A stretch of 64,000 nucleotides of DNA from Ruminococcus sp. (lineage in GTDB: Bacteria > Bacillota > Clostridia > Oscillospirales > Ruminococcaceae): contig JAJPYB010000004.1 in the NCBI GenBank assembly GCA_021205185.1, positions 1 through 64,000 on the forward strand, in the 5' to 3' direction. Below the pieces are notes generated by a model. The model saw only the letters and a list, made by a program, of their open reading frames with translations, was not told the DNA's origin and did not search any database. Numbering within the stretch: position 1 is the stretch's first letter; every line of letters begins with the position of its first letter. Both the position numbers and the translations under genes were made by a program. This document shows positions 1 through 64,000 of this stretch, one piece after another.

Positions 1-21
1 CCCCCCCCCCCGCCCCCCCCC
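1..21. repeat. C-homopolymer tract at window edge
   Basis: Eleven C, one G and nine C open the window, in otherwise AT-rich DNA. Such a tract may be a genuine phase-variable homopolymer, but its position at the very edge makes an assembly or contig-end artefact at least as likely. Confidence 0.6.
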
Positions 22-129
22 ACTATAATAAATAAGAAGTTGAAATAAATTGAACTTTGTCGAATCAGTAACGCAGGCGCTTGTTCGGCAGTAGGAAAGA
101 CCTGTGAAAAATGTAGAGGAGAGTGTTTA

Positions 130-939
130 ATGGAAAATCAGGTAATTAGGAGTGAAAGAATTTCGCAAAAGAAAAAAATTGTGATTACTTATATCATAAT
201 AGCTGTCGTGCTTATTTTAAGCTTAATCCCAACAATAAGTGACTATAACACTTATATAGATGGGCAGGAGACAGCCATTTCTTTAATCGATGTGGTCTCG
301 AGTTCATCTGTATTTGATTTAGATTCTTACGATACCAGGCAAGAGAAAGCAGCTTATTTATATGATAAACTCAATCAAAACAAATACAGCCTTTATAACT
401 CAAAGTACGGTTATACATTGAGTAATAGTGATGAGGTCGATGCACTAAGAAAAGTTGATGAAGCATTAGGCGATTGCTTGTCTGATCGTGGATACGATTG
501 TTGGTATGGTTCTAGATATTTAGCATATCGTTACTTTATCACGTATTTTGTAAACAACATTACTGTATTCACTGTAATCTCTACTTTGATGATTGCTCTT
601 TTGTTAGCGACATTTATTGTGAATATATGTTATTTACATAAAAGAAATAAAGAAATAATTATTGATGATGAGCTGGTAATTTGCAAGAAGAGCAAAAGCA
701 AGCAATTGCAATTTAAGATAAGCGATGTTAATAGCGTTGAAATGACACGTTCCAATGGATTGCTTATTAAAGGCAACGGAGTTAATTATCGTATAAAATG
801 GATTAGGAATGTTGATGAAATCAGGAACAGATTACTAGGACAGAAATATGTTGCTACTCCGCCAGACAATACCGAAATCATTGACGCAGTTCCAGCTCAA
901 CCTTCAGACAATGAATCGGTAAACGAATTGAAAAAATAA
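130..939 (+). CDS. Membrane protein with PH-like domain; probable 5' part of a frameshifted SHOCT/zinc-ribbon gene
   Basis: This 269-residue protein has a basic N-terminus, a membrane segment at about residues 17-37, an outside region of about 100 residues, and a second segment at about 138-168. A beta-rich stretch at about 175-235 looks like the bacterial PH domains often found next to membrane anchors. The start follows GAGGAG with good spacing. The reading ends with NELKK at an AAAAAA run. The next reading frame continues at once with a SHOCT-like motif, so this gene and the one starting at 945 were probably one gene of about 600 residues. No specific function can be given. Codon use is more AT-rich than in the housekeeping genes of this window. 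Confidence 0.6.
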   Translation: MENQVIRSERISQKKKIVITYIIIAVVLILSLIPTISDYNTYIDGQETAISLIDVVSSSSVFDLDSYDTRQEKAAYLYDKLNQNKYSLYNSKYGYTLSNSDEVDALRKVDEALGDCLSDRGYDCWYGSRYLAYRYFITYFVNNITVFTVISTLMIALLLATFIVNICYLHKRNKEIIIDDELVICKKSKSKQLQFKISDVNSVEMTRSNGLLIKGNGVNYRIKWIRNVDEIRNRLLGQKYVATPPDNTEIIDAVPAQPSDNESVNELKK

Positions 940-962
940 AAGAATTGCTAGACACAGGCACA
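925..962 (+). other. Frameshift or slippage point at A6 run
   Basis: Reading NELKK-stop in frame 1 switches to IKELLDTGTI in the -1 frame at the AAAAAA of 931-936. One additional A, or a -1 slip, rebuilds a canonical SHOCT motif across the junction. The sequence shows the motif continuity directly. Whether it is mutation, sequencing error, or programmed slippage is open. Confidence 0.6.
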
Positions 963-1952
963 ATAACGCAGGAAGAATTTGACGCTAAGAAAAAGCAAAT
1001 TCTTGCTTGTGATACAGAAATCAATGAAACTTCTGCTCAACCCCTACCTGTTAGTGATATGCCGATCAACGAGAATTTTTCAGAAGAAAATCAAAGCAGC
1101 ATAAGTAATGATTATCCAGAGCAGCCGAACAATTTAGAAAACAAGAATGCTTCTGATGTCTGCACAAATTGTGGAACAGTGTTTGAAGAAGGACACGCTT
1201 TTTGCCCGAAGTGCGGAACTCCTAAAACCGTTGTAAAAAATAGTTTTTGTCCAAAGTGCGGTGCTGAATTGCAAGCAGGTCAAGAGTTTTGTTCTACGTG
1301 CGGTCATAAAGTTAATTTTGAAACCGGTATTGTTAAGAAAAAGAGCAAGAAGAAAATTGTAATTCCGATTATAATAATCGCTGTTATAATAATTGCTGTT
1401 GTTGCAGCTGTATTTGTTGCACCTATGATTTTTGTTTCGGTTGAGGATATGTGCGCAGAAGGAAATTATACTGAAGCTTACGAAAAAGCGACAGATACAG
1501 AAAAAGATTCTGTTCTTGCTGAAAATGCCATAGCTGTAATGACTGAAAAGATAAGAACTGCTCTTGCCGATTTCGACTCTCCTCCTTCTGATATACAAGT
1601 GATAAGTGCTTATTACGCGCCATTGGTATCTGATGGCGAATTATCACAGTATTGTATTCTTGGTGTCAATATAACTACTGATGATGGTGTTTCTGGTAAT
1701 TGCTACATACTTGGGGATATATATGATGGTGAAGCGTTATCTCTTGGAATAGCTTACTCAACCACAGAAAATGCAGATACCCTGGCTCTTATAGCACAAT
1801 TAATTATTTCAGAATATTGTATTCAACTTAACGATTCGCAATTGGAAAATATAAATAATCGTTTGGATGAAAATACACTAAGCTCTATCGAATTAATTAA
1901 TGAAAACAATATTGATACCAGTCGTTTCAAAGAAAGTGACAGCGACGATTAA
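945..1952 (+). CDS. SHOCT / double zinc-ribbon membrane protein; probable 3' part of a frameshifted gene
   Basis: The frame opens inside a SHOCT motif (LLDTGTITQEEFDAKKKQIL). It continues through a low-complexity stretch into two zinc ribbons, CxxC-x11-CPKC at about residues 73-90 and CPKC-x11-CSTC at about 102-119. A membrane segment follows at about 136-164, then an outside domain of about 170 residues. The only possible starts are weak: the TTG at 945 has no ribosome binding site. A -1 shift in the preceding A6 run joins it to the upstream gene and completes the usual SHOCT start (ELKKIKELLD). Zinc-ribbon plus single-pass architecture is common in Firmicute sensor or scaffold proteins, but the role here is unknown. 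It could be a pseudogene, a sequencing error, or a product of slippage. Confidence 0.55.
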   Translation: MLDTGTITQEEFDAKKKQILACDTEINETSAQPLPVSDMPINENFSEENQSSISNDYPEQPNNLENKNASDVCTNCGTVFEEGHAFCPKCGTPKTVVKNSFCPKCGAELQAGQEFCSTCGHKVNFETGIVKKKSKKKIVIPIIIIAVIIIAVVAAVFVAPMIFVSVEDMCAEGNYTEAYEKATDTEKDSVLAENAIAVMTEKIRTALADFDSPPSDIQVISAYYAPLVSDGELSQYCILGVNITTDDGVSGNCYILGDIYDGEALSLGIAYSTTENADTLALIAQLIISEYCIQLNDSQLENINNRLDENTLSSIELINENNIDTSRFKESDSDD

Positions 1953-1963
1953 TAGTAAGTAAC

Positions 1964-1999
1964 CAGCAGCAGGCACCACGCCTGCTGCTGTTTGTTTGT
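1964..1999 (+). terminator. Rho-independent terminator
   Basis: A perfect 11-bp GC-rich stem (964-974 paired with 980-990 of the second kilobase, loop ACCAC) is followed by TTTGTTTG. It ends the transcript of the SHOCT/zinc-ribbon gene. Confidence 0.85.
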
Positions 2000-2040
2000 A
2001 GGTATCCCGCATTAGCTACGCAAAACTCTATAAACCCCTC

Positions 2041-2069
2041 TTTACAAATTTCTCAACTTATGATATTAT
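2041..2069 (+). promoter_or_regulatory. Sigma-A promoter of the cobalamin operon
   Basis: TTTACA and TATTAT are separated by 17 bases. The expected start of transcription near 2076 lies about 20 bases before the first riboswitch element, as expected for a leader RNA. Confidence 0.65.
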
Positions 2070-2096
2070 GATATTGTTGTAAAAGTACATATTTTG

Positions 2097-2275
2097 GGTG
2101 TGCGGTGAATTTGCCTGGGATTTTCGGGTAAATTTTAAAAGGGAAACAGGTGAAAGACCTGTACAGCAGCCACTACTGTAAGTGAGGACGAAAAAACGCA
2201 TAGCTACCATTGCGGAAATCGTGAGAAGGGCGTTTAAGTAGATTGATACACAAGTCAGGAAACCTGCCGTATACC
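2097..2275 (+). ncRNA. Cobalamin (B12) riboswitch
   Basis: The leader carries GGGAAACAGGTGAAAGACCTG at about 2141-2161 and then CAGCAGCCACTACTGTAAGT at about 2164-2183. These match the conserved GGGAA..GGTGAAA and GCC-CACTGT core of cobalamin riboswitches. The 3' B12-box match AGTCAGGAAACCTGCCGT lies at about 2253-2270. It sits between a promoter and genes for a B12-like capture and import system. A short hairpin (AAGCC..GGGCTT near 2343-2362) between aptamer and first gene has no clean T-run. Control may therefore act on ribosome access rather than on termination; that part is inference. Confidence 0.9.
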
Positions 2276-2448
2276 TCGACAAGCTTTTTGTCGGTTCAAA
2301 ACCTGTTTGGGCAAATGGAGCAAGGATTGAACGCTAAAAATCAAGCCGTCTTTGGAGGGCTTATTTGCGTTACCTTCGTTACCTTTTTGATTTACTTGAC
2401 AGGGGAGAGTATGACTTTGCAAAGTAAATTTTGAAAGGGAAGAAGAAC

Positions 2449-3687
2449 ATGAACAAAAACCAAACAATCAAGAAACTGACAGCCTGCATTTGTGCGGCGG
2501 CAGTAGCAGCACTTTCCTGCGTAGCAGTGTCGTTTGCTGCGGAAAAAGAGGACGTACTGGAGGAGCTTTCAGATACCTCTCTTTACCTTTTGGAGCAAAA
2601 CTCATCGGCTGATTACACAAACGATTATGTCTTAGGAGCAGTTGTATCAGGAGCTGTAGACGAAAGCTTTTGCGAAAGCTATAAGGAGAGCGTAGAAGCA
2701 GCTCTCTCAGAGAATGACGGAAAGCTTATGTACACCGATTACTATTCAGGCGAGCAGACGGAATCGCTGATGTACGAAGCAACTGCTGCGATAGTTCTTA
2801 ATAAAATGGGATATGATACAACAGATATAGGCGGATATAATTTTGCTGATATTCTTGCAAGCTACGATCTTTCACTTGTCAGCAATCCGTATTACCTGTG
2901 CGAAGCTTTAAAGGCGGCAAGAGCAATAAACGCAGGCGATGAGCTTGAGCAGAAGCTTCTCGAAGCGTTAATGGCGTACTACACGGTTGACGAAAGCGAT
3001 TCCTCTTTGGGCGGAATGGATTATTGGGGAATTTCGACCGACAACAACGGCGTGTTTATTGATGCTGTAGCGCCGTATATGAGTGAAAATGAAGAGGTTA
3101 AGGAAGCGGTAGAAAAGTCGCTTAACTTTATCCTTTCAATGAAGCGCGACGACGGCTACGATTCGTCAGTTGCTTATGCGAGCGAGTATGGAAATCCTGA
3201 TTCCACGGCTCTTGCTCTAAGAGCCTTTATAGCTTGCGGAGACGACGAAAACGCAGCGGAGGCTTACTCGCTTCTTTTAGGCTTTAAGTCCTCACAAACT
3301 ACCGGCGCATACCTTTATTACGGAAGCGACAATGTGTATGCTACTAAAGACGCGCAGTCTGCGCTTTTAGCTTACTATGAGTACCTTGCAAGCTCAAGCA
3401 GCGAAGAGGAAACAACCGAGTCAACCGAAACAACTACCGACGAAACAACAGAAGCTGACGAAACGACAACAGAAGCTACGACAGCCGAATCAGATGATGA
3501 AAGCGAAAGTACAACTGCTGAGGATACTGAAGCAGAGGAAACAACTACGACCACCGCTTCAACAACAGAAAGCTCGACAGCGTCAACCTCAACCGATTCA
3601 AATCCAAACACAGGAGCAACAGGCATTACAGCTACAGTTACAATGCTCGCAATCGCTGGAGCGATAGCATTAAAGAAAAGAAGATAA
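2449..3687 (+). CDS. Surface alpha/alpha-toroid (prenyltransferase/terpene-cyclase-like repeat) protein with C-terminal sorting-type signal
   Basis: The product has 412 residues from the ATG at 2449, preceded by a purine-rich AAGGGAAG site; an in-frame TTG lies 18 bases upstream. A signal peptide (about 1-31, ending SFAA) leads into about 280 residues of paired helices, with features such as DGYDSSVAYASEYGNPDSTALALRAF split over repeats typical of the squalene-cyclase/prenyltransferase toroid. A Thr/Glu/Asp/Ser linker follows (about 318-383), then NPNTG, a hydrophobic stretch and KKRR, a sortase-like wall-anchoring signal. In animals the N-terminal half of intrinsic factor and transcobalamin is an alpha6-alpha6 barrel of this fold. 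Its place directly behind a B12 riboswitch and beside a DUF4430 gene suggests corrinoid capture at the cell wall. This is inference: no binding residue can be assigned by eye. Confidence 0.7.
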   Translation: MNKNQTIKKLTACICAAAVAALSCVAVSFAAEKEDVLEELSDTSLYLLEQNSSADYTNDYVLGAVVSGAVDESFCESYKESVEAALSENDGKLMYTDYYSGEQTESLMYEATAAIVLNKMGYDTTDIGGYNFADILASYDLSLVSNPYYLCEALKAARAINAGDELEQKLLEALMAYYTVDESDSSLGGMDYWGISTDNNGVFIDAVAPYMSENEEVKEAVEKSLNFILSMKRDDGYDSSVAYASEYGNPDSTALALRAFIACGDDENAAEAYSLLLGFKSSQTTGAYLYYGSDNVYATKDAQSALLAYYEYLASSSSEEETTESTETTTDETTEADETTTEATTAESDDESESTTAEDTEAEETTTTTASTTESSTASTSTDSNPNTGATGITATVTMLAIAGAIALKKRR

Positions 3688-3732
3688 CTGATCGGGGAAC
3701 ATCGTATTAGTTTGATACAAGGGGAGTGTGCC

Positions 3733-4704
3733 ATGAAAAAATTACTTTCTTGTCTTTTGGCGTTGATGATAGCTCTTGCTCTTTGCGCCTGCTCGGTAGA
3801 ATCTGTCGAGGAGCATGACGCTAAGGAGGCTTCGTCTAGCGCAGAAGCTGCAGAGGACGGAGTTGAAGCTGTAAGAGATGATAGCTCAGACGAGGATTCG
3901 GACGAAAGCTCAGACAGCGACGAAAGCTCCGATAGTGATGAAGATACCAAGTCTGATAAAGAGGATTCAGACGACTCGGATTCAGACGATTCTCAGTCTA
4001 CAACAGAAGTTGATTCAAACGCTTCGGAAAAGACGACAACTACCACAAAGATATCTGCCGGTAATAACGGCACAACCACAACCACCACGACTAAGACCTC
4101 CTCATATAGTTATTATGTTGTTGGAAGCGAAACCTATTACGTTTCCAAAACCGTAACAGGCACCAGTAAAACTTCAACCAGCAAGGGTAAAACCACAAGC
4201 GGTACCACAAAGGCTACAACCACTTCAAAATCTTCGGCAAGTGGTACAAAGTCAGCTTCCTCAAGTAGCAGCACCACGAAATCGAAAATCAAGGTTTCAC
4301 AGCTGGCAATAGACGTTTCCGACCTGCTTTCAAATTCAAGCCTTTCAGACGAGGGAAGAGCGGCAATAGAGAGCAGTCCATACGCAGATTACGGTGTGCT
4401 TATTCCGAAATACTCGTCTGTCACAGTTGTAGAAGGCTCTACCGTTCTGGATGTTTTGGAGCTTGTTTTGAAAACTGAAAGAAACGGCTCAAGCGGCTAT
4501 GCCGCAAATTCAACCGCTACGTTAGGCGTTAAAAATTCAGCTTATGGAAAGTATGTATACTCCATTTGCGGACTTGAGGAAAAGGCCTGCGGCTCAACCA
4601 GCGGATGGATGTATAAGGTGAACGGAAAAACTCCGTCGGTGTCGGCTGATAAGTACGTCTTAAAGGCGGGCGACGAGATAGAATGGGTTTACGTTACAGG
4701 CTAA
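3733..4704 (+). CDS. DUF4430 lipoprotein, candidate corrinoid-binding partner
   Basis: The start is the ATG at 3733 behind GGGGAG; the longer reading from 3712 lacks a site. Residues 1-20 form a lipoprotein signal with lipobox LCAC (lipidated Cys20). About 160 residues of Ser/Asp/Glu- and then Thr/Ser/Lys-rich linker follow. The C-terminal 100 residues form a DUF4430 domain (SGWMYKVNGKTPSV, then YVLKAGDEIEWVYVTG at the end). DUF4430 is related to the C-terminal beta domain of transcobalamin and intrinsic factor. The protein would be tethered to the membrane with a spacer long enough to cross the wall. Together with the preceding toroid protein it could form a two-chain B12 receptor handing ligand to the ECF importer encoded downstream. 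Confidence 0.75.
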   Translation: MKKLLSCLLALMIALALCACSVESVEEHDAKEASSSAEAAEDGVEAVRDDSSDEDSDESSDSDESSDSDEDTKSDKEDSDDSDSDDSQSTTEVDSNASEKTTTTTKISAGNNGTTTTTTTKTSSYSYYVVGSETYYVSKTVTGTSKTSTSKGKTTSGTTKATTTSKSSASGTKSASSSSSTTKSKIKVSQLAIDVSDLLSNSSLSDEGRAAIESSPYADYGVLIPKYSSVTVVEGSTVLDVLELVLKTERNGSSGYAANSTATLGVKNSAYGKYVYSICGLEEKACGSTSGWMYKVNGKTPSVSADKYVLKAGDEIEWVYVTG

Positions 4705-4753
4705 CAAATCGGAGGGAACTAAAACGGTTCATTTTAAAAAATTAAACGAGGTT

Positions 4754-5521
4754 TTGGCGGCAATATACTTTACGGCTTGCTTTGTAGGAATTTGCTTGAT
4801 TTCAAGCGAGCCTGAAGCGTTGCTGCCCTGCTTCGTTATTTGTATAGTATACAGTATCTTTTTAAAGTGCTTTAAAACAGCACTTTTTTGTTTACCAACG
4901 GTGGTACTGTTGATTTTGATAAATCCGTTGTTTAATACAATAGGCGAAACGCCGCTGTTTTATGTAAACGATAACCCGTATACGCTTGAAGCGCTTACAA
5001 CGGGAATAGAAACAGGAATTATGATTTTAACGCTGATTCTTTGGTTTCAGATAGCGGTGCGGTTTATAAATACCGAAAGGCTGTTTTTTGATCTGTCAAA
5101 GGTTCTGCCGTCGATTTCTCTGATGCTTTCGATGATTTTCAAAAGCACGAGCGATTTCTTATCAAGGGCAAGAAAAACGTCTGCCTGTCAGAAGAGCTTT
5201 ATAAAGGGCGACAAAAAGCGTTTCAAGCGAGCGTCAGCTATATTCTTGGCGACCTCGCAAAACGCCTTTGAAAGCTCGGTCGTAAAGGGAATTTCGATGA
5301 CCGGCAGAGGCTTTGAAAGGCGGGGAAAGTCAAACGTATATAGGATAAGACTTCGCACGGACGATTTTGTGGTCTTTTTAGCGACGGCAATTATTTTAAC
5401 GCTATGCGTTTTTCTGAATGGGGTAGCGTTCGTAGCTTTGTTTTCAGTCGCACTTTTGATCCCTGCGATTTACCAGCTTGGAGAGGATGTAAAATGGCAC
5501 TTTTTAAAATCGAAAATTTAA
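4754..5521 (+). CDS. ecfT: ECF transporter transmembrane component (EcfT/CbiQ family)
   Basis: The protein is about 255-265 residues with several membrane helices and the charged EcfT region near residues 125-175 (ARKTSACQKSF, then RRGKSNVYR), which couples to the ATPases. The TTG at 4754 has only a badly spaced site. The frame is open further upstream and reads VHFKKLNEVLAA, which resembles the start of EcfT proteins. A good GGAGGG at 4711-4716 sits seven bases before an in-frame ACG at 4724, so translation probably begins there on a non-standard codon, or an ATG has been lost. It overlaps the ATPase gene by 28 bases. The operon and riboswitch point to cobalamin as substrate. Confidence 0.8.
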   Translation: MAAIYFTACFVGICLISSEPEALLPCFVICIVYSIFLKCFKTALFCLPTVVLLILINPLFNTIGETPLFYVNDNPYTLEALTTGIETGIMILTLILWFQIAVRFINTERLFFDLSKVLPSISLMLSMIFKSTSDFLSRARKTSACQKSFIKGDKKRFKRASAIFLATSQNAFESSVVKGISMTGRGFERRGKSNVYRIRLRTDDFVVFLATAIILTLCVFLNGVAFVALFSVALLIPAIYQLGEDVKWHFLKSKI

Positions 5522-7053
5522 GCTTTAAATACGCCGGAGAAGAAAGCCTAGCGCTTAAAAATATTTCCTTTGAAACTCAAAAGGGCGAGGCCATAGCTGT
5601 TATCGGAAGCTCAGGAAGCGGAAAAACAACCCTTTTGCGAAGCCTTAAAAAGAGTATTGCGCCAAAGGGCGAGCTTTCGGGTGAGGTTAAATTCTTCGGC
5701 GGCGATGAAATAAAAGATATAGGCTTTGTCTTTCAGAATCCTTATGACCAGTCTGTGTGCCAGACGGTATTCGAGGAGCTTGTATTTGCGCCTCAGAATC
5801 TGGGCTTGGCAGCAGACATTATTCGAGTAAGGGTAGCTGAGGTCTGCGCATTTTTTGGAATCGGAGATTTGGTTTCAAAAAAAATGTCCGAGCTTTCAGG
5901 CGGCGAGGTACAGACTGTAAATCTTGCGGCGGCTGCGGTTCTTTCGCCGAGCGTAATACTGCTCGACGAGCCGACAGCTCAGCTTGACCCGATAAGCTCG
6001 CAGAGATTTACTCAGTCGCTTAAAAAGCTAAAGGACGAAATGGCTACAAGCATTATAGTTTCTACCCATTCGATTGAGAATCTTTTGCCGTTTGTTGATA
6101 AAATTTTAGTGCTTGAGGACGGCCGCCTCAGCTTTTTTGGAGATGCTGACGAGGTTATGAATTTGCTGAAGGAAAGTAAAAATCCTTTGGCGCTTGTAGG
6201 CGGAGGTCTGCCGCTCATTTCAAAATTCCACGTTTTAAAAACCGTAAAGCAAGCGAGAGATTTCCTGTCAGTAAACGATATTTCCTTTACGCCAAAACCA
6301 AAGCTGCAATCTGACTTTGGTGAAACGATGATAAACGCCAAAGGAATCTATATGCGCTATGAAAAGTATTCAAAGGACGTTTTGTGCGACGTATCGTTGA
6401 AGGTAAACAAGGGCGAGGCTTTAGGCCTTTGTGGCGCTAACGGAAGCGGAAAAACAACGCTCCTAAGTGTTTTGTCAAAGGCGCTTTCACCCTACAGCGG
6501 AAAGGTAAAGCTTGGCGGCGACCCGCTTTACATTCCTCAGGACCCCAGAATGGCATTTGTAAAGGACTCAATATACGAGGATATAAAATTTTTGTGCGAG
6601 CTTTCTTCAATTCCTCTTTCAGAGATTGACAGAGTGAAAAATGAATACTCTTTCTTTAATGGTATAGACGAAATTCTGGACAAGCATCCTTATGATTTAA
6701 GCGGTGGCGAGCTTCAGAAGGCAGTTGTGCTGAAAGCGCTGGTAGCCGACAAGGATATTTTGCTTTTTGACGAGCCTGTCAAGGGCTTGGATCCGCAAGC
6801 TAAAGAAGAATTTAGAAAAATGATTCTGGAGATAAAGTCCGAAAAGGCTATTATTATTGCTTCGCACGATATTGAATTTTTAGCCGATGCCAGCGACGAT
6901 ATAGCAATGCTCTTTGGCGGAGAAATTGTTTCAAGAAAGCAAAGTGATGAGTTTGTTTGTGAAAACAGCTATTTTACAACCTCACTTGTCCGCGCGACAA
7001 ATGGCATCAAGGACGGACTTATAACAAGCCGACAGCTGTGGGGTGAAATATGA
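5494..7053 (+). CDS. Fused double ATPase of ECF transporter (EcfA-A')
   Basis: The 519-residue protein starts at the ATG at 5494 behind GAGAGG, inside the end of ecfT; a longer frame back to 5404 encodes no ABC sequence. It holds two complete nucleotide-binding domains. The first (about 1-235) has Walker A GSSGSGKTT (38-46), signature LSGGEVQ and Walker B VILLDEPTAQLDP. The second (about 265-505) has GANGSGKTT, LSGGELQK and ILLFDEPVKGLDP. Both have the signature and switch elements needed for activity. Most ECF systems encode EcfA and EcfA' as separate genes, but fused forms are known. It energises import through EcfT and the S component. Its stop codon overlaps the next start (ATGA). Confidence 0.92.
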   Translation: MALFKIENLSFKYAGEESLALKNISFETQKGEAIAVIGSSGSGKTTLLRSLKKSIAPKGELSGEVKFFGGDEIKDIGFVFQNPYDQSVCQTVFEELVFAPQNLGLAADIIRVRVAEVCAFFGIGDLVSKKMSELSGGEVQTVNLAAAAVLSPSVILLDEPTAQLDPISSQRFTQSLKKLKDEMATSIIVSTHSIENLLPFVDKILVLEDGRLSFFGDADEVMNLLKESKNPLALVGGGLPLISKFHVLKTVKQARDFLSVNDISFTPKPKLQSDFGETMINAKGIYMRYEKYSKDVLCDVSLKVNKGEALGLCGANGSGKTTLLSVLSKALSPYSGKVKLGGDPLYIPQDPRMAFVKDSIYEDIKFLCELSSIPLSEIDRVKNEYSFFNGIDEILDKHPYDLSGGELQKAVVLKALVADKDILLFDEPVKGLDPQAKEEFRKMILEIKSEKAIIIASHDIEFLADASDDIAMLFGGEIVSRKQSDEFVCENSYFTTSLVRATNGIKDGLITSRQLWGEI

Positions 7054-7643
7054 ACGGATTTTTGATAGCGTTACTTTGCGCTATAATAATAGTAGCGGCG
7101 TATTTTCTCTGCTTTGAGCTTAAAAAACCTACCGCCGCAAGGCTGATGCCGATAGTCGTTCTTGTTGCGCTCGGAAGCGTCGGACGAGTGATATTTGCGT
7201 TCATTCCCCAATTTCAGCCGACAACTGCAATAGTTATAATAGCAGGCGCTGCGCTCGGCTCGACGGACGGCTTTATGACGGGCGCTCTTTGCGCTTTGGT
7301 TTCAAATATCATTTTAGGACATGGCGCATGGACGCCGTTTCAGATGATAGCATGGGGAACGGTCGGCGCATTAGCGGGAGTAATTTCAAAATTCAAGCTT
7401 GGAGAAACGCTTGTCGGTATGACGATATATTCCGCTCTTGCCGCATTTTTGTATTCTATAATAATGGACACTTATACCGTTTCAAGTCTTTGGCAGATTA
7501 TGACGCCGAGCTACGCTTTAACTATTTATTCGGCAGGTCTTTTCTTTAACATCCTTCAAATGATAGGCAATATAGTTTTTATGCTGATTCTTTACGTTCC
7601 GTTTAATCATATGCTGAAAAGAGTGCGGCTTAAGTACCTCTAG
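7050..7643 (+). CDS. ECF transporter substrate-binding S component, probably for cobalamin
   Basis: This is a 197-residue membrane protein with about six hydrophobic helices and short loops, including GAALGSTDGFMTGALCALVS and GAWTPFQMIAWG, which are typical of ECF S components. The start overlaps the ATPase stop (ATGA), so the two are translationally coupled. The gene ends the riboswitch operon. The specificity is read only from context: a B12 riboswitch and two B12-receptor-like surface proteins. It could be a CbrT-type or other corrinoid S component; related precursors such as dimethylbenzimidazole or cobinamide are possible alternatives. Confidence 0.8.
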   Translation: MNGFLIALLCAIIIVAAYFLCFELKKPTAARLMPIVVLVALGSVGRVIFAFIPQFQPTTAIVIIAGAALGSTDGFMTGALCALVSNIILGHGAWTPFQMIAWGTVGALAGVISKFKLGETLVGMTIYSALAAFLYSIIMDTYTVSSLWQIMTPSYALTIYSAGLFFNILQMIGNIVFMLILYVPFNHMLKRVRLKYL

Positions 7644-7748
7644 CGGCAAACTGCTAAAATTGTGGTAAACGTCATATGATAATTAGCAATGTTCGCAGTT
7701 TGGTTGTATAAAGTTAACAAAAACTTCTTTTATTGCTGGCAAAAACTA

Positions 7749-7777
7749 TTGATTTTTGTAAAGGAATATGGTATTAT
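7749..7777 (+). promoter_or_regulatory. Sigma-A promoter of the GH5 gene
   Basis: TTGATT and TATTAT are separated by 17 bases. Transcription should begin near 7784, at the foot of a strong leader hairpin. Confidence 0.65.
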
Positions 7778-7780
7778 TAT

Positions 7781-7811
7781 GTTGCGAGATAACACACAGT
7801 TATCACGCAAC
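7781..7811 (+). promoter_or_regulatory. 5'-terminal stem-loop in GH5 leader
   Basis: GTTGCG pairs with CGCAAC and GATAAC with GTTATC, giving a 12-bp stem with one bulged A on each side and loop ACACA. It lies at the expected 5' end of the mRNA and 15 bases before the AGGAGG site, so it may protect the mRNA from decay. No T-run follows, so it is not a terminator. Confidence 0.6.
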
Positions 7812-7836
7812 GTAACTATTTTTAGGAGGATAGATT

Positions 7837-10800
7837 ATGAAAATCACTAAAAGATTGTTGTCTGGCGCTTTAAGCCTAGCGGTAGCGGCATCTGCTTGCT
7901 TGTCGAGCGGAATCGTTTTAGCTAACGCAACAGCACCGGAGGGCGATTACAACAGCGTAAGCGTTTTAACCGCTTCGGGTGTTGAGCTGGTATCAACTAC
8001 TAACACTCAAACCAGCTATGTGCAGACAAACCTGACATCAGACAGCGAGGATATGTTGGACAGCGACTATCTTTACATCGTTTACACGGTAAACGACACG
8101 GTAACTGATGACACAAAGACGTTTAATCTACAACCGTTTAACACAAGTTGGGGCGGTTGGGACGACAACTATGTAACAATCGGAGCATCGGATTATGATT
8201 CTTCAACCGGTCAGTATACATATTATGTTGCAACTCAAAAGATAATCCAGTCACTTTCAAGCGGAACATTTTATGGTATTAACATCAGCTTTGCGTCAAC
8301 TACTACTGAAATGACTCTCGTTGATTACGGATACTTAACCGAAGATGAGGTTGTTGATTTAGGAAACGAAGAGGATTATCAGCTTGAAGAGCAGGAGTTC
8401 ATCCTGAATGTAACAGGTACTGACCTTGTTGAAGCCGGATATGATGAGGAAGCGCTTCAAACGCTTATTTCTTCAAACAGCGGCACGGTAAAATTCTACG
8501 TTCACATCAGTGAAGCTAACGCTTATTCCTGGCTACAGGCCAGATCGGGCTCTGTTAATAACTTTAATGAGAACGCAGGCGTTACAGTTTATGATGACTG
8601 CGGCAGCGGAGCTTCAAACAAGTATCTGACAGGCTACGCTTGCACAAAGCAGACAAGCAGCAACTATCCGATTCAGATGAATTCTGACGGCGATCCAATA
8701 GGCTCAGCCGGAACGGGTAACTATGTTTTCCCTAACAACGCTATTACTACTTCAAAGATTACAGCTGTCAAGAACTACAGCCTTACTATTGCTATCAAGA
8801 CAACAGGCACAGAGGCTGAGGCTTTAGGCTTTGTATTCTCTGACGGAACTGCATTTACAGTTAATGCCGACGGAAGTTTAACACTTGGCTTTACAGTACC
8901 AACCTGCGAATCGACCACTTTTGAAAGCTCAGATTCTGACGAAGACGGCGAGGTTTGGGAGCAGTCGGTTGAAAAGAGAAGATCAAACCTTAAGCTTACA
9001 CTTGACTATATCGCAACAATGGATTCTTCCAAGTATACAGAGGATTCATGGGCAGCATTGCAGGACGCACTCGTTGTAGCGCAGGCGGAGTATGATAATT
9101 CTTCAGCTACAGCAGCAAGCTTGAAGAGCGCAAGAGATACGCTTGAAAATGTAAAGGCCAACCTTATATTTGCAACGGAAGGCGACGACGGCTCGAACGC
9201 TATGCCGTTCAGAGAGCTTACAGGCGCTGAAACGGTTGCTGAAATGGGAATGGGTATAAATCTTGGAAACACAATGGACGGACATTCAAGCTTTACCCCG
9301 GCAGAAACTGCATGGCAGTCAACCGTTACAACCAAGGAATACATTACAGCACTTCACGATGCAGGCTACAATACATTGAGAGTACCTGTAACGTGGGGAA
9401 ATATGATTGATGACGATGACGACTATTCAATCAACGAAAACTGGTTGAATAGAGTTCAGGAAATCGTTGACTATGCTATCGAGCAGGATATGTATGTTAT
9501 TATCAATGTTCATCATGACGGCGCAGAGCAGACAGGCTGGCTGAGAGTAGCAGCTGACGACATCGACGCAGTTATGGAGAAGTTTGAAGGCGTTTGGAGA
9601 ACAATCGCTACAAGATTCAAGGATTACGACGAGCATCTGATTTTCGAGTCAATGAACGAGGTAACCTGCGGTAAGACAGAAAGCACAAAGAACGCTTCTG
9701 AAGCAGTAAATTACGACACACCTATTATGGTAAACTTAAACCAGCTCTTTGTAAACACAGTTCGTTCAACTGGTTCAAACAACACAAAGAGATGGCTCAC
9801 AGCAGTAGCTCATTACGCAAACAACGGTTCAAGCAGCTTGTTTACAATGCCTAACGATACATATAATACTGACAACAGGCTGATGTTTGCGGCTCACATC
9901 TATTCTGACGTAGACGGAGTTCTGAGCAGATTAAAGACTATGTACAATAAGTTCAGCAAGCTTGGTATTCCAATGTATCTCGGTGAGTACGGAAGAACTC
10001 TTTCAACTGACGCAACATCAGCTTCAGGTTATAACGATCCGTATAGAGCATACTACAACGAGGTTACAAACCGAGCGTGTCAGGTTTATGGAATTTGTCC
10101 AATTGTATGGGATCAAGGCTTCGGTGATGAGGGCGAGCTTCAAACGGGACTTTATTCCTACTGGAACCGTGCGGAGCTAAGACCGATATTCAAGTCGATT
10201 ACCGATGCGAGTGCAAGAGGCACGTTGCTGGAACCGAGCGACTTAAACCTTTCTGGCGATTTTAGCGATATTACTTATGACACAGTATACGGCGTTGAAG
10301 TAACTGAAATGACAAGCATTACGCCGTCAGCAACGGAGGTTGAGCTTACAATCGGCGACGAAACAACGCTAACCGCAAGCTATGCGCCGTCTGATTCAAA
10401 TGACGTTATCGTATGGACAACAGACAACGAGGACGTTGTAACGGTATACAACGGACTTATCCGTGCTAAGGGAATTGGTATCACAACAGTACACGCTAAA
10501 TCCTTAAGCGGTTCTGTTGACGTTGAAATCGAAGTAACAGTAAATCCGACTGAGTCGGACGAGACTGCTGTAATTACAACCGATATGGAAACTTATGAGG
10601 TTGTAAACTCACGAGGAATCAACATTGAAGCTTCTGCAAGCAACGGCGATTTACTAACCTACAGAACTACAAACTCTGAGGTAGCGACAGTAAACAGCCA
10701 GGGCAGAGTTTACGGAATCGCAAACGGCGAGGCTTACATTGTTATCACAGCTGAAAGCGGAGCTACAAAGACCGTTAAGGTTGTAGTTAAGGACGCTTTG

Positions 10801-12039
10801 GCAACAGATGAAATTGAACTTGCAATCAAGGTTTACTACAACGACGATACTCATCAATACTGGAGCGCTGAAACAGGCGACACTATCACAGTAACTGAGG
10901 ACGGAACCTATACGCTCACGTTTGACGTTGACGAGGATCTTTCAAGCGCTGCAATAGCTGCCGGAATTACAAGCATTTCTAACCTAACGGCTATTTACAT
11001 TCAGGATCAGACGGTAGCTCTTGGAAACGCTACAAAGTCGCCGCTTGACGCTTGTAACATTACCTACAACAGCGTAAAGGTTGACGGTGTTGAGCTTACG
11101 CTCAATAGCTTAGCAGGACCGAAATCTGCGCTCAAGTCAAGCGGAGTATTCGACACGAACGACCCGATTAACGCTTGGGACGGCTCAGCAGTAGAAGAAG
11201 TAAGCGCAAATTCAAGCCACGTTGCAAACTTTACAACCGTCAGCAATCCAAAGACTATCGAGATTACGTTTACGCTTTCCGATATGGAATTTACAAAGTC
11301 TGCTGACGCAAGAGAAAATCCGGCAACAAGACTGACTGCTTCTTCTGATACAGAGGTTTATGCAGACGTTGGAACTGAGGTCGAGCTAAAGGTAAGAATC
11401 GCTCCTAGAAATCCTCTTACAGACAGCGTAACTTCATTCGTATCAAGCGATGAGTCAATCGTTTTGACAGACCTTACACCAATGACTCCTGACGAGAACG
11501 GATATATCACCGCAACAGTTTTGGTTGTAGGCACCGGCGAAGCGACCGTTACGGCAATGACCGAAAACGGATATACGGTAGTGTTCACCATCAATCCTTC
11601 CGGCGGAGATGTAACAGGTACGATAAATGTTTCCGACGAGGACGCTACAACTGAAATGACGGTAACGGCAGTAGCTGAGGACGGCACCGAAACGAGCGTA
11701 ACCGCTATAAGCATGGGAGAGTATACTATCGAAGGACTTGCATCAGGCACATATACGCTTGTTGTAAGCGGCGGAAAGTATGTACCACGTGAGTACAGCA
11801 TAGAGGTTGATACCGAGGACATTACCCAGGACGTTAGCTTGAATCCTTATGGAGATGTAAACGGCGACGGAAAGGCAACAACCGCTGACGTTGGCCTTGC
11901 AAATTCACACGCTAAAGGAGTTAATCTTCTTGAGGACTACGAGTTTGACTGCGCAGACGTTAATATTGACGGAAGCGTAACGACGGCAGACGTTGGAAAG
12001 ATAAACTCACACGCTAAGGGAGTAGCATTACTCTGGTAA
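7837..12039 (+). CDS. Secreted multidomain GH5 endoglucanase-type glycanase with type I dockerin
   Basis: This 1400-residue enzyme has a signal peptide (about 1-31) and two beta-rich modules of unknown type (about 35-180 and 185-370). A helical FIVAR-like segment (about 385-465) precedes a GH5 catalytic domain (about 470-800). The catalytic acid/base is E608 in FESMNEV and the nucleophile E717 in YLGEYGRT. The GH5 subfamily Cel5-like start MGINLGNTMDG and the NVHHDG motif are present. After it come two Big_2 Ig-like repeats (about 817-985), a beta-rich module (about 990-1165), another Ig-like repeat, and a carboxypeptidase-regulatory-like domain (about 1258-1338). The C-terminus is a type I dockerin with two calcium loops, DVNGDGKATTADVG and DVNIDGSVTTADVG. 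The enzyme should act outside the cell, docked to a scaffoldin not encoded here. The substrate is probably cellulose or another beta-1,4-glucan or mannan. Confidence 0.92.
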   Translation: MKITKRLLSGALSLAVAASACLSSGIVLANATAPEGDYNSVSVLTASGVELVSTTNTQTSYVQTNLTSDSEDMLDSDYLYIVYTVNDTVTDDTKTFNLQPFNTSWGGWDDNYVTIGASDYDSSTGQYTYYVATQKIIQSLSSGTFYGINISFASTTTEMTLVDYGYLTEDEVVDLGNEEDYQLEEQEFILNVTGTDLVEAGYDEEALQTLISSNSGTVKFYVHISEANAYSWLQARSGSVNNFNENAGVTVYDDCGSGASNKYLTGYACTKQTSSNYPIQMNSDGDPIGSAGTGNYVFPNNAITTSKITAVKNYSLTIAIKTTGTEAEALGFVFSDGTAFTVNADGSLTLGFTVPTCESTTFESSDSDEDGEVWEQSVEKRRSNLKLTLDYIATMDSSKYTEDSWAALQDALVVAQAEYDNSSATAASLKSARDTLENVKANLIFATEGDDGSNAMPFRELTGAETVAEMGMGINLGNTMDGHSSFTPAETAWQSTVTTKEYITALHDAGYNTLRVPVTWGNMIDDDDDYSINENWLNRVQEIVDYAIEQDMYVIINVHHDGAEQTGWLRVAADDIDAVMEKFEGVWRTIATRFKDYDEHLIFESMNEVTCGKTESTKNASEAVNYDTPIMVNLNQLFVNTVRSTGSNNTKRWLTAVAHYANNGSSSLFTMPNDTYNTDNRLMFAAHIYSDVDGVLSRLKTMYNKFSKLGIPMYLGEYGRTLSTDATSASGYNDPYRAYYNEVTNRACQVYGICPIVWDQGFGDEGELQTGLYSYWNRAELRPIFKSITDASARGTLLEPSDLNLSGDFSDITYDTVYGVEVTEMTSITPSATEVELTIGDETTLTASYAPSDSNDVIVWTTDNEDVVTVYNGLIRAKGIGITTVHAKSLSGSVDVEIEVTVNPTESDETAVITTDMETYEVVNSRGINIEASASNGDLLTYRTTNSEVATVNSQGRVYGIANGEAYIVITAESGATKTVKVVVKDALATDEIELAIKVYYNDDTHQYWSAETGDTITVTEDGTYTLTFDVDEDLSSAAIAAGITSISNLTAIYIQDQTVALGNATKSPLDACNITYNSVKVDGVELTLNSLAGPKSALKSSGVFDTNDPINAWDGSAVEEVSANSSHVANFTTVSNPKTIEITFTLSDMEFTKSADARENPATRLTASSDTEVYADVGTEVELKVRIAPRNPLTDSVTSFVSSDESIVLTDLTPMTPDENGYITATVLVVGTGEATVTAMTENGYTVVFTINPSGGDVTGTINVSDEDATTEMTVTAVAEDGTETSVTAISMGEYTIEGLASGTYTLVVSGGKYVPREYSIEVDTEDITQDVSLNPYGDVNGDGKATTADVGLANSHAKGVNLLEDYEFDCADVNIDGSVTTADVGKINSHAKGVALLW

Positions 12040-12060
12040 GCGAAGGTTAATAGAAAAACA

Positions 12061-12094
12061 AAACGGAGGCAGATTTATTCTGCTTCCGTTTTTT
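12061..12094 (+). terminator. Terminator of the GH5 gene
   Basis: AAACGGAGGCAG pairs with CTGCTTCCGTTT (one G-T pair), loop of seven, followed by TTTT. Confidence 0.85.
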
Positions 12095-12107
12095 GCGCCG
12101 TTAGCAC

Positions 12108-12136
12108 TTGAAAATTTATATGCGTTGTGCTACAAT
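12108..12136 (+). promoter_or_regulatory. Sigma-A promoter of typA
   Basis: TTGAAA and TACAAT with a 17-base spacer, about 45 bases before the typA start. Confidence 0.6.
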
Positions 12137-12180
12137 TAAAGGGTATGAATTTGAATAGCAAATGGAGAGGACGATAAATA

Positions 12181-13998
12181 ATGGTAAGAGAAGATTTGAG
12201 AAATATTGCTATTATAGCTCACGTTGACCACGGCAAGACAACGCTGGTTGACGAAATGCTGAAGCAGAGCGGAACCTTCAGGGAGAATCAGGTTGTAAAC
12301 GAGCGTGTAATGGACTCAAACGACATAGAAAGAGAAAGGGGAATAACAATTCTCTCAAAGAACACATCTGTTGTTTACAACGGAATTAAGATCAACATAA
12401 TTGACACTCCGGGGCACGCTGATTTTGGCGGCGAGGTAGAGAGAGTTTTAAAAATGGTTGACGGAGTAATTTTGCTTGTCGATGCCGCTGAGGGACCGAT
12501 GCCGCAGACGAGATTTGTTTTGCAAAAGGCGCTGGAGCTTGGACACCGAATTATAGTAGTTATCAATAAAATAGACCGCCCCGATTCAAGACTTAACGAG
12601 GTGGGCGACGAGGTTTTAGAGCTTTTAATGGATTTGGACGCAAGCGACGAGCAGCTTGACAGCCCGATACTTTATTGTTCGGGAAGAGATGGTACAGCGT
12701 CAGAAAGTCCTGACGTTGCAGGAGAAAGCCTAAAGCCGTTGTTTGATACTATTTTAAGCTATATTCCAGCGCCAGAGGTTGAAGAAAACGGCGCTATGCA
12801 AATGCTCGTTTCGTCGATTGACTATAACGACTATGTCGGAAGAATTGCAATCGGTCGAATTGAGCGTGGAGAAATCAAGGTAAATCAGGACGTTTCAGTC
12901 GGCGATTATCACAATACCAAAAAGGAATACAGAGGTAAAATCGCTACAATTTATCAGATTGAAGGACTTAACCGTGTTGCCTGCGAAAAGGCTAGTGCAG
13001 GTGATATTGTCTGCGTCAGCGGAATTGAAAACATCACAATAGGCGATACAATTTGCGACTTTGGAGCTTTTGAAGCAGTACCGTTTGTTAAAATTTCAGA
13101 GCCTACTGTAGAAATGACATTTTCAGTAAATGACAGTCCGTTTGCCGGACGAGAGGGAAAGTATGTAACCTCAAGACAGCTTCGCGACCGACTTTTCAAG
13201 GAGCTTTTAAAGGACGTTTCTCTGAGAGTCAGCGAAACTGATTCAACAGACAGCTTCAAGGTAGCAGGCAGAGGAGAAATGCACCTTTCGATTCTGATTG
13301 AAACTATGAGAAGAGAAGGCTACGAGCTTTCCATTTCAACTCCAAGAGTTTTGTACAAGGAGATTAAGGGTAAGCTTTGCGAGCCGATGGAAAGGGTAGT
13401 TATAGACGTACCCGAAGCGTCGGTTGGTTCAGTTATGGAAAAGCTGGGTTCAAGGAAGGGCGAGCTTGTTTCTATGTTGCCTGTCGGAAGCAGAATGAGA
13501 CTTGAGTTTATAATTCCGGCAAGAGGACTTTTCGACTACAAGAGCGAGTTTTTAACAGACACTAAGGGCGAGGGAATTATGAGCTCGGTGTTTGAAAAAT
13601 ACGATACCTACAAGGGAGAAATTTCCAAGAGAAATACAGGCTCGTTAGTTGCTTTTGAAGCGGGAGAAGCAATAACCTACGGACTGTTTAACGCTCAGGA
13701 GAGAGGAGAATTGTTTATCACTCCGGGAATTGAGGTTTACGAGGGAATGGTAGTAGGCGCCTCGCCAAAGCAGGAGGATTTAGTTGTAAACGTCTGCAAG
13801 AAAAAGCACCTTACAAATACCCGTGCCAGCGGAAGCGACGACGCACTAAGACTTGTTCCGCCGAGAAATTTAAGCCTTGAGGACAGCTTGGAGTTTTTAG
13901 CCGACGACGAGCTTTTGGAGGTTACACCGAAAAATATAAGAATCAGAAAGCGAATCCTTTCAAACACTTTAAGAGCTAAGGAAAGAGCGAAGCATTAA
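12181..13998 (+). CDS. typA: Ribosome-associated GTPase TypA/BipA
   Basis: At 605 residues it has the usual family length. It opens with the translational-GTPase G1 motif AHVDHGKTT, then RERGITI (G2/switch I), DTPGHADFGGEVERVL (G3) and NKIDRPD (G4). EF-G-like domains follow, and the TypA-specific C-terminal part carries the residues NVCKKKHLTNTRASGSDDA. The family binds the ribosome at the EF-G site and helps 50S assembly, mainly under cold or stress. It has its own promoter. The cyclophilin gene starts 11 bases after its stop, so the two are probably co-transcribed. No abnormality is visible. Confidence 0.96.
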   Translation: MVREDLRNIAIIAHVDHGKTTLVDEMLKQSGTFRENQVVNERVMDSNDIERERGITILSKNTSVVYNGIKINIIDTPGHADFGGEVERVLKMVDGVILLVDAAEGPMPQTRFVLQKALELGHRIIVVINKIDRPDSRLNEVGDEVLELLMDLDASDEQLDSPILYCSGRDGTASESPDVAGESLKPLFDTILSYIPAPEVEENGAMQMLVSSIDYNDYVGRIAIGRIERGEIKVNQDVSVGDYHNTKKEYRGKIATIYQIEGLNRVACEKASAGDIVCVSGIENITIGDTICDFGAFEAVPFVKISEPTVEMTFSVNDSPFAGREGKYVTSRQLRDRLFKELLKDVSLRVSETDSTDSFKVAGRGEMHLSILIETMRREGYELSISTPRVLYKEIKGKLCEPMERVVIDVPEASVGSVMEKLGSRKGELVSMLPVGSRMRLEFIIPARGLFDYKSEFLTDTKGEGIMSSVFEKYDTYKGEISKRNTGSLVAFEAGEAITYGLFNAQERGELFITPGIEVYEGMVVGASPKQEDLVVNVCKKKHLTNTRASGSDDALRLVPPRNLSLEDSLEFLADDELLEVTPKNIRIRKRILSNTLRAKERAKH

Positions 13999-14009
13999 GG
14001 AGGTCAATT

Positions 14010-14609
14010 ATGAAATACTTCAGAATTTTTGTAGCAGCTGTGCTTGCATTTACAGTTATGTGCTTTAGCGGCTGTTCGGACAAAACGGAGGAGAGCTTTG
14101 TTATAACTCTTTATCCTGAATATGCGCCGATTACAGTTGAAAACTTTGTAAACCTTGTTGAGGAAGGCTTTTACGACGGATTTACTTTCCACAGAATTGT
14201 CGAGGGCTTTGTAGCTCAGGGCGGCGACCCTAACGGCGACGGAACGGGCGGCTCTGACGAAACTATAAAGGGCGAATTTATCGACAACGGCGTTACAACC
14301 AATACAATGTCCCACCAAAGAGGCGTAGTTTCAATGGCGAGAAATTCAACAAGCTATGACTCCGCTTCGTCACAGTTCTTTATCTGCTATGATGATTGCT
14401 CGTCAACCCTTGACGGACAGTACGCTGCATTTGGAAAGATTGACGAGGAGGGAATGGAGGTAGTCGATAAGTTTTTGGATATTGAGCGTGAATATTCATC
14501 AAGCGGCGAGCTTTCAGTTCCGACAACCCCTATAACAATAGAAAAGGCCGAGGTTATAAGCGACTCGTCAGACGGACATCAAAGAGTCAAAATGACAGTA
14601 AGCTTCTAA
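14010..14609 (+). CDS. Cyclophilin-type peptidyl-prolyl isomerase, lipoprotein
   Basis: The 199-residue protein begins with a lipoprotein signal; lipobox FSGC puts the lipid on Cys22. The cyclophilin fold follows, with APITVENFVNLVEEGFYDG, FHRIVEGFVAQGGDPNGDGTG and the conserved core SSQFFICYDD. FHR and Q..F carry the active-site Arg, Phe and Gln of the family. It should catalyse proline isomerisation in secreted or wall proteins at the outer membrane face. The start follows AAGGAGG. It appears to share a transcript with typA, and a terminator follows directly. Confidence 0.92.
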   Translation: MKYFRIFVAAVLAFTVMCFSGCSDKTEESFVITLYPEYAPITVENFVNLVEEGFYDGFTFHRIVEGFVAQGGDPNGDGTGGSDETIKGEFIDNGVTTNTMSHQRGVVSMARNSTSYDSASSQFFICYDDCSSTLDGQYAAFGKIDEEGMEVVDKFLDIEREYSSSGELSVPTTPITIEKAEVISDSSDGHQRVKMTVSF

Positions 14610-14630
14610 GTAATATGAAATTTGAATTTG

Positions 14631-14663
14631 CTACCCCTTGTTCAATACAGAGGGTAGTTTTTT
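14631..14663 (+). terminator. Terminator after the cyclophilin gene
   Basis: CTACCC pairs with GGGTAG around a 15-base loop, followed by TTTTTT. Confidence 0.75.
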
Positions 14664-14680
14664 GTTCAGCAAAAAATTGC

Positions 14681-14709
14681 TTGCAATTACATTAAAATTG
14701 TGATATAGT
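14681..14709 (+). promoter_or_regulatory. Sigma-A promoter of the pilin-like gene
   Basis: TTGCAA and TATAGT with a 17-base spacer, 45 bases before the start codon. Confidence 0.6.
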
Positions 14710-14753
14710 TATCTTAGAGAGGTATACGCAGATTTCAGAAAGGGGAAATTGCG

Positions 14754-17627
14754 ATGAAAAAGAATATTAAAGAAATCAGCTTAAAAGCTCGTAATTTCTT
14801 CGGGCATGGCTTTACGCTGGTTGAAGTCATAATTTGTATGGTTATAATTGCAATAATGGCGGCGGTTGCTGTGCCTTCGGTTTTAGGATATATCGACTCC
14901 GCAAAGGAAGCTGCCGCAGTTTCTGAGTGCGAATATGTCGTTGAAGCGGCCGGACTTTTAGGTACCGAGCACGTTTTGGAAACAGGCGTTTTAGCCTATT
15001 CAGGAGAAGCGCCTAATAATATAAATGCCGCTATCACAGCGGATGAAATCTTGGAAAGAGCGGAGCTTGAAAACGAAGGGGAAATTGTGAGCTTTTCTTA
15101 CGACCCGAATGACAACACAAGTAGCTACACTCAGCCTACCTATCTTGTAAATAACGACAACGACGTTGTGGTTTCCGCTGCTAAGAGCTTGTTTTTAGCA
15201 AAGAACATCACTCCTCTTGCTGTGTCAGTTGATACAACCGAGTATTCACAAGCAACAGGCGTCAGCCTTACATATCTTGAATATACAGCTTCAAACGGAA
15301 TTACCGTCTGGTATCATAACGACGGCTACAGCGAAACTATAAGCTCGGAATTTGAAGAGCATATCCACACAATGGAGCCTTATGCAATTCAGACGGAGCT
15401 TACCTGCACTCAGGACGAAACTGTGCTATATAAATGTACGCAGGACGGCTGTACCTATAATTATGTTGAGGTTACAGCAAAAGCGGACGGACATAACCTG
15501 GAGGCGGTTGATGAGGACGAACACGAATGCACAAACGAGCTTCAGGCTCATAAAATTGAAAACGGCACCCTCGTTTCTGACACGCATATCTGTTCATACT
15601 GCGCCGACCACGATTTTAGCGACACGGTTACAAAAACATTAACCGAAGCGACAACCTTCAAGCAGGTTATCTACAACGGAGAATATCTGGAGGATGAGAC
15701 GCTTGCTGCCGGAGATTATGCTTATTGCTATTGTACTGGCTGTGGAATTGATGTCTATTCAGATGCAATAAACGTAAGCAACTGGAGGTCTTACCCTTCA
15801 GACTCGGTAAGCTATGAGGAAAATAAAGTAAGCTTTTATGTAACGGGCTCTCAAAATAACGAAAACGATCCTGATTCTACATCCTGCTGGAATTACGACA
15901 GCGGGGACAATCTCGGACCTAATATGGCGCATCTGTATATTCAAAACGATACCAGCGGAACAAAATACGTTCGCTCGTTTACGCTTACCTTTACAGTTGA
16001 ATTTGTCGACACATATATCCCAGGCAGTACAGTTAATCTGACGGTTGCCAGCGATATGGGCAGCAGCTTGTATACCTATACGATTACCCAGAACTCCGAT
16101 ACCAGCTATTCGGTTACTATAACAAGCAGCGAGCTGTTTGAGCAAAATGCTACAAACTATGAGCTGAGATACAATAACACATTAGCCCCTGGAAGCTTAT
16201 ATCACTTCTGGATTGCCTTCGGCTGCGACCTTCAGGATATAGGAACATATTTCTATATTGACGACTGCGATATAGAATATGTTGATTCTTATGCGACTGA
16301 GGTTCAGCTTTACTACGAGGGCGACGACATCAGCGATATATCTGCAGTTGATTATATGAGCTGGTTGGTTATTCCTTGCGACTCTGAGGGAAATGAGCTT
16401 GGCGATACAAGCGGATATGTAGCTCAAAATCCAACTTCCAACACCATAAGCTTTTATGTGCTGCAAAAGAACGTGTCTACAGATACCACAATTTACTTTA
16501 ATATATACGATTCAAGCGGCAGCTGGGCTTATAAGGTAGAAATTCCACGAAGCGAGCTTATTGAGAATTTAGGAAAGACTGTTACAAGAACCATTCCTGA
16601 CCTGAATGCTTCGTCTTCGTCTACAACCACCACCACTACCACAACAACAACTACCACAACCACTATTGAGCCGTCGTCAGGAGAAAGCTCAACAACTACT
16701 ACCACCACGCCAACTACAACAACTACGACTACCACCACAACAACTACTACCCAGCCGACAACCTATACGCCTACTCTTAGTCTTAAAGTAATTGGTGATG
16801 GAAGTGAAACGGTTGATATTAACATTTCGCCGAAGGGAAATGCGATTGTGCCGGACTGTGTTTTAAGCGGTATGACAACAGGCGAAAGCCGGGAGATAAC
16901 AGGTCTTACAAACGGTGAAACCTATGTAATCTGGATAACCGAAATGTCAGGCTACACCTTTACTGTTGAGGGCGAGGAAAGCTTTGAGTTTACCTATGAT
17001 GAAATGACTTCGCTTTCGCTGACCGCAAAGCTTATAAAGGACGGCGAGGTGGAAATCGCTGATCCTGACGAGGGCAAGATAAACTTTAGTATTGCGTTTG
17101 ACGGCGATCTCAGGTACGATGTAGAATATATTGAGGTATGGTACGGCTATAGCTGGGGCAAGTGCGACACAGTAACAGACCTTACCTACACAAGCGACGG
17201 CATTGTAATTGTAAACTATGAGCCTGATGTAAATTATTCCTGGGCAAATATAACGCTTGTCTTGTATGATAGTGACGGAAATGTAATTGCCACAAGCGAT
17301 GAAATAGCTTCATCAGTCTGGAACAATTACACGGACGGCTTGACTATTGAAACTACCGTTACAAGCATAAAACTAAGCATTGTATGTAGTGATTATTCCG
17401 ACCTTATCGGCGCAGAGCTTTATGATGGATATACTCAGCTTACATGGATTGACGTTTCACCACAGGATGAAAATATTTGCGTATATTACCTGGATTCGAA
17501 CGACATCAGCAATGATGAAATTACAATAAAGCTTTGGACCAGTAGCTGGAGTGCAAAGACAGCTACAGTATCTACCGATACCCTTAAAGAGAATATTGGC
17601 AAAGCCTATACTGTTGAGGTAGAATGA
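14754..17627 (+). CDS. Giant type IV pilin-like protein with poly-threonine linkers
   Basis: This 957-residue protein has a class III type IV prepilin signal: a 19-residue basic leader ending in G19, then FTLVEVIICMVIIAIM with the required Glu at +5. Normal major pilins have 120-200 residues, so this is far too large. After the hydrophobic helix comes a segment with CxxC-like pairs (CTQDETVLYKC, CTNELQAH, HICSYC) at about 215-290. Further on are beta-rich modules, two poly-Thr runs at about 623-635 and 650-673, and a final block of two or three beta modules rich in Trp and Tyr (WYGYSWG, LWTSSWSAK). It may be a minor or tip pilin carrying glycan-binding modules, comparable in idea to the pilus-linked adhesion of Ruminococcus albus. 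No pilus assembly gene lies in the window. Function is inference. Confidence 0.75.
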   Translation: MKKNIKEISLKARNFFGHGFTLVEVIICMVIIAIMAAVAVPSVLGYIDSAKEAAAVSECEYVVEAAGLLGTEHVLETGVLAYSGEAPNNINAAITADEILERAELENEGEIVSFSYDPNDNTSSYTQPTYLVNNDNDVVVSAAKSLFLAKNITPLAVSVDTTEYSQATGVSLTYLEYTASNGITVWYHNDGYSETISSEFEEHIHTMEPYAIQTELTCTQDETVLYKCTQDGCTYNYVEVTAKADGHNLEAVDEDEHECTNELQAHKIENGTLVSDTHICSYCADHDFSDTVTKTLTEATTFKQVIYNGEYLEDETLAAGDYAYCYCTGCGIDVYSDAINVSNWRSYPSDSVSYEENKVSFYVTGSQNNENDPDSTSCWNYDSGDNLGPNMAHLYIQNDTSGTKYVRSFTLTFTVEFVDTYIPGSTVNLTVASDMGSSLYTYTITQNSDTSYSVTITSSELFEQNATNYELRYNNTLAPGSLYHFWIAFGCDLQDIGTYFYIDDCDIEYVDSYATEVQLYYEGDDISDISAVDYMSWLVIPCDSEGNELGDTSGYVAQNPTSNTISFYVLQKNVSTDTTIYFNIYDSSGSWAYKVEIPRSELIENLGKTVTRTIPDLNASSSSTTTTTTTTTTTTTTIEPSSGESSTTTTTTPTTTTTTTTTTTTTQPTTYTPTLSLKVIGDGSETVDINISPKGNAIVPDCVLSGMTTGESREITGLTNGETYVIWITEMSGYTFTVEGEESFEFTYDEMTSLSLTAKLIKDGEVEIADPDEGKINFSIAFDGDLRYDVEYIEVWYGYSWGKCDTVTDLTYTSDGIVIVNYEPDVNYSWANITLVLYDSDGNVIATSDEIASSVWNNYTDGLTIETTVTSIKLSIVCSDYSDLIGAELYDGYTQLTWIDVSPQDENICVYYLDSNDISNDEITIKLWTSSWSAKTATVSTDTLKENIGKAYTVEVE

Positions 17628-17635
17628 CAAAAAAC

Positions 17636-17667
17636 AAAGAGCTGGGCGGCGTTCGCTTAGCTCTTTT
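17636..17667 (+). terminator. Terminator of the pilin-like gene
   Basis: AAAGAGCT pairs with AGCTCTTT, followed by TTGCG; a short inner GGCG/CGCT pairing is possible. The T-run is short. Confidence 0.6.
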
Positions 17668-17693
17668 GCGTACTCAAATATTTATCAAAACAA

Positions 17694-17723
17694 AAAGCCT
17701 GCTCGATGTCCTGAGCAGGCTTT
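17694..17723 (-). terminator. Terminator of gap (minus strand)
   Basis: AAAGCCTGCTC and GAGCAGGCTTT form a perfect 11-bp stem. On the minus strand it is followed by TTTTTGTTTTG; on the plus strand the tail is weak, so it mainly serves gap. Confidence 0.85.
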
Positions 17724-17743
17724 AGTATTAGCAAAATCTTAAA

Positions 17744-18781
17744 TTAGTCGATTTCAGCAAAGTACTTGATTGTTCTTACCATCTGGCTTGTGTAAGAATT
17801 TTCATTGTCGTACCAGGAAACAACCTGAACTTCGTAAAGTCCATTTCCAAGCTCGCAAACCATTGTCTGAGTTGCGTCAAAGAGTGAACCGTATCTCATT
17901 CCGATAACGTCAGAAGAAACGATAGGATCCTCGTTGTAGCCGAAGCTCTCAGAAGCAGCAGCCTTCATAGCAGCGTTGATGCCTTCCTTAGTAACATTCT
18001 CGCCTTTAACAACGGCTGTAAGAATTGTTGTAGAACCTGTTGGAACAGGAACTCTCTGAGCAGAACCGATGAGCTTGCCGTTGAGCTCAGGAATTACAAG
18101 GCCGATAGCCTTAGCAGCACCTGTTGAGTTAGGAACGATGTTAGCAGCTCCTGCTCTTGCTCTTCTGAGGTCGCCCTTTCTGTGAGGACCGTCAAGAATC
18201 ATCTGGTCGCCTGTGTAAGCGTGAATTGTTGACATAATACCGCTCTGAATTTCAGCGTACTTGTTAAGTGTGTTAGCCATTGGAGCAAGACAGTTTGTTG
18301 TGCATGAAGCAGCAGAAATAATCTTGTCCTCGCTTGTAAGTGTGCTTTCGTTTACAGAATAAACGATAGTCTTGAGGTCGCTTCCAGCAGGTGCTGAAAT
18401 AACAACCTTCTTAGCGCCAGCGTCGATATGAGCCTGGCTCTTGTCCTTTGAGCAGTAGAAACCTGTACATTCAAGTACAACGTCTACGCCGATTTCACCC
18501 CAAGGAAGCTCTGCAGCGTTAGCCTTAGCGTAAATCTTAAGTGTTTTACCGTCAACAGTAATTGTATTAGCCTCGTCGTCAGCTTCTACAGTATGAAGTC
18601 CCTCGCCGATAGTACCGCAGTAACCACCCTGAGCTGTGTCATACTTTAAAAGATTTGCAAGCATTGAAGGCTTAGTAAGATCGTTGATAGCAACTACTTC
18701 GTAACCTTCTGCACCAAACATCTGTCTGAATGCAAGACGACCGATACGGCCGAAACCATTAATTGCGACTTTAACTGCCAT
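17744..18781 (-). CDS. gap: Glyceraldehyde-3-phosphate dehydrogenase
   Basis: The 345-residue protein oxidises and phosphorylates glyceraldehyde 3-phosphate with NAD in glycolysis. It starts with the NAD-binding [13 protein letters not shown] and carries the catalytic cysteine in [12 protein letters not shown]. It also has the phosphate-binding [14 protein letters not shown] and the C-terminal [12 protein letters not shown]. It is transcribed on its own, with a clear promoter and a strong terminator, as expected for a highly expressed gene. A GGAGG site lies 8 bases before the start. Confidence 0.98.
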
Positions 18782-18815
18782 AATTAAAATACCTCCTAAA
18801 AAATTTCATGGTTAT

Positions 18816-18844
18816 ATTTTACACCATTTAAATTAAAAATGCAA
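18816..18844 (-). promoter_or_regulatory. Sigma-A promoter of gap
   Basis: On the minus strand TTGCAT and TAAAAT are separated by 17 bases; the leader is about 28 bases. Confidence 0.65.
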
Positions 18845-18947
18845 GTCCCTAAGAAAAAATAGGAGTCAAATAATGTAAAATTTCCCTGACTTGATTGAAA
18901 ATTTAACTTTTTTCGGCAAGACTTTGTGTAATTCGACTAAAAATTCA

Positions 18948-20786
18948 TCATTTCATTTGCGCAATTATTTCCAAGAGAGCCTCCGCAGCTTCGTCGTTTA
19001 CACCTATTGCTTTTTTGATTTCCTCTTTTGTAGCACGCTTTAGCTCTGCCTTTGTCTTAAAGGTTGTGATAAGCTTTTTCGCTTTTACCTCGCCGACGCC
19101 CCGAACGGTAGTCAACTCGCTTGCGAAGGTTTTCTTTTTGTGCTTTTTTGACTGAAAATCAACAGAGTACCTGTGAACCTCGTCCTGAATGGTTGTAATC
19201 AGGTTGAACGCTTCCTTGAATCTTGAAACGCTGATTTCTCCGCCGCTTGTAGCAATAGCCCTTGTGCGGTGCTTTGAATCCTTTACCAGTCCATACAGCG
19301 GAATGTCAAGCGACATATCATTTAGCACCTCTGCTACTGCGCTGACGTGGCCCTTGCCACCGTCGAGAAAAATAAGGTCGGGGCGAGTTGAAAAGCTTTC
19401 ATCCTCCTTGTCGTCAAGGTGAGATAGTCTTCTTCTTAAAACCTCCTGCATACAAGCGTAGTCGTTCTGGCATTCCACAGTCTTTATTGTAAACCTTCGA
19501 TAGTGGCTTTTAAGCGGCTTGCCGTTTTTGAATACGACCATTCCGCCGACCATATTTTCGCTTGCAAGGTTTGAAATATCGTAGCACTCTATAAATTCGG
19601 GCGTATTTTCAAGTCCCAACAGATCCCTCAGCTGCTCAAGCGCCGAGATATATTTGCTTTTAATTCCTATCTTCTGAGAAAGCTTTTCGCTCGAATTTGC
19701 CTTAGCAAGAGTTACGAGCCGAAGCATTTCGCCACGCTGCGGGACGGTAAGCTGAATTTTTTTGCCCGCCTTTTCTGATAAATACTGCGTGGTAAGCTCC
19801 TCGTCGGCAAATTCACCGTCGAGGTAAATCTTTTTCGGAATGCTTCTGTCCTCGTAAAAGCGAAGCAGAAAATCGGTTCTCAGCTTTCTTTCCTCCTCAG
19901 GCTGACCGATAAAGAAGCTTTGCTTGTCGAAAAGCCTGCCGTCACGGTACATCATAACGCTTATACAGCATTCGTCGCCGTTTACAGCAACTCCTATAAA
20001 GTCGGTGTCGTCAATACTAAGTCCTACAACCCTTTGACTTTCGGCAGCCTTCTGAATAGCGTAAATTTGATCTCTTAGCTTTGCTGCAAGCTCAAAATCA
20101 AGCTCCTCAGCCGCTTTGTTCATCTCGTCGGTAAGCCGTTCAACCGACTTCACCGAGCCGTTTTTGATGTACGCTACGGCGTTTTGAACAAACGTCTTGT
20201 ACTGACTTTCGGAATATTCTCCAGTACAAACTCCCATACATCTCTTTATGTGGTGATTTAGGCATGGTCTTGTCTTGTTGAAATCCTGTGGGAATTTTTT
20301 GTTGCAGGTATAAAGACCGAAAACCTTATTAGCCTCCTCAACCGCCTGCTTTACAGCGAATGAGCTTGTATACGGACCGATATATTCGCAGCCGTCGTCC
20401 TCCTTTTGAAGAACCGCCCGAAGCTTCGGGTACGGCTCGTTTGTGACCTTGATGTAGCTGTATCCCTTGTCGTCCTTCAGGAGAATATTGTACTTCGGCT
20501 TGTATTGCTTTATAAGCGAGCATTCAAGCACCAACGCTTCAAATTCAGACGTTGTAACAATAAAATCATAGTCGTATACAAGCGACACCATTTTAGCTAC
20601 CTTTGGAAGATGGTCGGCATTTTCACGAAAATAGCTGGTTACCCGGTTTTTAAGGTTTTTCGCTTTTCCAATATATATAATCTTCCCACTTTCATTTTTC
20701 ATAATATAGCAGCCGGGCTCTGTCGTCAAGAGCGAGGTCTTTTCACGAAGGTGGGGAAGTCTTTTGTTCTGATTAACATCTATCAT
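18948..20786 (-). CDS. uvrC: Excinuclease ABC subunit C
   Basis: The 612-residue protein makes the two incisions of nucleotide excision repair. It has an N-terminal GIY-YIG nuclease (GCYIMKNESGKIIYIGKAKN split by its active-site Tyr and Arg), a Cys-containing segment ending CLNHHIKRCMGVC, and a UVR domain (LDFELAAKLRDQI) that meets UvrB. The RNase H-like second nuclease contains ECYDISN and DLIFLDGGKGH, and a helix-hairpin-helix region (LTTVRGVGEVKAKKL) closes the protein. Length is normal. No uvrA or uvrB is adjacent, and no promoter with both boxes was found upstream. Confidence 0.97.
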   Translation of the reverse strand: MIDVNQNKRLPHLREKTSLLTTEPGCYIMKNESGKIIYIGKAKNLKNRVTSYFRENADHLPKVAKMVSLVYDYDFIVTTSEFEALVLECSLIKQYKPKYNILLKDDKGYSYIKVTNEPYPKLRAVLQKEDDGCEYIGPYTSSFAVKQAVEEANKVFGLYTCNKKFPQDFNKTRPCLNHHIKRCMGVCTGEYSESQYKTFVQNAVAYIKNGSVKSVERLTDEMNKAAEELDFELAAKLRDQIYAIQKAAESQRVVGLSIDDTDFIGVAVNGDECCISVMMYRDGRLFDKQSFFIGQPEEERKLRTDFLLRFYEDRSIPKKIYLDGEFADEELTTQYLSEKAGKKIQLTVPQRGEMLRLVTLAKANSSEKLSQKIGIKSKYISALEQLRDLLGLENTPEFIECYDISNLASENMVGGMVVFKNGKPLKSHYRRFTIKTVECQNDYACMQEVLRRRLSHLDDKEDESFSTRPDLIFLDGGKGHVSAVAEVLNDMSLDIPLYGLVKDSKHRTRAIATSGGEISVSRFKEAFNLITTIQDEVHRYSVDFQSKKHKKKTFASELTTVRGVGEVKAKKLITTFKTKAELKRATKEEIKKAIGVNDEAAEALLEIIAQMK

Positions 20787-20864
20787 ATTTATCTCCAGAA
20801 TCTCAAGCGGTGTTTACACAAGAAGAACTGAAACGGTTCGTTCATACACGATAATTTTACCATA

Positions 20865-20892
20865 AAAAATACTCTCCGTAAAGAGTTTTTTT
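20865..20892. terminator. Hairpin with T/A tracts between divergent genes
   Basis: AAAAAATACTCT and AAAGAGTTTTTTT form a short stem with T-runs on both strands. Its place between two divergent genes is odd for a terminator. It may act as a leader attenuator for uvrC or be left over from another transcript. Confidence 0.4.
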
Positions 20893-20922
20893 ATCTAATC
20901 TGCTATTTTTGAAAAGCGAGCG

Positions 20923-20951
20923 TTGATTTTTTCTCAAAAAAGTTCTATACT
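20923..20951 (+). promoter_or_regulatory. Sigma-A promoter of the ion transporter gene
   Basis: TTGATT and TATACT with a 17-base spacer; AAGGAGGAG follows before the start at 21009. Confidence 0.65.
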
Positions 20952-21008
20952 AAAATATAGTGAATTTTTACAGAAAACGTAGGTTTTTCTAATAAGGAGG
21001 AGATTAAA

Positions 21009-22361
21009 ATGTTCGCTGAAATTGTGGCGGTTGTAATTTTTATTGCCATGTTTGTGTTGATTGTAAGTGAAAAGATAGAGCGACACATCATTACTCTCGT
21101 CTGTGCAGCATTGACGATTATTTTCGTCTTTGGAATTGGTCTTCACAGCCTAACAGCAATTGATGAAACTCTGAATATCAGAAGTATTTTTACTACAAAC
21201 TTCTGGTATCAGGCAGGCGAAGCGAGCGAATCGTCAAGCGGAATCAACTGGTCAACTATCATTTTCATCGCAGGAATGATGATAATGGTAGAGGGAATGG
21301 CAATGGTAGGATTTTTCAGGTGGCTTTGTATGAAGCTTGCAAAGCTTGTTCACTACAAGCCTATCCCGATTTTCGTTACATTTATGATATTGTCGGCTTG
21401 CCTTGCAATGTTTATCGACAGTATAACAGTAATACTATTCTTGGCAGCTTGTACAGTTGAGCTTGCAAGAATGCTGAAGTTTAACCCGATACCAGTTATA
21501 TTGACCGAGATCTTCTGCGCTAATCTCGGAGGCTCGTCTACAATGTGCGGAGATCCGCCGAATATTATTGTCGGAACGTCTCTCGGCTACACATTTACAG
21601 ACTTCATTACAAATACAGGCGTCATCGCAGGAATTTCACTGATTGTAGTAGTTATATTTTTCTACTTCGTTTTGAGAAACAAAATCACAACAGGTGAAAA
21701 GATAGACCCTGAGTCGCTCAACTTTGACCCAGCGTCGGTAATTACCGATAAGAAGAAATTTGTTTTAAGCACTCTTATATTCCTTCTGGCAGTTGCCCTT
21801 CTGGTAACTCACGCTATGACAGGACTTACAGTAGCTATGATAGGCGTTGGAATTGCAATTTTAACTCTTATCGTTTCTGGAAAGAATTTCCTGACTATTC
21901 TCAAGAAGGTCGATTACAAAACGCTGCTGTTCTTTGTAGGCTTGTTTGTAGTAGTAGGCGGACTGGAGCAGACAGGAATTCTGGAGGTTTTAGCCGGCGT
22001 TATCGAAACGCTGAGCGGCGGAAACGTTTACATAATGATAGCTATTATTCTTTGGGTTTCAGCTATTGCAAGCGCATTCATCGACAACATTCCATTTGCG
22101 GCAACTATGATTCCTGTTATCAGCGCGCTTGCTGAAACATCAGGCGTTCCGCTAAACGTAATGGCTTGGACGCTTTCTTTGGGAACCGATATAGGCGGAA
22201 GCGCAACTCCAATCGGAGCTTCAGCAAACGTAGTTGGAATAGCAGTAGCTTCAAAGGAAGGCTATCCTATCAGCTGGAAGAGATATTGCACAGTTCTTGC
22301 ACCGGCAACGATTATTGTGCTTGTAATTTCAATGGCTTGTATTTATTTGAGATATCTGTAA
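21009..22361 (+). CDS. ArsB/NhaD (SLC13-type) ion transporter
   Basis: This is a 450-residue polytopic protein with about 11-12 hydrophobic helices. The signature GGSSTMCGDPPNIIVGTSLG and the matching later GTDIGGSATPIGASANVVG are the two inverted-repeat substrate-binding hairpins of the ion-transporter superfamily (NhaD, ArsB, DASS). NhaD members exchange sodium for protons; others move arsenite or carboxylates. The substrate cannot be decided from sequence alone. No ars gene is nearby, so a sodium/proton or anion role is more likely than arsenite. The start sits behind AAGGAGGAG. It shares a transcript with the kinase-like gene 20 bases downstream. Confidence 0.85.
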   Translation: MFAEIVAVVIFIAMFVLIVSEKIERHIITLVCAALTIIFVFGIGLHSLTAIDETLNIRSIFTTNFWYQAGEASESSSGINWSTIIFIAGMMIMVEGMAMVGFFRWLCMKLAKLVHYKPIPIFVTFMILSACLAMFIDSITVILFLAACTVELARMLKFNPIPVILTEIFCANLGGSSTMCGDPPNIIVGTSLGYTFTDFITNTGVIAGISLIVVVIFFYFVLRNKITTGEKIDPESLNFDPASVITDKKKFVLSTLIFLLAVALLVTHAMTGLTVAMIGVGIAILTLIVSGKNFLTILKKVDYKTLLFFVGLFVVVGGLEQTGILEVLAGVIETLSGGNVYIMIAIILWVSAIASAFIDNIPFAATMIPVISALAETSGVPLNVMAWTLSLGTDIGGSATPIGASANVVGIAVASKEGYPISWKRYCTVLAPATIIVLVISMACIYLRYL

Positions 22362-22381
22362 GGTTTTTGGGGGTGTAAGTT

Positions 22382-22975
22382 ATGAGTCAGATAATTATCT
22401 CTATTGGACGTGAATACGGTAGCGGCGGACACGAGATTGCTCAAAAGCTTTCTGAAAGGCTTGGCATCGCTATGTACGACAGAAATATGCTTGAAAGCAT
22501 AGCTGAGTACAAGGGCGTTGATTATAGCGAGCTTCAAAAGTACGACGAGGCTCCGAGAAACAAGCTTATGACCAGAACTATCAAGGGCTTAAGCTCATCT
22601 CACGAGGACAATATCGCTGAAATGCAGTTTAAGTATTTGAAGGATAAGGCTGAAAAGGGCGAAAGCTTTGTAGCAGTCGGAAGATGTGCTGAAACTGTTC
22701 TGAAGGACTTTGAAGGCTTGGTGTCATTTTTTATTCTCGGAGATAAAGAGAGCAGAATTCAAAGAATTGCAAAGACAAGAAATATGTCTTACGATGAAGC
22801 TAAAAGTGCGGTTTCACGTCATGACAGAAGCAGAAAGTTTTATCACAACAGATACAGCGATGTAAAGTGGGGCGACTCAAGAAACTACGATATTACTATA
22901 AACAGCAGTAAAATCGGCGTTGACGAGGTTGTAAATATCCTGCTTGAGTACATCGACAAGAGATTTAACAAGTAG
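22382..22975 (+). CDS. Cytidylate kinase-like family protein
   Basis: The 197-residue protein begins IISIGREYGSGGHEIAQKL, a P-loop variant of the cytidylate-kinase-like family (AxGxGK replaced by REYGSGG). It continues with FVAVGRCAETVLKD and RIQRIAK, the lid-region arginines of that family. Members are common in Clostridia beside transporters or regulators and are not the essential Cmk; the substrate is unknown. The gene follows the transporter by 20 bases, so it may phosphorylate or regulate something linked to that transport. A terminator follows. Confidence 0.8.
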   Translation: MSQIIISIGREYGSGGHEIAQKLSERLGIAMYDRNMLESIAEYKGVDYSELQKYDEAPRNKLMTRTIKGLSSSHEDNIAEMQFKYLKDKAEKGESFVAVGRCAETVLKDFEGLVSFFILGDKESRIQRIAKTRNMSYDEAKSAVSRHDRSRKFYHNRYSDVKWGDSRNYDITINSSKIGVDEVVNILLEYIDKRFNK

Positions 22976-22985
22976 TAAAGAATAA

Positions 22986-23015
22986 AAAGACGGACGCTTT
23001 AAGTTCGTCTTTTTT
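22986..23015 (+). terminator. Terminator after the kinase-like gene
   Basis: AAAGACGGAC pairs with GTTCGTCTTT (one mismatch), followed by TTTTT. Confidence 0.8.
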
Positions 23016-23026
23016 CTCTTTTGATA

Positions 23027-23055
23027 TTGCAATATGCGTCATTTAATGATATACT
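23027..23055 (+). promoter_or_regulatory. Sigma-A promoter of fhs
   Basis: TTGCAA and TATACT with a 17-base spacer. It lies inside the artificial N-terminal extension of the longest fhs reading, which supports the start at 23117. Confidence 0.65.
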
Positions 23056-23116
23056 TTTAATATATGGAAATATATGCACAAATATATATGGTGTGAATTT
23101 TGTGGAGGTAAATACT

Positions 23117-24793
23117 ATGCTTACAGATATTGAAATAGCTCAGAATGCAAAAATGCTGAAGATTACAGAGGTCGCTAAGAATTTAGGTATTGCTGAGGAG
23201 GACATAGAGCCTTATGGACATTATAAGGCGAAGCTCTCTGAAAATTTGTTTAAGAAAACTGCTGATAAGCCTGACGGAAAGCTTATACTCGTAACGGCTA
23301 TAAACCCTACTCCTGCGGGAGAGGGAAAGACAACCGTTTCAGTAGGACTTGCTGAAAGTATGGCGAAGATTGGAAAAAATGCTGTGCTTGCTCTCAGAGA
23401 GCCTTCTCTTGGACCGGTTTTCGGAATAAAGGGCGGAGCTGCCGGCGGCGGCTATGCTCAGGTTGTTCCAATGGAGGATATAAACCTTCACTTCACAGGA
23501 GATATGCACGCTATTACTGCGGCTAATAATCTTCTTTGCGCACTGATTGACAATCATTTACAGCAGGGGAATCCTCTTAGAATTGACCAAAGAAGAATAC
23601 TCTTTAAGAGATGTATGGATATGAATGACCGTGCGCTCAGATACATAAATGTAGGACTTGGCGGAAAGGTAAACGGAGTACCCCGTGAGGACGGCTTTAA
23701 CATTACGGTTGCGAGTGAAATTATGGCGATTTTGTGCCTTGCAAGCGACTTTGACGACCTCAAAAAGCGTCTTGAGAGAATTTTAGTAGCTTATGACCTT
23801 GACGGAAATCCAATATACGCCAAGGACTTAAAGGGCTGCGGCGCAATGACAGCTCTTTTAAAGGACGCTTTAAAGCCGAACCTTGTGCAGACGCTTGAAA
23901 ATACGCCTGCTATTATGCACGGCGGACCGTTTGCAAATATTGCTCACGGATGTAACTCGGTAAGAGCTACAAAGCTTGCGCTGAAGCTCGGAGATTATTG
24001 CATTACAGAAGCAGGCTTCGGCGCAGATTTAGGAGCTGAAAAGTTTTTGGATATCAAGTGTCGCTTTGCAGGACTTTCACCAGACTGTGTAGTTCTGGTT
24101 GCAACGATAAGAGCGCTGAAGTACAACGGCGGTGTTGCAAAGGCCGACCTTCAGCAGGAAAACGTTGAAGCTCTTAAAAAGGGCATAGTAAACCTTAAAA
24201 CTCACATTGAAAATATGCATAAGTACGGTCTGCCTGTAGTAGTTGCAATAAACCGTTTCTATACGGATACCGACGCTGAAATAGAAGTCATAAAGAGCTT
24301 TTGTAAGCAAATGGGCGTAGAGGTTTCTTTAGCTGAAATTTTCGCAAAGGGCGGCGAGGGCGGAACTGACCTTGCTCAAAAGGTTTGCGATACGATTGAT
24401 AAAAACGAGGGCAAGACAAGCTTTAAGCCGATATATGATGAAAAGCTTCCTATCAAGGAAAAGCTTGAAATTATCGCTAAGGAAATTTATCGTGCCGACA
24501 GCGTAGTCTATACGGCTCAGGCGGAAAAATCCTTAAAGGAGATAAACGCTTTAGGATATTCCGACATTCCTGTCTGCGTTGCAAAAACGCAATACTCGCT
24601 TTCGGACGATCCAACTAAGCTAGGAAAGCCTGAGAACTTTAACATAACCGTTCGTGATTTAAAGCTTTCAGCAGGAGCAGGCTTTGTCGTGGCCTTAACG
24701 GGAGATATTATGACAATGCCGGGACTTCCAAAGGTTCCTGCCGCTGAAAAGATTGATTGCGACAACGACGGATTTATTACAGGATTGTTTTAA
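23117..24793 (+). CDS. fhs: Formate--tetrahydrofolate ligase
   Basis: The 558-residue enzyme makes 10-formyl-tetrahydrofolate from formate, THF and ATP, feeding purine and one-carbon metabolism or acetogenesis. The ATG at 23117 behind TGGAGG is chosen over a longer frame that runs through the promoter. The ATP loop [14 protein letters not shown], the family motif [33 protein letters not shown] and the C-terminal [15 protein letters not shown] are all intact. The tsaE gene follows after 24 bases, so fhs probably leads the tsaE-tsaB-proB-proA transcript. Confidence 0.97.
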
Positions 24794-24817
24794 ACTTTCA
24801 AAGCTGGAGGACTTTTC

Positions 24818-25258
24818 TTGAAAATTACAACGCACAGCGCTGAGGAAACTATTGCTTTAGGAGAAAGCATTGGTAAAAAGCTCTCAAAGGGTGACGTTAT
24901 CGCATTTAAGGGCGACTTGGGCGCAGGGAAAACTACCATTACGAGAGGCATCAGCATCGGACTTGGACTTGGAGACAATGTTACAAGTCCAACCTTCTCC
25001 CTTGTCAACGAATACAGGGGGGATGATAAGTCGCTGATTCATTTTGATATGTATAGAATTACAAGCTCCGACGATTTAGAGCTGACAGGCTTCTGGGATT
25101 ATATAGAAGAGGGCTGTATTTTAGCGGTCGAATGGAGCGAGAATATAGCTGACGCAATGCCGGAAAATGCAATAACAATTAGCATTAAAAGAATTGACGA
25201 CAACACAAGAGAAATCGAAATTATTGGAGATGAAAAAATTGACTATACTCGGAATTGA
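24818..25258 (+). CDS. tsaE: tRNA threonylcarbamoyladenosine biosynthesis ATPase TsaE
   Basis: The 146-residue P-loop ATPase works with TsaB and TsaD in attaching threonylcarbamoyl to A37 of ANN-decoding tRNAs. Walker A is GDLGAGKTT, followed by the family motifs SPTFSLVNEY and HFDMYR. The TTG start at 24818 lies behind CTGGAGG. Its end overlaps tsaB by 29 bases, indicating coupling. tsaD is not in the window. Confidence 0.94.
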   Translation: MKITTHSAEETIALGESIGKKLSKGDVIAFKGDLGAGKTTITRGISIGLGLGDNVTSPTFSLVNEYRGDDKSLIHFDMYRITSSDDLELTGFWDYIEEGCILAVEWSENIADAMPENAITISIKRIDDNTREIEIIGDEKIDYTRN

Positions 25259-25919
25259 AACCTCTGGGAAGGTTGCAAGCGTAGCCATTTTTAAAGACGG
25301 CTGTGTTTTGTATACTGAAACTGTTTTTACAACTCTCACCCACTCTCAGACGCTTATACCGATGTGTGAAAGGGCGGTAAAGAGCGCAGGCATTTCATTT
25401 TCCGGGATTGAAAGAATTGCTGTAAGCGAAGGTCCGGGAAGCTATACGGGTCTCAGAATCGGCATTGCAGCAGTAAAGGGAATGTGCCTTAAAGACGATA
25501 TTTTAACTGTCGGAGTTTCAACCCTTAAAGCGCTTAGCTATAATCTGCTTCCTTATACGGGCCTGATACTGAGCGTTATGAAGGCAAGAGAAAATATCGC
25601 TTATTTTGGGATTTATAGATCAGACGGCAAGAAAATTGAAACCGTTTATGACGACGCAGTAGCGGATATTAGTGAAATAAAGCGCATTGTAGATGAGCTT
25701 GACGAAAGAATAGTAATAGTCGGCGATTGGGCGAAATATATTAGTCAGGAGCTCTTTTGCGACAATGATAACGTTTTTACAGCTCCCGTCGATAAGCTAT
25801 TGCAGGACGCAAGGGGAGTTTGCTTAGCGGCAATCAGCGAGAATAAATTTTATTCGCCTGACGAGCTTAACGCTAAGTATTTGCAAATTACAAAGGCGGA
25901 AAAGGATAGATTAAAGTAA
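25230..25919 (+). CDS. tsaB: tRNA threonylcarbamoyladenosine biosynthesis protein TsaB
   Basis: The 229-residue protein starts with ILGIETSGKVASVA and carries AVSEGPGSYTGLRIGIAAVKG, the conserved TsaB core. It is the inactive ASKHA-fold partner of TsaD, which it holds in the t6A complex. The ATG at 25230 within tsaE is preferred to a longer frame from 25194, since the conserved fold starts here and GGAGA precedes it. The last base is shared with the proB start. The usual rimI follower is absent and proB takes that place. Confidence 0.93.
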   Translation: MKKLTILGIETSGKVASVAIFKDGCVLYTETVFTTLTHSQTLIPMCERAVKSAGISFSGIERIAVSEGPGSYTGLRIGIAAVKGMCLKDDILTVGVSTLKALSYNLLPYTGLILSVMKARENIAYFGIYRSDGKKIETVYDDAVADISEIKRIVDELDERIVIVGDWAKYISQELFCDNDNVFTAPVDKLLQDARGVCLAAISENKFYSPDELNAKYLQITKAEKDRLK

Positions 25920-26707
25920 TGGATATGAAGAGTAAGAAAAGAATAATTATAAAGCTTGGAACCTCAACCCTTACCCACAAAACGGGAAGGCTTAACATCA
26001 GGCGTGTTGAAAAGCTTGTAAAAATTATTGCGGACATTAAAAACTCAGGACGTGAGGTTATACTCGTTTCCTCAGGCTCAATAGGACTTGGAATGGGAAA
26101 GCTCGGAATGACCTCGAAGCCTGTTGACACTCCGACCAAGCAGGCTTGCGCCGCTGTCGGACAGTGCGAGCTGATGTATATGTACGACAAGATGTTTTCG
26201 GATTACAACCTTGTTGTAGCTCAGCTTTTGCTTACAAAGTACGTTTTGCTTGAGGGCAGAAGGAAGAATGTTGAAAACGCCGTAGAAACGCTTCTCCAAA
26301 AGGGAGTTATACCGATTGTCAATGAAAACGATACGGTAGCAATAGACGAGCTGGAGCTTGAAATGGGAGAGAACGATTCTCTTGCCGCAACGGTAGCGAC
26401 AATAGTTGGAGCCGACCTGCTTATAATTCTGAGCGATATAGACGGATTGTATGATAAAAACCCGAAGGAAAACGCTGACGCGAAGCTTATATCAAATGTC
26501 AGCGAAATAACTGAGGAGCTAAAGAAAAATGCCGGCGGTTCAGGCTCGGCTCTTGGCAGCGGCGGAATGAAAACTAAGCTCAAAGCTGCTAAAATCGCTA
26601 TGGACGCAGGCATTGATATGGCAATATTAAATGGCAGAAACCCTGATTCACTTTACGATTTACTTGAAGGGAAGAATGTAGGAACGTATTTTTCAGCAGA
26701 TAACTAG
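25919..26707 (+). CDS. proB: Glutamate 5-kinase
   Basis: The 262-residue enzyme phosphorylates glutamate in the first step of proline synthesis. It has the amino-acid-kinase motifs IIIKLGTSTLTH, LVSSGSIGLGMGKLG, PIVNENDTVAI and the ATP-side SALGSGGMKTKLKAA. It lacks the C-terminal PUA domain of the 367-residue E. coli enzyme, which affects feedback behaviour in some species but is optional in the family. The start overlaps the tsaB stop by one base and proA follows after 18 bases. Confidence 0.96.
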   Translation: MDMKSKKRIIIKLGTSTLTHKTGRLNIRRVEKLVKIIADIKNSGREVILVSSGSIGLGMGKLGMTSKPVDTPTKQACAAVGQCELMYMYDKMFSDYNLVVAQLLLTKYVLLEGRRKNVENAVETLLQKGVIPIVNENDTVAIDELELEMGENDSLAATVATIVGADLLIILSDIDGLYDKNPKENADAKLISNVSEITEELKKNAGGSGSALGSGGMKTKLKAAKIAMDAGIDMAILNGRNPDSLYDLLEGKNVGTYFSADN

Positions 26708-26725
26708 ATTTATGGAGGTAAGGTT

Positions 26726-27994
26726 ATGGATTATATGATCAGCGGAGATTACATTGAGGAAATTTGCAAATCTGCAAAGGAAGCTTCAAAGAGCATTGGC
26801 TCTGCTACTACCGCTCAAAAAAATGACGCTTTAAATGAAATTGCTTATGCTCTGAGAAAGTGCAAGGATGCAATTTTAGAAGCTAACAGCACCGATCTTT
26901 ATCACGCAAGAGTAACTAAGATGAAGGAATCTCTTATCGACCGACTTGCTCTTAACGAAGCGAGAATTGAGTCGATGGCGAACGCTTGTGAGAATCTCAC
27001 AAAGCTTACCGACCCTGTCGGTATGATTGAGGAGGGGTATGTTCGTCCGAACGGTATGAGAATTACCAAAACAAGAGTGCCAATGGGAGTAGTCGGGATA
27101 ATCTATGAAAGTCGTCCGAACGTTACCGTTGACGCCGCTTCGTTATGTTTGAAAAGCGGAAATGCAGTTGTTCTGCGAGGAGGTAAGGAAGCGAGCGAAA
27201 CAAACAAGTGCCTTGCAAAGATAATGAGAGCAGCACTTAAAAGGGTAGGCTTTGAGGAAAATATAATCCAGTACATTGAGGATACCGCAAGAGATGCAGT
27301 TATGCATCTGATGAAGGCTAATAAGTATGTTGACGTTTTGATTCCGCGAGGCGGAGCAGGACTTATAAACGCAGTTATTCAAAACGCTACCGTTCCTGTT
27401 ATTCAGACGGGCGTTGGAAACTGCCACGTTTACGTTGACTCGTCAGCGGATCTCAGAATGGCAGTAGATATAGTTGATAACGGAAAAACCTCCCGCCCGA
27501 GCGTCTGCAATGCAGTAGAAACCTGCCTTGTTCACAAAAGTATTGCTGAGGAGTTTCTACCGAAGCTTAAATCCCGACTTGACAAATCAAACGTTGAAAT
27601 AAGAGGCTGCGAGCTTACCAGAATGATTCTCGGCGACGATGTTGTTTTGGCTTCTGAGGAGGACTGGAAAACAGAGTATTTAGACTATATTTTAGCTGTA
27701 AGGGTAGTCGACGATTTAGCTATGGCTATCGAGCATATTCAGAAGTATTCGACGGGTCACAGCGAGTGTATTGTAACAGAGTCGCTTTTTTCTGCGGAAA
27801 CCTTTAAAAAGGAAATCGACTCCGCCGCAGTTTATGTAAATTGCTCAACTCGCTTTACCGACGGCGAGGAGTTTGGACTTGGCGCTGAAATCGGTATTTC
27901 AACCCAAAAGCTTCACGCAAGAGGACCAATGGGACTAAAAGAGCTGACAACCGTTAAATATATAATTGAAGGCGACGGACAAATTCGTGAGTAG
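26726..27994 (+). CDS. proA: Gamma-glutamyl phosphate reductase
   Basis: This 422-residue NADPH enzyme reduces glutamyl phosphate to the semialdehyde, the second proline step. It carries GVVGIIYESRPNVTVDAA, the nucleotide-binding VVLRGGKEA, and the catalytic cysteine in TGVGNCHVYVD; KTSRPSVCNA and the C-terminal GPMGLKELTT are also conserved. It sits directly behind proB with GGAGG before the ATG, and ends the operon. Confidence 0.97.
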   Translation: MDYMISGDYIEEICKSAKEASKSIGSATTAQKNDALNEIAYALRKCKDAILEANSTDLYHARVTKMKESLIDRLALNEARIESMANACENLTKLTDPVGMIEEGYVRPNGMRITKTRVPMGVVGIIYESRPNVTVDAASLCLKSGNAVVLRGGKEASETNKCLAKIMRAALKRVGFEENIIQYIEDTARDAVMHLMKANKYVDVLIPRGGAGLINAVIQNATVPVIQTGVGNCHVYVDSSADLRMAVDIVDNGKTSRPSVCNAVETCLVHKSIAEEFLPKLKSRLDKSNVEIRGCELTRMILGDDVVLASEEDWKTEYLDYILAVRVVDDLAMAIEHIQKYSTGHSECIVTESLFSAETFKKEIDSAAVYVNCSTRFTDGEEFGLGAEIGISTQKLHARGPMGLKELTTVKYIIEGDGQIRE

Positions 27995-28014
27995 ATTTTG
28001 TTTCGCTTAAAAAT

Positions 28015-28043
28015 TTGACTTAGCGGTTTAATTGTTGTATAAT
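28015..28043 (+). promoter_or_regulatory. Sigma-A promoter of secA
   Basis: TTGACT and TATAAT with a 17-base spacer, the closest to consensus in this window; the leader is about 75 bases and includes a weak CAAGAT/ATCTTG hairpin. Confidence 0.75.
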
Positions 28044-28125
28044 ACATTTTGTATACATCAAACCAGCGAAAAGCAAGATTAAGATTTTTATCTTGACTTT
28101 TATTAAATAAGGTGGAAAATGAACT

Positions 28126-30849
28126 ATGAGTTTAATGGACAAGATATTTGGTAATTACAGCAAGAAGGAGCTTAAAAGAATTGAGCCGATTCTGAATAAG
28201 GTTTTAGCGCTTGAGGAGGAATATAAGTCGCTGACTGACGCTGATCTTTGTGCTAAAACTGACGAGTTTAAAGCTCGACTAAAAGACGGCGAAACGCTTG
28301 ACGATATACTCCCCGAAGCTCTTGCTACCTGCAGAGAGGCCGCTGACAGAGTTTTAGGTAAAAGACCGTTTCCGGTTCAGATTATCGGTGCGATAGTTTT
28401 ACATCAGGGCAGAATTGCCGAGATGAAAACCGGTGAAGGTAAAACGCTTGTTGCCTGCCTTGCTTCCTACTTGAACGCCCTTAACGGCAAGGGAGTTCAC
28501 GTTGTAACTGTAAACGATTACCTCGCAAAATTCCAAAGCGAGGAAATGGGTAAGGTTTACCGCTTTTTGGGACTTTCAATCGGCTGTATACTTCACGACT
28601 TGAATAACGACGAAAGACGAGCAGCTTACGCTTGTGATATAACTTACGGAACGAACAACGAGTTCGGCTTTGACTACCTTCGTGACAATATGGTTATCTA
28701 CAAGAAGGACAAGGTTCAAAGAGAACACACTTTTGCTATCGTCGACGAGGTTGACTCAATTTTAATCGACGAGGCGAGAACTCCGCTTATCATTTCAGGC
28801 AGAGGAGATAAGTCGACGGAGCTTTATACCTTAGCTGATAAATTTGCAAAGAGCTTAACGCCTACTAAGGTTGTTGAGCTTGATACAAAGATAGACAACG
28901 ACGAGGTTGAAGCTGATTATATCATTGACGAAAAGGCAAAGACCGCAACAATTACCAAAAACGGCGTTAAGAAGGCGGAGCAGACCTTTAACCTCGAAAA
29001 CCTTATGGATTCAGAAAATGTAACGCTTCTTCACCACATAAATCAGGCACTTAAAGCCAACGGCGTTATGAAGCGTGATATAGACTATGTTGTCAAGGAC
29101 GGCGAGGTTATAATCGTCGATGAGTTTACGGGAAGACTGATGCTAGGAAGACGTTTTAACGACGGACTTCATCAGGCGATTGAAGCGAAAGAGGGAGTAA
29201 AGGTAGCTCACGAGTCAAAGACAATCGCTACCATAACCTTCCAGAACTACTTCCGCTTGTACCACAAGCTTTCAGGTATGACAGGTACTGCGATGACGGA
29301 AGAGGACGAGTTCAAGGAAATTTACAAGCTCGACGTTATCGAGGTTCCAACGAATATGCCTGTTATCCGTATCGACTATCCTGACGTTGTTTATAAAACC
29401 GAAAAGGCTAAGTTTAACGCAGTTATTGATAAAATCGTTGAGTGCCACGAAAAGGGCCAGCCGGTTCTGGTCGGTACAATTTCAATCGAGAAATCTGAGA
29501 TTCTGTCAAGAATGCTCAAAAACAGAGGAATCAAGAACAACGTCTTAAACGCTAAGCAGCACGCAAGAGAAGCGGAAATTGTAGCTCAGGCCGGTAAGTA
29601 CGGCGCAGTTACAATCGCTACCAATATGGCAGGACGTGGTACTGATATTATGCTCGGCGGTAACGCTGAATATTTAGCTACAGCCGACCTCAGAAAAATG
29701 CAAATTGATGAGGATGTTATCAACGAAGCTACAAGTTACGCTGAAACTGATAATGAAGAAATTTTATCAGTCAGAGAAAAGTACAGAGAGCTTTATGATA
29801 AGTATTCGGCTGAATGCAAGGAAAAAGCTGTTGACGTCAAAAAAGCAGGCGGACTGATGATAATCGGTACCGAAAGACACGAGTCAAGGCGAATTGACAA
29901 CCAGCTAAGAGGACGTGCAGGACGCCAGGGCGACGAGGGCGGTTCAATCTTCTTCCTTTCGCTTGAAGACGACCTGATGAGACTTTTCGGCGGCGAGAGA
30001 ATAAATACAATGATGAACACTCTCAAGGTTGACGAGAATATGCCAATTCAGTCAAAGATGCTTTCAAACGTAATTGAGTCGTCGCAGAAAAAGGTAGAGG
30101 GCAGAAACTTCAACATCAGAAAGAATGTCCTGAATTACGACGACGTTATGAACACTCAAAGAGAAATCATTTATTCTCAGAGATCAATGGTTCTCGAGGG
30201 CGAGGATATTCACGACAAGATTCTGAAGATGATTACCGACTATGTAACAGATTCGGTAAATACCTATATTGTCGATGAGGACGTTCACGACAACTGGAAT
30301 CTGAAGGGACTCAGAGATCATCTGATGGGTCTTATTACAACGGAGGACGACTTTAACTATACGCCTGTTGAGCTTGATACAGTTTCAAAGCAGGATATAA
30401 TTGACGAGCTCAGCAATCGTGCGCTTGAAAAGTACAAGAAGCGTGAGGAGGAGCTTACGCCAGAAATTCTGCGAGAGCTTGAAAGAATTATACTCTTAAA
30501 GGTAGTAGACACCAAGTGGATGGCTCATATCGACGATATGTCAGAGCTAAAGAGAGGAATCAGCCTCAGAGCTTACGGAAATAAGAATCCTGTCGTTGAA
30601 TACCGTATCGAAGGCTTCGATATGTTTGACGCAATGGTAGCTTCAATCTGCGAGGATACTGTAAGAATGCTCTTTACCGTAAAGGTTAAAAAGCAGGAGG
30701 AGCCGAAGCGTGAGCAGGTTTTAAAGGCAAATCCAGTTAAGGGCGACGGCTCGCTTGCAGGAGGAACTGTCAAGAAAAAGAAAATAGGAAGAAACGACCC
30801 CTGCCCATGCGGAAGCGGTAAAAAGTATAAGCATTGCTGCGGCAGATAG
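28126..30849 (+). CDS. secA: Preprotein translocase ATPase SecA
   Basis: The 907-residue motor drives proteins through SecYEG. Present are Walker [11 protein letters not shown], the DEAD-like [20 protein letters not shown], the preprotein cross-linking region, [13 protein letters not shown], and [13 protein letters not shown] of motor domain 2. The helical scaffold follows, and the C-terminal zinc SEC-C motif has [17 protein letters not shown], which binds SecB or the ribosome. The start sits behind AAGGTGG. The many exported proteins in this window (GH5 enzyme, lipoproteins, wall proteins) would be its clients. Confidence 0.98.
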
Positions 30850-30886
30850 TTTAAGGGCGTAGAGCTTCAATTTGTGAAACACAAGC

Positions 30887-30924
30887 GTACCCCATCGACA
30901 AAAAACGGCGGGGTACATTTTGTA
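30887..30924 (+). terminator. Terminator of secA
   Basis: GTACCCC pairs with GGGGTAC around a 16-base loop, then ATTTTGTATT. It lies within the false N-terminal extension of the GH13 reading. Confidence 0.6.
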
Positions 30925-30960
30925 TTGATATGTGAAAAGAAAATACCAGAGGGAAGATTT

Positions 30961-32517
30961 ATGGACTCAAGACAACCAAAGTGGCTTGACAACGCTATTT
31001 TTTACGAGATTTATCCTCAGTCGTTTATGGATTCAAACGACGACGGAATAGGTGACTTTCAGGGAATTATACAAAGGCTCGACTACATTTCAGATCTTGG
31101 CTGTAACGCAATTTGGCTGAATCCTTGCTTTGAGTCGCCCTTTAACGACGCAGGCTATGACGTTTCAGATTACAAAAAGACGGCTGAAAGATACGGAACC
31201 AACGAGGACTTAAAGCGGCTGTTTGACGAGGTTCACTCTCGTGGTATGCACATTATTTTAGACCTTGTGCCGGGTCACACCTCGTGGGAGCATAAATGGT
31301 TCAGGGAGTCGTCAAAATCTGACCGCAACGAATATACCGACAGATATATCTGGACGGACAGCATCTGGGAGGAGCCGAAGGACTTAAATACCCTTCGAGG
31401 ACTGTCTGAACGTGACGGCTCGTGCGTTGTAAATTTCTTCACTCACCAGCCTGCTTTAAATTACGGATTTTACAAGCCAGACCCTGATAAGAAGTGGCAG
31501 CAGTCTACAGACGACGAGGGCCCAAAGGCGACGCTTGAAGCGCTCAAGGATATTATGCGCTTTTGGCTTGATATGGGCTGCGACGGCTTTAGAGTTGATA
31601 TGGCAGGGTCGCTTGTCAAAAACGATGAGGACGGAAAGGGAACTATTGCTCTCTGGCAAAAGATAAGAAGCTTTTTAGACGAGGAGTTTCCAAGCGCTGC
31701 AATGGTTTCAGAGTGGGGCGAGCCTGACAAGTCGCTAAAGGGCGGCTTTCATATGGACTTTCTTTTGCATTTCGGACCGTCACACTATAACGACCTTTTC
31801 AGATGTGAAGAGCCTTTCTTTTCAAGTCGAGGAAAGGGCGATATATCTGAGTTTGTAAGCAGGTACAAGGAGAATTACGAAAAAACCGAACGCAAAGGAC
31901 TCATTTGTATTTCGTCGGGAAATCACGATATGGACAGGCTTCGCCGATTTTTAAGCGAGGATGAAATCAAGATAGCGTTTGCGTTTTTGCTTTCAATGGC
32001 TGGTGCTCCGTTTATTTATTACGGTGATGAGATCGGAATGAGATATGTTGAAGGCTTAGCGTCGGTTGAGGGCGGCTATGGAAGAACAGGAGCTCGCTCG
32101 CCAATGCAGTGGGATTCCACTAAAAACTCCTGCTTCAGCAGGGCAAGCACCGACAAGCTTTACATCAGTCAGGACAGCGACCCTGACAGACCGACCGTTC
32201 AAAAAGCAAAGCTCAAAGAAGATTCAATTTTAAACGAGGTTAAGCGGCTTATAAGCGTTCGTCAGTCGCACAAAGCGCTTCAAAGTATGGGAGAAATCAA
32301 GTTTTTGTACGCCGAGAAGAACGCCTATCCGCTTGCCTTTTTAAGAAGCGAGGGAGCTGAAAAGATACTCGTTATTATAAATCCGTCCGACAAAGCGGCA
32401 AGCTTTAAAAGTGAGTATGTGCTGCATACAAGCATTTATAATATTGGCGATAAAGCTTTGAAATCTGGCGATAATATAATTGCTGCACCCTGTTCGGCAG
32501 GATTTTATCTTGTTTAA
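30961..32517 (+). CDS. GH13 alpha-glucosidase / alpha-amylase-family enzyme, cytoplasmic
   Basis: The 518-residue protein starts at the ATG at 30961 behind GAGGGAAG; the longer frame crosses the secA terminator. It begins WLDNAIFYEIYPQSFMDSN and shows the GH13 regions: DLVPGHTSWEHKW (region I), GFRVDMAG with nucleophile D213, SEWGEP with acid/base E251, and GNHDMDR with D323. No signal peptide is present, so it acts on imported maltodextrin, trehalose, or related sugars. Subfamily cannot be fixed by eye: oligo-1,6-glucosidase, alpha-glucosidase and trehalose synthase all remain possible. GHTSW instead of the more usual NHTSD/NHTSI in region I is slightly unusual. Confidence 0.9.
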   Translation: MDSRQPKWLDNAIFYEIYPQSFMDSNDDGIGDFQGIIQRLDYISDLGCNAIWLNPCFESPFNDAGYDVSDYKKTAERYGTNEDLKRLFDEVHSRGMHIILDLVPGHTSWEHKWFRESSKSDRNEYTDRYIWTDSIWEEPKDLNTLRGLSERDGSCVVNFFTHQPALNYGFYKPDPDKKWQQSTDDEGPKATLEALKDIMRFWLDMGCDGFRVDMAGSLVKNDEDGKGTIALWQKIRSFLDEEFPSAAMVSEWGEPDKSLKGGFHMDFLLHFGPSHYNDLFRCEEPFFSSRGKGDISEFVSRYKENYEKTERKGLICISSGNHDMDRLRRFLSEDEIKIAFAFLLSMAGAPFIYYGDEIGMRYVEGLASVEGGYGRTGARSPMQWDSTKNSCFSRASTDKLYISQDSDPDRPTVQKAKLKEDSILNEVKRLISVRQSHKALQSMGEIKFLYAEKNAYPLAFLRSEGAEKILVIINPSDKAASFKSEYVLHTSIYNIGDKALKSGDNIIAAPCSAGFYLV

Positions 32518-32544
32518 TGCGGATTAAAATTTTTCGCATAGCGG

Positions 32545-32573
32545 TTGACGTAAAGCGAAAAAAGAGGTATCAT
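32545..32573 (+). promoter_or_regulatory. Sigma-A promoter of the first LCP gene
   Basis: TTGACG and TATCAT with a 17-base spacer. Confidence 0.6.
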
Positions 32574-32637
32574 ATATTCGTGCAGTTTTTGAACAAAACG
32601 CCAGGAACTTAAAAAACAATGATGTGAGGGTAGAAAA

Positions 32638-34212
32638 ATGGATAAATCTCTTGATGATATAATAAAGGAAGCTATGGAAAAGAAGCAGCAAAAGGAGGGA
32701 ATTAAAACCTCTGAGCAAGCGACGCCAAAAAAGGTATCGTTTGAGGATAATGCTGATTACCATATTCCTGACGAAGTTGATAATACAAGTGACCTTGATG
32801 CTACTATTGACAAGGTTACCGTCCCGTCAAAGGACGACAGCGTTACAATTTCACAGGACGTTTTTGACGACCTTTTAAATTCAGAGCCGAAAGAAGCCTC
32901 ACCGAGCGAGAGTGAAAAATACGTGCCTGAATTTCTTGCCGACAATTACAGCGAGGACGACGTGGATCTCACTTCTCTCGGAGTAGAGGGTAAAGAGGGC
33001 AAGAAGATAACCGACTATGAGTCAAAGGATTTTAAGAAGGATTCGCCAAAGGACTTCGACAGGGCTTATTACGAAAAGTACGATAAGCTCAAAAAAATGG
33101 AAGCGCCTGAGGAGTGTCCGAAGAGCAAAAGCAAGCACCGACTAAAGAAAAACGGAAAGAAGAAATGGTCGGTCAAGAGAAAGGTAATTACAATTATCTG
33201 CGTAATTCTGGTAATACTTCTTTTGCTTGCAGGAACTGGAGTAGCGGTAATTTTTAACTATATTTCAAAAATCAATATCGTCACAAATCCTGATACTACT
33301 ATTGCTTCGTCGATTGAAGACGACGACCTTACCGACGACCCTGATTCGCCGCAGTCGGAAATCGACGCTTTAAACGAAGCTATCAGGCAGAATATGGAAG
33401 AAAACGCTACCGAGCTTATGTTTGACGACAACGTATATAATATTCTGATTATTGGAACCGACTCAAGAGGCGAGGACAGGGGAAGATCGGACAGTATGAT
33501 TTTAATGTCGCTCAATAAGAATACTGAGGAAATTGTAATGACCTCGTTCCTCAGAGATATTTATCTGAGCATACCGGGAGTTGGCTATACAAGGCTCAAT
33601 CACGCTTATGCTTATGGCGGAGCGGAGCTTTTAATGGAAACGATAGAGCAAAACTTCAAGATTCAGATTGACAAATATGTAACCGTTGATTTTAATTCCT
33701 TTGTCGATGTCGTAGACGCTGTTGGCGGAGTTGAAATAACGGTAACCGATGAAGAGCTTGAGTATTTAAACTCGTATCTTACTGAAATAAATTCGCTTCG
33801 TGGCGATACTACAACAGACAGTCAGCTCTCGTCTGCCGGAACCTATACGCTAAACGGAAAGCAGGCGTTAGCTTATTCGAGAATACGTTATGTAGGAACT
33901 GACTTTGGAAGAACCGAGCGTCAGAGAACCGTTATGACAAAGGTGCTTGAAAAGGCAAAGGATTTAAGTCTTTTAGAGATTAACGACCTTTTGAATGTTT
34001 TGCTTCCTGAGCTCACAACCAATTTGACTCAGGGCGAAATCTTCTCACTTGTGCTTGATTCTGTAAGCTATTTAAGCTACGATACAGTTTCACAAGCTAT
34101 TCCGCTTGACAACACCTACAGCTATCTCACAATCAGCGGTATGAGCGTATTGGGAATTGACTTTGAGGTGTGCATAGAGCATTTGAAGGCTACAATCTAC
34201 AAATCAAATTAA
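32638..34212 (+). CDS. LytR-CpsA-Psr (LCP) family wall-polymer ligase
   Basis: The 524-residue protein has an unusually long acidic cytoplasmic N-terminus (about 1-165), a basic patch, and one membrane helix (about 182-206). The LCP domain lies outside (about 262-460): NILIIGTDSRGEDRGRSDSM, MTSFLRDIYLSIPGVG, LNHAYAYGGAELL, and ALAYSRIRYVGTDFGRTERQ. These contain the Asp and Arg residues that bind the polyprenyl pyrophosphate head group. LCP proteins attach teichoic acids or capsule glycans to peptidoglycan. A second paralogue starts at 38102, and both share the long disordered tail, so the tail may be regulated, for example by the PrkC kinase encoded further on. Confidence 0.93.
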   Translation: MDKSLDDIIKEAMEKKQQKEGIKTSEQATPKKVSFEDNADYHIPDEVDNTSDLDATIDKVTVPSKDDSVTISQDVFDDLLNSEPKEASPSESEKYVPEFLADNYSEDDVDLTSLGVEGKEGKKITDYESKDFKKDSPKDFDRAYYEKYDKLKKMEAPEECPKSKSKHRLKKNGKKKWSVKRKVITIICVILVILLLLAGTGVAVIFNYISKINIVTNPDTTIASSIEDDDLTDDPDSPQSEIDALNEAIRQNMEENATELMFDDNVYNILIIGTDSRGEDRGRSDSMILMSLNKNTEEIVMTSFLRDIYLSIPGVGYTRLNHAYAYGGAELLMETIEQNFKIQIDKYVTVDFNSFVDVVDAVGGVEITVTDEELEYLNSYLTEINSLRGDTTTDSQLSSAGTYTLNGKQALAYSRIRYVGTDFGRTERQRTVMTKVLEKAKDLSLLEINDLLNVLLPELTTNLTQGEIFSLVLDSVSYLSYDTVSQAIPLDNTYSYLTISGMSVLGIDFEVCIEHLKATIYKSN

Positions 34213-34220
34213 ACACAAAA

Positions 34221-34254
34221 AAGCTGCGCCGATTATGACGCAGCTTAATTTATT
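34221..34254 (+). terminator. Terminator of the first LCP gene
   Basis: AAGCTGCG pairs with CGCAGCTT with AAAAA before it and AATTTATTT after it. Confidence 0.75.
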
Positions 34255-34351
34255 TAAAGCGATTTTGAAAAAACCTTTCGGCAAAAGCTCCCCTGCAGCG
34301 ATGAAAACCTCGCCGCTTTTGCCGCTGCCTGAAGGCTCAGACAAGCATTTT

Positions 34352-34404
34352 CTCTGTCGCTTTTATATATTATGCCCGAAAAATTCTTTTGCGACAGAGC
34401 TTTT
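34352..34404. other. Long-loop inverted repeat
   Basis: CTCTGTCGC and GCGACAGAG form a perfect 9-bp arm pair around 30 bases, followed by CTTTTT on the plus strand. It lies between two converging genes and may be a second terminator, but the long loop makes this uncertain. Confidence 0.4.
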
Positions 34405-34439
34405 TAAAATTTGCAGTTTTTTCTTGTTGTGGGAAAACT

Positions 34440-34928
34440 TTACGAAACGAGGAAGTCCAAAACCTCGCTTTTGTTTATTCCGAGAACAACAGCTATTTCC
34501 TCAAAGGAAACCTTTTCAGCCTCCTTTAAAAATCTGGTGTCAAGGCTTGACAGATTTTTTCCCTTTGAAGAAAGCTCTTCCTTGTGAAAATATATATTTC
34601 TTGCAAGCGCTAAAATAGCCTTGCTGTCAAACGAATGAAGTATTTCTGAAAACAGCTTGCGACGCTCCATACTGTCGTCAATCCATTTTACAGGCTCGTT
34701 TACAACCTCGTCTTTGAGCTGCATAATTTCGTCCTTGCTCAAAAGACTTCTCATCTTTTGCTTTGTAACGTCCGAGTTGCACGGCGCAAGAACCGTTGAA
34801 TTTTTATCAAATATAGGGCGAAGCAGATAGTAGTCCATTTCTTCTTCGTCGAATTTCTTTTTCACTATGTCGCTTACTGTGCAAACGCCTAGTGTTCCGC
34901 ATAAAACTGTGTCGTTAATTGAGTACAT
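34440..34928 (-). CDS. CarD-family transcription regulator
   Basis: The 162-residue protein begins MYSINDTVLCGTLGVCTVSDI, the SH3-like RNA-polymerase-interacting domain shared by CarD and the TRCF repair-coupling factor. A helical C-terminal domain follows (about 60-160), containing KWIDDSMERRKLFSEILHSF split by typical CarD arginines. CarD proteins bind RNA polymerase beta and stabilise open promoter complexes, especially at rRNA promoters. It is transcribed alone from a recognisable promoter. Clostridia often have several such small CarD proteins with unknown targets. Confidence 0.88.
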   Translation of the reverse strand: MYSINDTVLCGTLGVCTVSDIVKKKFDEEEMDYYLLRPIFDKNSTVLAPCNSDVTKQKMRSLLSKDEIMQLKDEVVNEPVKWIDDSMERRKLFSEILHSFDSKAILALARNIYFHKEELSSKGKNLSSLDTRFLKEAEKVSFEEIAVVLGINKSEVLDFLVS

Positions 34929-34987
34929 AAAGCCACCCCTTTGGTATCAATTTCTCATTTCCATTAAAGCCTATTTCTACAACATAT

Positions 34988-35016
34988 ATTTTACCACAAA
35001 CGGAAAGAAATTTCAA
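34988..35016 (-). promoter_or_regulatory. Sigma-A promoter of the CarD-like gene
   Basis: On the minus strand TTGAAA and TAAAAT are separated by 17 bases. Confidence 0.6.
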
Positions 35017-35116
35017 AGGGCAAATTGAACAAAAATACGTATTTTTGCGAAATTTCTTTTTGAAAGAATCAAGCAGAGTTGCAAAATCACGCTAAAAAAG
35101 TAAAGCGAACCAATAA

Positions 35117-35144
35117 ATCCCTCCGCCATTTTAAGCAGAGGGAT
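35117..35144 (-). terminator. Terminator of nadA
   Basis: ATCCCTC and GAGGGAT pair; on the minus strand the stem is followed by TTATTGG. The tail is weak. Confidence 0.55.
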
Positions 35145-35156
35145 AAAAAGCATTTC

Positions 35157-36068
35157 TTACATTTCAATCATTCGGTTTATGCACTTTATGGCACTTGTCA
35201 TTGTATCGTCATCAAGTATGATTTCCTCGCCGGAAGTTCCGTTTAAGCAATTTAAAACGTCTACAAGCGTTGTCACCTTCATATCCTTACAGCAGATTTT
35301 TGTGCTGAGCGGATAAAAGCTCTTGTCGGGGCATTCAAACTGCAAATATTCAACTATTGAGATTTCCGTGCCGATAATAAATTCTTTCCTGTCGCTTGAT
35401 TTAGCAAAATTTATAATATCGGCGGTTGAGCCGATAAGGTCAGCGTACCTTGTAACCTCGGGCTTGCATTCCGGGTGAACAAGCAAAAGTGCATTCGGGT
35501 GAAGTTCCTTTGCTGCGAGCGCCTCCTGCTCGGTAATAATTCCGTGAACAGGACAGCCGCCCTGTAAAAGCGTAAACCTCTTGTTCGGAACATTTTCCTT
35601 GACATAGCTTCCGAGATTTATATCAGGAATGAAAATGATTTCTTCGTTTGGAATTTCCTTAACAATTCTGAGCGCAGAAGAAGAAGTTACACAGTAGTCG
35701 CAAACGGTTTTTAATTCAGCCGTTGTATTGACGTAGCAAACAACCGCAGCGTTCGGGTTTTCTTCCTTTAGCTTTAAAATGTCCTCCTTTGAAAACTGCT
35801 CAGCCATTGGACAGCCTGCCAACGGACTGCTTAGAAGTACAGTTTTATCGGGAGATAAAAGCTTTGCTGTTTCAGCCATAAATCTGACGCCGCACATTAA
35901 AATTGTCTTGTTTCTTGCCTCTTTAGCCTTTACGCTAAGAGCGAACGAATCACCGACTATATCGGCAATTTCGATTATATCTCTGCTTTGGTAGCTGTGC
36001 GCCAGAATCAGAATATCCTTCTCCTTTTTAAGTCTCAAAATTTCCTTTTGAACCTCAGTTATTGTCAT
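35157..36068 (-). CDS. nadA: Quinolinate synthase A
   Basis: This 303-residue iron-sulfur enzyme condenses iminoaspartate with dihydroxyacetone phosphate to give quinolinate for NAD synthesis. It has the three-fold repeat architecture with LILAHSYQSRDIIEIADIVG, the cluster cysteines in LMCGVRFMAETAK, GGCPVHG and FECPDK, and the loop VCYVNTTAELK. Length matches the family. nadB and nadC, usually adjacent, are not here; the gene stands alone with its own promoter and terminator. Confidence 0.96.
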   Translation of the reverse strand: MTITEVQKEILRLKKEKDILILAHSYQSRDIIEIADIVGDSFALSVKAKEARNKTILMCGVRFMAETAKLLSPDKTVLLSSPLAGCPMAEQFSKEDILKLKEENPNAAVVCYVNTTAELKTVCDYCVTSSSALRIVKEIPNEEIIFIPDINLGSYVKENVPNKRFTLLQGGCPVHGIITEQEALAAKELHPNALLLVHPECKPEVTRYADLIGSTADIINFAKSSDRKEFIIGTEISIVEYLQFECPDKSFYPLSTKICCKDMKVTTLVDVLNCLNGTSGEEIILDDDTMTSAIKCINRMIEM

Positions 36069-36111
36069 AGTATTATCCCCTTAAATCCTGAAACGATTTT
36101 GTTTACTATAT

Positions 36112-36140
36112 ATAATAGCAAACGCAAGGGTCGCTGTCAA
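36112..36140 (-). promoter_or_regulatory. Sigma-A promoter of nadA
   Basis: On the minus strand a perfect TTGACA and TATTAT are separated by 17 bases. No clear NiaR or NrtR operator was recognised beside it. Confidence 0.7.
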
Positions 36141-36209
36141 GCCATATATAGAACACTTTTCCAAGAAAAATCATAATATATGACAGTAAAAGTGAAAGGA
36201 GGTTTTTGT

Positions 36210-36896
36210 ATGGACGAAAAATTGGTTTTACTACAAAGCGTAACGCCAGACGTAGTTTATAAAGTGGACGACAGGGTGACGGTGAGCATTGCGCTTACAA
36301 ACGCAAGTGATATCAGCCTGACCGACGTTGTTTTAAAAAGCTCTTGCGATGAGTGCCTGAAGCTTGTAAGCTTTGAAAGCTCGAAGAAGGTTAAAAGAAG
36401 CGATATAGCCAAAGGAATCGTATTTTCAAGCCTTGAAGCAGGAGAAACGGTTGAGGTAAGCTATGAGCTGGAGGTTATGAGCGTAGATGCAAAAAGAGTT
36501 GTAATAGTAACAACTGCTGAAATTCCCTGCGAAACGCAAACGGCGACAAGCACAATTTACTTTTCACCCTTTACTCGCTATGCGACAGCTCAGGCTTCTA
36601 TTTGCACTGAGGATATAGGCTGTGTTGAGGAAATTTTTGTTGAGAGGGAAGCTGTGCGCTTTGCGCCGAACTGCGACGATATTTTAGTAACCGTCGGACT
36701 TTTTATAGGTATAAGGTATGAAACCTGTGAGGGAAAAAACAAAACCGCAAGGCGATATGAAACGGTTTCGTTTTTGGTGCCGGCCGAGTATTTTAACCCT
36801 GACGCTTTAAGCGTTTCGGTGCAAAAGATTTGTACCTCTTGCCGTGAATATGCACAATGTGTAACCTGTTATCTAAGGGTTGATTTTGGCGGCTAG
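36210..36896 (+). CDS. DUF11-type repeat protein of unknown role
   Basis: The 228-residue protein starts at the ATG at 36210 behind AAAGGAGG; a frame from 36180 has no site. Its first 120 residues are a DUF11-like beta-sandwich (VVYKVDDRVTVSIALTNASD, then LEAGETVEVSYELEV). The second half is different, with paired cysteines near the end (ICTSCREYAQCVTC). There is no signal peptide or membrane segment, although DUF11 domains are usually extracellular. Some Firmicute spore-coat-associated proteins have this build, but that is only a suggestion. No function can be assigned. Confidence 0.65.
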   Translation: MDEKLVLLQSVTPDVVYKVDDRVTVSIALTNASDISLTDVVLKSSCDECLKLVSFESSKKVKRSDIAKGIVFSSLEAGETVEVSYELEVMSVDAKRVVIVTTAEIPCETQTATSTIYFSPFTRYATAQASICTEDIGCVEEIFVEREAVRFAPNCDDILVTVGLFIGIRYETCEGKNKTARRYETVSFLVPAEYFNPDALSVSVQKICTSCREYAQCVTCYLRVDFGG

Positions 36897-36906
36897 ACAG
36901 CTAGTC

Positions 36907-36928
36907 GCTCGCCCTTTCAGGGCGGAGC
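36907..36928 (+). terminator. Hairpin after the DUF11 gene
   Basis: GCTC-GCCCT pairs with AGGGC-GGAGC around TTC with one bulge. There is no T-run, so it may be part of the adjoining repeat block instead. Confidence 0.45.
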
Positions 36929-36931
36929 AAT

Positions 36932-36959
36932 TCGTAATGCGTAATGCGTAATTCGTAAT
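36932..36959. repeat. Four tandem 7-base units (T/G)CGTAAT
   Basis: TCGTAAT, GCGTAAT, GCGTAAT, TCGTAAT lie head to tail. Short GTAATGCGTAAT strings of this kind occur between genes in several gut Firmicutes, to my recollection; here only the array itself is seen. Confidence 0.7.
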
Positions 36960-37018
36960 TATGGTGCAAGAGGAAACTTTGCGATGTAATTCATAATTTT
37001 CAGTAAAGCGATTAAGTT

Positions 37019-37054
37019 GTTCCTCTCCCACCCCGAAGGGGCGGAAAGAGGAAC
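37019..37054. repeat. Hairpin element in repeat block
   Basis: GTTCCTCT pairs with AGAGGAAC, and inside it CCCC-GAA-GGGG forms a second short stem. It is part of the gene-free stretch 36897-37352. Confidence 0.55.
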
Positions 37055-37132
37055 GATTTTCAACTTCACGTAGTGCTATTGCTGTAAGTGAAGAGGAAAT
37101 TCTAGCAATCTAGTTTCTATGTTATCTAGCTT

Positions 37133-37186
37133 CTAGAGGGGAAGCTTGCTTCCCCAATACGAAATAGCGCAGCTGTTTCACATTAT
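37133..37186. repeat. Double-palindrome repeat, copy A
   Basis: GGGGAAGC-TT-GCTTCCCC (perfect 8-bp stem) is followed directly by a 13-bp imperfect stem (37156-37168 with 37172-37184). About 50 of its bases match copy B at 37207. Confidence 0.8.
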
Positions 37187-37206
37187 GCTTTTTGAATACA
37201 ACAATA

Positions 37207-37262
37207 CTAGACGGGGAAGCTTGCTTCCCCAATGTGAAATAGCGTAGCTATTTCACATTATT
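37207..37262. repeat. Double-palindrome repeat, copy B
   Basis: The same GGGGAAGC-TT-GCTTCCCC stem is followed by a perfect 13-bp stem, AATGTGAAATAGC-GTA-GCTATTTCACATT. Two nearly identical copies 74 bases apart suggest a mobile or REP-like element. Confidence 0.85.
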
Positions 37263-37352
37263 TTCAACATTTCAGAACTTTTTGTTAAAATAGGGGTGTT
37301 ATAATAATTAAATTGGATACCCCTGTCTGAAATGAAATTCAAGGAGCAGAAA

Positions 37353-37994
37353 ATGATAAAGGGACTTATTTTTGATATGGACGGGCTTTTGCTCGACACC
37401 GAAAAGCTTTATAACATATTCTGGAAGGCTGCCTGTAAGGACTACGGATATAATCTTTCCGAGCAAGCGGCTCTCAGTCTGAGAAGCCTTTCGGGAGAAA
37501 ATGCAAAGAAGCGGTTTTATAGCTTGTTTGGCGAAGGCTTTGACTACAAAGCTATAAGAGCGCACAGGATTGAGCTTATGGATAAGTACATTGAGCAAAA
37601 CGGCGTTGAGGTGAAGGCCGGCGCTAATGAGCTTTTGTCGTTCGCAAAGGAAAAAGGCTATAAGCTATCAACTGCCACAACCTCTCCGTTTGAGAGAACA
37701 AAACGAGTGCTTAATCTCTCAGGACTTGATAAGTATTTTGACGAGCTTGTTTGCGGCGATATGGTAAAGCGAAGCAAGCCGTACCCAGATATTTATCTTT
37801 TGGCGGCGAACAAGCTGGGGCTTGACGTTGATGAGTGTTTAGGCTTTGAGGATTCGCCAAACGGTATTGAAGCGATAGTTGCAGCAGGAATGAAAGCGGT
37901 AATGGTTCCCGATTTAAGCGAGCCTGATAAAGAGGTGAGAGATAAGCTTTTTGCCTTAAAACATAGCTTAACTGACGTGATTGAGCTTTTGTGA
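37353..37994 (+). CDS. HAD-superfamily phosphatase, beta-phosphoglucomutase-like
   Basis: The 213-residue protein starts at the ATG behind AAGGAG. Motif I is FDMDGLLLDTEKLY with the nucleophilic Asp, motif II STATTSPFERTKRVL, motif III the Lys of KRSKPYPDIYLLAAN, and motif IV GFEDSPNGIEA. The alpha-helical cap inserted after motif I is of the PGM/phosphonatase type. Such enzymes remove phosphate from small sugar phosphates; the substrate cannot be named. The -10 box TATAAT lies at about 37300, without a clear -35. Confidence 0.88.
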   Translation: MIKGLIFDMDGLLLDTEKLYNIFWKAACKDYGYNLSEQAALSLRSLSGENAKKRFYSLFGEGFDYKAIRAHRIELMDKYIEQNGVEVKAGANELLSFAKEKGYKLSTATTSPFERTKRVLNLSGLDKYFDELVCGDMVKRSKPYPDIYLLAANKLGLDVDECLGFEDSPNGIEAIVAAGMKAVMVPDLSEPDKEVRDKLFALKHSLTDVIELL

Positions 37995-37995
37995 T

Positions 37996-38024
37996 TTGAC
38001 AATATTCGCAAAAAAATATATACT
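37996..38024 (+). promoter_or_regulatory. Sigma-A promoter of the second LCP gene
   Basis: Perfect TTGACA and TATACT with a 17-base spacer. It begins only two bases after the HAD stop codon. Confidence 0.7.
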
Positions 38025-38101
38025 ATAGTATACGTTGCTGTCCGATATGCTTTTGCGGCATTTAAGGACAGGCTTTTGAAGAACCAAAAGGAGAAATTTA
38101 A

Positions 38102-39784
38102 ATGGAAGATAAGTCTTTGGAGGAGCTTTTATCCGATAGCTTTTCAAAAAAGAAGCAGCAGGACAAGAGCTTTGCAGATTTATACGATTCAGGATATGAA
38201 AAGAACGATGCGAGCGTGAATAACAATCGTGAGGTTTTCGACGCTGAAAAGGCGTTTCAGGAAAGCTACGCTCAGGAAAAAAGTCTGCTCGACGATTTTG
38301 AAGCCGACGCATGGGATCAGCTTGACGACCTTCAGAAGAGCTTTGGCACTGACGATAAAATACAGTCGGCGGCAAACTCCAGTCTTGATTCTCAAAGCAC
38401 GCTAAACGGGCAAAGCTCAGCTATTGATACCTCCGCTGCAAGAATGGTAAGTCAAAGTTCAAATGGTGGAAACTATCAAAACGTAAATGCAACAGGAGCA
38501 AATACATATTCTCAATCGCCAACCCAGCAGACACAGCAGCAGGTTCTCACTAATAGCTCACGTCCAAAGGGACACCCTGTGAACAGACCTGCTCCGAGCT
38601 CAAATACAGCAGGAAGGACTGCTTCAAGCGGTACGACAGGAAGAGCTTCTTCAAGCGGCTCGTCGGGCAGGCAGGCAGCATCTGACAGGCAGACAAGAGT
38701 TAGCAACAATTCTCAAAGCAAAAATAAAAAATCTAAAACGCAGAAAAACGGTGGAAATATGGGTTATCAGTCAAGTAAGGACTACCAAAAGAATATGGGT
38801 AAAAAGGCTAAAAAGAAAAAGAAGAAAAAGAGCAAGCTTAAAAGATTCCTTTTGATTTTACTTTTGATAATACTTCTTGTGTTCGGATTGTACAGCGCTT
38901 TGATTTTTAAATATGCGGGAATGCTTAATATCGTAGAAACTGGCGACAGAGTTTCAACAGCCACCGACCTTATTGACGAATCTTATGTTGAAAATATTCT
39001 TGTGCTTGGAACCGACAGCAGGTCGGAGGAAAGCGGAAGATCCGACACTATGATTATCCTGTCGATAAATACCAAAACGCACCAGATTGTTCAGACCTCT
39101 TTGATGAGGGACATTCTGGTTGATATTCCGGGATATTCGAGCACTAAGCTTAACGCTGCTTACGCTTATGGCGGAGCGGAGCTTGTAATGGATACAATCG
39201 AGGAGAATTTCCAGATTAAGCTTGACCATTACGTTGAAATTGATTTCTACTCGTTTGTCGATATTATAGACGCGCTTGGAGGACTTGAGCTTACAGTAAC
39301 CGACGACGAAGCGGACGCTATGACCGACCCGTTAAAGGAGGTAAATAACCTTTTAGGACGTGATTCTGAAACAATAGACGAGGGCGGAACATACCTAATG
39401 GACGGAGTCCAGGCGTTAGCTTACGCCCGAATCAGATATGTTGGCGACGGAGATTTTGACAGAACCGAAAGACAGCGTGAGGTTATTGAAAAGGTAATTG
39501 AAACGTTCTTATCTTCAAGCATTACTGATATGAACAGTGCGCTTGAGGTTATTCTGCCTGAAATTACAACAAATATGACAAAGACGGAAATCTACTTTAT
39601 GTGCCTGAAGCTTCCGTTTGAGTTGGGATATGAAATGCGAGAATTCAGAATCCCTTACGGAGATCAGGATACAACCTGGAGCTACGGCTATTACGGAAGT
39701 CAGTCTATTCTGGATATTGACTTTGAGGAAAACATCGAGCTTTATAAAAAGGTTGTTATCGAAGGCGAAGAAATTGACGAATAG
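38102..39784 (+). CDS. LytR-CpsA-Psr (LCP) family wall-polymer ligase, second paralogue
   Basis: The 560-residue protein begins MEDKSLEELLSDSF, much like the start of the paralogue at 32638 (MDKSLDDIIKEAM). A Gln/Ser/Gly/Thr-rich disordered region (about 95-225) and a Lys-rich patch precede one membrane helix (about 247-268). The LCP domain follows (about 295-480), with NILVLGTDSRSEESGRSDTM, TSLMRDILVDIPGY, LNAAYAYGGAEL, and ALAYARIRYVGDGDFDRTER. The ligand-binding Asp and Arg residues are kept. It should attach anionic glycans to peptidoglycan. Its disordered tail makes it a likely target of regulation, but no site can be proven by eye. The PspC peptide gene follows after 21 bases. Confidence 0.93.
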   Translation: MEDKSLEELLSDSFSKKKQQDKSFADLYDSGYEKNDASVNNNREVFDAEKAFQESYAQEKSLLDDFEADAWDQLDDLQKSFGTDDKIQSAANSSLDSQSTLNGQSSAIDTSAARMVSQSSNGGNYQNVNATGANTYSQSPTQQTQQQVLTNSSRPKGHPVNRPAPSSNTAGRTASSGTTGRASSSGSSGRQAASDRQTRVSNNSQSKNKKSKTQKNGGNMGYQSSKDYQKNMGKKAKKKKKKKSKLKRFLLILLLIILLVFGLYSALIFKYAGMLNIVETGDRVSTATDLIDESYVENILVLGTDSRSEESGRSDTMIILSINTKTHQIVQTSLMRDILVDIPGYSSTKLNAAYAYGGAELVMDTIEENFQIKLDHYVEIDFYSFVDIIDALGGLELTVTDDEADAMTDPLKEVNNLLGRDSETIDEGGTYLMDGVQALAYARIRYVGDGDFDRTERQREVIEKVIETFLSSSITDMNSALEVILPEITTNMTKTEIYFMCLKLPFELGYEMREFRIPYGDQDTTWSYGYYGSQSILDIDFEENIELYKKVVIEGEEIDE

Positions 39785-39805
39785 AGTATTAAGGGGACTT
39801 GAGCT

Positions 39806-40003
39806 TTGAAAAAGCTATACAAAATCAACGAGGGCAAAGTGATAAAGGGCGTTTGCAACGGAATTTCAGAATACTTAAACGTTGACGTTGGCGTTGTGCG
39901 ACTTGTCTGCATATTTCTGTCATTCTTAAGCGTTGGCGCAACGCTGGGACTTTATTGCGCGGCTATCATTCTTTTGCCGACCAAGAATTTCAGAGATGAC
40001 TAA
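39806..40003 (+). CDS. PspC-domain small membrane protein
   Basis: The 65-residue product is a single PspC domain: KLYKINEGKVIKGVCNGISE, then YLNVDVGVVRLVCIFLS and a hydrophobic stretch to about residue 58. It starts at TTG behind AAGGGGA. In E. coli PspC senses membrane stress together with PspB and PspA; stand-alone PspC peptides are widespread in Firmicutes with poorly known roles. Co-transcription with the LCP gene suggests an envelope function. Confidence 0.88.
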   Translation: MKKLYKINEGKVIKGVCNGISEYLNVDVGVVRLVCIFLSFLSVGATLGLYCAAIILLPTKNFRDD

Positions 40004-40013
40004 AAAGCGACTT

Positions 40014-40052
40014 AATCTGCGAGCAGGGTTTAACCCGCTTGCAGATTTTTTT
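40014..40052 (+). terminator. Terminator of the LCP-pspC transcript
   Basis: AATCTGCGAGCAGGG pairs with CCCGCTTGCAGATT with small mismatches, followed by a T7 run. Confidence 0.85.
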
Positions 40053-40071
40053 GCTTGATCGTACATATTGC

Positions 40072-40100
40072 TTGATTTTGCTTTATAAATGTGGTATTAT
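40072..40100 (+). promoter_or_regulatory. Sigma-A promoter of glmS
   Basis: TTGATT and TATTAT with a 17-base spacer. The leader is only about 20 bases, leaving no room for a glmS ribozyme. Confidence 0.65.
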
Positions 40101-40125
40101 TAAACAGGTAAAGGAGGGCTTTATC

Positions 40126-41949
40126 ATGTGTGGAATAGTAGGATATGTGGGAAAACAGCAATGCACAAAGGTTTTACTGGACTCTTTGTCAAAGCTTGAA
40201 TATAGAGGATATGATTCTGCCGGAATAGCAGTTTTTGAAAACGGAAGAATTAAAACTAAAAAAACCAAGGGAAGGCTTTTGGACCTTAGCAAAAAGCTAT
40301 CCTCTGAGGGCGATATAATCGGCACTTGCGGAATCGGACATACAAGGTGGGCGACCCACGGCGAGCCGAGCGATATAAACTCTCACCCTCACGGAAACGC
40401 AAGAGTGACAATCGTTCACAACGGAATAATTGAGAACTATAAAAAAATCAAGGACTTTTTGGAGTCCAAGGGCTATGAGTTTGAAAGCCAGACGGATACA
40501 GAAACGGTAGCTAAGCTGCTTGATTATTATTACAAGGGTGACAACCCTGTCGAGTGCATTAAAAACGTAATCAACGACATCGAAGGCTCTTACGCTCTCG
40601 GGATTTTGTTTAAGGATTATCCTGATACAATATACGCCGTAAGAAAGGATTCTCCGCTTATTGTCGGAAAGGGTAGGAATGAATCGTTTATAGCTTCCGA
40701 TGTACCTGCAATTTTAAAGTACACAAGGGATTATTATCTTTTGGATGAGGACGAAATTGCAATACTTACCCAGAGCGAAATTAAGTTTTTGAACAAGCAC
40801 GGCGATGAGATTCAAAAGGAGCTTATTACCGCCGATTTTGACGAGGAGTCGGCTGTAAAGGGCGGCTATGAGCATTTTATGCTGAAGGAAATTCATGAGC
40901 AGCCGAGCGCTGTAAAGACTACAATTACTCCAAGAATTACAAACGGTATGCCTGATTTTTCGGAGTGCGGTCTGACGGGAGAAATGCTAAAGAGCTACAA
41001 GAGGATTTTCGTTGTCGCTTGCGGAACTGCAATGCACGCAGGAATGGTTGGGAAATACGTTATTGAACGCTTGGCGAGAGTTCCTGTTACCGTCGATTTG
41101 GCGTCAGAGTTTCGTTACAGAAACCCGATTTTAGATGAAAACGATCTTGTGATTTTGGTTTCACAGTCGGGCGAAACGGCGGACACAAGAGCGGCTCTCA
41201 GGCTTGCAAAAAATGTCGGAGCAACGACTATGAGCATTGTAAACGTAAAGGGCTCGTCGATTGCAAGAGAATCCGATATGGTTATTTATACCCATGCAGG
41301 TCCTGAGATTTCTGTAGCGTCAACCAAGGCGTATATGGTACAGATTTCCGTCTTTTATCTTCTTGCCTTTGAAATGGCGAGGGTACACAAAACCATTTCA
41401 AACGAGGAATGCAAAAGGCTTGTATCTGTTATGCAAAAGATCCCGGATATGATAGAGGAAGTATTTAAGCTTGAGGACAACTGTGCATATATCGCTTCAA
41501 AGCTTGTAAACTCAGAAAATCTGCTGTATATCGGTCGTGGACTTGACTATGCGCTTTCTATGGAAGGCTCGCTGAAGCTCAAGGAAATTTCATATATTCA
41601 TTCTGAATCTTATGCTGCGGGGGAGCTAAAGCACGGCACCATTTCGCTCGTTACCGACCAGATGCCTGTTATTGCTGTTGCAACTCAAAGAGAGCTGTTC
41701 GACAAGACAGTAAGCAACATCAAGGAGGTTAAGGCAAGAGGCGCTCAGGTAGTGCTTATAACTCATAAGTGTATGAGCGTTGACGAGGAAGCGGCGGATT
41801 ATATTATCGGACTTCCGACAGTTGACGATATGCTGATGCCAATGCTCGGCGTAGTTCCTCTACAGCTTATCGCTTATTATACCTCAGTTTTAAGAGGTAA
41901 CGACGTTGATAAGCCGAGAAATCTCGCTAAGAGCGTAACTGTTGAATAA
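40126..41949 (+). CDS. glmS: Glutamine--fructose-6-phosphate aminotransferase
   Basis: The 607-residue enzyme makes glucosamine 6-phosphate, the entry to peptidoglycan precursors. The mature N-terminus MCGIVGYVG supplies the catalytic Cys, fixing the start at 40126 behind GGAGGG. The glutaminase domain (GHTRWATHGEPSDINSHPH) is followed by two SIS domains (VACGTAMHAGMVGKY, LVSQSGETADTRAAL). The C-terminus is PRNLAKSVTVE. Many Firmicutes control this gene with a self-cleaving ribozyme; none fits between promoter and start here, so another control must apply. A terminator follows. Confidence 0.97.
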   Translation: MCGIVGYVGKQQCTKVLLDSLSKLEYRGYDSAGIAVFENGRIKTKKTKGRLLDLSKKLSSEGDIIGTCGIGHTRWATHGEPSDINSHPHGNARVTIVHNGIIENYKKIKDFLESKGYEFESQTDTETVAKLLDYYYKGDNPVECIKNVINDIEGSYALGILFKDYPDTIYAVRKDSPLIVGKGRNESFIASDVPAILKYTRDYYLLDEDEIAILTQSEIKFLNKHGDEIQKELITADFDEESAVKGGYEHFMLKEIHEQPSAVKTTITPRITNGMPDFSECGLTGEMLKSYKRIFVVACGTAMHAGMVGKYVIERLARVPVTVDLASEFRYRNPILDENDLVILVSQSGETADTRAALRLAKNVGATTMSIVNVKGSSIARESDMVIYTHAGPEISVASTKAYMVQISVFYLLAFEMARVHKTISNEECKRLVSVMQKIPDMIEEVFKLEDNCAYIASKLVNSENLLYIGRGLDYALSMEGSLKLKEISYIHSESYAAGELKHGTISLVTDQMPVIAVATQRELFDKTVSNIKEVKARGAQVVLITHKCMSVDEEAADYIIGLPTVDDMLMPMLGVVPLQLIAYYTSVLRGNDVDKPRNLAKSVTVE

Positions 41950-41954
41950 TTTTT

Positions 41955-41979
41955 AGGGCGGTGCTTTTCCGCCCTATTT
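41955..41979 (+). terminator. Terminator of glmS
   Basis: AGGGCGG pairs with CCGCCCT around TGCTTTT, then ATTTG. The T-run is short. Confidence 0.65.
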
Positions 41980-41998
41980 GATTTAAGGGAGAAGAAAA

Positions 41999-42646
41999 AT
42001 GAAATATTCGGTTTGCATTTTTGATTTTGACCTGACGCTGGCTGACTCAATAGCGCCAATTTTAGATTGCTTTAAGTTTGCGTTGAACGCTCACGGGGTA
42101 AAGGTTCCTAGTGATGAAGCGATCGTTAAAACGATAGGACTGACTATTGAGGACGCTTTCGAGGGCTTTTTGGGTGAGAAAAATGACGAGCTGATTTTAA
42201 AGCTTTCAAATACTTATAGAAAAAGAGCTGACGAGGTCATGACTCCGCTTACTACCTTTTTTGACGACTCGCTGGGAGTTTTACAGCTGCTTAAAAACGC
42301 TGGCATAAAGATTGGAATCGTTTCAACCAAGCGAGCGTATAGAATAAGAGAAGCGTTTGAAAAGGAAAATAATCTCTCGGCGGTTGATAAAATCACAGGA
42401 ATCGACGAGGTCAGTGCCTGCAAGCCCGACCCTGAGGGGCTTAATAAAACAATTGAGTATTTTAATGCTGACAAGGAGAGGACCCTCTATATCGGCGACA
42501 GCTATATCGACGCAATAACAGCCAAGCGTGCGGGCGTTGATTTTTGTGCCGTACTTACTGGTACCACCACCAAAGAGGAGTTTTTGAATTATCCGAATGT
42601 CGCAATTTGTAGTAATCTGACGCAAATGCTGAAGCAGGTTTTCTAA
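41999..42646 (+). CDS. HAD-superfamily phosphatase, phosphoglycolate-phosphatase-like
   Basis: The 215-residue protein carries HAD motif I as FDFDLTLADSI, motif II IVSTKRAYRIREA, the motif III Lys in ACKPDPEGLNKT, and motif IV LYIGDSYIDAITAKRAGV. This Gph/PpaX-like pattern indicates a small-molecule phosphatase, for example of phosphoglycolate, or pyrophosphatase. The start follows GGGAGAAG. It could be read through from glmS across a weak terminator, but the tie is not certain. Confidence 0.87.
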   Translation: MKYSVCIFDFDLTLADSIAPILDCFKFALNAHGVKVPSDEAIVKTIGLTIEDAFEGFLGEKNDELILKLSNTYRKRADEVMTPLTTFFDDSLGVLQLLKNAGIKIGIVSTKRAYRIREAFEKENNLSAVDKITGIDEVSACKPDPEGLNKTIEYFNADKERTLYIGDSYIDAITAKRAGVDFCAVLTGTTTKEEFLNYPNVAICSNLTQMLKQVF

Positions 42647-42673
42647 TTGTTTATGTATTGTAAATTTTATATG

Positions 42674-42703
42674 AAGGCAATGTGAACAAACATTGCCTTT
42701 TCG
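42674..42703 (+). terminator. Terminator after the second HAD gene
   Basis: AAGGCAATGT pairs perfectly with ACATTGCCTT around GAACAA, then TTCG. A strong stem with a short tail. Confidence 0.7.
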
Positions 42704-42789
42704 TACTGTATGTGGTAAAATATTCTTTGTAGTTAGTTAAAATAAAATGGGTGTAGTATTTGGTTTTACACCTTAGAAAAGAGGATAAT

Positions 42790-43668
42790 ATGCTTAAAAG
42801 CATGACAGGCTTCGGCAGAATGCAGGAGGTCATAAACAATAGAGAAATTTTAGTTGAAATCAAGGCGGTAAACCACCGCTATTATGAGTTTAGTTCCCGT
42901 GTTCCGAGAGCTTACGGATATTTAGACGAAAAGCTGAAGGGCTTTTTGAAGGGAAGCGTTTCAAGGGGAAAGGTTGAGGTCGGAGTTTCGATATTTAACC
43001 AAGAGGGAACAGACGCTGAAATTGAGATAAATCGTTCAATGGCAAGCGGCTATGTTTCCGCGCTCAGAAGCGTCAGCGACGAGCTCGATTTGCAGGACGA
43101 TTTGTCGCTATCTTCTCTTTTGCGACTTCAGGACGTTTTTACGGTTGTAAAAACTGCCGACGACGAGGAAGCAATCTGGCAGGACGTAAAGTGCGTCGCT
43201 TCAAAAGCGCTCGACAAGTTTATTGCTATGCGTCAGGCTGAGGGTGAGAAGATGTACGAAGACATTTCCTCAAGACTGGATTTTATTGAGAATGAAGTCG
43301 GTAAAATCGAGGAGCGCTCGCCAAAGGTAACGGAGCTTTACAGAGAAAAGCTTTATGCAAAGATCAAGGAAATAGTCGCTGACAGAAATATTGACGACGC
43401 AAGAGTTCTGACAGAAGCGGCATTGTTCTCCGAAAAAACGGCGGTAGATGAGGAAACTGTAAGGCTCAGAAGCCACATTTCTCAATATAGGTCGTTGCTT
43501 TTGAGCGAGGAACCGGTTGGCAGAAAGCTTGACTTTTTAACTCAGGAAATGAACAGAGAGGTAAACACAATCGGCTCCAAGGGGCAGGACTTAGAGATTA
43601 CAAAAATTGTTGTTGAGCTAAAGAGCGAGATTGAAAAAATCAGAGAGCAGATTCAGAACATAGAGTAA
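42790..43668 (+). CDS. yicC: YicC-family endoribonuclease
   Basis: The 292-residue protein starts [11 protein letters not shown] and carries the family motif [19 protein letters not shown]. Its C-terminus is [19 protein letters not shown] followed by the conserved [19 protein letters not shown]. YicC and its Bacillus homologue YloC are RNA endonucleases acting on mRNA. The ATG at 42790 behind GAGGAT is preferred to 42760. This gene opens the conserved cluster running to spoVM, and remA follows after 13 bases. Confidence 0.95.
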
Positions 43669-43681
43669 TTCGGAGGTAGGA

Positions 43682-43921
43682 ATGAAGCTTTTAAACGTGG
43701 GCAACGGAAATGTTGTTGCGGCGGATAGAGTTATAGCAATGGTTGCTCCTGACTCCGCCCCGATAAAGAGAATTGTAAGCGAAGCAAAGAGTAAGGGAAC
43801 GCTTATCGATGCCACTTACGGAAGAAAGACAAGAACTGTAATAGTTATGGATTCTGACCACGTTGTTCTTTCGGGAATCGAAACGGTAACGCTTGCAAAC
43901 AGAACGGAGGACAAAAATTGA
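43682..43921 (+). CDS. remA: RemA-family extracellular-matrix regulator (DUF370)
   Basis: This 79-residue protein matches RemA/Ylz[21 protein letters not shown], then [11 protein letters not shown] and [18 protein letters not shown]. In Bacillus subtilis RemA binds DNA as an oligomer and activates matrix and osmoprotection operons. The position between yicC and gmk is the same as in Bacillus. Its TGA stop overlaps the TTG start of gmk (TTGA). Confidence 0.94.
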
Positions 43922-44535
43922 GCAAAGGAACGCTTTACATAGTTACAGCACCATCCGGCTGCGGAAAGGGAACGATACTTTCTCAGGCAATAGAAAAACA
44001 TGGGTTTAACCTTTCAATTTCCGCAACTACAAGAGCACCAAGAGAGGGCGAGCGTGACGGCGTAAATTACTTTTTTAAAACACGGGAGGAATTTGAGGAA
44101 ATGATTTCTCAAAACGCCTTTTTGGAGTACGCCGAGTTTTGCGGAAACCTCTACGGTACGCCAAAGGATTATGTTGAAAGCTTGCTGAGTGAGGGCAAGG
44201 ACGTGCTGCTTGAAATAGAGGTTCAGGGCGCTATGAATGTTATTGAAATGGTGCCCGAAGCCGTTTCAATTTTCATACTGCCGCCGTCGGTAAGCGAGCT
44301 TAAACGCCGCCTTTTAAAAAGAGCGACAGAGGATATTGAAACTGTTGAGCAAAGAGTTTCACAAGCGAAGCGTGAAATATCATTTGCGAAGCATTTTGAT
44401 TTCGTTATAGTAAACGAAGATTTAGACGACGCCATAAGGGATTTTGATCTGTGCGTTATGGCGGCTAAGTTTTTAAATAAAAGTCACAGACAGGAAATAG
44501 AAGATAAGATTTTGGAGGTTTTGGAAAATGAGTAA
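43918..44535 (+). CDS. gmk: Guanylate kinase
   Basis: The 205-residue enzyme turns GMP into GDP. It has the P-loop [12 protein letters not shown] and the GMP-binding [21 protein letters not shown] split by its conserved Arg and Tyr. [25 protein letters not shown] and IFILPPS follow. It starts at TTG within the remA stop and overlaps rpoZ by eight bases, consistent with tight coupling. Confidence 0.97.
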
Positions 44536-44737
44536 ACCGGTATCTGCAACACAGATTTTAAAGAACGACGAAAGCTATTATTCGCTGGTTCTGGCGGTAG
44601 CTAAAAGAGCCAGAGAAATAACCGATAAGGCGGCGGCTGATAAGGTTATTTTGGAAACCAAGCCTGTAAAGACAGCAATCGACGAGTTCGTAGCAGGAGA
44701 GTATAAGCTTATAGAAGATCCGGGTGTAAAGGGATAA
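44528..44737 (+). CDS. rpoZ: RNA polymerase omega subunit
   Basis: The 69-residue protein has the omega layout: DESYYSLVLAVAKRAREITD, KPVKTAIDEFVAGEYKL. Omega helps assemble beta-prime into RNA polymerase. It overlaps gmk, the normal neighbour, with GGAGG ten bases before its ATG. In Bacillus coaBC sits between this gene and priA; here it is missing and priA follows after 19 bases. Confidence 0.92.
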   Translation: MSKPVSATQILKNDESYYSLVLAVAKRAREITDKAAADKVILETKPVKTAIDEFVAGEYKLIEDPGVKG

Positions 44738-44756
44738 TTCTTTTTGGAGCGAAAGT

Positions 44757-47219
44757 ATGCAGGTGAAATTTACTGTGGCGAAGGTAGCTTTGTCAAATGC
44801 GGCTTTAAGCTTTGACGTTGAATACAGCTATCGAGTTCCTCAAAGCCTTGAAAATTCAGCACAAACGGGTTCCAGAGTTTTGGTTCCTTTTGGAAAGGGA
44901 AACCGCAAGCGAATAGGCTTTATAACAAGAATGAAAGACTACGAGCATTGCCGCGAGGAGCTAAAAAGCATAATAAGCGTTGTTGACGAGCAGCCGCTTG
45001 TCAATGAGGAAATGCTTCGCCTTATATTTTGGCTTAAAGAAAATACCTTTTGCACCTACTATGAAGCGTATAAAACTCTTGTGCCTATAGGCTATGATTA
45101 CAATCTTTCAATCCACTACAAGGCTGTGAATGCTCACCTTGACACTGAACTTTCAGAGGAGGAGCAAAGTCTGTTCAACGCATTTTTGCTCGCTGAAGGT
45201 CAAAGGGAAAAGGATCTCCTGATGAGTACCAACGGCAATCCGAAAAAGAAGGCTGTTGTTGAATCGCTTATCGAAAAGGGCGCAATAGAGGAAGCCGACG
45301 TTTTGAAACGAAAGGTCGGCGATGAAACGGTAAGAATGGTAAGGCTGACCAACGCCTTTCTGGACGCTGAGGTTGGCGGAAAAATAACGCCGAAGCAGCA
45401 GCAGATAATCGATCTGCTTGCCGACTGCGAAACTGCGTCTGTTAAGGAAATTTGCTATATGCTCGGCGTTACTCAATCGGTTATCAAACGGCTGATTCAA
45501 AACGGAATTTGCGAGATTTATGACGCTGAGATTTTAAGAACGCCTGACGTAAAGCAGGTTGAAAGAGAAAACCCCGAAGATATAGTTTTAAGTACAGACC
45601 AGCAGAGTGTGTTTTCAGGAATTTTAGAGCTTGTAAAGCAGCAAAAGCCGTGCGGCTCGCTTTTGTACGGAGTTACAGGAAGTGGAAAGACAAACGTCTT
45701 TATAAAGCTTATAAATGAGGTTTTGAAAATGGGGAAAACGGCGCTTATGCTTATCCCTGAAATTTCTTTGACGCCTCAGACTGTGATGAAATTTCGTTCG
45801 CTTTTCGGTGAAACGGTCGCAGTTATACATTCAAGTCTTTCGCTGGGACAGCGAGTAGACGAGTTTAAAAGAATAAAATCCGGTCAAGCAAAAATTGTCA
45901 TTGGTACTCGCTCAGCTGTATTTGCGCCGCTTGACAACATCGGAATTATTATAATCGACGAAGAGGGCGAGCATACATATAAGTCTGAAAATTCACCGAG
46001 ATACCACGCAAGAGATGTTGCTATTCAGCGCTGCGGATACCATAATGCCGCACTTTTATTAGCGTCAGCGACTCCGTCGATTGAAAGCTATTATTATGCT
46101 AAATCGGGAAGATTTCATCTTTTTGAGCTTCCCCACAGATATAACAAGGCTTCCTTGCCAAGCGTCGTAACAGTCGATATGCAGCAGGAGGTTGAAAGCG
46201 GAAATAATTCGATTTTTTCCCGTGCGCTTAAACAAGCGATTGATGAGAATTTACAAAAGCATGAGCAGACAATTTTGCTTTTGAACAGGCGAGGCTTTAA
46301 CACTTATGTAACCTGTCTTGAATGCAGAACGCCTGTCGAGTGCCCGAACTGTAATATTCCGCTTACTTATCACAAGAAAAACAATCGCTTGATGTGCCAT
46401 TACTGCGGCTACACAAGAAGCAAGGTAACAGAATGCGACCATTGCCACAGCACTCATCTGAAAGCAACAGGCGTTGGAACTCAAAGGGTTGAGGACGAGG
46501 TTGAAAGACTTTTCCCGACGGCGAGAGTTTTGAGAATGGATGCCGATACCACCGCTTCGAGGTACGCTTACGAAAAGTATTTTGAGGCCTTTGGTAAGGG
46601 CGAATACGACATTATGCTCGGCACGCAGATGATAGCTAAGGGACTTGATTTTGAAAACGTAACGCTTGTCGGCGTTTTGTCACTTGACAGAAGCCTTTAT
46701 ACAGGCGGCTTTCAAAGCTATGAGAAAACCTTCTCGCTTCTCACTCAGGTTGTCGGAAGGTCGGGGCGAGGAAGCAAGAACGGTGTAGCCTTTATTCAGA
46801 CCTTTTCGCCCGAGCATTATGTGATTAACCTTGCTTCACAGCAGGATTACAAGGGCTTTTACGAGGGTGAAATTGAGCTTCGGAGAGCGCTTACCTATCC
46901 TCCGTTTTGCGATATATGCGTAGTTGGATTTTCAAGTGAGGTAAACGATGAAGCGCAGCGCTGCGCTCAGGAATTTATACGAATTTTCAAAAAATATATA
47001 TCAGAGCTTGGCTACAATATGCCGCTTAGAATGCTTGGACCATCGCCTTGCGTTATGACAAGATTAAACGGAAGATTCAGGCATAGAATAATAATAAAAT
47101 GCAAGAATAATTCTGAGTTTCGTGAACTTATGGGAAAAACCTTGGTGGAAGCCAGTAAATCAAAAATGTTTTCCAACACAAGAGTTTTTGCCGATATGAA
47201 CGGAGATACAGGAATATAA
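44757..47219 (+). CDS. priA: Primosomal protein N' (replication restart helicase)
   Basis: The 820-residue helicase reloads replication forks. The N-terminal DNA-binding domain includes VLVPFGKGNRKRIGFI. The helicase core has Walker A GVTGSGKTNV, LIPEISLTPQ, IIIDEEGEHTYKSENSPRY and GTQMIAKGLDFENVTLVGV. Eight cysteines form the zinc sites (CLECRTPVECPNCN, CHYCGYTRSKVTECDHCHS). The usual DEEH box reads DEEGEH. Length is somewhat above the 730 of E. coli but normal for Firmicutes. The ATG at 44757 has only a GAGCGAAAG site. Confidence 0.96.
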   Translation: MQVKFTVAKVALSNAALSFDVEYSYRVPQSLENSAQTGSRVLVPFGKGNRKRIGFITRMKDYEHCREELKSIISVVDEQPLVNEEMLRLIFWLKENTFCTYYEAYKTLVPIGYDYNLSIHYKAVNAHLDTELSEEEQSLFNAFLLAEGQREKDLLMSTNGNPKKKAVVESLIEKGAIEEADVLKRKVGDETVRMVRLTNAFLDAEVGGKITPKQQQIIDLLADCETASVKEICYMLGVTQSVIKRLIQNGICEIYDAEILRTPDVKQVERENPEDIVLSTDQQSVFSGILELVKQQKPCGSLLYGVTGSGKTNVFIKLINEVLKMGKTALMLIPEISLTPQTVMKFRSLFGETVAVIHSSLSLGQRVDEFKRIKSGQAKIVIGTRSAVFAPLDNIGIIIIDEEGEHTYKSENSPRYHARDVAIQRCGYHNAALLLASATPSIESYYYAKSGRFHLFELPHRYNKASLPSVVTVDMQQEVESGNNSIFSRALKQAIDENLQKHEQTILLLNRRGFNTYVTCLECRTPVECPNCNIPLTYHKKNNRLMCHYCGYTRSKVTECDHCHSTHLKATGVGTQRVEDEVERLFPTARVLRMDADTTASRYAYEKYFEAFGKGEYDIMLGTQMIAKGLDFENVTLVGVLSLDRSLYTGGFQSYEKTFSLLTQVVGRSGRGSKNGVAFIQTFSPEHYVINLASQQDYKGFYEGEIELRRALTYPPFCDICVVGFSSEVNDEAQRCAQEFIRIFKKYISELGYNMPLRMLGPSPCVMTRLNGRFRHRIIIKCKNNSEFRELMGKTLVEASKSKMFSNTRVFADMNGDTGI

Positions 47220-47234
47220 AAAGGAGACTTAAAT

Positions 47235-47705
47235 TTGGCACTAAGAACAATACTTAACAAAAGAGATGAAGCGCTGTCGAAAAAATGCAGACCGGTAGAA
47301 AAATTTGACAAACGGCTTCACACTCTTCTTGACGATATGAAGGAAACTCTTTACCACGCAGACGGAGCAGGCCTTGCGGCACCTCAGGTTGGTATTTTGA
47401 GGAGAGCTTGCGTTATAGATGTCGGAGAAGGGTATATAGAGCTTATAAACCCGGAGATTATTTCTCAGAGCGGTGAGCAGACGGGCGTTGAAGGCTGTCT
47501 TTCCTGTCCGGGAGAATGGGGATATGTCACAAGAGCGAAAGACGTCACCTTCAGAGCGCAGGACAGAAATGGAAATTTCTATGAAAAAAGCGTCGAGGAT
47601 CTTTTTGCAAGGTGCATTTTGCACGAGTGCGATCACTTAGACGGAAAGGTTTTCACCTCGCTCGTTACCGAATGGGTAGATCCGAAGGAGCTTGAGGAAA
47701 ATTGA
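47235..47705 (+). CDS. def: Peptide deformylase
   Basis: The 156-residue metalloenzyme removes the formyl group from new proteins. Motif 1 GAGLAAPQVG, motif 2 EGCLSCPG with the metal-binding Cys, and motif 3 HECDHLDG are present. The residue after EGCLS is Cys instead of the more frequent Val/Phe, and the x in HExDH is also Cys; both are allowed substitutions. The start is TTG behind AAGGAG. The stop overlaps fmt (TTGA), a pairing found in most bacteria. Confidence 0.96.
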   Translation: MALRTILNKRDEALSKKCRPVEKFDKRLHTLLDDMKETLYHADGAGLAAPQVGILRRACVIDVGEGYIELINPEIISQSGEQTGVEGCLSCPGEWGYVTRAKDVTFRAQDRNGNFYEKSVEDLFARCILHECDHLDGKVFTSLVTEWVDPKELEEN

Positions 47706-48634
47706 AAATAATATATATGGGAACGCCTGATTTTGCAATTCCGACACTCAGATCTCTTATAGCTTCAAGGCATGAGGTCGCGGCAGTATTTACACAGCCT
47801 GACAAGCCAAAGGGCAGAGGAATGAAGCTTGCGCCGCCGCCGGTTAAAGAGCTGGCAATGGAGAACGATATAGAGGTTTTCCAGCCGACAAGCCTAAAGA
47901 ATGACGCAGAGGAATATATTGCAAAAATCAAGGAGATAAATCCGGACGTTATTGTCGTTGCGGCTTATGGAAAAATACTTCCAAAGGAAGTGCTTGATAT
48001 TCCAAAATACGGCTGCGTTAATGTTCACGGCTCGCTTTTGCCGAGATATAGAGGTGCGGCGCCTATTCAGCACGCAGTTTTAAACGGCGACGAGATAACA
48101 GGAATTACAACAATGCTGATGTCCGAGGGACTTGATATGGGCGATATGCTTCTTTCAAGTCGGACGAGAATCGGCGAAAACGAAACAGCAGACGAGCTTT
48201 TTGACAGATTGTCACTTTTAGGCGCAGATTTACTGCTGCGAACGCTCGAAGGACTTGAAGAGGGAAGCTTAACGCCTGTCAAGCAGGACGAAGCGGCGGC
48301 AAGCTACGCTTCAATGCTTACAAAGGATATGAGCGAAATTGACTTTTCAAAAACTGCCTTTGAGGTTCATAAAAAAATTTGCGGATTGTCCGGCTGGCCA
48401 TGCGCTTCAACTAAGCTTTTTGGCAAGCGCCTAAAGGTGTACCGCTCGGAGATAGTTGATGTTGATACCAGCGATATAGAGCCCGGAAGCGTAATTGACA
48501 ACAAAAAATTTATTGTTGCCTGTAAGGACAGAGCTGTAAAGCTTGTTACCGTTCAGCTTGAAGGCTCAAAGAGGATGAACGCTGAAGACTTTTTAAGGGG
48601 AAGAAAAATAGATAAGGGTACAATCTTAGGTTAA
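47702..48634 (+). CDS. fmt: Methionyl-tRNA formyltransferase
   Basis: The 310-residue enzyme formylates initiator Met-tRNA. It has IIYMGTPDFAIPTLRSLI, the folate-loop VFTQPDKPKGRGMKL, the catalytic region VNVHGSLLPRYRGAAPIQ with Asn and His, and GITTMLMSEGLDMGDML with the active Asp. The TTG start is embedded in the def stop. A metallopeptidase gene follows after 16 bases, before rsmB. Confidence 0.97.
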   Translation: MKIIYMGTPDFAIPTLRSLIASRHEVAAVFTQPDKPKGRGMKLAPPPVKELAMENDIEVFQPTSLKNDAEEYIAKIKEINPDVIVVAAYGKILPKEVLDIPKYGCVNVHGSLLPRYRGAAPIQHAVLNGDEITGITTMLMSEGLDMGDMLLSSRTRIGENETADELFDRLSLLGADLLLRTLEGLEEGSLTPVKQDEAAASYASMLTKDMSEIDFSKTAFEVHKKICGLSGWPCASTKLFGKRLKVYRSEIVDVDTSDIEPGSVIDNKKFIVACKDRAVKLVTVQLEGSKRMNAEDFLRGRKIDKGTILG

Positions 48635-48650
48635 TCGAGGAGGAACAATT

Positions 48651-49406
48651 ATGTTTTTTGGTTGGTTTTATTACGATTGGACTATTTTGATTTTAATTCC
48701 GCCGCTGATACTGGCGCTTATTGCGCAGTCAAGGGTAAATTCGACATATAAGAAGTATTCTCAGGTGCGAAGCTCAAGAGGCCTTACGGCGCACGAGGTT
48801 GCAAGACAAATTTTAGACGCAAACGGACTTTCTTATATCAAGATAGAACACGTTTCGGGAAAGCTGACTGATAATTATGATCCAAAGGCGGAGGTTATAA
48901 GACTTTCAGACAGCGTTGACGGAAACGATTCTGTAGCAGCTATCGGAGTTGCAGCGCACGAATGCGGTCACGCAATTCAGCACGCAGAGGGCTATGCGCC
49001 GATAAAGCTTCGCTCAGCTATGATTCCGATTACAAACTTCGGCTCGAGATTTTCTATGATATTCATAATTATAGGACTCGTTTTGGTTTCGGTTCAGCGA
49101 TCGGCTGAAACGGCTGGAATGTATAATTTTGGAATGGCGATTGCCGTTATCGGAATACTTTTGTTTTCGCTTTCTACAGTTTTTCAGCTTGTAACGCTGC
49201 CTGTTGAGTTTAACGCTTCTTCAAGGGCGCTTAAAACGCTCAAAGGGTTTCATATATTAGAGGACGATGAGATTCCAAAGGCAAGAAAGGTTCTTTCAGC
49301 AGCAGCTATGACTTATGTTGCAGCTTTGGTTTCGTCGTTGGCATCGCTTTTGAGAATTGTTCTGATAGTGCTTGGCGCTAGTGGAAGGGGAAACAGACGG
49401 AATTGA
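48651..49406 (+). CDS. YugP-type neutral zinc metallopeptidase
   Basis: The 251-residue membrane protein has an N-terminal hydrophobic helix and the zinc motif AAHECGHAIQH near residue 104. A loop, AYGYAPIKLRSAMIP-like, precedes two or three membrane helices, and NASSRALKTL provides a further conserved segment. The family (peptidase_M membrane, DUF-type YugP) is common in Clostridia but its substrate is unknown. It sits between fmt and rsmB, an insertion relative to Bacillus. The stop overlaps the rsmB TTG start. Confidence 0.9.
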   Translation: MFFGWFYYDWTILILIPPLILALIAQSRVNSTYKKYSQVRSSRGLTAHEVARQILDANGLSYIKIEHVSGKLTDNYDPKAEVIRLSDSVDGNDSVAAIGVAAHECGHAIQHAEGYAPIKLRSAMIPITNFGSRFSMIFIIIGLVLVSVQRSAETAGMYNFGMAIAVIGILLFSLSTVFQLVTLPVEFNASSRALKTLKGFHILEDDEIPKARKVLSAAAMTYVAALVSSLASLLRIVLIVLGASGRGNRRN

Positions 49407-50692
49407 CGCCCAGGGAATTTGTGCTGCGGCTTCTTGTGAAGCTTGAGGATAACGACGGATATTCAAACATTTTGCTTGATAAGGAGCTTTCAAGACAAGA
49501 TTTTACCGCTCAGGAAAGGTCGTTTGCGTCGACGCTTTTTTACGGAGTTATAGAGAGAAAGCTAACGCTTGATTTCTATATATCAAAGCTTTCAAAAATA
49601 CGAATTAAAAAGCTTGACACCGACGTTTTAATGATTTTGAGAATGGGAATTTATCAGATACTGTATATGAATTCTGTTCCCGATTCTGCAGCGGTGAACG
49701 AAAGCGTAAAGCTTTCAAAGAAAAATAAGCGAGCTAAGACCTCGGGCTTTGTAAACGGAATTTTGCGTTCCTTTATAAGAGAGCGGCAAAGCATTAAGCT
49801 TCCGACAGAGAAAACAGAGCGGCTAAGCGTTTTGTACTCCTGCCCGAAGTGGTTGGTAAAAAAGCTGACCAACGAATACGGCGAGCAAAACGCAATTGAC
49901 TTCCTGGAAAGCTCGCTCGCTCCAAGCGAGGTGGTTTTAAAAACCAACACGACAAGGACAAGCGCAGACGGCTTGATAAAAAGCCTTTTAAGCGAGGGAG
50001 TAGAAGCTACGCCTTGTGAATTTGACAATAATGCAATAAAAGCAAAGGGCAGCATATTTAAGACAAGCGCATATAAGCAAGGCCTTTTTCACGCACAGGA
50101 TTATTCAAGTCAGTACGCTGTGAAGATCCTCGACCCGAAGCCAAACGATAGAGTGCTTGATATTTGCTCGGCGCCGGGAGGTAAAGCCTTTACCGCAGCG
50201 GAAATTATGCAAAATAAGGGCGAGCTTGTAGCCTGTGAGCTTTATGAACAAAGAGCTGCTCTTATAAAAAGCGGAGCTGAAAGATTAGGGCTTGATATAA
50301 TAGATGTAAGAGTAAACGACGCATTGAAATTTAATAGCGAGCTAGGAGTTTTTGACAAGGTTTTGTGCGACGTTCCCTGCTCAGGATTTGGCGTTATAAA
50401 GCGAAAGCCTGAAATAAAATATAAATCTTTACAAAGTGTAAACGAGCTGCCGCCCACCCAGCTTGAAATTTTAAGGGTGACGAGCGGATATGTAAAAAGG
50501 GGCGGAAGACTTGTTTATTCAACCTGTACGCTTAACAGAGCGGAAAACGAAGAGGTTGTATTAAAGTTTTTGGAGCAAAATCCGGAATTTTCTGCCGACA
50601 GGATATTTGACGGCGAGTGGTGTAAGACAATTTTCCCGAAGGATTTTGGCTCGGACGGATTTTTCATAAGCGTTTTAAAGCGAATAGATTAG
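49403..50692 (+). CDS. rsmB: 16S rRNA (cytosine-967-C5) methyltransferase
   Basis: The 429-residue enzyme has an N-terminal NusB-like domain (about 1-135) and a SAM-binding Rossmann domain. The latter shows VLDICSAPGGKAFTAAEIM, the releasing Cys in CDVPCSGFGVIKRKPEIKY, and the nucleophilic Cys in LVYSTCTLNRAENEEVV. Length is typical. It starts at TTG overlapping the metallopeptidase stop; rlmN follows after 13 bases, as in Bacillus. Confidence 0.96.
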   Translation: MTPREFVLRLLVKLEDNDGYSNILLDKELSRQDFTAQERSFASTLFYGVIERKLTLDFYISKLSKIRIKKLDTDVLMILRMGIYQILYMNSVPDSAAVNESVKLSKKNKRAKTSGFVNGILRSFIRERQSIKLPTEKTERLSVLYSCPKWLVKKLTNEYGEQNAIDFLESSLAPSEVVLKTNTTRTSADGLIKSLLSEGVEATPCEFDNNAIKAKGSIFKTSAYKQGLFHAQDYSSQYAVKILDPKPNDRVLDICSAPGGKAFTAAEIMQNKGELVACELYEQRAALIKSGAERLGLDIIDVRVNDALKFNSELGVFDKVLCDVPCSGFGVIKRKPEIKYKSLQSVNELPPTQLEILRVTSGYVKRGGRLVYSTCTLNRAENEEVVLKFLEQNPEFSADRIFDGEWCKTIFPKDFGSDGFFISVLKRID

Positions 50693-50705
50693 TGGTGAGA
50701 AGCAT

Positions 50706-51740
50706 TTGACTGATTTTAAAACGGACATTTTATCGCTTGAATTTGACGAGCTTGAAAGCGAGATTTTAAAGCTCGGCGAGGCTAAATTTAGAGCGGCGCA
50801 AATTTTTAGCTGGCTTCACGAAAAGAGAGCTAAAAGCTTTGATGAAATGACAAATCTTTCAAACGCTCTCAGACAAAAGCTAAAGGACAGGTTTTTTATA
50901 AATCACCTTACAGTTTCAAGGCGGCTTTTCTCGTCAAAGGACGGCACAGTAAAATACCTGTACGAGCTTTCCGACGACAACCACATAGAAACCGTTTTAA
51001 TGGAATACGAGCATGGCACCAGCCTTTGCGTTTCAACTCAGGTGGGTTGTAAAATGGGGTGTAGGTTTTGTGCTTCGACGATAGCAGGCTTCAAGCGAAA
51101 CCTTGAGCCTTCCGAAATGCTTTTGCAGATTTACGAAACTGAGCGGCTAGAGGGCAAAAAGGTTCAAAGCCTGGTTTTAATGGGAATCGGCGAGCCGCTT
51201 GATAATTTTGACAACACCATTCATTTTTTAAGACTTTTAAGCGACAAGCGAGGAAAAAATCTTTCGCTGCGGCACGTTTCCGTTTCAACCTGCGGAATTG
51301 TTCCGAGAATAAACGAGCTTGCTGAAATGGAGCTTGGAATTACCCTTTCAGTTTCGCTTCATGCCGCAAACGACAAAATCCGTTCGCAGATAATGCCGAT
51401 TAACGATAAGTACGGAGTAGACGAGCTGGTAGGAGCTTGTAAGGAATATTTTTCAAAAACGGGGAGAAGAATATCATTTGAGTATTCTGTTATCGACGGA
51501 GTAAACGACAGGCGGGAAAACGCAGTTGAGCTGAGCAAGCTTTTAGGCGGCTTTAATTGCCACATAAATATAATTCCCGTCAATAAAATAAAAGAGCGCA
51601 GCTTTTCCTCAAGCAGGAAAAGTGCAAATACATTTAAAAAATATCTTGAGAATTTGGGGATGAATGCAACGGTAAGGCGAACGCTTGGCAGCGATATTGA
51701 CGCCGCCTGCGGACAGCTCAGACGTGAGTACGAGATATGA
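50706..51740 (+). CDS. rlmN: 23S rRNA (adenine-2503-C2) / tRNA (A37-C2) methyltransferase
   Basis: The 344-residue radical-SAM enzyme methylates A2503 of 23S rRNA. The radical-SAM motif is CKMGCRFCAST. The SAM-binding GIGEPLDNFDNT, SLHAANDKIRSQIMPIN, and INIIPVNKIKERSF are conserved, and the near-C-terminal methyl-carrying Cys is in DAACGQL. The start is TTG behind GGTGAGAAG. Its place before prpC matches Bacillus. Confidence 0.97.
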   Translation: MTDFKTDILSLEFDELESEILKLGEAKFRAAQIFSWLHEKRAKSFDEMTNLSNALRQKLKDRFFINHLTVSRRLFSSKDGTVKYLYELSDDNHIETVLMEYEHGTSLCVSTQVGCKMGCRFCASTIAGFKRNLEPSEMLLQIYETERLEGKKVQSLVLMGIGEPLDNFDNTIHFLRLLSDKRGKNLSLRHVSVSTCGIVPRINELAEMELGITLSVSLHAANDKIRSQIMPINDKYGVDELVGACKEYFSKTGRRISFEYSVIDGVNDRRENAVELSKLLGGFNCHINIIPVNKIKERSFSSSRKSANTFKKYLENLGMNATVRRTLGSDIDAACGQLRREYEI

Positions 51741-51768
51741 AAAAATTGAGAAAGGACGGTGAGACTAC

Positions 51769-52494
51769 TTGTTTATAACCGCAAAAAGCGATATAGGAAT
51801 GGTGAGGAGCGAAAATCAGGATCACTTTAAGGTGAGCTTGATTGACCAGACCGCAGTCGCCGTTGTCTGTGACGGAATGGGCGGAGCGGTCGCAGGAGGA
51901 GAAGCCAGCGAAATCGCTTCTAACGTAGTATACGACCGAATAAATTTAAGCTTTCGACCTGAGATGACACAGAGAAATATACAAAATCTTTTGGTTACGG
52001 CGCTCAAAACGGCGAACACTATAGTTTACGACAAGAGTAAGTCTGACAAGCTTAAAGAGGGAATGGGTACAACCTGCGTTGCCGCTATTGCCGAAAACGA
52101 TATGGCGTTTGTAGCGAGCGTCGGCGACAGCCGGGCGTATCTCTTGGACGAAAGCGGAATTGTTCAGATAACAAGAGATCATACCTATATTAAAATGCTT
52201 CAAAGTCAGGGAAAGTATGACGAAAACGACGAAAAGGTAGCAGGTATGAGCCACATAATTACGAGGGCGATAGGTACAGAAGAAGAAGTCGACCCTGATT
52301 TCTTTGAGGTTCCGTTAAAGGAAAAGTCGGTGCTGCTGTTGTGCTCAGACGGGCTTACAAATTATCTTACCGACGAGCAAATATATGACGCTGTATATTC
52401 AAAGCCGCTTGAATCAGCAATGAACGAAATGATAAACAGCTGTAATGATTTAGGCGGAAAAGACAACATAACGATTGCAATTATTGTAAACTGA
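51769..52494 (+). CDS. prpC: PP2C-type serine/threonine phosphatase
   Basis: The 241-residue phosphatase has the metal-binding motifs SDIGMVRSENQDHF, VCDGMGGAVAGG, GTTCVAAI, VGDSRAYLL and GGKDNITIAII. It reverses phosphorylation by the PASTA kinase encoded 25 bases downstream and so balances envelope and growth signalling. The start is TTG at 51769 with an AAAGGACGG site. Full length. Confidence 0.96.
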   Translation: MFITAKSDIGMVRSENQDHFKVSLIDQTAVAVVCDGMGGAVAGGEASEIASNVVYDRINLSFRPEMTQRNIQNLLVTALKTANTIVYDKSKSDKLKEGMGTTCVAAIAENDMAFVASVGDSRAYLLDESGIVQITRDHTYIKMLQSQGKYDENDEKVAGMSHIITRAIGTEEEVDPDFFEVPLKEKSVLLLCSDGLTNYLTDEQIYDAVYSKPLESAMNEMINSCNDLGGKDNITIAIIVN

Positions 52495-52519
52495 TAGAAC
52501 AAAGGGAGGAAGGCTAAAG

Positions 52520-54658
52520 ATGGACAATTATATCGGAAAAAGGCTTGACGGAAGATATGAGATAACAGAGCTTATCGGTATGGGCGGAATGGCTGACGTT
52601 TATAAGGCAGTAGACATTATGGAGGACAGAACGGTAGCCGTAAAAATTCTAAAGAATGAATTTTCAGAAAACGAGGAGTTTGTCAGAAGATTCAGAAACG
52701 AGAGCAAGGCTATTGCCGTTTTATCTCACCCGAATATTGTAAAGATTTACGACGTTGGATTTTCAGATGAGCTTCAGTATATCATTATGGAATACATAAA
52801 CGGTATAACTCTTAAGGAATTTATCGAGCAGCAGGGCGTTTTAAGATGGAAGGATGCTTTGCATTTTACAACTCAGGTGCTGAAGGCTTTACAGCACGCG
52901 CACGACAGAGGAATAGTCCACAGAGATATCAAGCCGCAGAACATTATGCTGTTCACAGACGGAACTATCAAGGTAATGGACTTTGGTATTGCAAGATTTT
53001 CCCGTCAGGACGGAAGAACTCTTTCTGACAAGACAATAGGATCTGTGCATTACATTTCGCCGGAGCAGGCAAGAGGAGATATTACCGACGAAAAGAGCGA
53101 TATATATTCGGTCGGCGTAATGCTTTATGAAATGCTTACAGGCGTTAAGCCGTTTGAGGCTGACAATCCTGTTGCAGTAGCTCTGATGCATATGCAGGAA
53201 ACTCCGAAAATGCCGAGAGATATTGTAGCTTCAATTCCTGAACCTCTTGAGGAAATTGTTATGCACGCAATGGAAAGAGAACCTTCAAGAAGGTATCAAT
53301 CCGCTTCTCAGATGCTAAAGGATATTGAAACATTCAAGCATGATCCTGACATTGTTTTCGGATATACATCAAGCAGCTCGCAGGACGCAGAATCAACTAT
53401 CTTTTTCAGCCCTATTACTGCCGCTGAAGCGAACAATGCTTTAAAGCAGCAGGCTCAGGACGAGAGCGAGGAAGCCGAAGAGGATGAGGAGGAAGAGGAA
53501 GAAGAGGAAGAGGAAAAGAAGCGTTCTTATGTTATTCCGATTCTTGCGGCGGTTACAGTTGCTGTTGTTATAATTGCAGCGTTTACAATTTTGTATATGG
53601 TAGTTGAGTCGATGGGCGGCCTGACAGGAAGCACTAATAATGTTACAATTCCAAACTTTATAGGAATGAGCATTACAGACGCAAGAAGCGAATACGGCGA
53701 CGTTCTGGATTTTGTTATTGAAGAAGAAAACAACGACGAGTACGCTGAGGGTATAATCTTTGAACAGAGCGTAGCCGAAGGCGAGGTCAAAAAAGAGGGC
53801 GCTGAAATCGAGCTTACTGTAAGTAAGGGACCAAAGACGGAAATTATACCCGACCTTACAGATCAGACCTATGAGGATGCAAGAAATCAGCTTGAAAAGC
53901 TAGGCTTTGAGGTTTCTGAAACGCTCCAGAACTCAGACGACGTTGAGGAAGGACGAGTTATAAAAACAAATCCTGCCGTAAACGAAGAAGCGGCTGTCGG
54001 TTCAACCGTTAAGGTGTTCGTCAGCAAGGGACCGCTTCAGAAGACGGTAAAGGTTCCATATGTAGTCGGTGAAACGTCAGGTGACGCAAAGGCAATACTT
54101 GAGAAGAACAAGCTGACTGTAGTTTTGGAGGATTATGATACCGACGAGGTTGAAAAGGGCGTTGTAGTTTCGCAGTCGGTTTCCGAGGGACAATACGTAG
54201 ATGTTAATACGGAAATCACACTACAGGTTTCAACAGGTAATGCTGCTGCCGCAACAGTATCAATACCTATCAATGTTCCTATTGGAGCTTGGGGAAGCTA
54301 TGTTATAAGCGTGTCTGTGAATGGATCGCTGACAAGTACGCAAACGATTGATGACGCTGAAAACTGGGCAGGTGGAAATATTTCAGTTTCTGTTACGGGA
54401 ACAGGTGAGGAAACCGTAATTATTTCAATTACAAGCTCAGAAAGCGGAGAGTCTGCAACCTACGGACAGTATACCGTAAACTATAAGGATCAGACGTATA
54501 CAGCGGTTTCTGTCAACACAAACTGCTTTGTCGATATAACTCCAGAGCAGACTACTGCGTCGACCGAAGCTGAGGAGAAAACTACTACAACCACTGCGGC
54601 GGAAGCTGATGAAGACGATACTGACACAACTGACGCTACAGAAGCAGAGGAAGAATAG
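52520..54658 (+). CDS. prkC: PASTA-domain serine/threonine kinase
   Basis: This 712-residue membrane kinase has a cytoplasmic kinase domain (about 1-270: GMGGMADVYKA, VAVKIL, VHRDIKPQNIM, DFGIARF). An extremely acidic run of Glu follows at about 318-330, then one membrane helix (about 335-358). Outside lie three PASTA repeats (about 372-440, 441-508, 512-575), which bind muropeptides, and an extra beta domain (about 580-680) with a Thr/Glu/Asp tail. The extra C-terminal domain is common in Firmicute PrkC. In Bacillus muropeptide sensing by this kinase triggers spore germination, relevant with spoVM nearby. Likely substrates in this window include the LCP tails, by inference only. Confidence 0.95.
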   Translation: MDNYIGKRLDGRYEITELIGMGGMADVYKAVDIMEDRTVAVKILKNEFSENEEFVRRFRNESKAIAVLSHPNIVKIYDVGFSDELQYIIMEYINGITLKEFIEQQGVLRWKDALHFTTQVLKALQHAHDRGIVHRDIKPQNIMLFTDGTIKVMDFGIARFSRQDGRTLSDKTIGSVHYISPEQARGDITDEKSDIYSVGVMLYEMLTGVKPFEADNPVAVALMHMQETPKMPRDIVASIPEPLEEIVMHAMEREPSRRYQSASQMLKDIETFKHDPDIVFGYTSSSSQDAESTIFFSPITAAEANNALKQQAQDESEEAEEDEEEEEEEEEEKKRSYVIPILAAVTVAVVIIAAFTILYMVVESMGGLTGSTNNVTIPNFIGMSITDARSEYGDVLDFVIEEENNDEYAEGIIFEQSVAEGEVKKEGAEIELTVSKGPKTEIIPDLTDQTYEDARNQLEKLGFEVSETLQNSDDVEEGRVIKTNPAVNEEAAVGSTVKVFVSKGPLQKTVKVPYVVGETSGDAKAILEKNKLTVVLEDYDTDEVEKGVVVSQSVSEGQYVDVNTEITLQVSTGNAAAATVSIPINVPIGAWGSYVISVSVNGSLTSTQTIDDAENWAGGNISVSVTGTGEETVIISITSSESGESATYGQYTVNYKDQTYTAVSVNTNCFVDITPEQTTASTEAEEKTTTTTAAEADEDDTDTTDATEAEEE

Positions 54659-55533
54659 TGCAGGGTATAATAACAAAACTTATCGGGGGCACATATAGTG
54701 TTTGTGCCTCCGATACTATATATGAATGTAAGGCGAGGGGAATTTTCAGAAAAAAGGGAATCTCGCCTGTCTGCGGAGATAATGTTGAAATTGAAACGCA
54801 GGGAGATATTGCGGTTATTACAAAGGTTTTAGAGAGAAAATCCTTTATAGTAAGGCCGCCCCTTGCAAATCTCGACTGCTTGGTTTTGGTAAATTCGGTA
54901 GTTTCTCCGTCGGTGAATTTAGAGCTTGTAGACAAGTTTTCAGCTGTTGCCGTTCACAAGGGAATAGAGCCGATAATTGTGTTTACAAAAACCGACCTTA
55001 AACAAGCGGACAAGCTGTTTGAAATCTATAAAAGCTGCGGCTTTAAGACCTTTTGCATAAACAATAATGAAAAGGGCGACGCTCTGCCGCTCAAGAGGTA
55101 TCTACAGGGTAAAATTTCAGCCTTCACAGGAAATACAGGCGTTGGCAAATCGAGCCTTATAAACAATATGTTCGGGGAAATTCTGGTTGACACAAACGAA
55201 ATAAGCCAGAAGCTCGGACGCGGTAAGCATACCACAAGGCACACCGAGCTTTACCCCATAGAGGGCGGAGGATATATCGCCGACACCCCTGGTTTTTCTA
55301 CCTTTGAAACGAACAGATATGAAATAATAAAAAAGGAAGAGCTTCAATATTGCTTCCCTGAATTTGACGAGTATCTGGGGAAGTGCAGATTTTTAGATTG
55401 CACTCATACAAGCGAGCCTGACTGCGCCGTAATTCAAGCGGTTGAAGAAGGAACAATAAAGCCGACAAGGTATCAAAGCTACAAGAAAATGTACGAGGAG
55501 GCAAAGAGCATAAAGGAATGGGAAATAGAATAA
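54658..55533 (+). CDS. rsgA: Ribosome small-subunit GTPase RsgA
   Basis: The 291-residue GTPase aids 30S maturation. The order of motifs is circularly permuted: G4 VFTKTDL comes before G1 GNTGVGKSSLIN and G3 DTPGFSTF. The N-terminal OB fold and the C-terminal zinc knuckle (CRFLDCTHTSEPDC) are present. The GTG start shares a base with the prkC stop. The end overlaps thiN by 16 bases. The Bacillus rpe gene between rsgA and thiN is absent. Confidence 0.96.
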   Translation: MQGIITKLIGGTYSVCASDTIYECKARGIFRKKGISPVCGDNVEIETQGDIAVITKVLERKSFIVRPPLANLDCLVLVNSVVSPSVNLELVDKFSAVAVHKGIEPIIVFTKTDLKQADKLFEIYKSCGFKTFCINNNEKGDALPLKRYLQGKISAFTGNTGVGKSSLINNMFGEILVDTNEISQKLGRGKHTTRHTELYPIEGGGYIADTPGFSTFETNRYEIIKKEELQYCFPEFDEYLGKCRFLDCTHTSEPDCAVIQAVEEGTIKPTRYQSYKKMYEEAKSIKEWEIE

Positions 55534-56156
55534 ATAAAGCGTACATTTTTGCAGGCCCCGACCTTGAGGACATTTCCTTTTTAAATGGTATTGATTTTTC
55601 AAACGGCTACCTTATAGCGGCGGACTGCGGAATTGAAATTTTAAACAGGCTGAATCTTTCGCCAAACCTTATAATCGGCGACTTCGATTCGCATAAAAAG
55701 CCTGAGGGTGCAGACTGCGAAATTCTGACCTTTAAAATTGAAAAAGACGATACTGACACTATGCTTTGCGTGAAAAATGCGCTCGAAGCGGGATATAGCG
55801 ATATAACAATAATTTCAGGCGTCGGCGGCAGACTTGACCACACGATTGCGAACATTCAGACGCTAAGCTACATTTTAAATAACGGCGCTGTTGGAAGAAT
55901 ACTGTCTGACAAAACTGAGATTTATCTGCTTTCAGGCGGCAGCTATTCGTTTGACAAGAGAGCAGGATATTCCATGTCGCTTTTTAGTTATAGCGAAAGA
56001 GTTTCAAATCTTTCAATAAGCGGAGCAAAGTATAATGCTAGTAGCGTTCAGATTGACAACACCTTTCCGCTCGGTGTGAGCAACGAAATAGTAAAAGACA
56101 GCTGCAGCGTGTCGTTTGACGAGGGTTGTCTGCTGGTAGTGTTTTCAAGACTTTAA
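55518..56156 (+). CDS. thiN: Thiamine pyrophosphokinase
   Basis: The 212-residue enzyme converts thiamine to thiamine diphosphate. It has the loop AADCGIEILNRLNLSPNLII, GDFDSHKKP, the catalytic KDDTDTMLCVKNAL, and GGVGGRLDHTIANI-like residues (SGVGGRLDH). The C-terminus is the beta-roll domain with SLFSYSERVSNLSISGAKY. It overlaps rsgA by 16 bases; the order rsgA-thiN-spoVM follows Bacillus apart from missing rpe. Confidence 0.94.
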   Translation: MGNRINKAYIFAGPDLEDISFLNGIDFSNGYLIAADCGIEILNRLNLSPNLIIGDFDSHKKPEGADCEILTFKIEKDDTDTMLCVKNALEAGYSDITIISGVGGRLDHTIANIQTLSYILNNGAVGRILSDKTEIYLLSGGSYSFDKRAGYSMSLFSYSERVSNLSISGAKYNASSVQIDNTFPLGVSNEIVKDSCSVSFDEGCLLVVFSRL

Positions 56157-56168
56157 CTAAAAGTAAGA

Positions 56169-56250
56169 TGCCCCCACTTCACGCATTAGGCTTCACCAAA
56201 CGCTCGAAACGCATTAAACTTCGTTTAACGCTGGGCGGCGGGTTCCACTT
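56169..56250. repeat. Candidate dispersed element between thiN and spoVM
   Basis: The stretch holds short echoes (CACTTCACGCATTAGG, CGAAACGCATTAAAC, GTTTAACGC) and a hairpin, GCATTAAAC-TTC-GTTTAACGC, with one mismatch. No coding pattern is seen. It resembles the palindromic intergenic block near 37 kb in style but not in sequence. Confidence 0.4.
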
Positions 56251-56263
56251 ATTTTTGAATGAC

Positions 56264-56276
56264 GGGGCAAAGCCCC
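56264..56276 (+). terminator. Small hairpin GGGGC-AAA-GCCCC
   Basis: A perfect 5-bp GC stem follows thiN and precedes TTATTG. It may end the thiN transcript weakly and let some reach spoVM. Confidence 0.4.
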
Positions 56277-56341
56277 TTATTGAACACTTTTTTGAAATTC
56301 ACATATCATAGTATTAAACTTGAATTTCAGGAGATGATACT

Positions 56342-56425
56342 ATGAAAATCGTAATTGTAAAGCCGGGAGCATTCCTTTCAGGAATTTTAAGACGAGTATA
56401 CAACGTGAGAAAAACAAGTACATAA
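56342..56425 (+). CDS. spoVM: Stage V sporulation protein M
   Basis: A 27-codon gene behind CAGGAGA encodes MKIVIVKPGAFLSGILRRVY followed by NVRKTST. It matches the 26-residue Bacillus SpoVM (MKFYTIKLPKFLGGIVRAML) at Met1, Lys2, Lys7, Phe11, Leu12, Gly14, Ile15 and Arg17. It is a short amphipathic helix with a basic end. The helix-breaking Pro is at 8 rather than 9. In Bacillus SpoVM recognises the curved forespore membrane and anchors the SpoIVA coat base. The place after prkC-rsgA-thiN is exactly the Bacillus order. The gene is too short for most gene finders. Confidence 0.88.
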   Translation: MKIVIVKPGAFLSGILRRVYNVRKTST

Positions 56426-56439
56426 CAGTTTAAATCGCA

Positions 56440-56469
56440 AAGGGGCGGCATTTTATTTTGCCGCCCCTT
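56440..56469 (+). terminator. Terminator of spoVM / end of the conserved cluster
   Basis: AAGGGGCGGCA pairs perfectly with TGCCGCCCCTT around TTTTATTT, then GCTTGTT. The stem is very stable. Confidence 0.8.
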
Positions 56470-56531
56470 GCTTGTTAAAGAGCGAGCTGTGTAACAATAA
56501 AATGAACGTAAGGTAAAATTTTAAAAGGCTA

Positions 56532-56560
56532 TTGTGAATACAATAATAATGTGGTAAAAT
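56532..56560 (+). promoter_or_regulatory. Sigma-A promoter of the GH26 gene
   Basis: TTGTGA and TAAAAT with a 17-base spacer. Confidence 0.55.
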
Positions 56561-56594
56561 GTACTGAACAATAGAGAATGAGGAGTGATTTAAA

Positions 56595-57548
56595 ATGTAT
56601 ACACCGTGTGTAAAGAACGCAACAAGTGAAGTGAAGAGCGTTCTTGAGTTTTTACATGAAATATCTGGGAAAGCAATTATCACAGGGCAGCACACACAAA
56701 CGGTGCTTCAGGAGGAGCTTTTATACATCAGACACGTTACAAAGAAAATGCCTGCTCTTTTAGGATTTGAGCTTTTATCCTATTCCGGCAATATAAACTA
56801 TTCTGACGCAAGCGATGAATGCCTGACGGAGATTTACGAAAATAAAAACACAATGTCAAAGGCTTACGAGTGGGCGGAAAAAAGAGGGCTTATAACATTT
56901 ACATGGCATTGGTTTTCACCGCTCGGCGGCAGAGACAAATCCTTCTATACAAAAAACACAAGCTTTGACCCTCACGGCGTTTTGATTGAGGGAACTAACG
57001 AAAGACGTGCCTTCTACAGAGATTTAGACGAGATGGCAAAGATACTTGACGGCTTTAAGAAAAGGAATATTCCTGTTATCTGGCGACCGTTTCACGAAGC
57101 GGAGGGAGAATGGTTCTGGTGGGGAAGTCAAGGCCCCGTCATTGCGGCGAAGCTTTACAAGCTGATGTTTAATTACTTCACTCAGGAAAAGGAGCTTAAC
57201 AATCTTATCTGGGTGTGGAACTGTCCGCTGAAGGAAAGCTATGTTGGAGATGACTATTGCGATATAATTTCACGAGATGTGTATCTTGAGCCGCATAGCT
57301 TATCAGATTACGAAAAGGAGAGACGTGAGCTCTCGCTGATTACCGACAGCGATAAAATAATGGCGCTTGCTGAGGTTGGTACATATCCTGACATTAACGC
57401 TTTGAAGGAAGTGCCTTCAAGCTGGGCGTACTATATGCTTTGGAGCAAGGAGTTTTGCTCGGACAAATACAATGGCGACAAGATCTTAAAGGAGCTTTAT
57501 AACAGCGACTATGCAATAACGCTCGACAAGCTGCCGAAGCTTTACTAG
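56595..57548 (+). CDS. GH26 beta-mannanase-type hydrolase, cytoplasmic
   Basis: The 317-residue enzyme starts near ISGKAIITGQHTQT, typical of GH26. The acid/base Glu168 lies in IWRPFHEAEGEWFWWG and the nucleophile Glu260 in ALAEVGTYPD. FTWHWFSPLGG and IWVWNCP match substrate-binding strands. There is no signal peptide, dockerin or binding module, so it should hydrolyse imported manno-oligosaccharides inside the cell, although GH26 also includes other specificities. It has its own promoter and terminator. Confidence 0.9.
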   Translation: MYTPCVKNATSEVKSVLEFLHEISGKAIITGQHTQTVLQEELLYIRHVTKKMPALLGFELLSYSGNINYSDASDECLTEIYENKNTMSKAYEWAEKRGLITFTWHWFSPLGGRDKSFYTKNTSFDPHGVLIEGTNERRAFYRDLDEMAKILDGFKKRNIPVIWRPFHEAEGEWFWWGSQGPVIAAKLYKLMFNYFTQEKELNNLIWVWNCPLKESYVGDDYCDIISRDVYLEPHSLSDYEKERRELSLITDSDKIMALAEVGTYPDINALKEVPSSWAYYMLWSKEFCSDKYNGDKILKELYNSDYAITLDKLPKLY

Positions 57549-57563
57549 AGTCAAGACGATTTC

Positions 57564-57600
57564 CCGCACAGGCATTAAAATTTTGTCTGTGCGGATTTTG
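57564..57600 (+). terminator. Terminator of the GH26 gene
   Basis: CCGCACAG pairs with CTGTGCGG, followed by ATTTTG. Confidence 0.75.
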
Positions 57601-57620
57601 TACAGCAAAAGCAAAATAAG

Positions 57621-57649
57621 TTGCAATTTATGTCGAGCTTTGGTATAAT
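57621..57649 (+). promoter_or_regulatory. Sigma-A promoter of the YdjGHI-like operon
   Basis: TTGCAA and TATAAT with a 17-base spacer, about 70 bases before the first gene. It is not a SigW-type promoter (no AAC/CGTA pair seen). Confidence 0.65.
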
Positions 57650-57718
57650 AAAATATGGCAAAGCTCCGCTTTGAATGAGTCGGAGCCATTTACAAATAAA
57701 CGAGAGGAAGAACGCTTT

Positions 57719-58021
57719 ATGAATTTTTTTAGAAAACTGGCGATGCAGGTAAGCCTCATAGCCTTTAGCTTTTATATGTTTTCCTTTTCAGTCGGAGCGT
57801 ATTCTTCATCAGATTCCGGCGGCTCGTCGAGCTATTATTTTTTTGCGGCGGTAGTTGGCGGAATTATAGTAGCGCTCATTGTGGCTTCTACTCTTGTTTC
57901 AATGAGCCGCACCAAGCATAAATCAACGCAAGCAGACCATTACATATCTTCTCCTGTTACAATTTCTGGTAAGCAGGACAGATTTATAAGACGGGAAACC
58001 AGACGAATTGATAAACGCTAA
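57719..58021 (+). CDS. Small membrane protein, first gene of YdjGHI-like operon
   Basis: The 100-residue protein starts at the ATG at 57719 behind GAGGAAG; the longer frame has no site. It has an N-terminal hydrophobic segment (about 9-26), a Ser/Gly-rich outside loop (SSSDSGGSSSYY), a second membrane helix (about 38-61), and a basic tail (RFIRRETRRIDKR). It is not recognised as a named family. Twelve bases separate it from the zinc-ribbon gene, so it is probably a subunit or helper of that membrane complex. Confidence 0.7.
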   Translation: MNFFRKLAMQVSLIAFSFYMFSFSVGAYSSSDSGGSSSYYFFAAVVGGIIVALIVASTLVSMSRTKHKSTQADHYISSPVTISGKQDRFIRRETRRIDKR

Positions 58022-58032
58022 GGAGAAAACAA

Positions 58033-59115
58033 ATGGCACAAAATCTTGCATATAAATGTCCTACCTGCGGAGGAGAGCTTGCGTGGAACGCTCAGACGAG
58101 AAGCTTTAAGTGTAAATATTGCGAGGACGAATTTACCAATGAGCAGCTCGAGCAGCTGGGCGAGAACGAAATAAATGAGCAGAGGGCTGAAAAGCACCGA
58201 GAGCTTGATGGCGACAAAAAGCTTTATACCGCAACGGACGGAACCGACAACAGCGACTTAGTTGTGTATACCTGCTCTCATTGCGGAGCGGAAATTATAA
58301 CAAACAGAACAACAGCGGCAACCATCTGTGTTTATTGCCAGAGTCCGATTGTAATGTCGGAGCAGGTAATAGGCGACTTCTCGCCGAAGTATATCATTCC
58401 TTTTAAAATTGAAAAGGCAAAGGTTATGGAAGCCTTTAAAAGCTTTGCAAAAAAGCCGCTTACTCCGAAGGCGTTTAACCCGGACGCTGTAGTTGAAAAA
58501 ATGCAGGGCGTTTATGTTCCGTTCTGGTTTTATTCTGCAACTGCAACAGGCTCGGTAAGAGGAACGGGCGAAACAGCAAAAAGGTATAATCGTGGCGCAA
58601 GTCAGTTTAGAGAAACCTGCTACTATGAGTTTACTCGTTCGGGAAGTATTGAAATAGATAAGGTACCTGTTGACGCTTCAAAGAAAATAGAAAACGACGC
58701 TATGGATTCGATAGAGCCTTATGACACAAGAGATTTAAAGGAGTTTTCTCCCGCCTACCTTGCAGGCTTTTTAGCCGAAAGGTACGACCAAAGCTCAGCC
58801 GAATGCTTTGAGCGAGCGGAGCTTAGAATAAAAAATTCCCTTGAGTCAAATCTCAAAAGAACCACGTCTTATGATAATGTACATATAAAAAGCTTCGACG
58901 CAAAGGTCGAGGTTAAAAGCTGCGATTACGCGCTGCTACCGACGTGGCTTTTGTATACAAAATACAAGGGCGAAAGCTATTTGTTTGCAATGAACGGACA
59001 GACGGGAAAGTTTATAGGAAATCTTCCTATCGACAATACGAAGCTTGCAATTTATTCAGCGCTCGGCTTTGTCGCAGGATTTATCATAGTATATTTGATG
59101 ATGTTGTTTTTCTAA
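58033..59115 (+). CDS. TFIIB-type zinc-ribbon membrane protein (YdjG-like)
   Basis: The 360-residue protein opens with KCPTCGGELAWNAQTRSFKC and KYC, a zinc ribbon, then a second ribbon, CSHCGAEIITNRTTAATICVYC. A beta-rich middle region includes PKYIIPFKIEKAKVMEAF and VYVPFWFYSATATGSVRG, and one membrane helix closes the protein (about 337-358). This is the layout of Bacillus YdjG and related proteins named as DNA helicases by mistake in databases. In Bacillus the ydjGHI genes act with PspA in the envelope response to antimicrobial peptides. The next gene follows after 14 bases. Confidence 0.82.
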   Translation: MAQNLAYKCPTCGGELAWNAQTRSFKCKYCEDEFTNEQLEQLGENEINEQRAEKHRELDGDKKLYTATDGTDNSDLVVYTCSHCGAEIITNRTTAATICVYCQSPIVMSEQVIGDFSPKYIIPFKIEKAKVMEAFKSFAKKPLTPKAFNPDAVVEKMQGVYVPFWFYSATATGSVRGTGETAKRYNRGASQFRETCYYEFTRSGSIEIDKVPVDASKKIENDAMDSIEPYDTRDLKEFSPAYLAGFLAERYDQSSAECFERAELRIKNSLESNLKRTTSYDNVHIKSFDAKVEVKSCDYALLPTWLLYTKYKGESYLFAMNGQTGKFIGNLPIDNTKLAIYSALGFVAGFIIVYLMMLFF

Positions 59116-59129
59116 ATGAGGAGTTTTAA

Positions 59130-59846
59130 ATGAGCGGAATTTATACTACTGCTCTTGTAGTCTGCTTTTCGATTATTTTTGTAATTGTAATTCTGATTGT
59201 AGCTGTCACTATGATATTAAGGGGCATAAGACTTTCTTCAAGAAGCTCGCTGGGGCAGATTGTAAACGCTATACAGCAGGCTGACGATGAGCAAATGATG
59301 ACGCCGAAAACCGTTTCGGGAGCGGAGCCGGTATATAGACAAATGATAGCAAGGGATTTTCCTGAATTTAATCTGGAGCTTGCAAAAAGCTATATTAGCG
59401 GAGCGCTGTCGGAATATTTTCACGCCAAAGCTACTCGCAATGCAGGAGTTTTAAGAGATAATTGTACGGCGCAATATTGCGACGCTTTGCAGTCGCAGTT
59501 TAATAATGAAAAGCTTACTAACAAGCAACCCGAGAATTATACAAATATAAAGGTACACAGAGTGGTCGTTTCAAACTATTTGCGAAACGGTGAGGAAGCA
59601 CAGATTACCTTTGAAGCGGCAGTTGGATATGCTTTAAACGGAAGACCTTCCCAGCACAAGTACAAGGTGAACTACTCGTATTTTCTGTCTTACGGAGCAA
59701 GAGGAGAAAACGAAAGCCTGAAGTGCTCAAATTGCGGTGCGCCGATTGAATCGGTTGGAGTAAAGGTTTGCCCGTATTGTAATGAAGTAATTGAAGCGTC
59801 TGTTGAGCGAACGTGGAAAATTACAGACATCAGTATGGTGATATGA
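59130..59846 (+). CDS. TIM44-like / zinc-ribbon membrane protein (YdjH-like)
   Basis: The 238-residue protein has an N-terminal membrane helix (about 7-32). A TIM44-like alpha/beta domain follows (about 70-190; PEFNLELAKSYISGALSEYF and INIKVHRVVV-type strands). A zinc ribbon, CSNCGAPIESVGVKVCPYC, and a short final strand end the protein. The arrangement fits Bacillus YdjH. It may bridge the zinc-ribbon partner and the SPFH protein encoded next. No catalytic residue is expected. Confidence 0.78.
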   Translation: MSGIYTTALVVCFSIIFVIVILIVAVTMILRGIRLSSRSSLGQIVNAIQQADDEQMMTPKTVSGAEPVYRQMIARDFPEFNLELAKSYISGALSEYFHAKATRNAGVLRDNCTAQYCDALQSQFNNEKLTNKQPENYTNIKVHRVVVSNYLRNGEEAQITFEAAVGYALNGRPSQHKYKVNYSYFLSYGARGENESLKCSNCGAPIESVGVKVCPYCNEVIEASVERTWKITDISMVI

Positions 59847-59892
59847 CAAAAATGGAGCGTTCTCCAAAATAATAGAAAAGAGGTAAATTGTT

Positions 59893-61236
59893 ATGGGTTT
59901 AATTAAAATGGCAGTTCAAGCGGTCAGCACTAATCTGAAGGATCAGGTTGTTGATTATTTCCGCTGCGACGGAATGACGCAAGACTATATGGCAAAGCCT
60001 GCAACCAAGATTGTAAGAGGCTCTGCTGTAAACAATGCAAGCGATCTTGTAATTACAAACGGTTCTGTTTTTGACGTTGCTGTAGGACAAGCGGCAGTTC
60101 TGGTTGAAAACGGAAAGGTACATGATTTTGTAATTGCTGATACTGAACAGACAACAGGACAGTATAGGTACGATTCAACCGTTGAGCCGTCTTTGCTCGG
60201 CGGAGGTTTTAAGGACTTTATTCCTTCGCTTAAAAATATCGGACACCGTTTTACTGCGGGCGGACAGTCTACAAATACTATGCGATTGGTTTATATCAAT
60301 ATAAAACCGCTGACGGATAACCCTGTAGGCTTTGGAAATATTCCTTTCCGTGACGGAGAAACAAGAATTACCGTCAACGCTCAGGGACACGGTGCGTTCG
60401 AGTTTCAGATTAAAAACCCGATTGCGTTTTACGAAAATGTAATTATGAACCCTGATAAGGCGCTTACAAGATCAAGCGACGATGGCTCGAAGATAATCTC
60501 TATGATGAAAAATGAGATGAAGCCGAAGTTCCAGATTGCCCTTACTCAGATTTCTGCTAAAATGATTCCCTATGATCAGATCGGCGCTTACCCTGACGAG
60601 CTTGCCGCTGAAATGAACAAGCAGCTCGAACAGCAATGGCTTGAGAAGCGGGGAATCGTTCTGACAAGCCTTGCTATCGAGCTTAATATCGACGACGAAA
60701 GCAAGGATAAGATTTCCAAGTTCCAGGAGGCTGCTGCCGCTCAGAACAACGGTCTTCTCTACGCTATGGACAGAATGAGCATCAACAAGGCGAGAGAAGC
60801 TGCTGCTGAGAATGAAGGCGGCGCTATGGCAGGCTTTATGGGTATGGGATTTGCAGGCGGTACTATGAGTCAGCCAATGGAAGCTCCGAGCGGTAACGCT
60901 CCGCAAGGCTCAATATCTGCTGTTTATAACGCTCAGACTGCCGGCGCTACGCAGCAGACCGCTCCCGAAAGCTGGACCTGCGAATGCGGAAAGACAGGAA
61001 ACACCGGAAAATTCTGCGCTGAATGCGGAAAGCCAAAGCCGCAAAACGGATGGACCTGCGAGTGCGGAGCTTTAAACAAGGACAAGTTCTGTACCGAGTG
61101 CGGCAAGAAAAAGCCAGTTGGCGAGCCGCTTTACAGGTGCGATAAGTGCGGCTGGGAGCCTGAAGACCCGAAAAATCCGCCAAAGTTCTGTCCGCAATGC
61201 GGCGACCCGTTTGGCGACGAGGACAAGATTCAGTAA
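59893..61236 (+). CDS. SPFH/band-7 protein with C-terminal zinc ribbons (YdjI-like)
   Basis: The 447-residue protein has a virion-core-type SPFH domain (about 30-300; SDLVITNGSVFDVAVGQAAV, GFGNIPFRDGETRITVNAQG, EKRGIVLTSLAIELNIDDES). A Gly/Met-rich linker follows (about 315-345), then three zinc ribbons in the last 100 residues, with pairs such as CECGKTGNTGKFCAECG and CECGALNKDKFCTECG. SPFH proteins form membrane-associated rings or microdomains. Bacillus YdjI has this order of domains. It completes the operon; a strong terminator follows. Confidence 0.88.
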   Translation: MGLIKMAVQAVSTNLKDQVVDYFRCDGMTQDYMAKPATKIVRGSAVNNASDLVITNGSVFDVAVGQAAVLVENGKVHDFVIADTEQTTGQYRYDSTVEPSLLGGGFKDFIPSLKNIGHRFTAGGQSTNTMRLVYINIKPLTDNPVGFGNIPFRDGETRITVNAQGHGAFEFQIKNPIAFYENVIMNPDKALTRSSDDGSKIISMMKNEMKPKFQIALTQISAKMIPYDQIGAYPDELAAEMNKQLEQQWLEKRGIVLTSLAIELNIDDESKDKISKFQEAAAAQNNGLLYAMDRMSINKAREAAAENEGGAMAGFMGMGFAGGTMSQPMEAPSGNAPQGSISAVYNAQTAGATQQTAPESWTCECGKTGNTGKFCAECGKPKPQNGWTCECGALNKDKFCTECGKKKPVGEPLYRCDKCGWEPEDPKNPPKFCPQCGDPFGDEDKIQ

Positions 61237-61253
61237 TCAAATATTTGTATGCT

Positions 61254-61291
61254 ATCCACTCTCTTTGTTGGTAAAGAGGGTGGATTTTTTT
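61254..61291 (+). terminator. Terminator of the YdjGHI-like operon
   Basis: ATCCACTCTCTTT pairs with AAAGAGGGTGGAT (one mismatch) around GTTGGT, then TTTTTTT. The next 300 bases to 61625 are AT-rich and hold only the promoter and dyad below. Confidence 0.9.
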
Positions 61292-61463
61292 GTCAGCTTT
61301 TACGCATAGGAATAAAACTGATAGCAATATTAGCAAAATTCAAAAACCAAAAACGAAGATTTTGTAAATCAAGATAATAATATTAGCTAAATTTGTTAAA
61401 CTTGCACAAACATAGCATTTCTATTTTGTGGAAATTGCCGAAATTTATTTAATCCTATAAAAA

Positions 61464-61488
61464 ACACTTTAAAAATTGAGAAAAGTGT
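61464..61488. promoter_or_regulatory. Inverted repeat overlapping a promoter
   Basis: ACACTTT and AAAGTGT lie 11 bases apart and fill the interval from the -35 to the -10 region of the following promoter. This is the position of a repressor operator, though AT-rich DNA gives such dyads by chance. Confidence 0.4.
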
Positions 61489-61496
61489 GTTATACT
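61468..61496 (+). promoter_or_regulatory. Candidate promoter of the secreted-protein/FtsX operon
   Basis: TATACT is a good -10; the -35 at 17 bases is the weak TTTAAA. The leader is about 120 bases and includes a stray AAAGGGGTG site with the three-codon reading ATG CAG GAA. Confidence 0.45.
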
Positions 61497-61625
61497 AATA
61501 TTGGTGAAAGAAGAGGGAACTTCACTAATAAGTCAAAGGGGTGAGTCCAATGCAGGAATAAGTCCAGCACATATCCAATACAGAACAATTATAAAGGAAA
61601 ATAAAACAATAGAGGAGGATTTAAT

Positions 61626-62066
61626 ATGAAGTTAAAGAAAATTTTATTTTCGATTATTTGTGCCGCATTATTAGTCGGCTCTACTATCGCTTGCTTTGCT
61701 AGTGCAAGCACGGGAACGGATGCGTCAATTCAATCTACGAAAAGCTATACGTATACTGCTACATATAATGGCGCCACGCTGAAAGCGATGGGTCAACCAG
61801 GCTCACCTGCATCAATCTCGCAAATATATGTTGCTTCTACTGATGACAATGAATATTATGGTGAGGTGTATATCAGCAGGGCGATTCGAGGCAAGGTTAT
61901 TGAAGATACTGACACAGGAGTAGTTTCTTTTGGTAACGGCTTAGCAGCGAGTGTAGCTCAAGATAGTAGCAATACAGGTACATATGTTCACCAAATATAT
62001 TTACACGCTGGTTCACCCGTTTCTTCGCCAATTATTAAAACGATAGATAAAACCATTAGCTTCTAG
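61626..62066 (+). CDS. Small secreted protein of unknown function
   Basis: The 146-residue product has a Sec signal peptide (KKILFSIICAALLVGSTIA, cleavage near CFASA). The mature part of about 118 residues is rich in Ser, Thr, Gly and Tyr and has no cysteine; it should fold as beta strands (YTYTATYNGATLKAM, YGEVYISRAIRGKVI). The start sits behind AGAGGAGG. A strong stem-loop separates it from two FtsX-like permeases, an arrangement seen for secreted peptides with dedicated ABC or immunity systems. I do not recognise the family; the lactococcin-972 type was considered but its motifs are absent. Confidence 0.7.
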   Translation: MKLKKILFSIICAALLVGSTIACFASASTGTDASIQSTKSYTYTATYNGATLKAMGQPGSPASISQIYVASTDDNEYYGEVYISRAIRGKVIEDTDTGVVSFGNGLAASVAQDSSNTGTYVHQIYLHAGSPVSSPIIKTIDKTISF

Positions 62067-62074
62067 TAAAAACT

Positions 62075-62102
62075 CGTTCTGCCTGCTCTTGCAGGCAGAA
62101 CG
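62075..62102 (+). promoter_or_regulatory. Perfect 12-bp intercistronic stem-loop
   Basis: CGTTCTGCCTGC-TCTT-GCAGGCAGAACG lies between the secreted protein and the permease gene. It is followed by TACTTTATGG rather than a T-run. It may stabilise the upstream mRNA or partly terminate, giving more secreted protein than permease. Confidence 0.7.
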
Positions 62103-62122
62103 TACTTTATGGACTGAGAAAA

Positions 62123-63412
62123 ATGAAATACGTACTTAAAAACTTAAAGCAGTTCGCTACGAAAAACAAGCTGGTTTTCACCCTCTTTATTGTGTGCCAA
62201 GTCGCTTCTATTCTAATTTTATTGCTTTCATATGGTGTATATTTGACATATAAGGAAAATTTAGATAGAGAATATATATCGACCTCGGGCTTGTATGGTG
62301 ACGGCTTTTTTGGAGATAAAGACGAAAAATATAGTAAGGACGACTACAGGTATATGTTGTATACCATATATTTAGATACCGAAAACTACACGAAGACATT
62401 AGGCGAGGTAAGACCAATGTTTTATGAGCTGACTGACTACTTTGACAAAAAGCTTGATTACATAGAAATGTCGTTTTTGACAGAACCAATGACACAAGAT
62501 GATATAGATTATTATAACGAGCTTAACGGCTCAGGAACCTTTCCACTTTACATAATGACAATGCTTGCTAAGCACGACGGAGAATATACATTTGGAAAAA
62601 CTTCACTCTTAACGCTTTACACACAACAAGAGCGTGGATATATTGGCAGATTCTTTACTGATGAAGAAGTTCAAAATGGAGATGCTGTGTGTATAGCAAA
62701 TGTTGATAGAATGAAAAACCAGCAAGTAGAAACTGCAAAAGTATCTTTGAGGGAAGACGGCGAAGATGCTTATGTGACAATATGCGGCACGGAATATAAG
62801 GTTATCGGTCAGGGTACAAATGGTTTGATAGGTGGTATATATATTCCCTTTGAAAACTCTCCCGATGAACTGTATGTCGACTATGCTATGTTTGTAAAAT
62901 TCAACGAACCGCTCACGGTTGAAGAAAATAACAAATACGTCTCAATTATGAACAAATATCTCGGTGATATGTTGGTAAACGACTTAGACGTAGCCGTCGT
63001 AAACGTCGATAAGCAGACCTTTTACAACACGAACATCTGGCTGTCTGTAATAATTGCCTTCGCTGCAGCTATAAACCTTGCGGTTCTCTACAGATATGTC
63101 CTGACAACCCGCAGAAAAACGCTTGCAATTTTCAGACTTACAGGTGCTACAAAGAACAAAATTCGCAGAATTTATATAACAGAAACGCTGGGAATATCTG
63201 TTGTAATCTTTGCAATTTGTACAGTTATTTTCAATTTCGCCGTTCTGCCGTGGCTTACAAAATATTATCCGTACTGCGCCGAGGTGTATAATTTAAAGAT
63301 TTACGGCATTATGTTCTTAATCTATGCCGCAATCTCATATATAGTTTTAAACGCAATGATAATAGCACAAATTTCACGCTCACCAGTGGAGCTGTTGAGG
63401 GAGGGAACGTAA
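62123..63412 (+). CDS. FtsX-like ABC permease
   Basis: The 429-residue protein has one N-terminal membrane helix (about 17-40) and a large outside region (about 45-300). Three helices follow (about 305-325, 350-385, 395-420), with FRLTGATKNKIRRIYITETLG between them, the cytoplasmic coupling loop typical of FtsX/MacB permeases. The C-terminus AQISRSPVELLREGT matches the family end. The start is ATG with a weak GACTGAG site. It forms a pair with the next permease; an ATPase gene is expected beyond the window. The substrate is unknown. Confidence 0.85.
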   Translation: MKYVLKNLKQFATKNKLVFTLFIVCQVASILILLLSYGVYLTYKENLDREYISTSGLYGDGFFGDKDEKYSKDDYRYMLYTIYLDTENYTKTLGEVRPMFYELTDYFDKKLDYIEMSFLTEPMTQDDIDYYNELNGSGTFPLYIMTMLAKHDGEYTFGKTSLLTLYTQQERGYIGRFFTDEEVQNGDAVCIANVDRMKNQQVETAKVSLREDGEDAYVTICGTEYKVIGQGTNGLIGGIYIPFENSPDELYVDYAMFVKFNEPLTVEENNKYVSIMNKYLGDMLVNDLDVAVVNVDKQTFYNTNIWLSVIIAFAAAINLAVLYRYVLTTRRKTLAIFRLTGATKNKIRRIYITETLGISVVIFAICTVIFNFAVLPWLTKYYPYCAEVYNLKIYGIMFLIYAAISYIVLNAMIIAQISRSPVELLREGT

Positions 63413-63413
63413 A

Positions 63414-64000
63414 TGTTCACATACATAAAACTGGGGTATCTGGAGTTCGTAAGAAATCTGAAAATAAACCTGCTGATAGTAATAGAGATAGCGGCGGTGC
63501 TGATAACAGCAATTTTCACCGTTTCGTCAGTCCGCTCACAGCTTCGATTTTACGAGCCTTTGTCCAATTATTTGAACTCAAATAGCCTGTATATCATACC
63601 TGAAACGCTGTCGAACAGAGTATCTTACGATAAACAGCTCACCTCATACGAAGCTATTTTTGAAAAAATTCCCGAAGCGGAAAGCGTCTGCGCGCAGACC
63701 TCCTTTAGCTTCAACTTCACAGGCGACAGTATGAACGTAAGCATTCGGGGAATGGGTTATCCGGAGGAGATAGTTGAAGGCTTCAAGCCGCTTTTGGAGG
63801 ACGGAAAATGGCTTAGCGAGGTAAGTCAGGAAGACGGGGTCGTAAATGCAGTTGTAACTGAAAATTATAGCAACTTAGAGGTAGGCAACGAGCTTACCGC
63901 CGAAACGGAATCGGGAGAACCTATAATTGTAAGAATTGTCGGCAAGATAAAAAACAGCGCCGCAATATTCAAAAAACCGAGCGGAGATATGTCTTCGTAT
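63414..64000 (+). CDS. FtsX-like ABC permease, partial (cut by window end)
   Basis: The frame is open from the ATG at 63414 to the end of the window (195 codons). It begins MFTYIKLGYLEFVRNLKINL with a membrane helix (about 18-40), followed by an outside region with strands such as SMNVSIRGMGYPEEIVEGFK. It starts one base after the previous stop, behind GAGGGAACG. Same architecture as its neighbour, so the two probably make a heterodimeric transporter. The rest, including further helices, lies outside. Confidence 0.82.

What the first reader, a model, noticed from the sequence alone, without database searches (positions are those of the whole stretch)
2041..7643. Riboswitch-controlled two-chain B12 capture and import system
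Seen: a cobalamin riboswitch, an alpha/alpha-toroid wall protein, a DUF4430 lipoprotein, then EcfT, a fused EcfA-A' and an S component, all in one tight operon. Known: animal intrinsic factor, transcobalamin and haptocorrin join an alpha6-alpha6 barrel to a DUF4430-related beta domain, with B12 held between them. Inferred: here the two halves are separate proteins, one attached to the wall and one to the membrane, that would close over a corrinoid and pass it to the ECF importer. That would be a Gram-positive counterpart of BtuG/BtuB-type capture, useful for competing for B12 in the gut.
Basis: partly seen in the sequence, partly recalled or inferred. Interest (0 to 1): 0.8.

Follow-up and report, generated by a model that had tools for sequence, protein, structure and literature searches.

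The report
Split intrinsic-factor-like B12 capture operon
A Ruminococcus-like bacterium carries, behind a vitamin B12 sensor in RNA, two surface proteins that look like the two halves of the animal B12 carrier intrinsic factor, next to a B12-type importer; such bacterial proteins were predicted to capture B12 in 2007, and what this adds is a form in two separate chains that can be tested directly.

Summary
At 2041-7643 lie a promoter-like site, a cobalamin riboswitch (RF00174, 93.7 bits, the only one in the genome), a wall-sorted alpha/alpha toroid (NPNTG signal), a DUF4430 lipoprotein, EcfT, fused EcfA-A' and an S component whose family profile matches the proven B12 S component CbrT (6FNP, E 3.6e-21). 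All five parts recur together in 81 of 140 related loci, often behind a cobalamin-type riboswitch (control 1 of 19). Some relatives carry toroid and DUF4430 in one chain; the model of one finds haptocorrin, transcobalamin and intrinsic factor as its 15 best PDB matches. In 393 class genomes the intrinsic-factor Pfam family rings at four places, all toroids of this kind directly behind cobalamin riboswitches, though only one beside ECF genes. In the genus the five genomes with DUF4430 are exactly the five with MetH. The best reading is a two-chain corrinoid clamp feeding a CbrT-like importer. Binding, closing and hand-off are untested; the window toroid alone looks generic. The core idea is not new: Burroughs et al. 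(2007) predicted B12 scavenging by toroid plus transcobalamin-like domains in Gram-positive operons, and that animals acquired their carriers from them.

The parts
1964..1990 (+). terminator-like hairpin that closes the upstream unit
   Evidence: 11 pairs, T-rich tail; consensus match only
2041..2069 (+). sigma-70-type promoter-like site, extended -10
   Evidence: 10 of 12 matches (shuffles mean 0.7 sites, so one site is no more than chance gives); consensus match only
2086..2285 (+). cobalamin riboswitch aptamer
   Evidence: RF00174, 93.7 bits, E 5.2e-22; only one in the genome
2449..3687 (+). wall-sorted alpha/alpha toroid protein (412 aa; signal peptide, toroid, acidic Thr/Ser-rich linker, sorting signal)
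2539..3399 (+). alpha/alpha toroid domain as modelled
3601..3687 (+). NPNTG sorting signal, hydrophobic stretch and KKRR tail
   Evidence: sequence; NF033846 23.3 bits, cut-off 23.5; three sortase matches in genome
3733..4704 (+). DUF4430 lipoprotein (323 aa; LCAC lipobox near residue 20, long linker)
   Evidence: lipobox read from sequence
4435..4695 (+). DUF4430 (transcobalamin-C-like beta-grasp) domain
   Evidence: PF14478 62.8 bits, 64.7 bits
4724..5521 (+). EcfT; first usual start codon in frame is TTG 4754, perhaps starting at ACG 4724
   Evidence: falls in one family with the annotated EcfT of L. curvatus
5494..7053 (+). fused EcfA-EcfA' ATPase (519 aa)
   Evidence: PF00005 157.9 bits, two stretches; TIGR04520 269.5 bits, below its cut-off of 315
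7050..7643 (+). ECF S component of the CbrT kind (197 aa)
   Evidence: PF07155 36.2 bits; family profile against PDB: 6FNP E 3.6e-21, next 3P5N RibU 8.7e-5

Best explanation
A corrinoid capture and import operon repressed by cobalamin. When cobalamin is scarce, the riboswitch lets the operon be made. The NPNTG-sorted toroid in the wall and the membrane-bound DUF4430 lipoprotein are the alpha and beta halves of an intrinsic-factor-like binding site on two separate chains; a corrinoid bound by one half recruits the other, and the lipoprotein brings it to the CbrT-like S component, which the dedicated EcfT/EcfA-A' module energises. The imported cofactor serves MetH, the only protein with a B12-binding domain (PF02310) found in the genome. 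Shown: genes, riboswitch, folds, family relations, recurrence. Inferred: corrinoid binding, ligand-driven closing, hand-off, order of binding, OFF control.
Against: No binding data. Window toroid alone: the profile of its family finds squalene-hopene cyclases first (2.8e-18) and no intrinsic factor or transcobalamin at E<=1; Foldseek puts transcobalamin only at rank 31; PF01122 does not match it. Of the four PF01122 places only L039 has ECF genes beside it; none was detected in the stretches L206, L207 and L208. In fusions the order is DUF4430 first in 10 of 43 and mixed in 6. 24 of 80 S-centred loci have DUF4430 but no detected toroid, and 17 of 80 have neither, many on cut contigs. Among S-centred loci with at least 6 kb upstream, 30 of 54 have no cobalamin-type riboswitch found; L127 itself, whose model carries the fold argument, is one of them, and none was found by R1 beside the L. 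curvatus operon. The fusion model matches with large rmsd, so the relative pose of the domains is not tested.
Confidence: 0.7

Rival explanations
1. The DUF4430 lipoprotein alone is the corrinoid receptor of the ECF importer; the wall toroid of the window has another job (spacer, glycan or protein binding) and does not take part in the site.
For: DUF4430 is the more constant partner: 63 of 80 S-centred loci have it on the same strand, 39 of 80 a toroid; 24 of 80 have DUF4430 without a detected toroid. The transcobalamin beta domain binds cobalamin alone (PMC5599065). The window toroid resembles generic toroids.
Against: Toroid and DUF4430 are fused in one chain on the operon strand in 25 of 60 DUF4430-centred and 15 of 80 S-centred loci; PF01122 itself rings in toroids of this kind. 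Missing toroids may lie on cut contigs or be too divergent.
Confidence: 0.14
2. Only the ECF module handles B12; toroid and DUF4430 bind an unrelated ligand such as a surface polysaccharide or a protein and share the operon for another reason.
For: Alpha/alpha toroids also make sugar epimerases, lyases and complement thioester domains, which are among the best matches of the window toroid.
Against: In the window the riboswitch stands directly before the toroid gene, and the four PF01122 toroids each have one directly upstream, three of them with no ECF gene detected in the stretch, so B12 control attaches to the toroid itself; the fusion model matches B12 carriers first; genus-level match with MetH.
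Confidence: 0.09
3. The system takes up corrinoid precursors or degraded corrinoids (cobinamide) rather than complete cobalamin.
For: ECF-CbrT transports cobinamide as well as cobalamin (PMC5997447, passages); Burroughs et al. left B12 or its precursors open.
Against: Adenosyltransferases were searched for and not found; other salvage genes were not searched for; nothing in the sequence separates the two ligands.
Confidence: 0.05

Closest known systems
Toroid plus transcobalamin-like SLBB (DUF4430) surface proteins of Gram-positive operons (Burroughs et al. 2007, PMC1796856; section 7 part 1 read, reviewer report 1, abstract, further passages)
   Same: Secreted or wall-anchored, toroid with beta-grasp domain, operon with CbiO-like ATPase and CbiQ-like membrane protein, predicted B12 scavenging, often a second SLBB protein.
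   Different: In the window the toroid and the DUF4430 domain are on separate chains, one with a wall and one with a membrane signal; the part read does not name a riboswitch, an S component or a toroid-only partner (its figures are not held).
Animal intrinsic factor, transcobalamin and haptocorrin
   Same: Alpha/alpha toroid plus transcobalamin-type beta-grasp domain; separated human transcobalamin halves reassemble on cobalamin (PMC5599065).
   Different: Single soluble chain, in transcobalamin disulfide-bonded, B12 released only by proteolysis (PMC11107200, passages); window halves are two chains with anchoring signals and PF01122 does not match the window toroid.
ECF-CbrT of Lactobacillus delbrueckii
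   Same: S component family, ECF energising module, cobalamin context.
   Different: L. delbrueckii cbrT lies in an nrdJ-cbrS-cbrT-pduO cluster (PMC5997447, passages); 'lipoprotein' and 'riboswitch' do not occur in that paper's text.
Label 'Additional lipoprotein component of putative cobalamin ECF transporter' (seen in a table of PMC9963975; that it stems from SEED is recalled)
   Same: A lipoprotein tied to a cobalamin ECF transporter is already a predicted annotation.
   Different: The passage does not say that this protein is the DUF4430 one; the same paper names another protein, LGG_02295, as DUF4430.
Bacteroides BtuG/BtuH surface capture
   Same: Surface protein that captures B12 ahead of an importer.
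   Different: Gram-negative outer-membrane proteins (recalled for BtuG); no relation by sequence was tested here. The BtuH paper notes that less is known of Firmicutes (PMC8941943, passages).

Membership tests
Intrinsic factor / transcobalamin / haptocorrin family | N-terminal alpha/alpha toroid | tested here: met
Intrinsic factor / transcobalamin / haptocorrin family | Sequence signature PF01122 on the toroid | tested here: not met
   No match of the window toroid; met by relatives: 55.1, 48.6 and 25.3 bits over the cut-off of 25 in the genome search, 23.8 below it; as whole proteins two of four pass
Intrinsic factor / transcobalamin / haptocorrin family | Transcobalamin-type beta-grasp (DUF4430) domain | tested here: met
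   PF14478 62.8 bits; transcobalamins carry DUF4430 at the C-terminus (PMC4350170, passage)
Intrinsic factor / transcobalamin / haptocorrin family | Both domains in one chain, toroid first | tested here: not met
   Two ORFs in the window; met in 27 of 43 fusion ORFs of relatives, L127 among them
[quoted passage not shown]
   Present in the L127 model (strands 451-454 and 461-465 after helix 436-446); the window DUF4430 was not modelled
Intrinsic factor / transcobalamin / haptocorrin family | Binds cobalamin between the two domains | not testable with these tools
   needs a binding assay or a structure
Predicted Gram-positive SLBB/toroid B12 scavenging operon (Burroughs 2007) | Secreted or surface-anchored SLBB protein | tested here: met
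   signal peptide and lipobox by reading, PF14478
Predicted Gram-positive SLBB/toroid B12 scavenging operon (Burroughs 2007) | CbiO-like ATPase and CbiQ-like membrane protein in the operon | tested here: met
   EcfA-A'; EcfT by family with annotated relative L004, no Pfam CbiQ match of its own
Predicted Gram-positive SLBB/toroid B12 scavenging operon (Burroughs 2007) | Host lacks key B12 biosynthesis genes | not tested
   only adenosyltransferases were searched for and not found
ECF-CbrT type cobalamin importer | S component related to CbrT | tested here: met
   6FNP E 3.6e-21 with the family profile
ECF-CbrT type cobalamin importer | ATP-driven cobalamin transport | not testable with these tools
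   needs a transport or growth assay
Cobalamin riboswitch RF00174 | Score above the gathering cut-off, full aptamer | tested here: met
   93.7 against 31.5 bits, model 1-189 of 189
Sortase substrate (NPXTG) | NCBIfam NF033846 above cut-off | tested here: inconclusive
   23.3 bits, cut-off 23.5; motif and tail present by reading; sortases in genome

The most novel reading that the evidence does not exclude
The window encodes a naturally split intrinsic factor: an alpha half fixed to the wall and a beta half fixed to the membrane that assemble only around a corrinoid and hand it, without proteolysis, to an ECF importer; the widespread one- and two-chain forms in Gram-positive bacteria are the stock from which the animal B12 carriers came.
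Probability: 0.42. Interest if true: 0.78.

Novelty: new member of a known kind. Interest (0 to 1): 0.55.

Why it matters
B12 uptake by Gram-positive gut bacteria is poorly known: the BtuH paper says less is known of cobamide acquisition in Firmicutes (passage), and the passages seen of a review name btuFCD homologues and the L. delbrueckii ECF transporter for them. A prediction of 2007 that toroid/beta-grasp proteins scavenge B12, and that animal carriers came from them, can be tested here on a small two-chain system with its own importer and riboswitch. If right, it explains how such bacteria compete for B12 and gives a reversible bacterial counterpart of intrinsic factor.

Tried and rejected
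Sequence searches of the two window proteins against PDB gave nothing useful. Pfam on the window toroid gave nothing. A profile of the toroid family finds terpene cyclases, not B12 carriers, so the claim that the toroid by itself shows an intrinsic-factor barrel was dropped; the link rests on the pair, the fusions and PF01122 in relatives. VIA-align did not list B12 carriers among the 50 rows for the window toroid, which shows nothing either way. Riboswitch counts with my own model R1 (only 15 base pairs, so mainly a sequence model) missed some cobalamin riboswitches: Rfam added L119 and L139 (RF00174), L141 and L151 (AdoCbl-II) and L144 (AdoCbl); one search added none. The expression platform was folded (z -2.17) without a clear ON/OFF pair, so transcriptional or translational control is left open. 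Paper searches: DUF4430 (6 papers), DUF4430 with cobalamin (2), transcobalamin with intrinsic factor, Firmicutes and riboswitch (2), CbrT with cobalamin and ECF (15), cobalamin ECF transporter or lipoprotein component (15 of 618 listed), corrinoid with Gram-positive, intrinsic factor and lipoprotein (2), transcobalamin with haptocorrin and structure terms (2), vitamin B12 with ECF, Firmicutes, corrinoid uptake and lipoprotein (15 of 16 listed), cobalamin riboswitch with cell wall, surface protein and ECF transporter (15 of 18 listed). In the titles and abstracts listed I saw no experimental study of the toroid/DUF4430 system; the key prior paper came from transcobalamin-like with bacteria (3). 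The 2009 ECF paper of Rodionov et al. is not held.

Selection and circularity: the 60 DUF4430-centred loci were chosen by me from the strongest rows listed (several contig-edge rows and further rows on the same contig skipped; one genome used twice) plus four genus loci; weaker DUF4430 matches, including those that the list did not show, were not followed. The 80 S-centred loci are the best 80 of 580 confirmed candidates, so they favour near relatives. The sets overlap in part (L059 and L099 share contig length and gene coordinates; L079 and L109 share contig length and gene lengths). The toroid, DUF4430 and ECF profiles were trained on the ORFs they then searched, so their E-values are not independent. 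Of the 13 riboswitches in R1, one is the window's and 12 come from the DUF4430-centred loci; without those 12 loci the count is 29 of 48. Same-strand counts take a riboswitch anywhere in the stretch; the stricter analysis (within 1.8 kb before the first tagged gene, gene start more than 700 bases from the edge, toroid or DUF4430 before EcfT) gives 27 of 42 and 21 of 42. L196 (100 bases) was left out of the control. Rfam was run on 7 of the 19 control stretches and found the same single one, L186.
Full report
Observation. A cobalamin riboswitch at 2086-2285 scores 93.7 bits and is the only RF00174 match in the 1.75 Mb genome. A promoter-like site at 2041-2069 precedes it and a terminator-like hairpin at 1964-1990 stands before that (consensus matches). 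Five genes follow on the same strand: a 412-aa protein with signal peptide and NPNTG sorting signal, a 323-aa DUF4430 lipoprotein (PF14478 62.8 bits; the only DUF4430 match in the genome), EcfT, fused EcfA-A', and a 197-aa S component. EcfT/EcfA and EcfA/S overlap. The genome has three sortase matches. The nearest named record is a Ruminococcus MAG (L099, S component 96% identical).

Importer. The S component matches general ECF families. A profile of 15 relatives finds 6FNP, the S component of ECF-CbrT, at E 3.6e-21; the riboflavin S component 3P5N follows at 8.7e-5. ECF-CbrT moves cobalamin and cobinamide in proteoliposomes (PMC5997447, passages). The window EcfT has no CbiQ match in Pfam but falls in one family with an annotated EcfT of Latilactobacillus curvatus, whose plasmid carries the same five-gene order with an LPXTG toroid protein in first place; no riboswitch was found by R1 beside that operon.

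Recurrence. I examined two sets: 60 loci around strong DUF4430 matches (from, in which 159 of 393 class genomes have DUF4430) and 80 loci around relatives of the S component (best 80 of 580). ORFs were tagged with profiles for toroid, DUF4430 and ECF parts. Toroid, DUF4430, EcfT, double EcfA and S stand on one strand in 42 of 60 and 39 of 80. EcfT with double EcfA was found in 47 of 60 and 72 of 80; DUF4430 on the anchor's strand in 60 of 60 (by selection) and 63 of 80; a toroid in 54 of 60 and 39 of 80. Toroid-only with DUF4430-only ORFs and no fusion on the operon strand, the window's form, occur in 29 of 60 and 24 of 80; fusions on that strand in 25 of 60 and 15 of 80. Counting both strands there are 43 fusion ORFs: toroid first in 27, DUF4430 first in 10, mixed in 6. 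Record titles name Clostridia, Coriobacteriales or Eggerthellaceae and Bacilli members.

Riboswitch. With a covariance model made from 13 riboswitches (the window's and 12 from these loci), a riboswitch (E<=1e-3) lies somewhere in the stretch on the operon strand in 40 of 60 DUF4430-centred loci, 11 of the 40 having given sequences to the model, and only on the other strand in 3. Among S-centred loci it is 25 of 80, none on the other strand. Of the 54 S-centred loci with at least 6 kb before EcfT (or before S where no EcfT was tagged), 19 have one by this model and 24 after Rfam on the other 35 added L119, L139, L141, L144 and L151. Directly before the first tagged gene (within 1.8 kb) it is 27 of 42 and 21 of 42. 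Control: 1 of 19 stretches of about 20 kb elsewhere in the same genomes, either strand, with R1; Rfam on 7 of these 19 found the same one. Fisher: 40/60 against 1/19 1.6e-6; 24/54 against 1/19 1.2e-3, or 19/54 against 1/19, R1 alone on both sides, 8.9e-3. More than half of the 54 remain without a riboswitch found; in some the first gene runs off the contig.

PF01122. Of 42 toroids two match the Pfam family of the animal carriers (best 4.4e-4). In 393 class genomes the family rings in 3 (four places: 55.1, 48.6, 25.3 and 23.8 bits, cut-off 25), and in 0 of 14 control genomes. All four places are hit by my toroid profile. L039 and L207 have DUF4430 in the same ORF, L208 in the next one, L206 none in its 20 kb; ECF genes were detected only beside L039. 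All four have RF00174 above its cut-off just upstream. As whole proteins two of the four pass the Pfam cut-off (51.4, 45.8; the others 23.2 and 21.2). This is the most direct sequence link between the bacterial system and intrinsic factor.

Physiology. The own genome has one match to the B12-binding domain PF02310, in a protein with methionine synthase domains, and no match to two adenosyltransferase families. In the genus, PF14478 is in 5 of 15 genomes and the MetH cap PF02607 in the same 5 of 15 (Fisher 3.3e-4); two of the ten without either are under 90% complete. In the five genomes the two lie on different contigs. Shared descent of the five is not excluded. In the class PF02607 is in 309 of 393 and DUF4430 in 159, so other importers must serve many.

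Mechanism. Human transcobalamin halves expressed apart co-elute only when cyanocobalamin is present, and the beta half binds it alone (PMC5599065, part 1 of section 3 read). The rat transcobalamin paper describes the alpha domain closing on the beta-domain complex (PMC11107200, passages). By analogy I infer that the DUF4430 lipoprotein and the wall toroid close on a corrinoid and that the lipoprotein delivers it to the S component. How a tight clamp opens again without proteolysis is unknown; two chains could make release easier (inference). Cobalamin riboswitches are described as OFF switches (PMC11477304, passage).

Prior knowledge. Burroughs, Balaji, Iyer and Aravind (2007, PMC1796856; section 7 part 1 read, further passages) described the transcobalamin-like SLBB domain in low-GC Gram-positives, secreted or wall-anchored, fused on either side to alpha/alpha toroids, in operons with CbiO/CbiQ-like genes and often a second SLBB protein; they proposed B12 scavenging and transfer to animals. 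That DUF4430 is this domain is my reading: a passage of PMC4350170 says that transcobalamins carry DUF4430 at the C-terminus. The part read names no riboswitch, S component or split form; figures and supplement were not seen. My paper searches showed no experiment on it (named in Tried and rejected).

Verdict. A real, widespread system; the window is a member in split form. New here as far as I could see: the two-chain layout with wall and membrane signals, the CbrT relation, the riboswitch counts, the PF01122 places, the whole-fold match of a one-chain relative, and the genus-level match with MetH. Binding and hand-off remain to be shown.

Noticed in passing
window 4711-4754: EcfT has no ATG/GTG/TTG near its Shine-Dalgarno-like GGAGGG; in frame the nearest candidate is ACG at 4724. 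The relative L099 has the same ACG, while L060 has GTG one codon earlier. Possible non-canonical start.
   Followed up: partly
window 7837-12039: Downstream 1400-aa GH5 cellulase with Big_2 domains and a dockerin-like end (Dockerin_1 20.1 bits, cut-off 22.9), suggesting a cellulosome-type degrader.
   Followed up: partly
window 945-1952: Zinc-ribbon protein with a hydrophobic stretch, upstream of the operon, function unknown.
   Followed up: no
L206 7761-10970: Toroid protein with PF01122 (48.6 bits in the genome search) and a cobalamin riboswitch directly upstream, but no DUF4430 or ECF gene detected within the 20 kb: a stand-alone unit in a genome that has the full operon elsewhere (L039).
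   Followed up: partly
L083, L089, L160: Extra ORF of about 316 aa tagged as S-like beside the DUF4430 genes, in addition to the usual S component.
   Followed up: no
L066 10385-13222: DUF4430 domains fused to a BamB-like beta-propeller (PF13360), second gene behind a cobalamin riboswitch.
   Followed up: no
L093, L167: Two cobalamin riboswitches in the same locus on the same strand.
   Followed up: no
L141, L144, L151: Relatives with other cobalamin riboswitch classes (AdoCbl-II or AdoCbl) instead of RF00174 on the operon strand.
   Followed up: partly
plasmid hits: The five-gene operon lies on a Latilactobacillus curvatus plasmid of 592 kb, and S-component relatives lie on Enterococcus and Lactobacillaceae plasmids, some annotated as cobalamin ECF transporter.
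   Followed up: partly
phage-collection hits: Five records labelled as phages (three from human faeces, two named Listeria phage) encode relatives of the S component; mislabelled bacterial DNA or real cargo, not examined.
   Followed up: no
PDB 3u7z: A solved Ruminococcus gnavus protein titled 'putative metal binding protein' (RUMGNA_00854) matches the fusion model over 114 alignment columns (E 1.1e-2), about the size of the DUF4430 domain; it may be worth re-testing with corrinoids.
   Followed up: no
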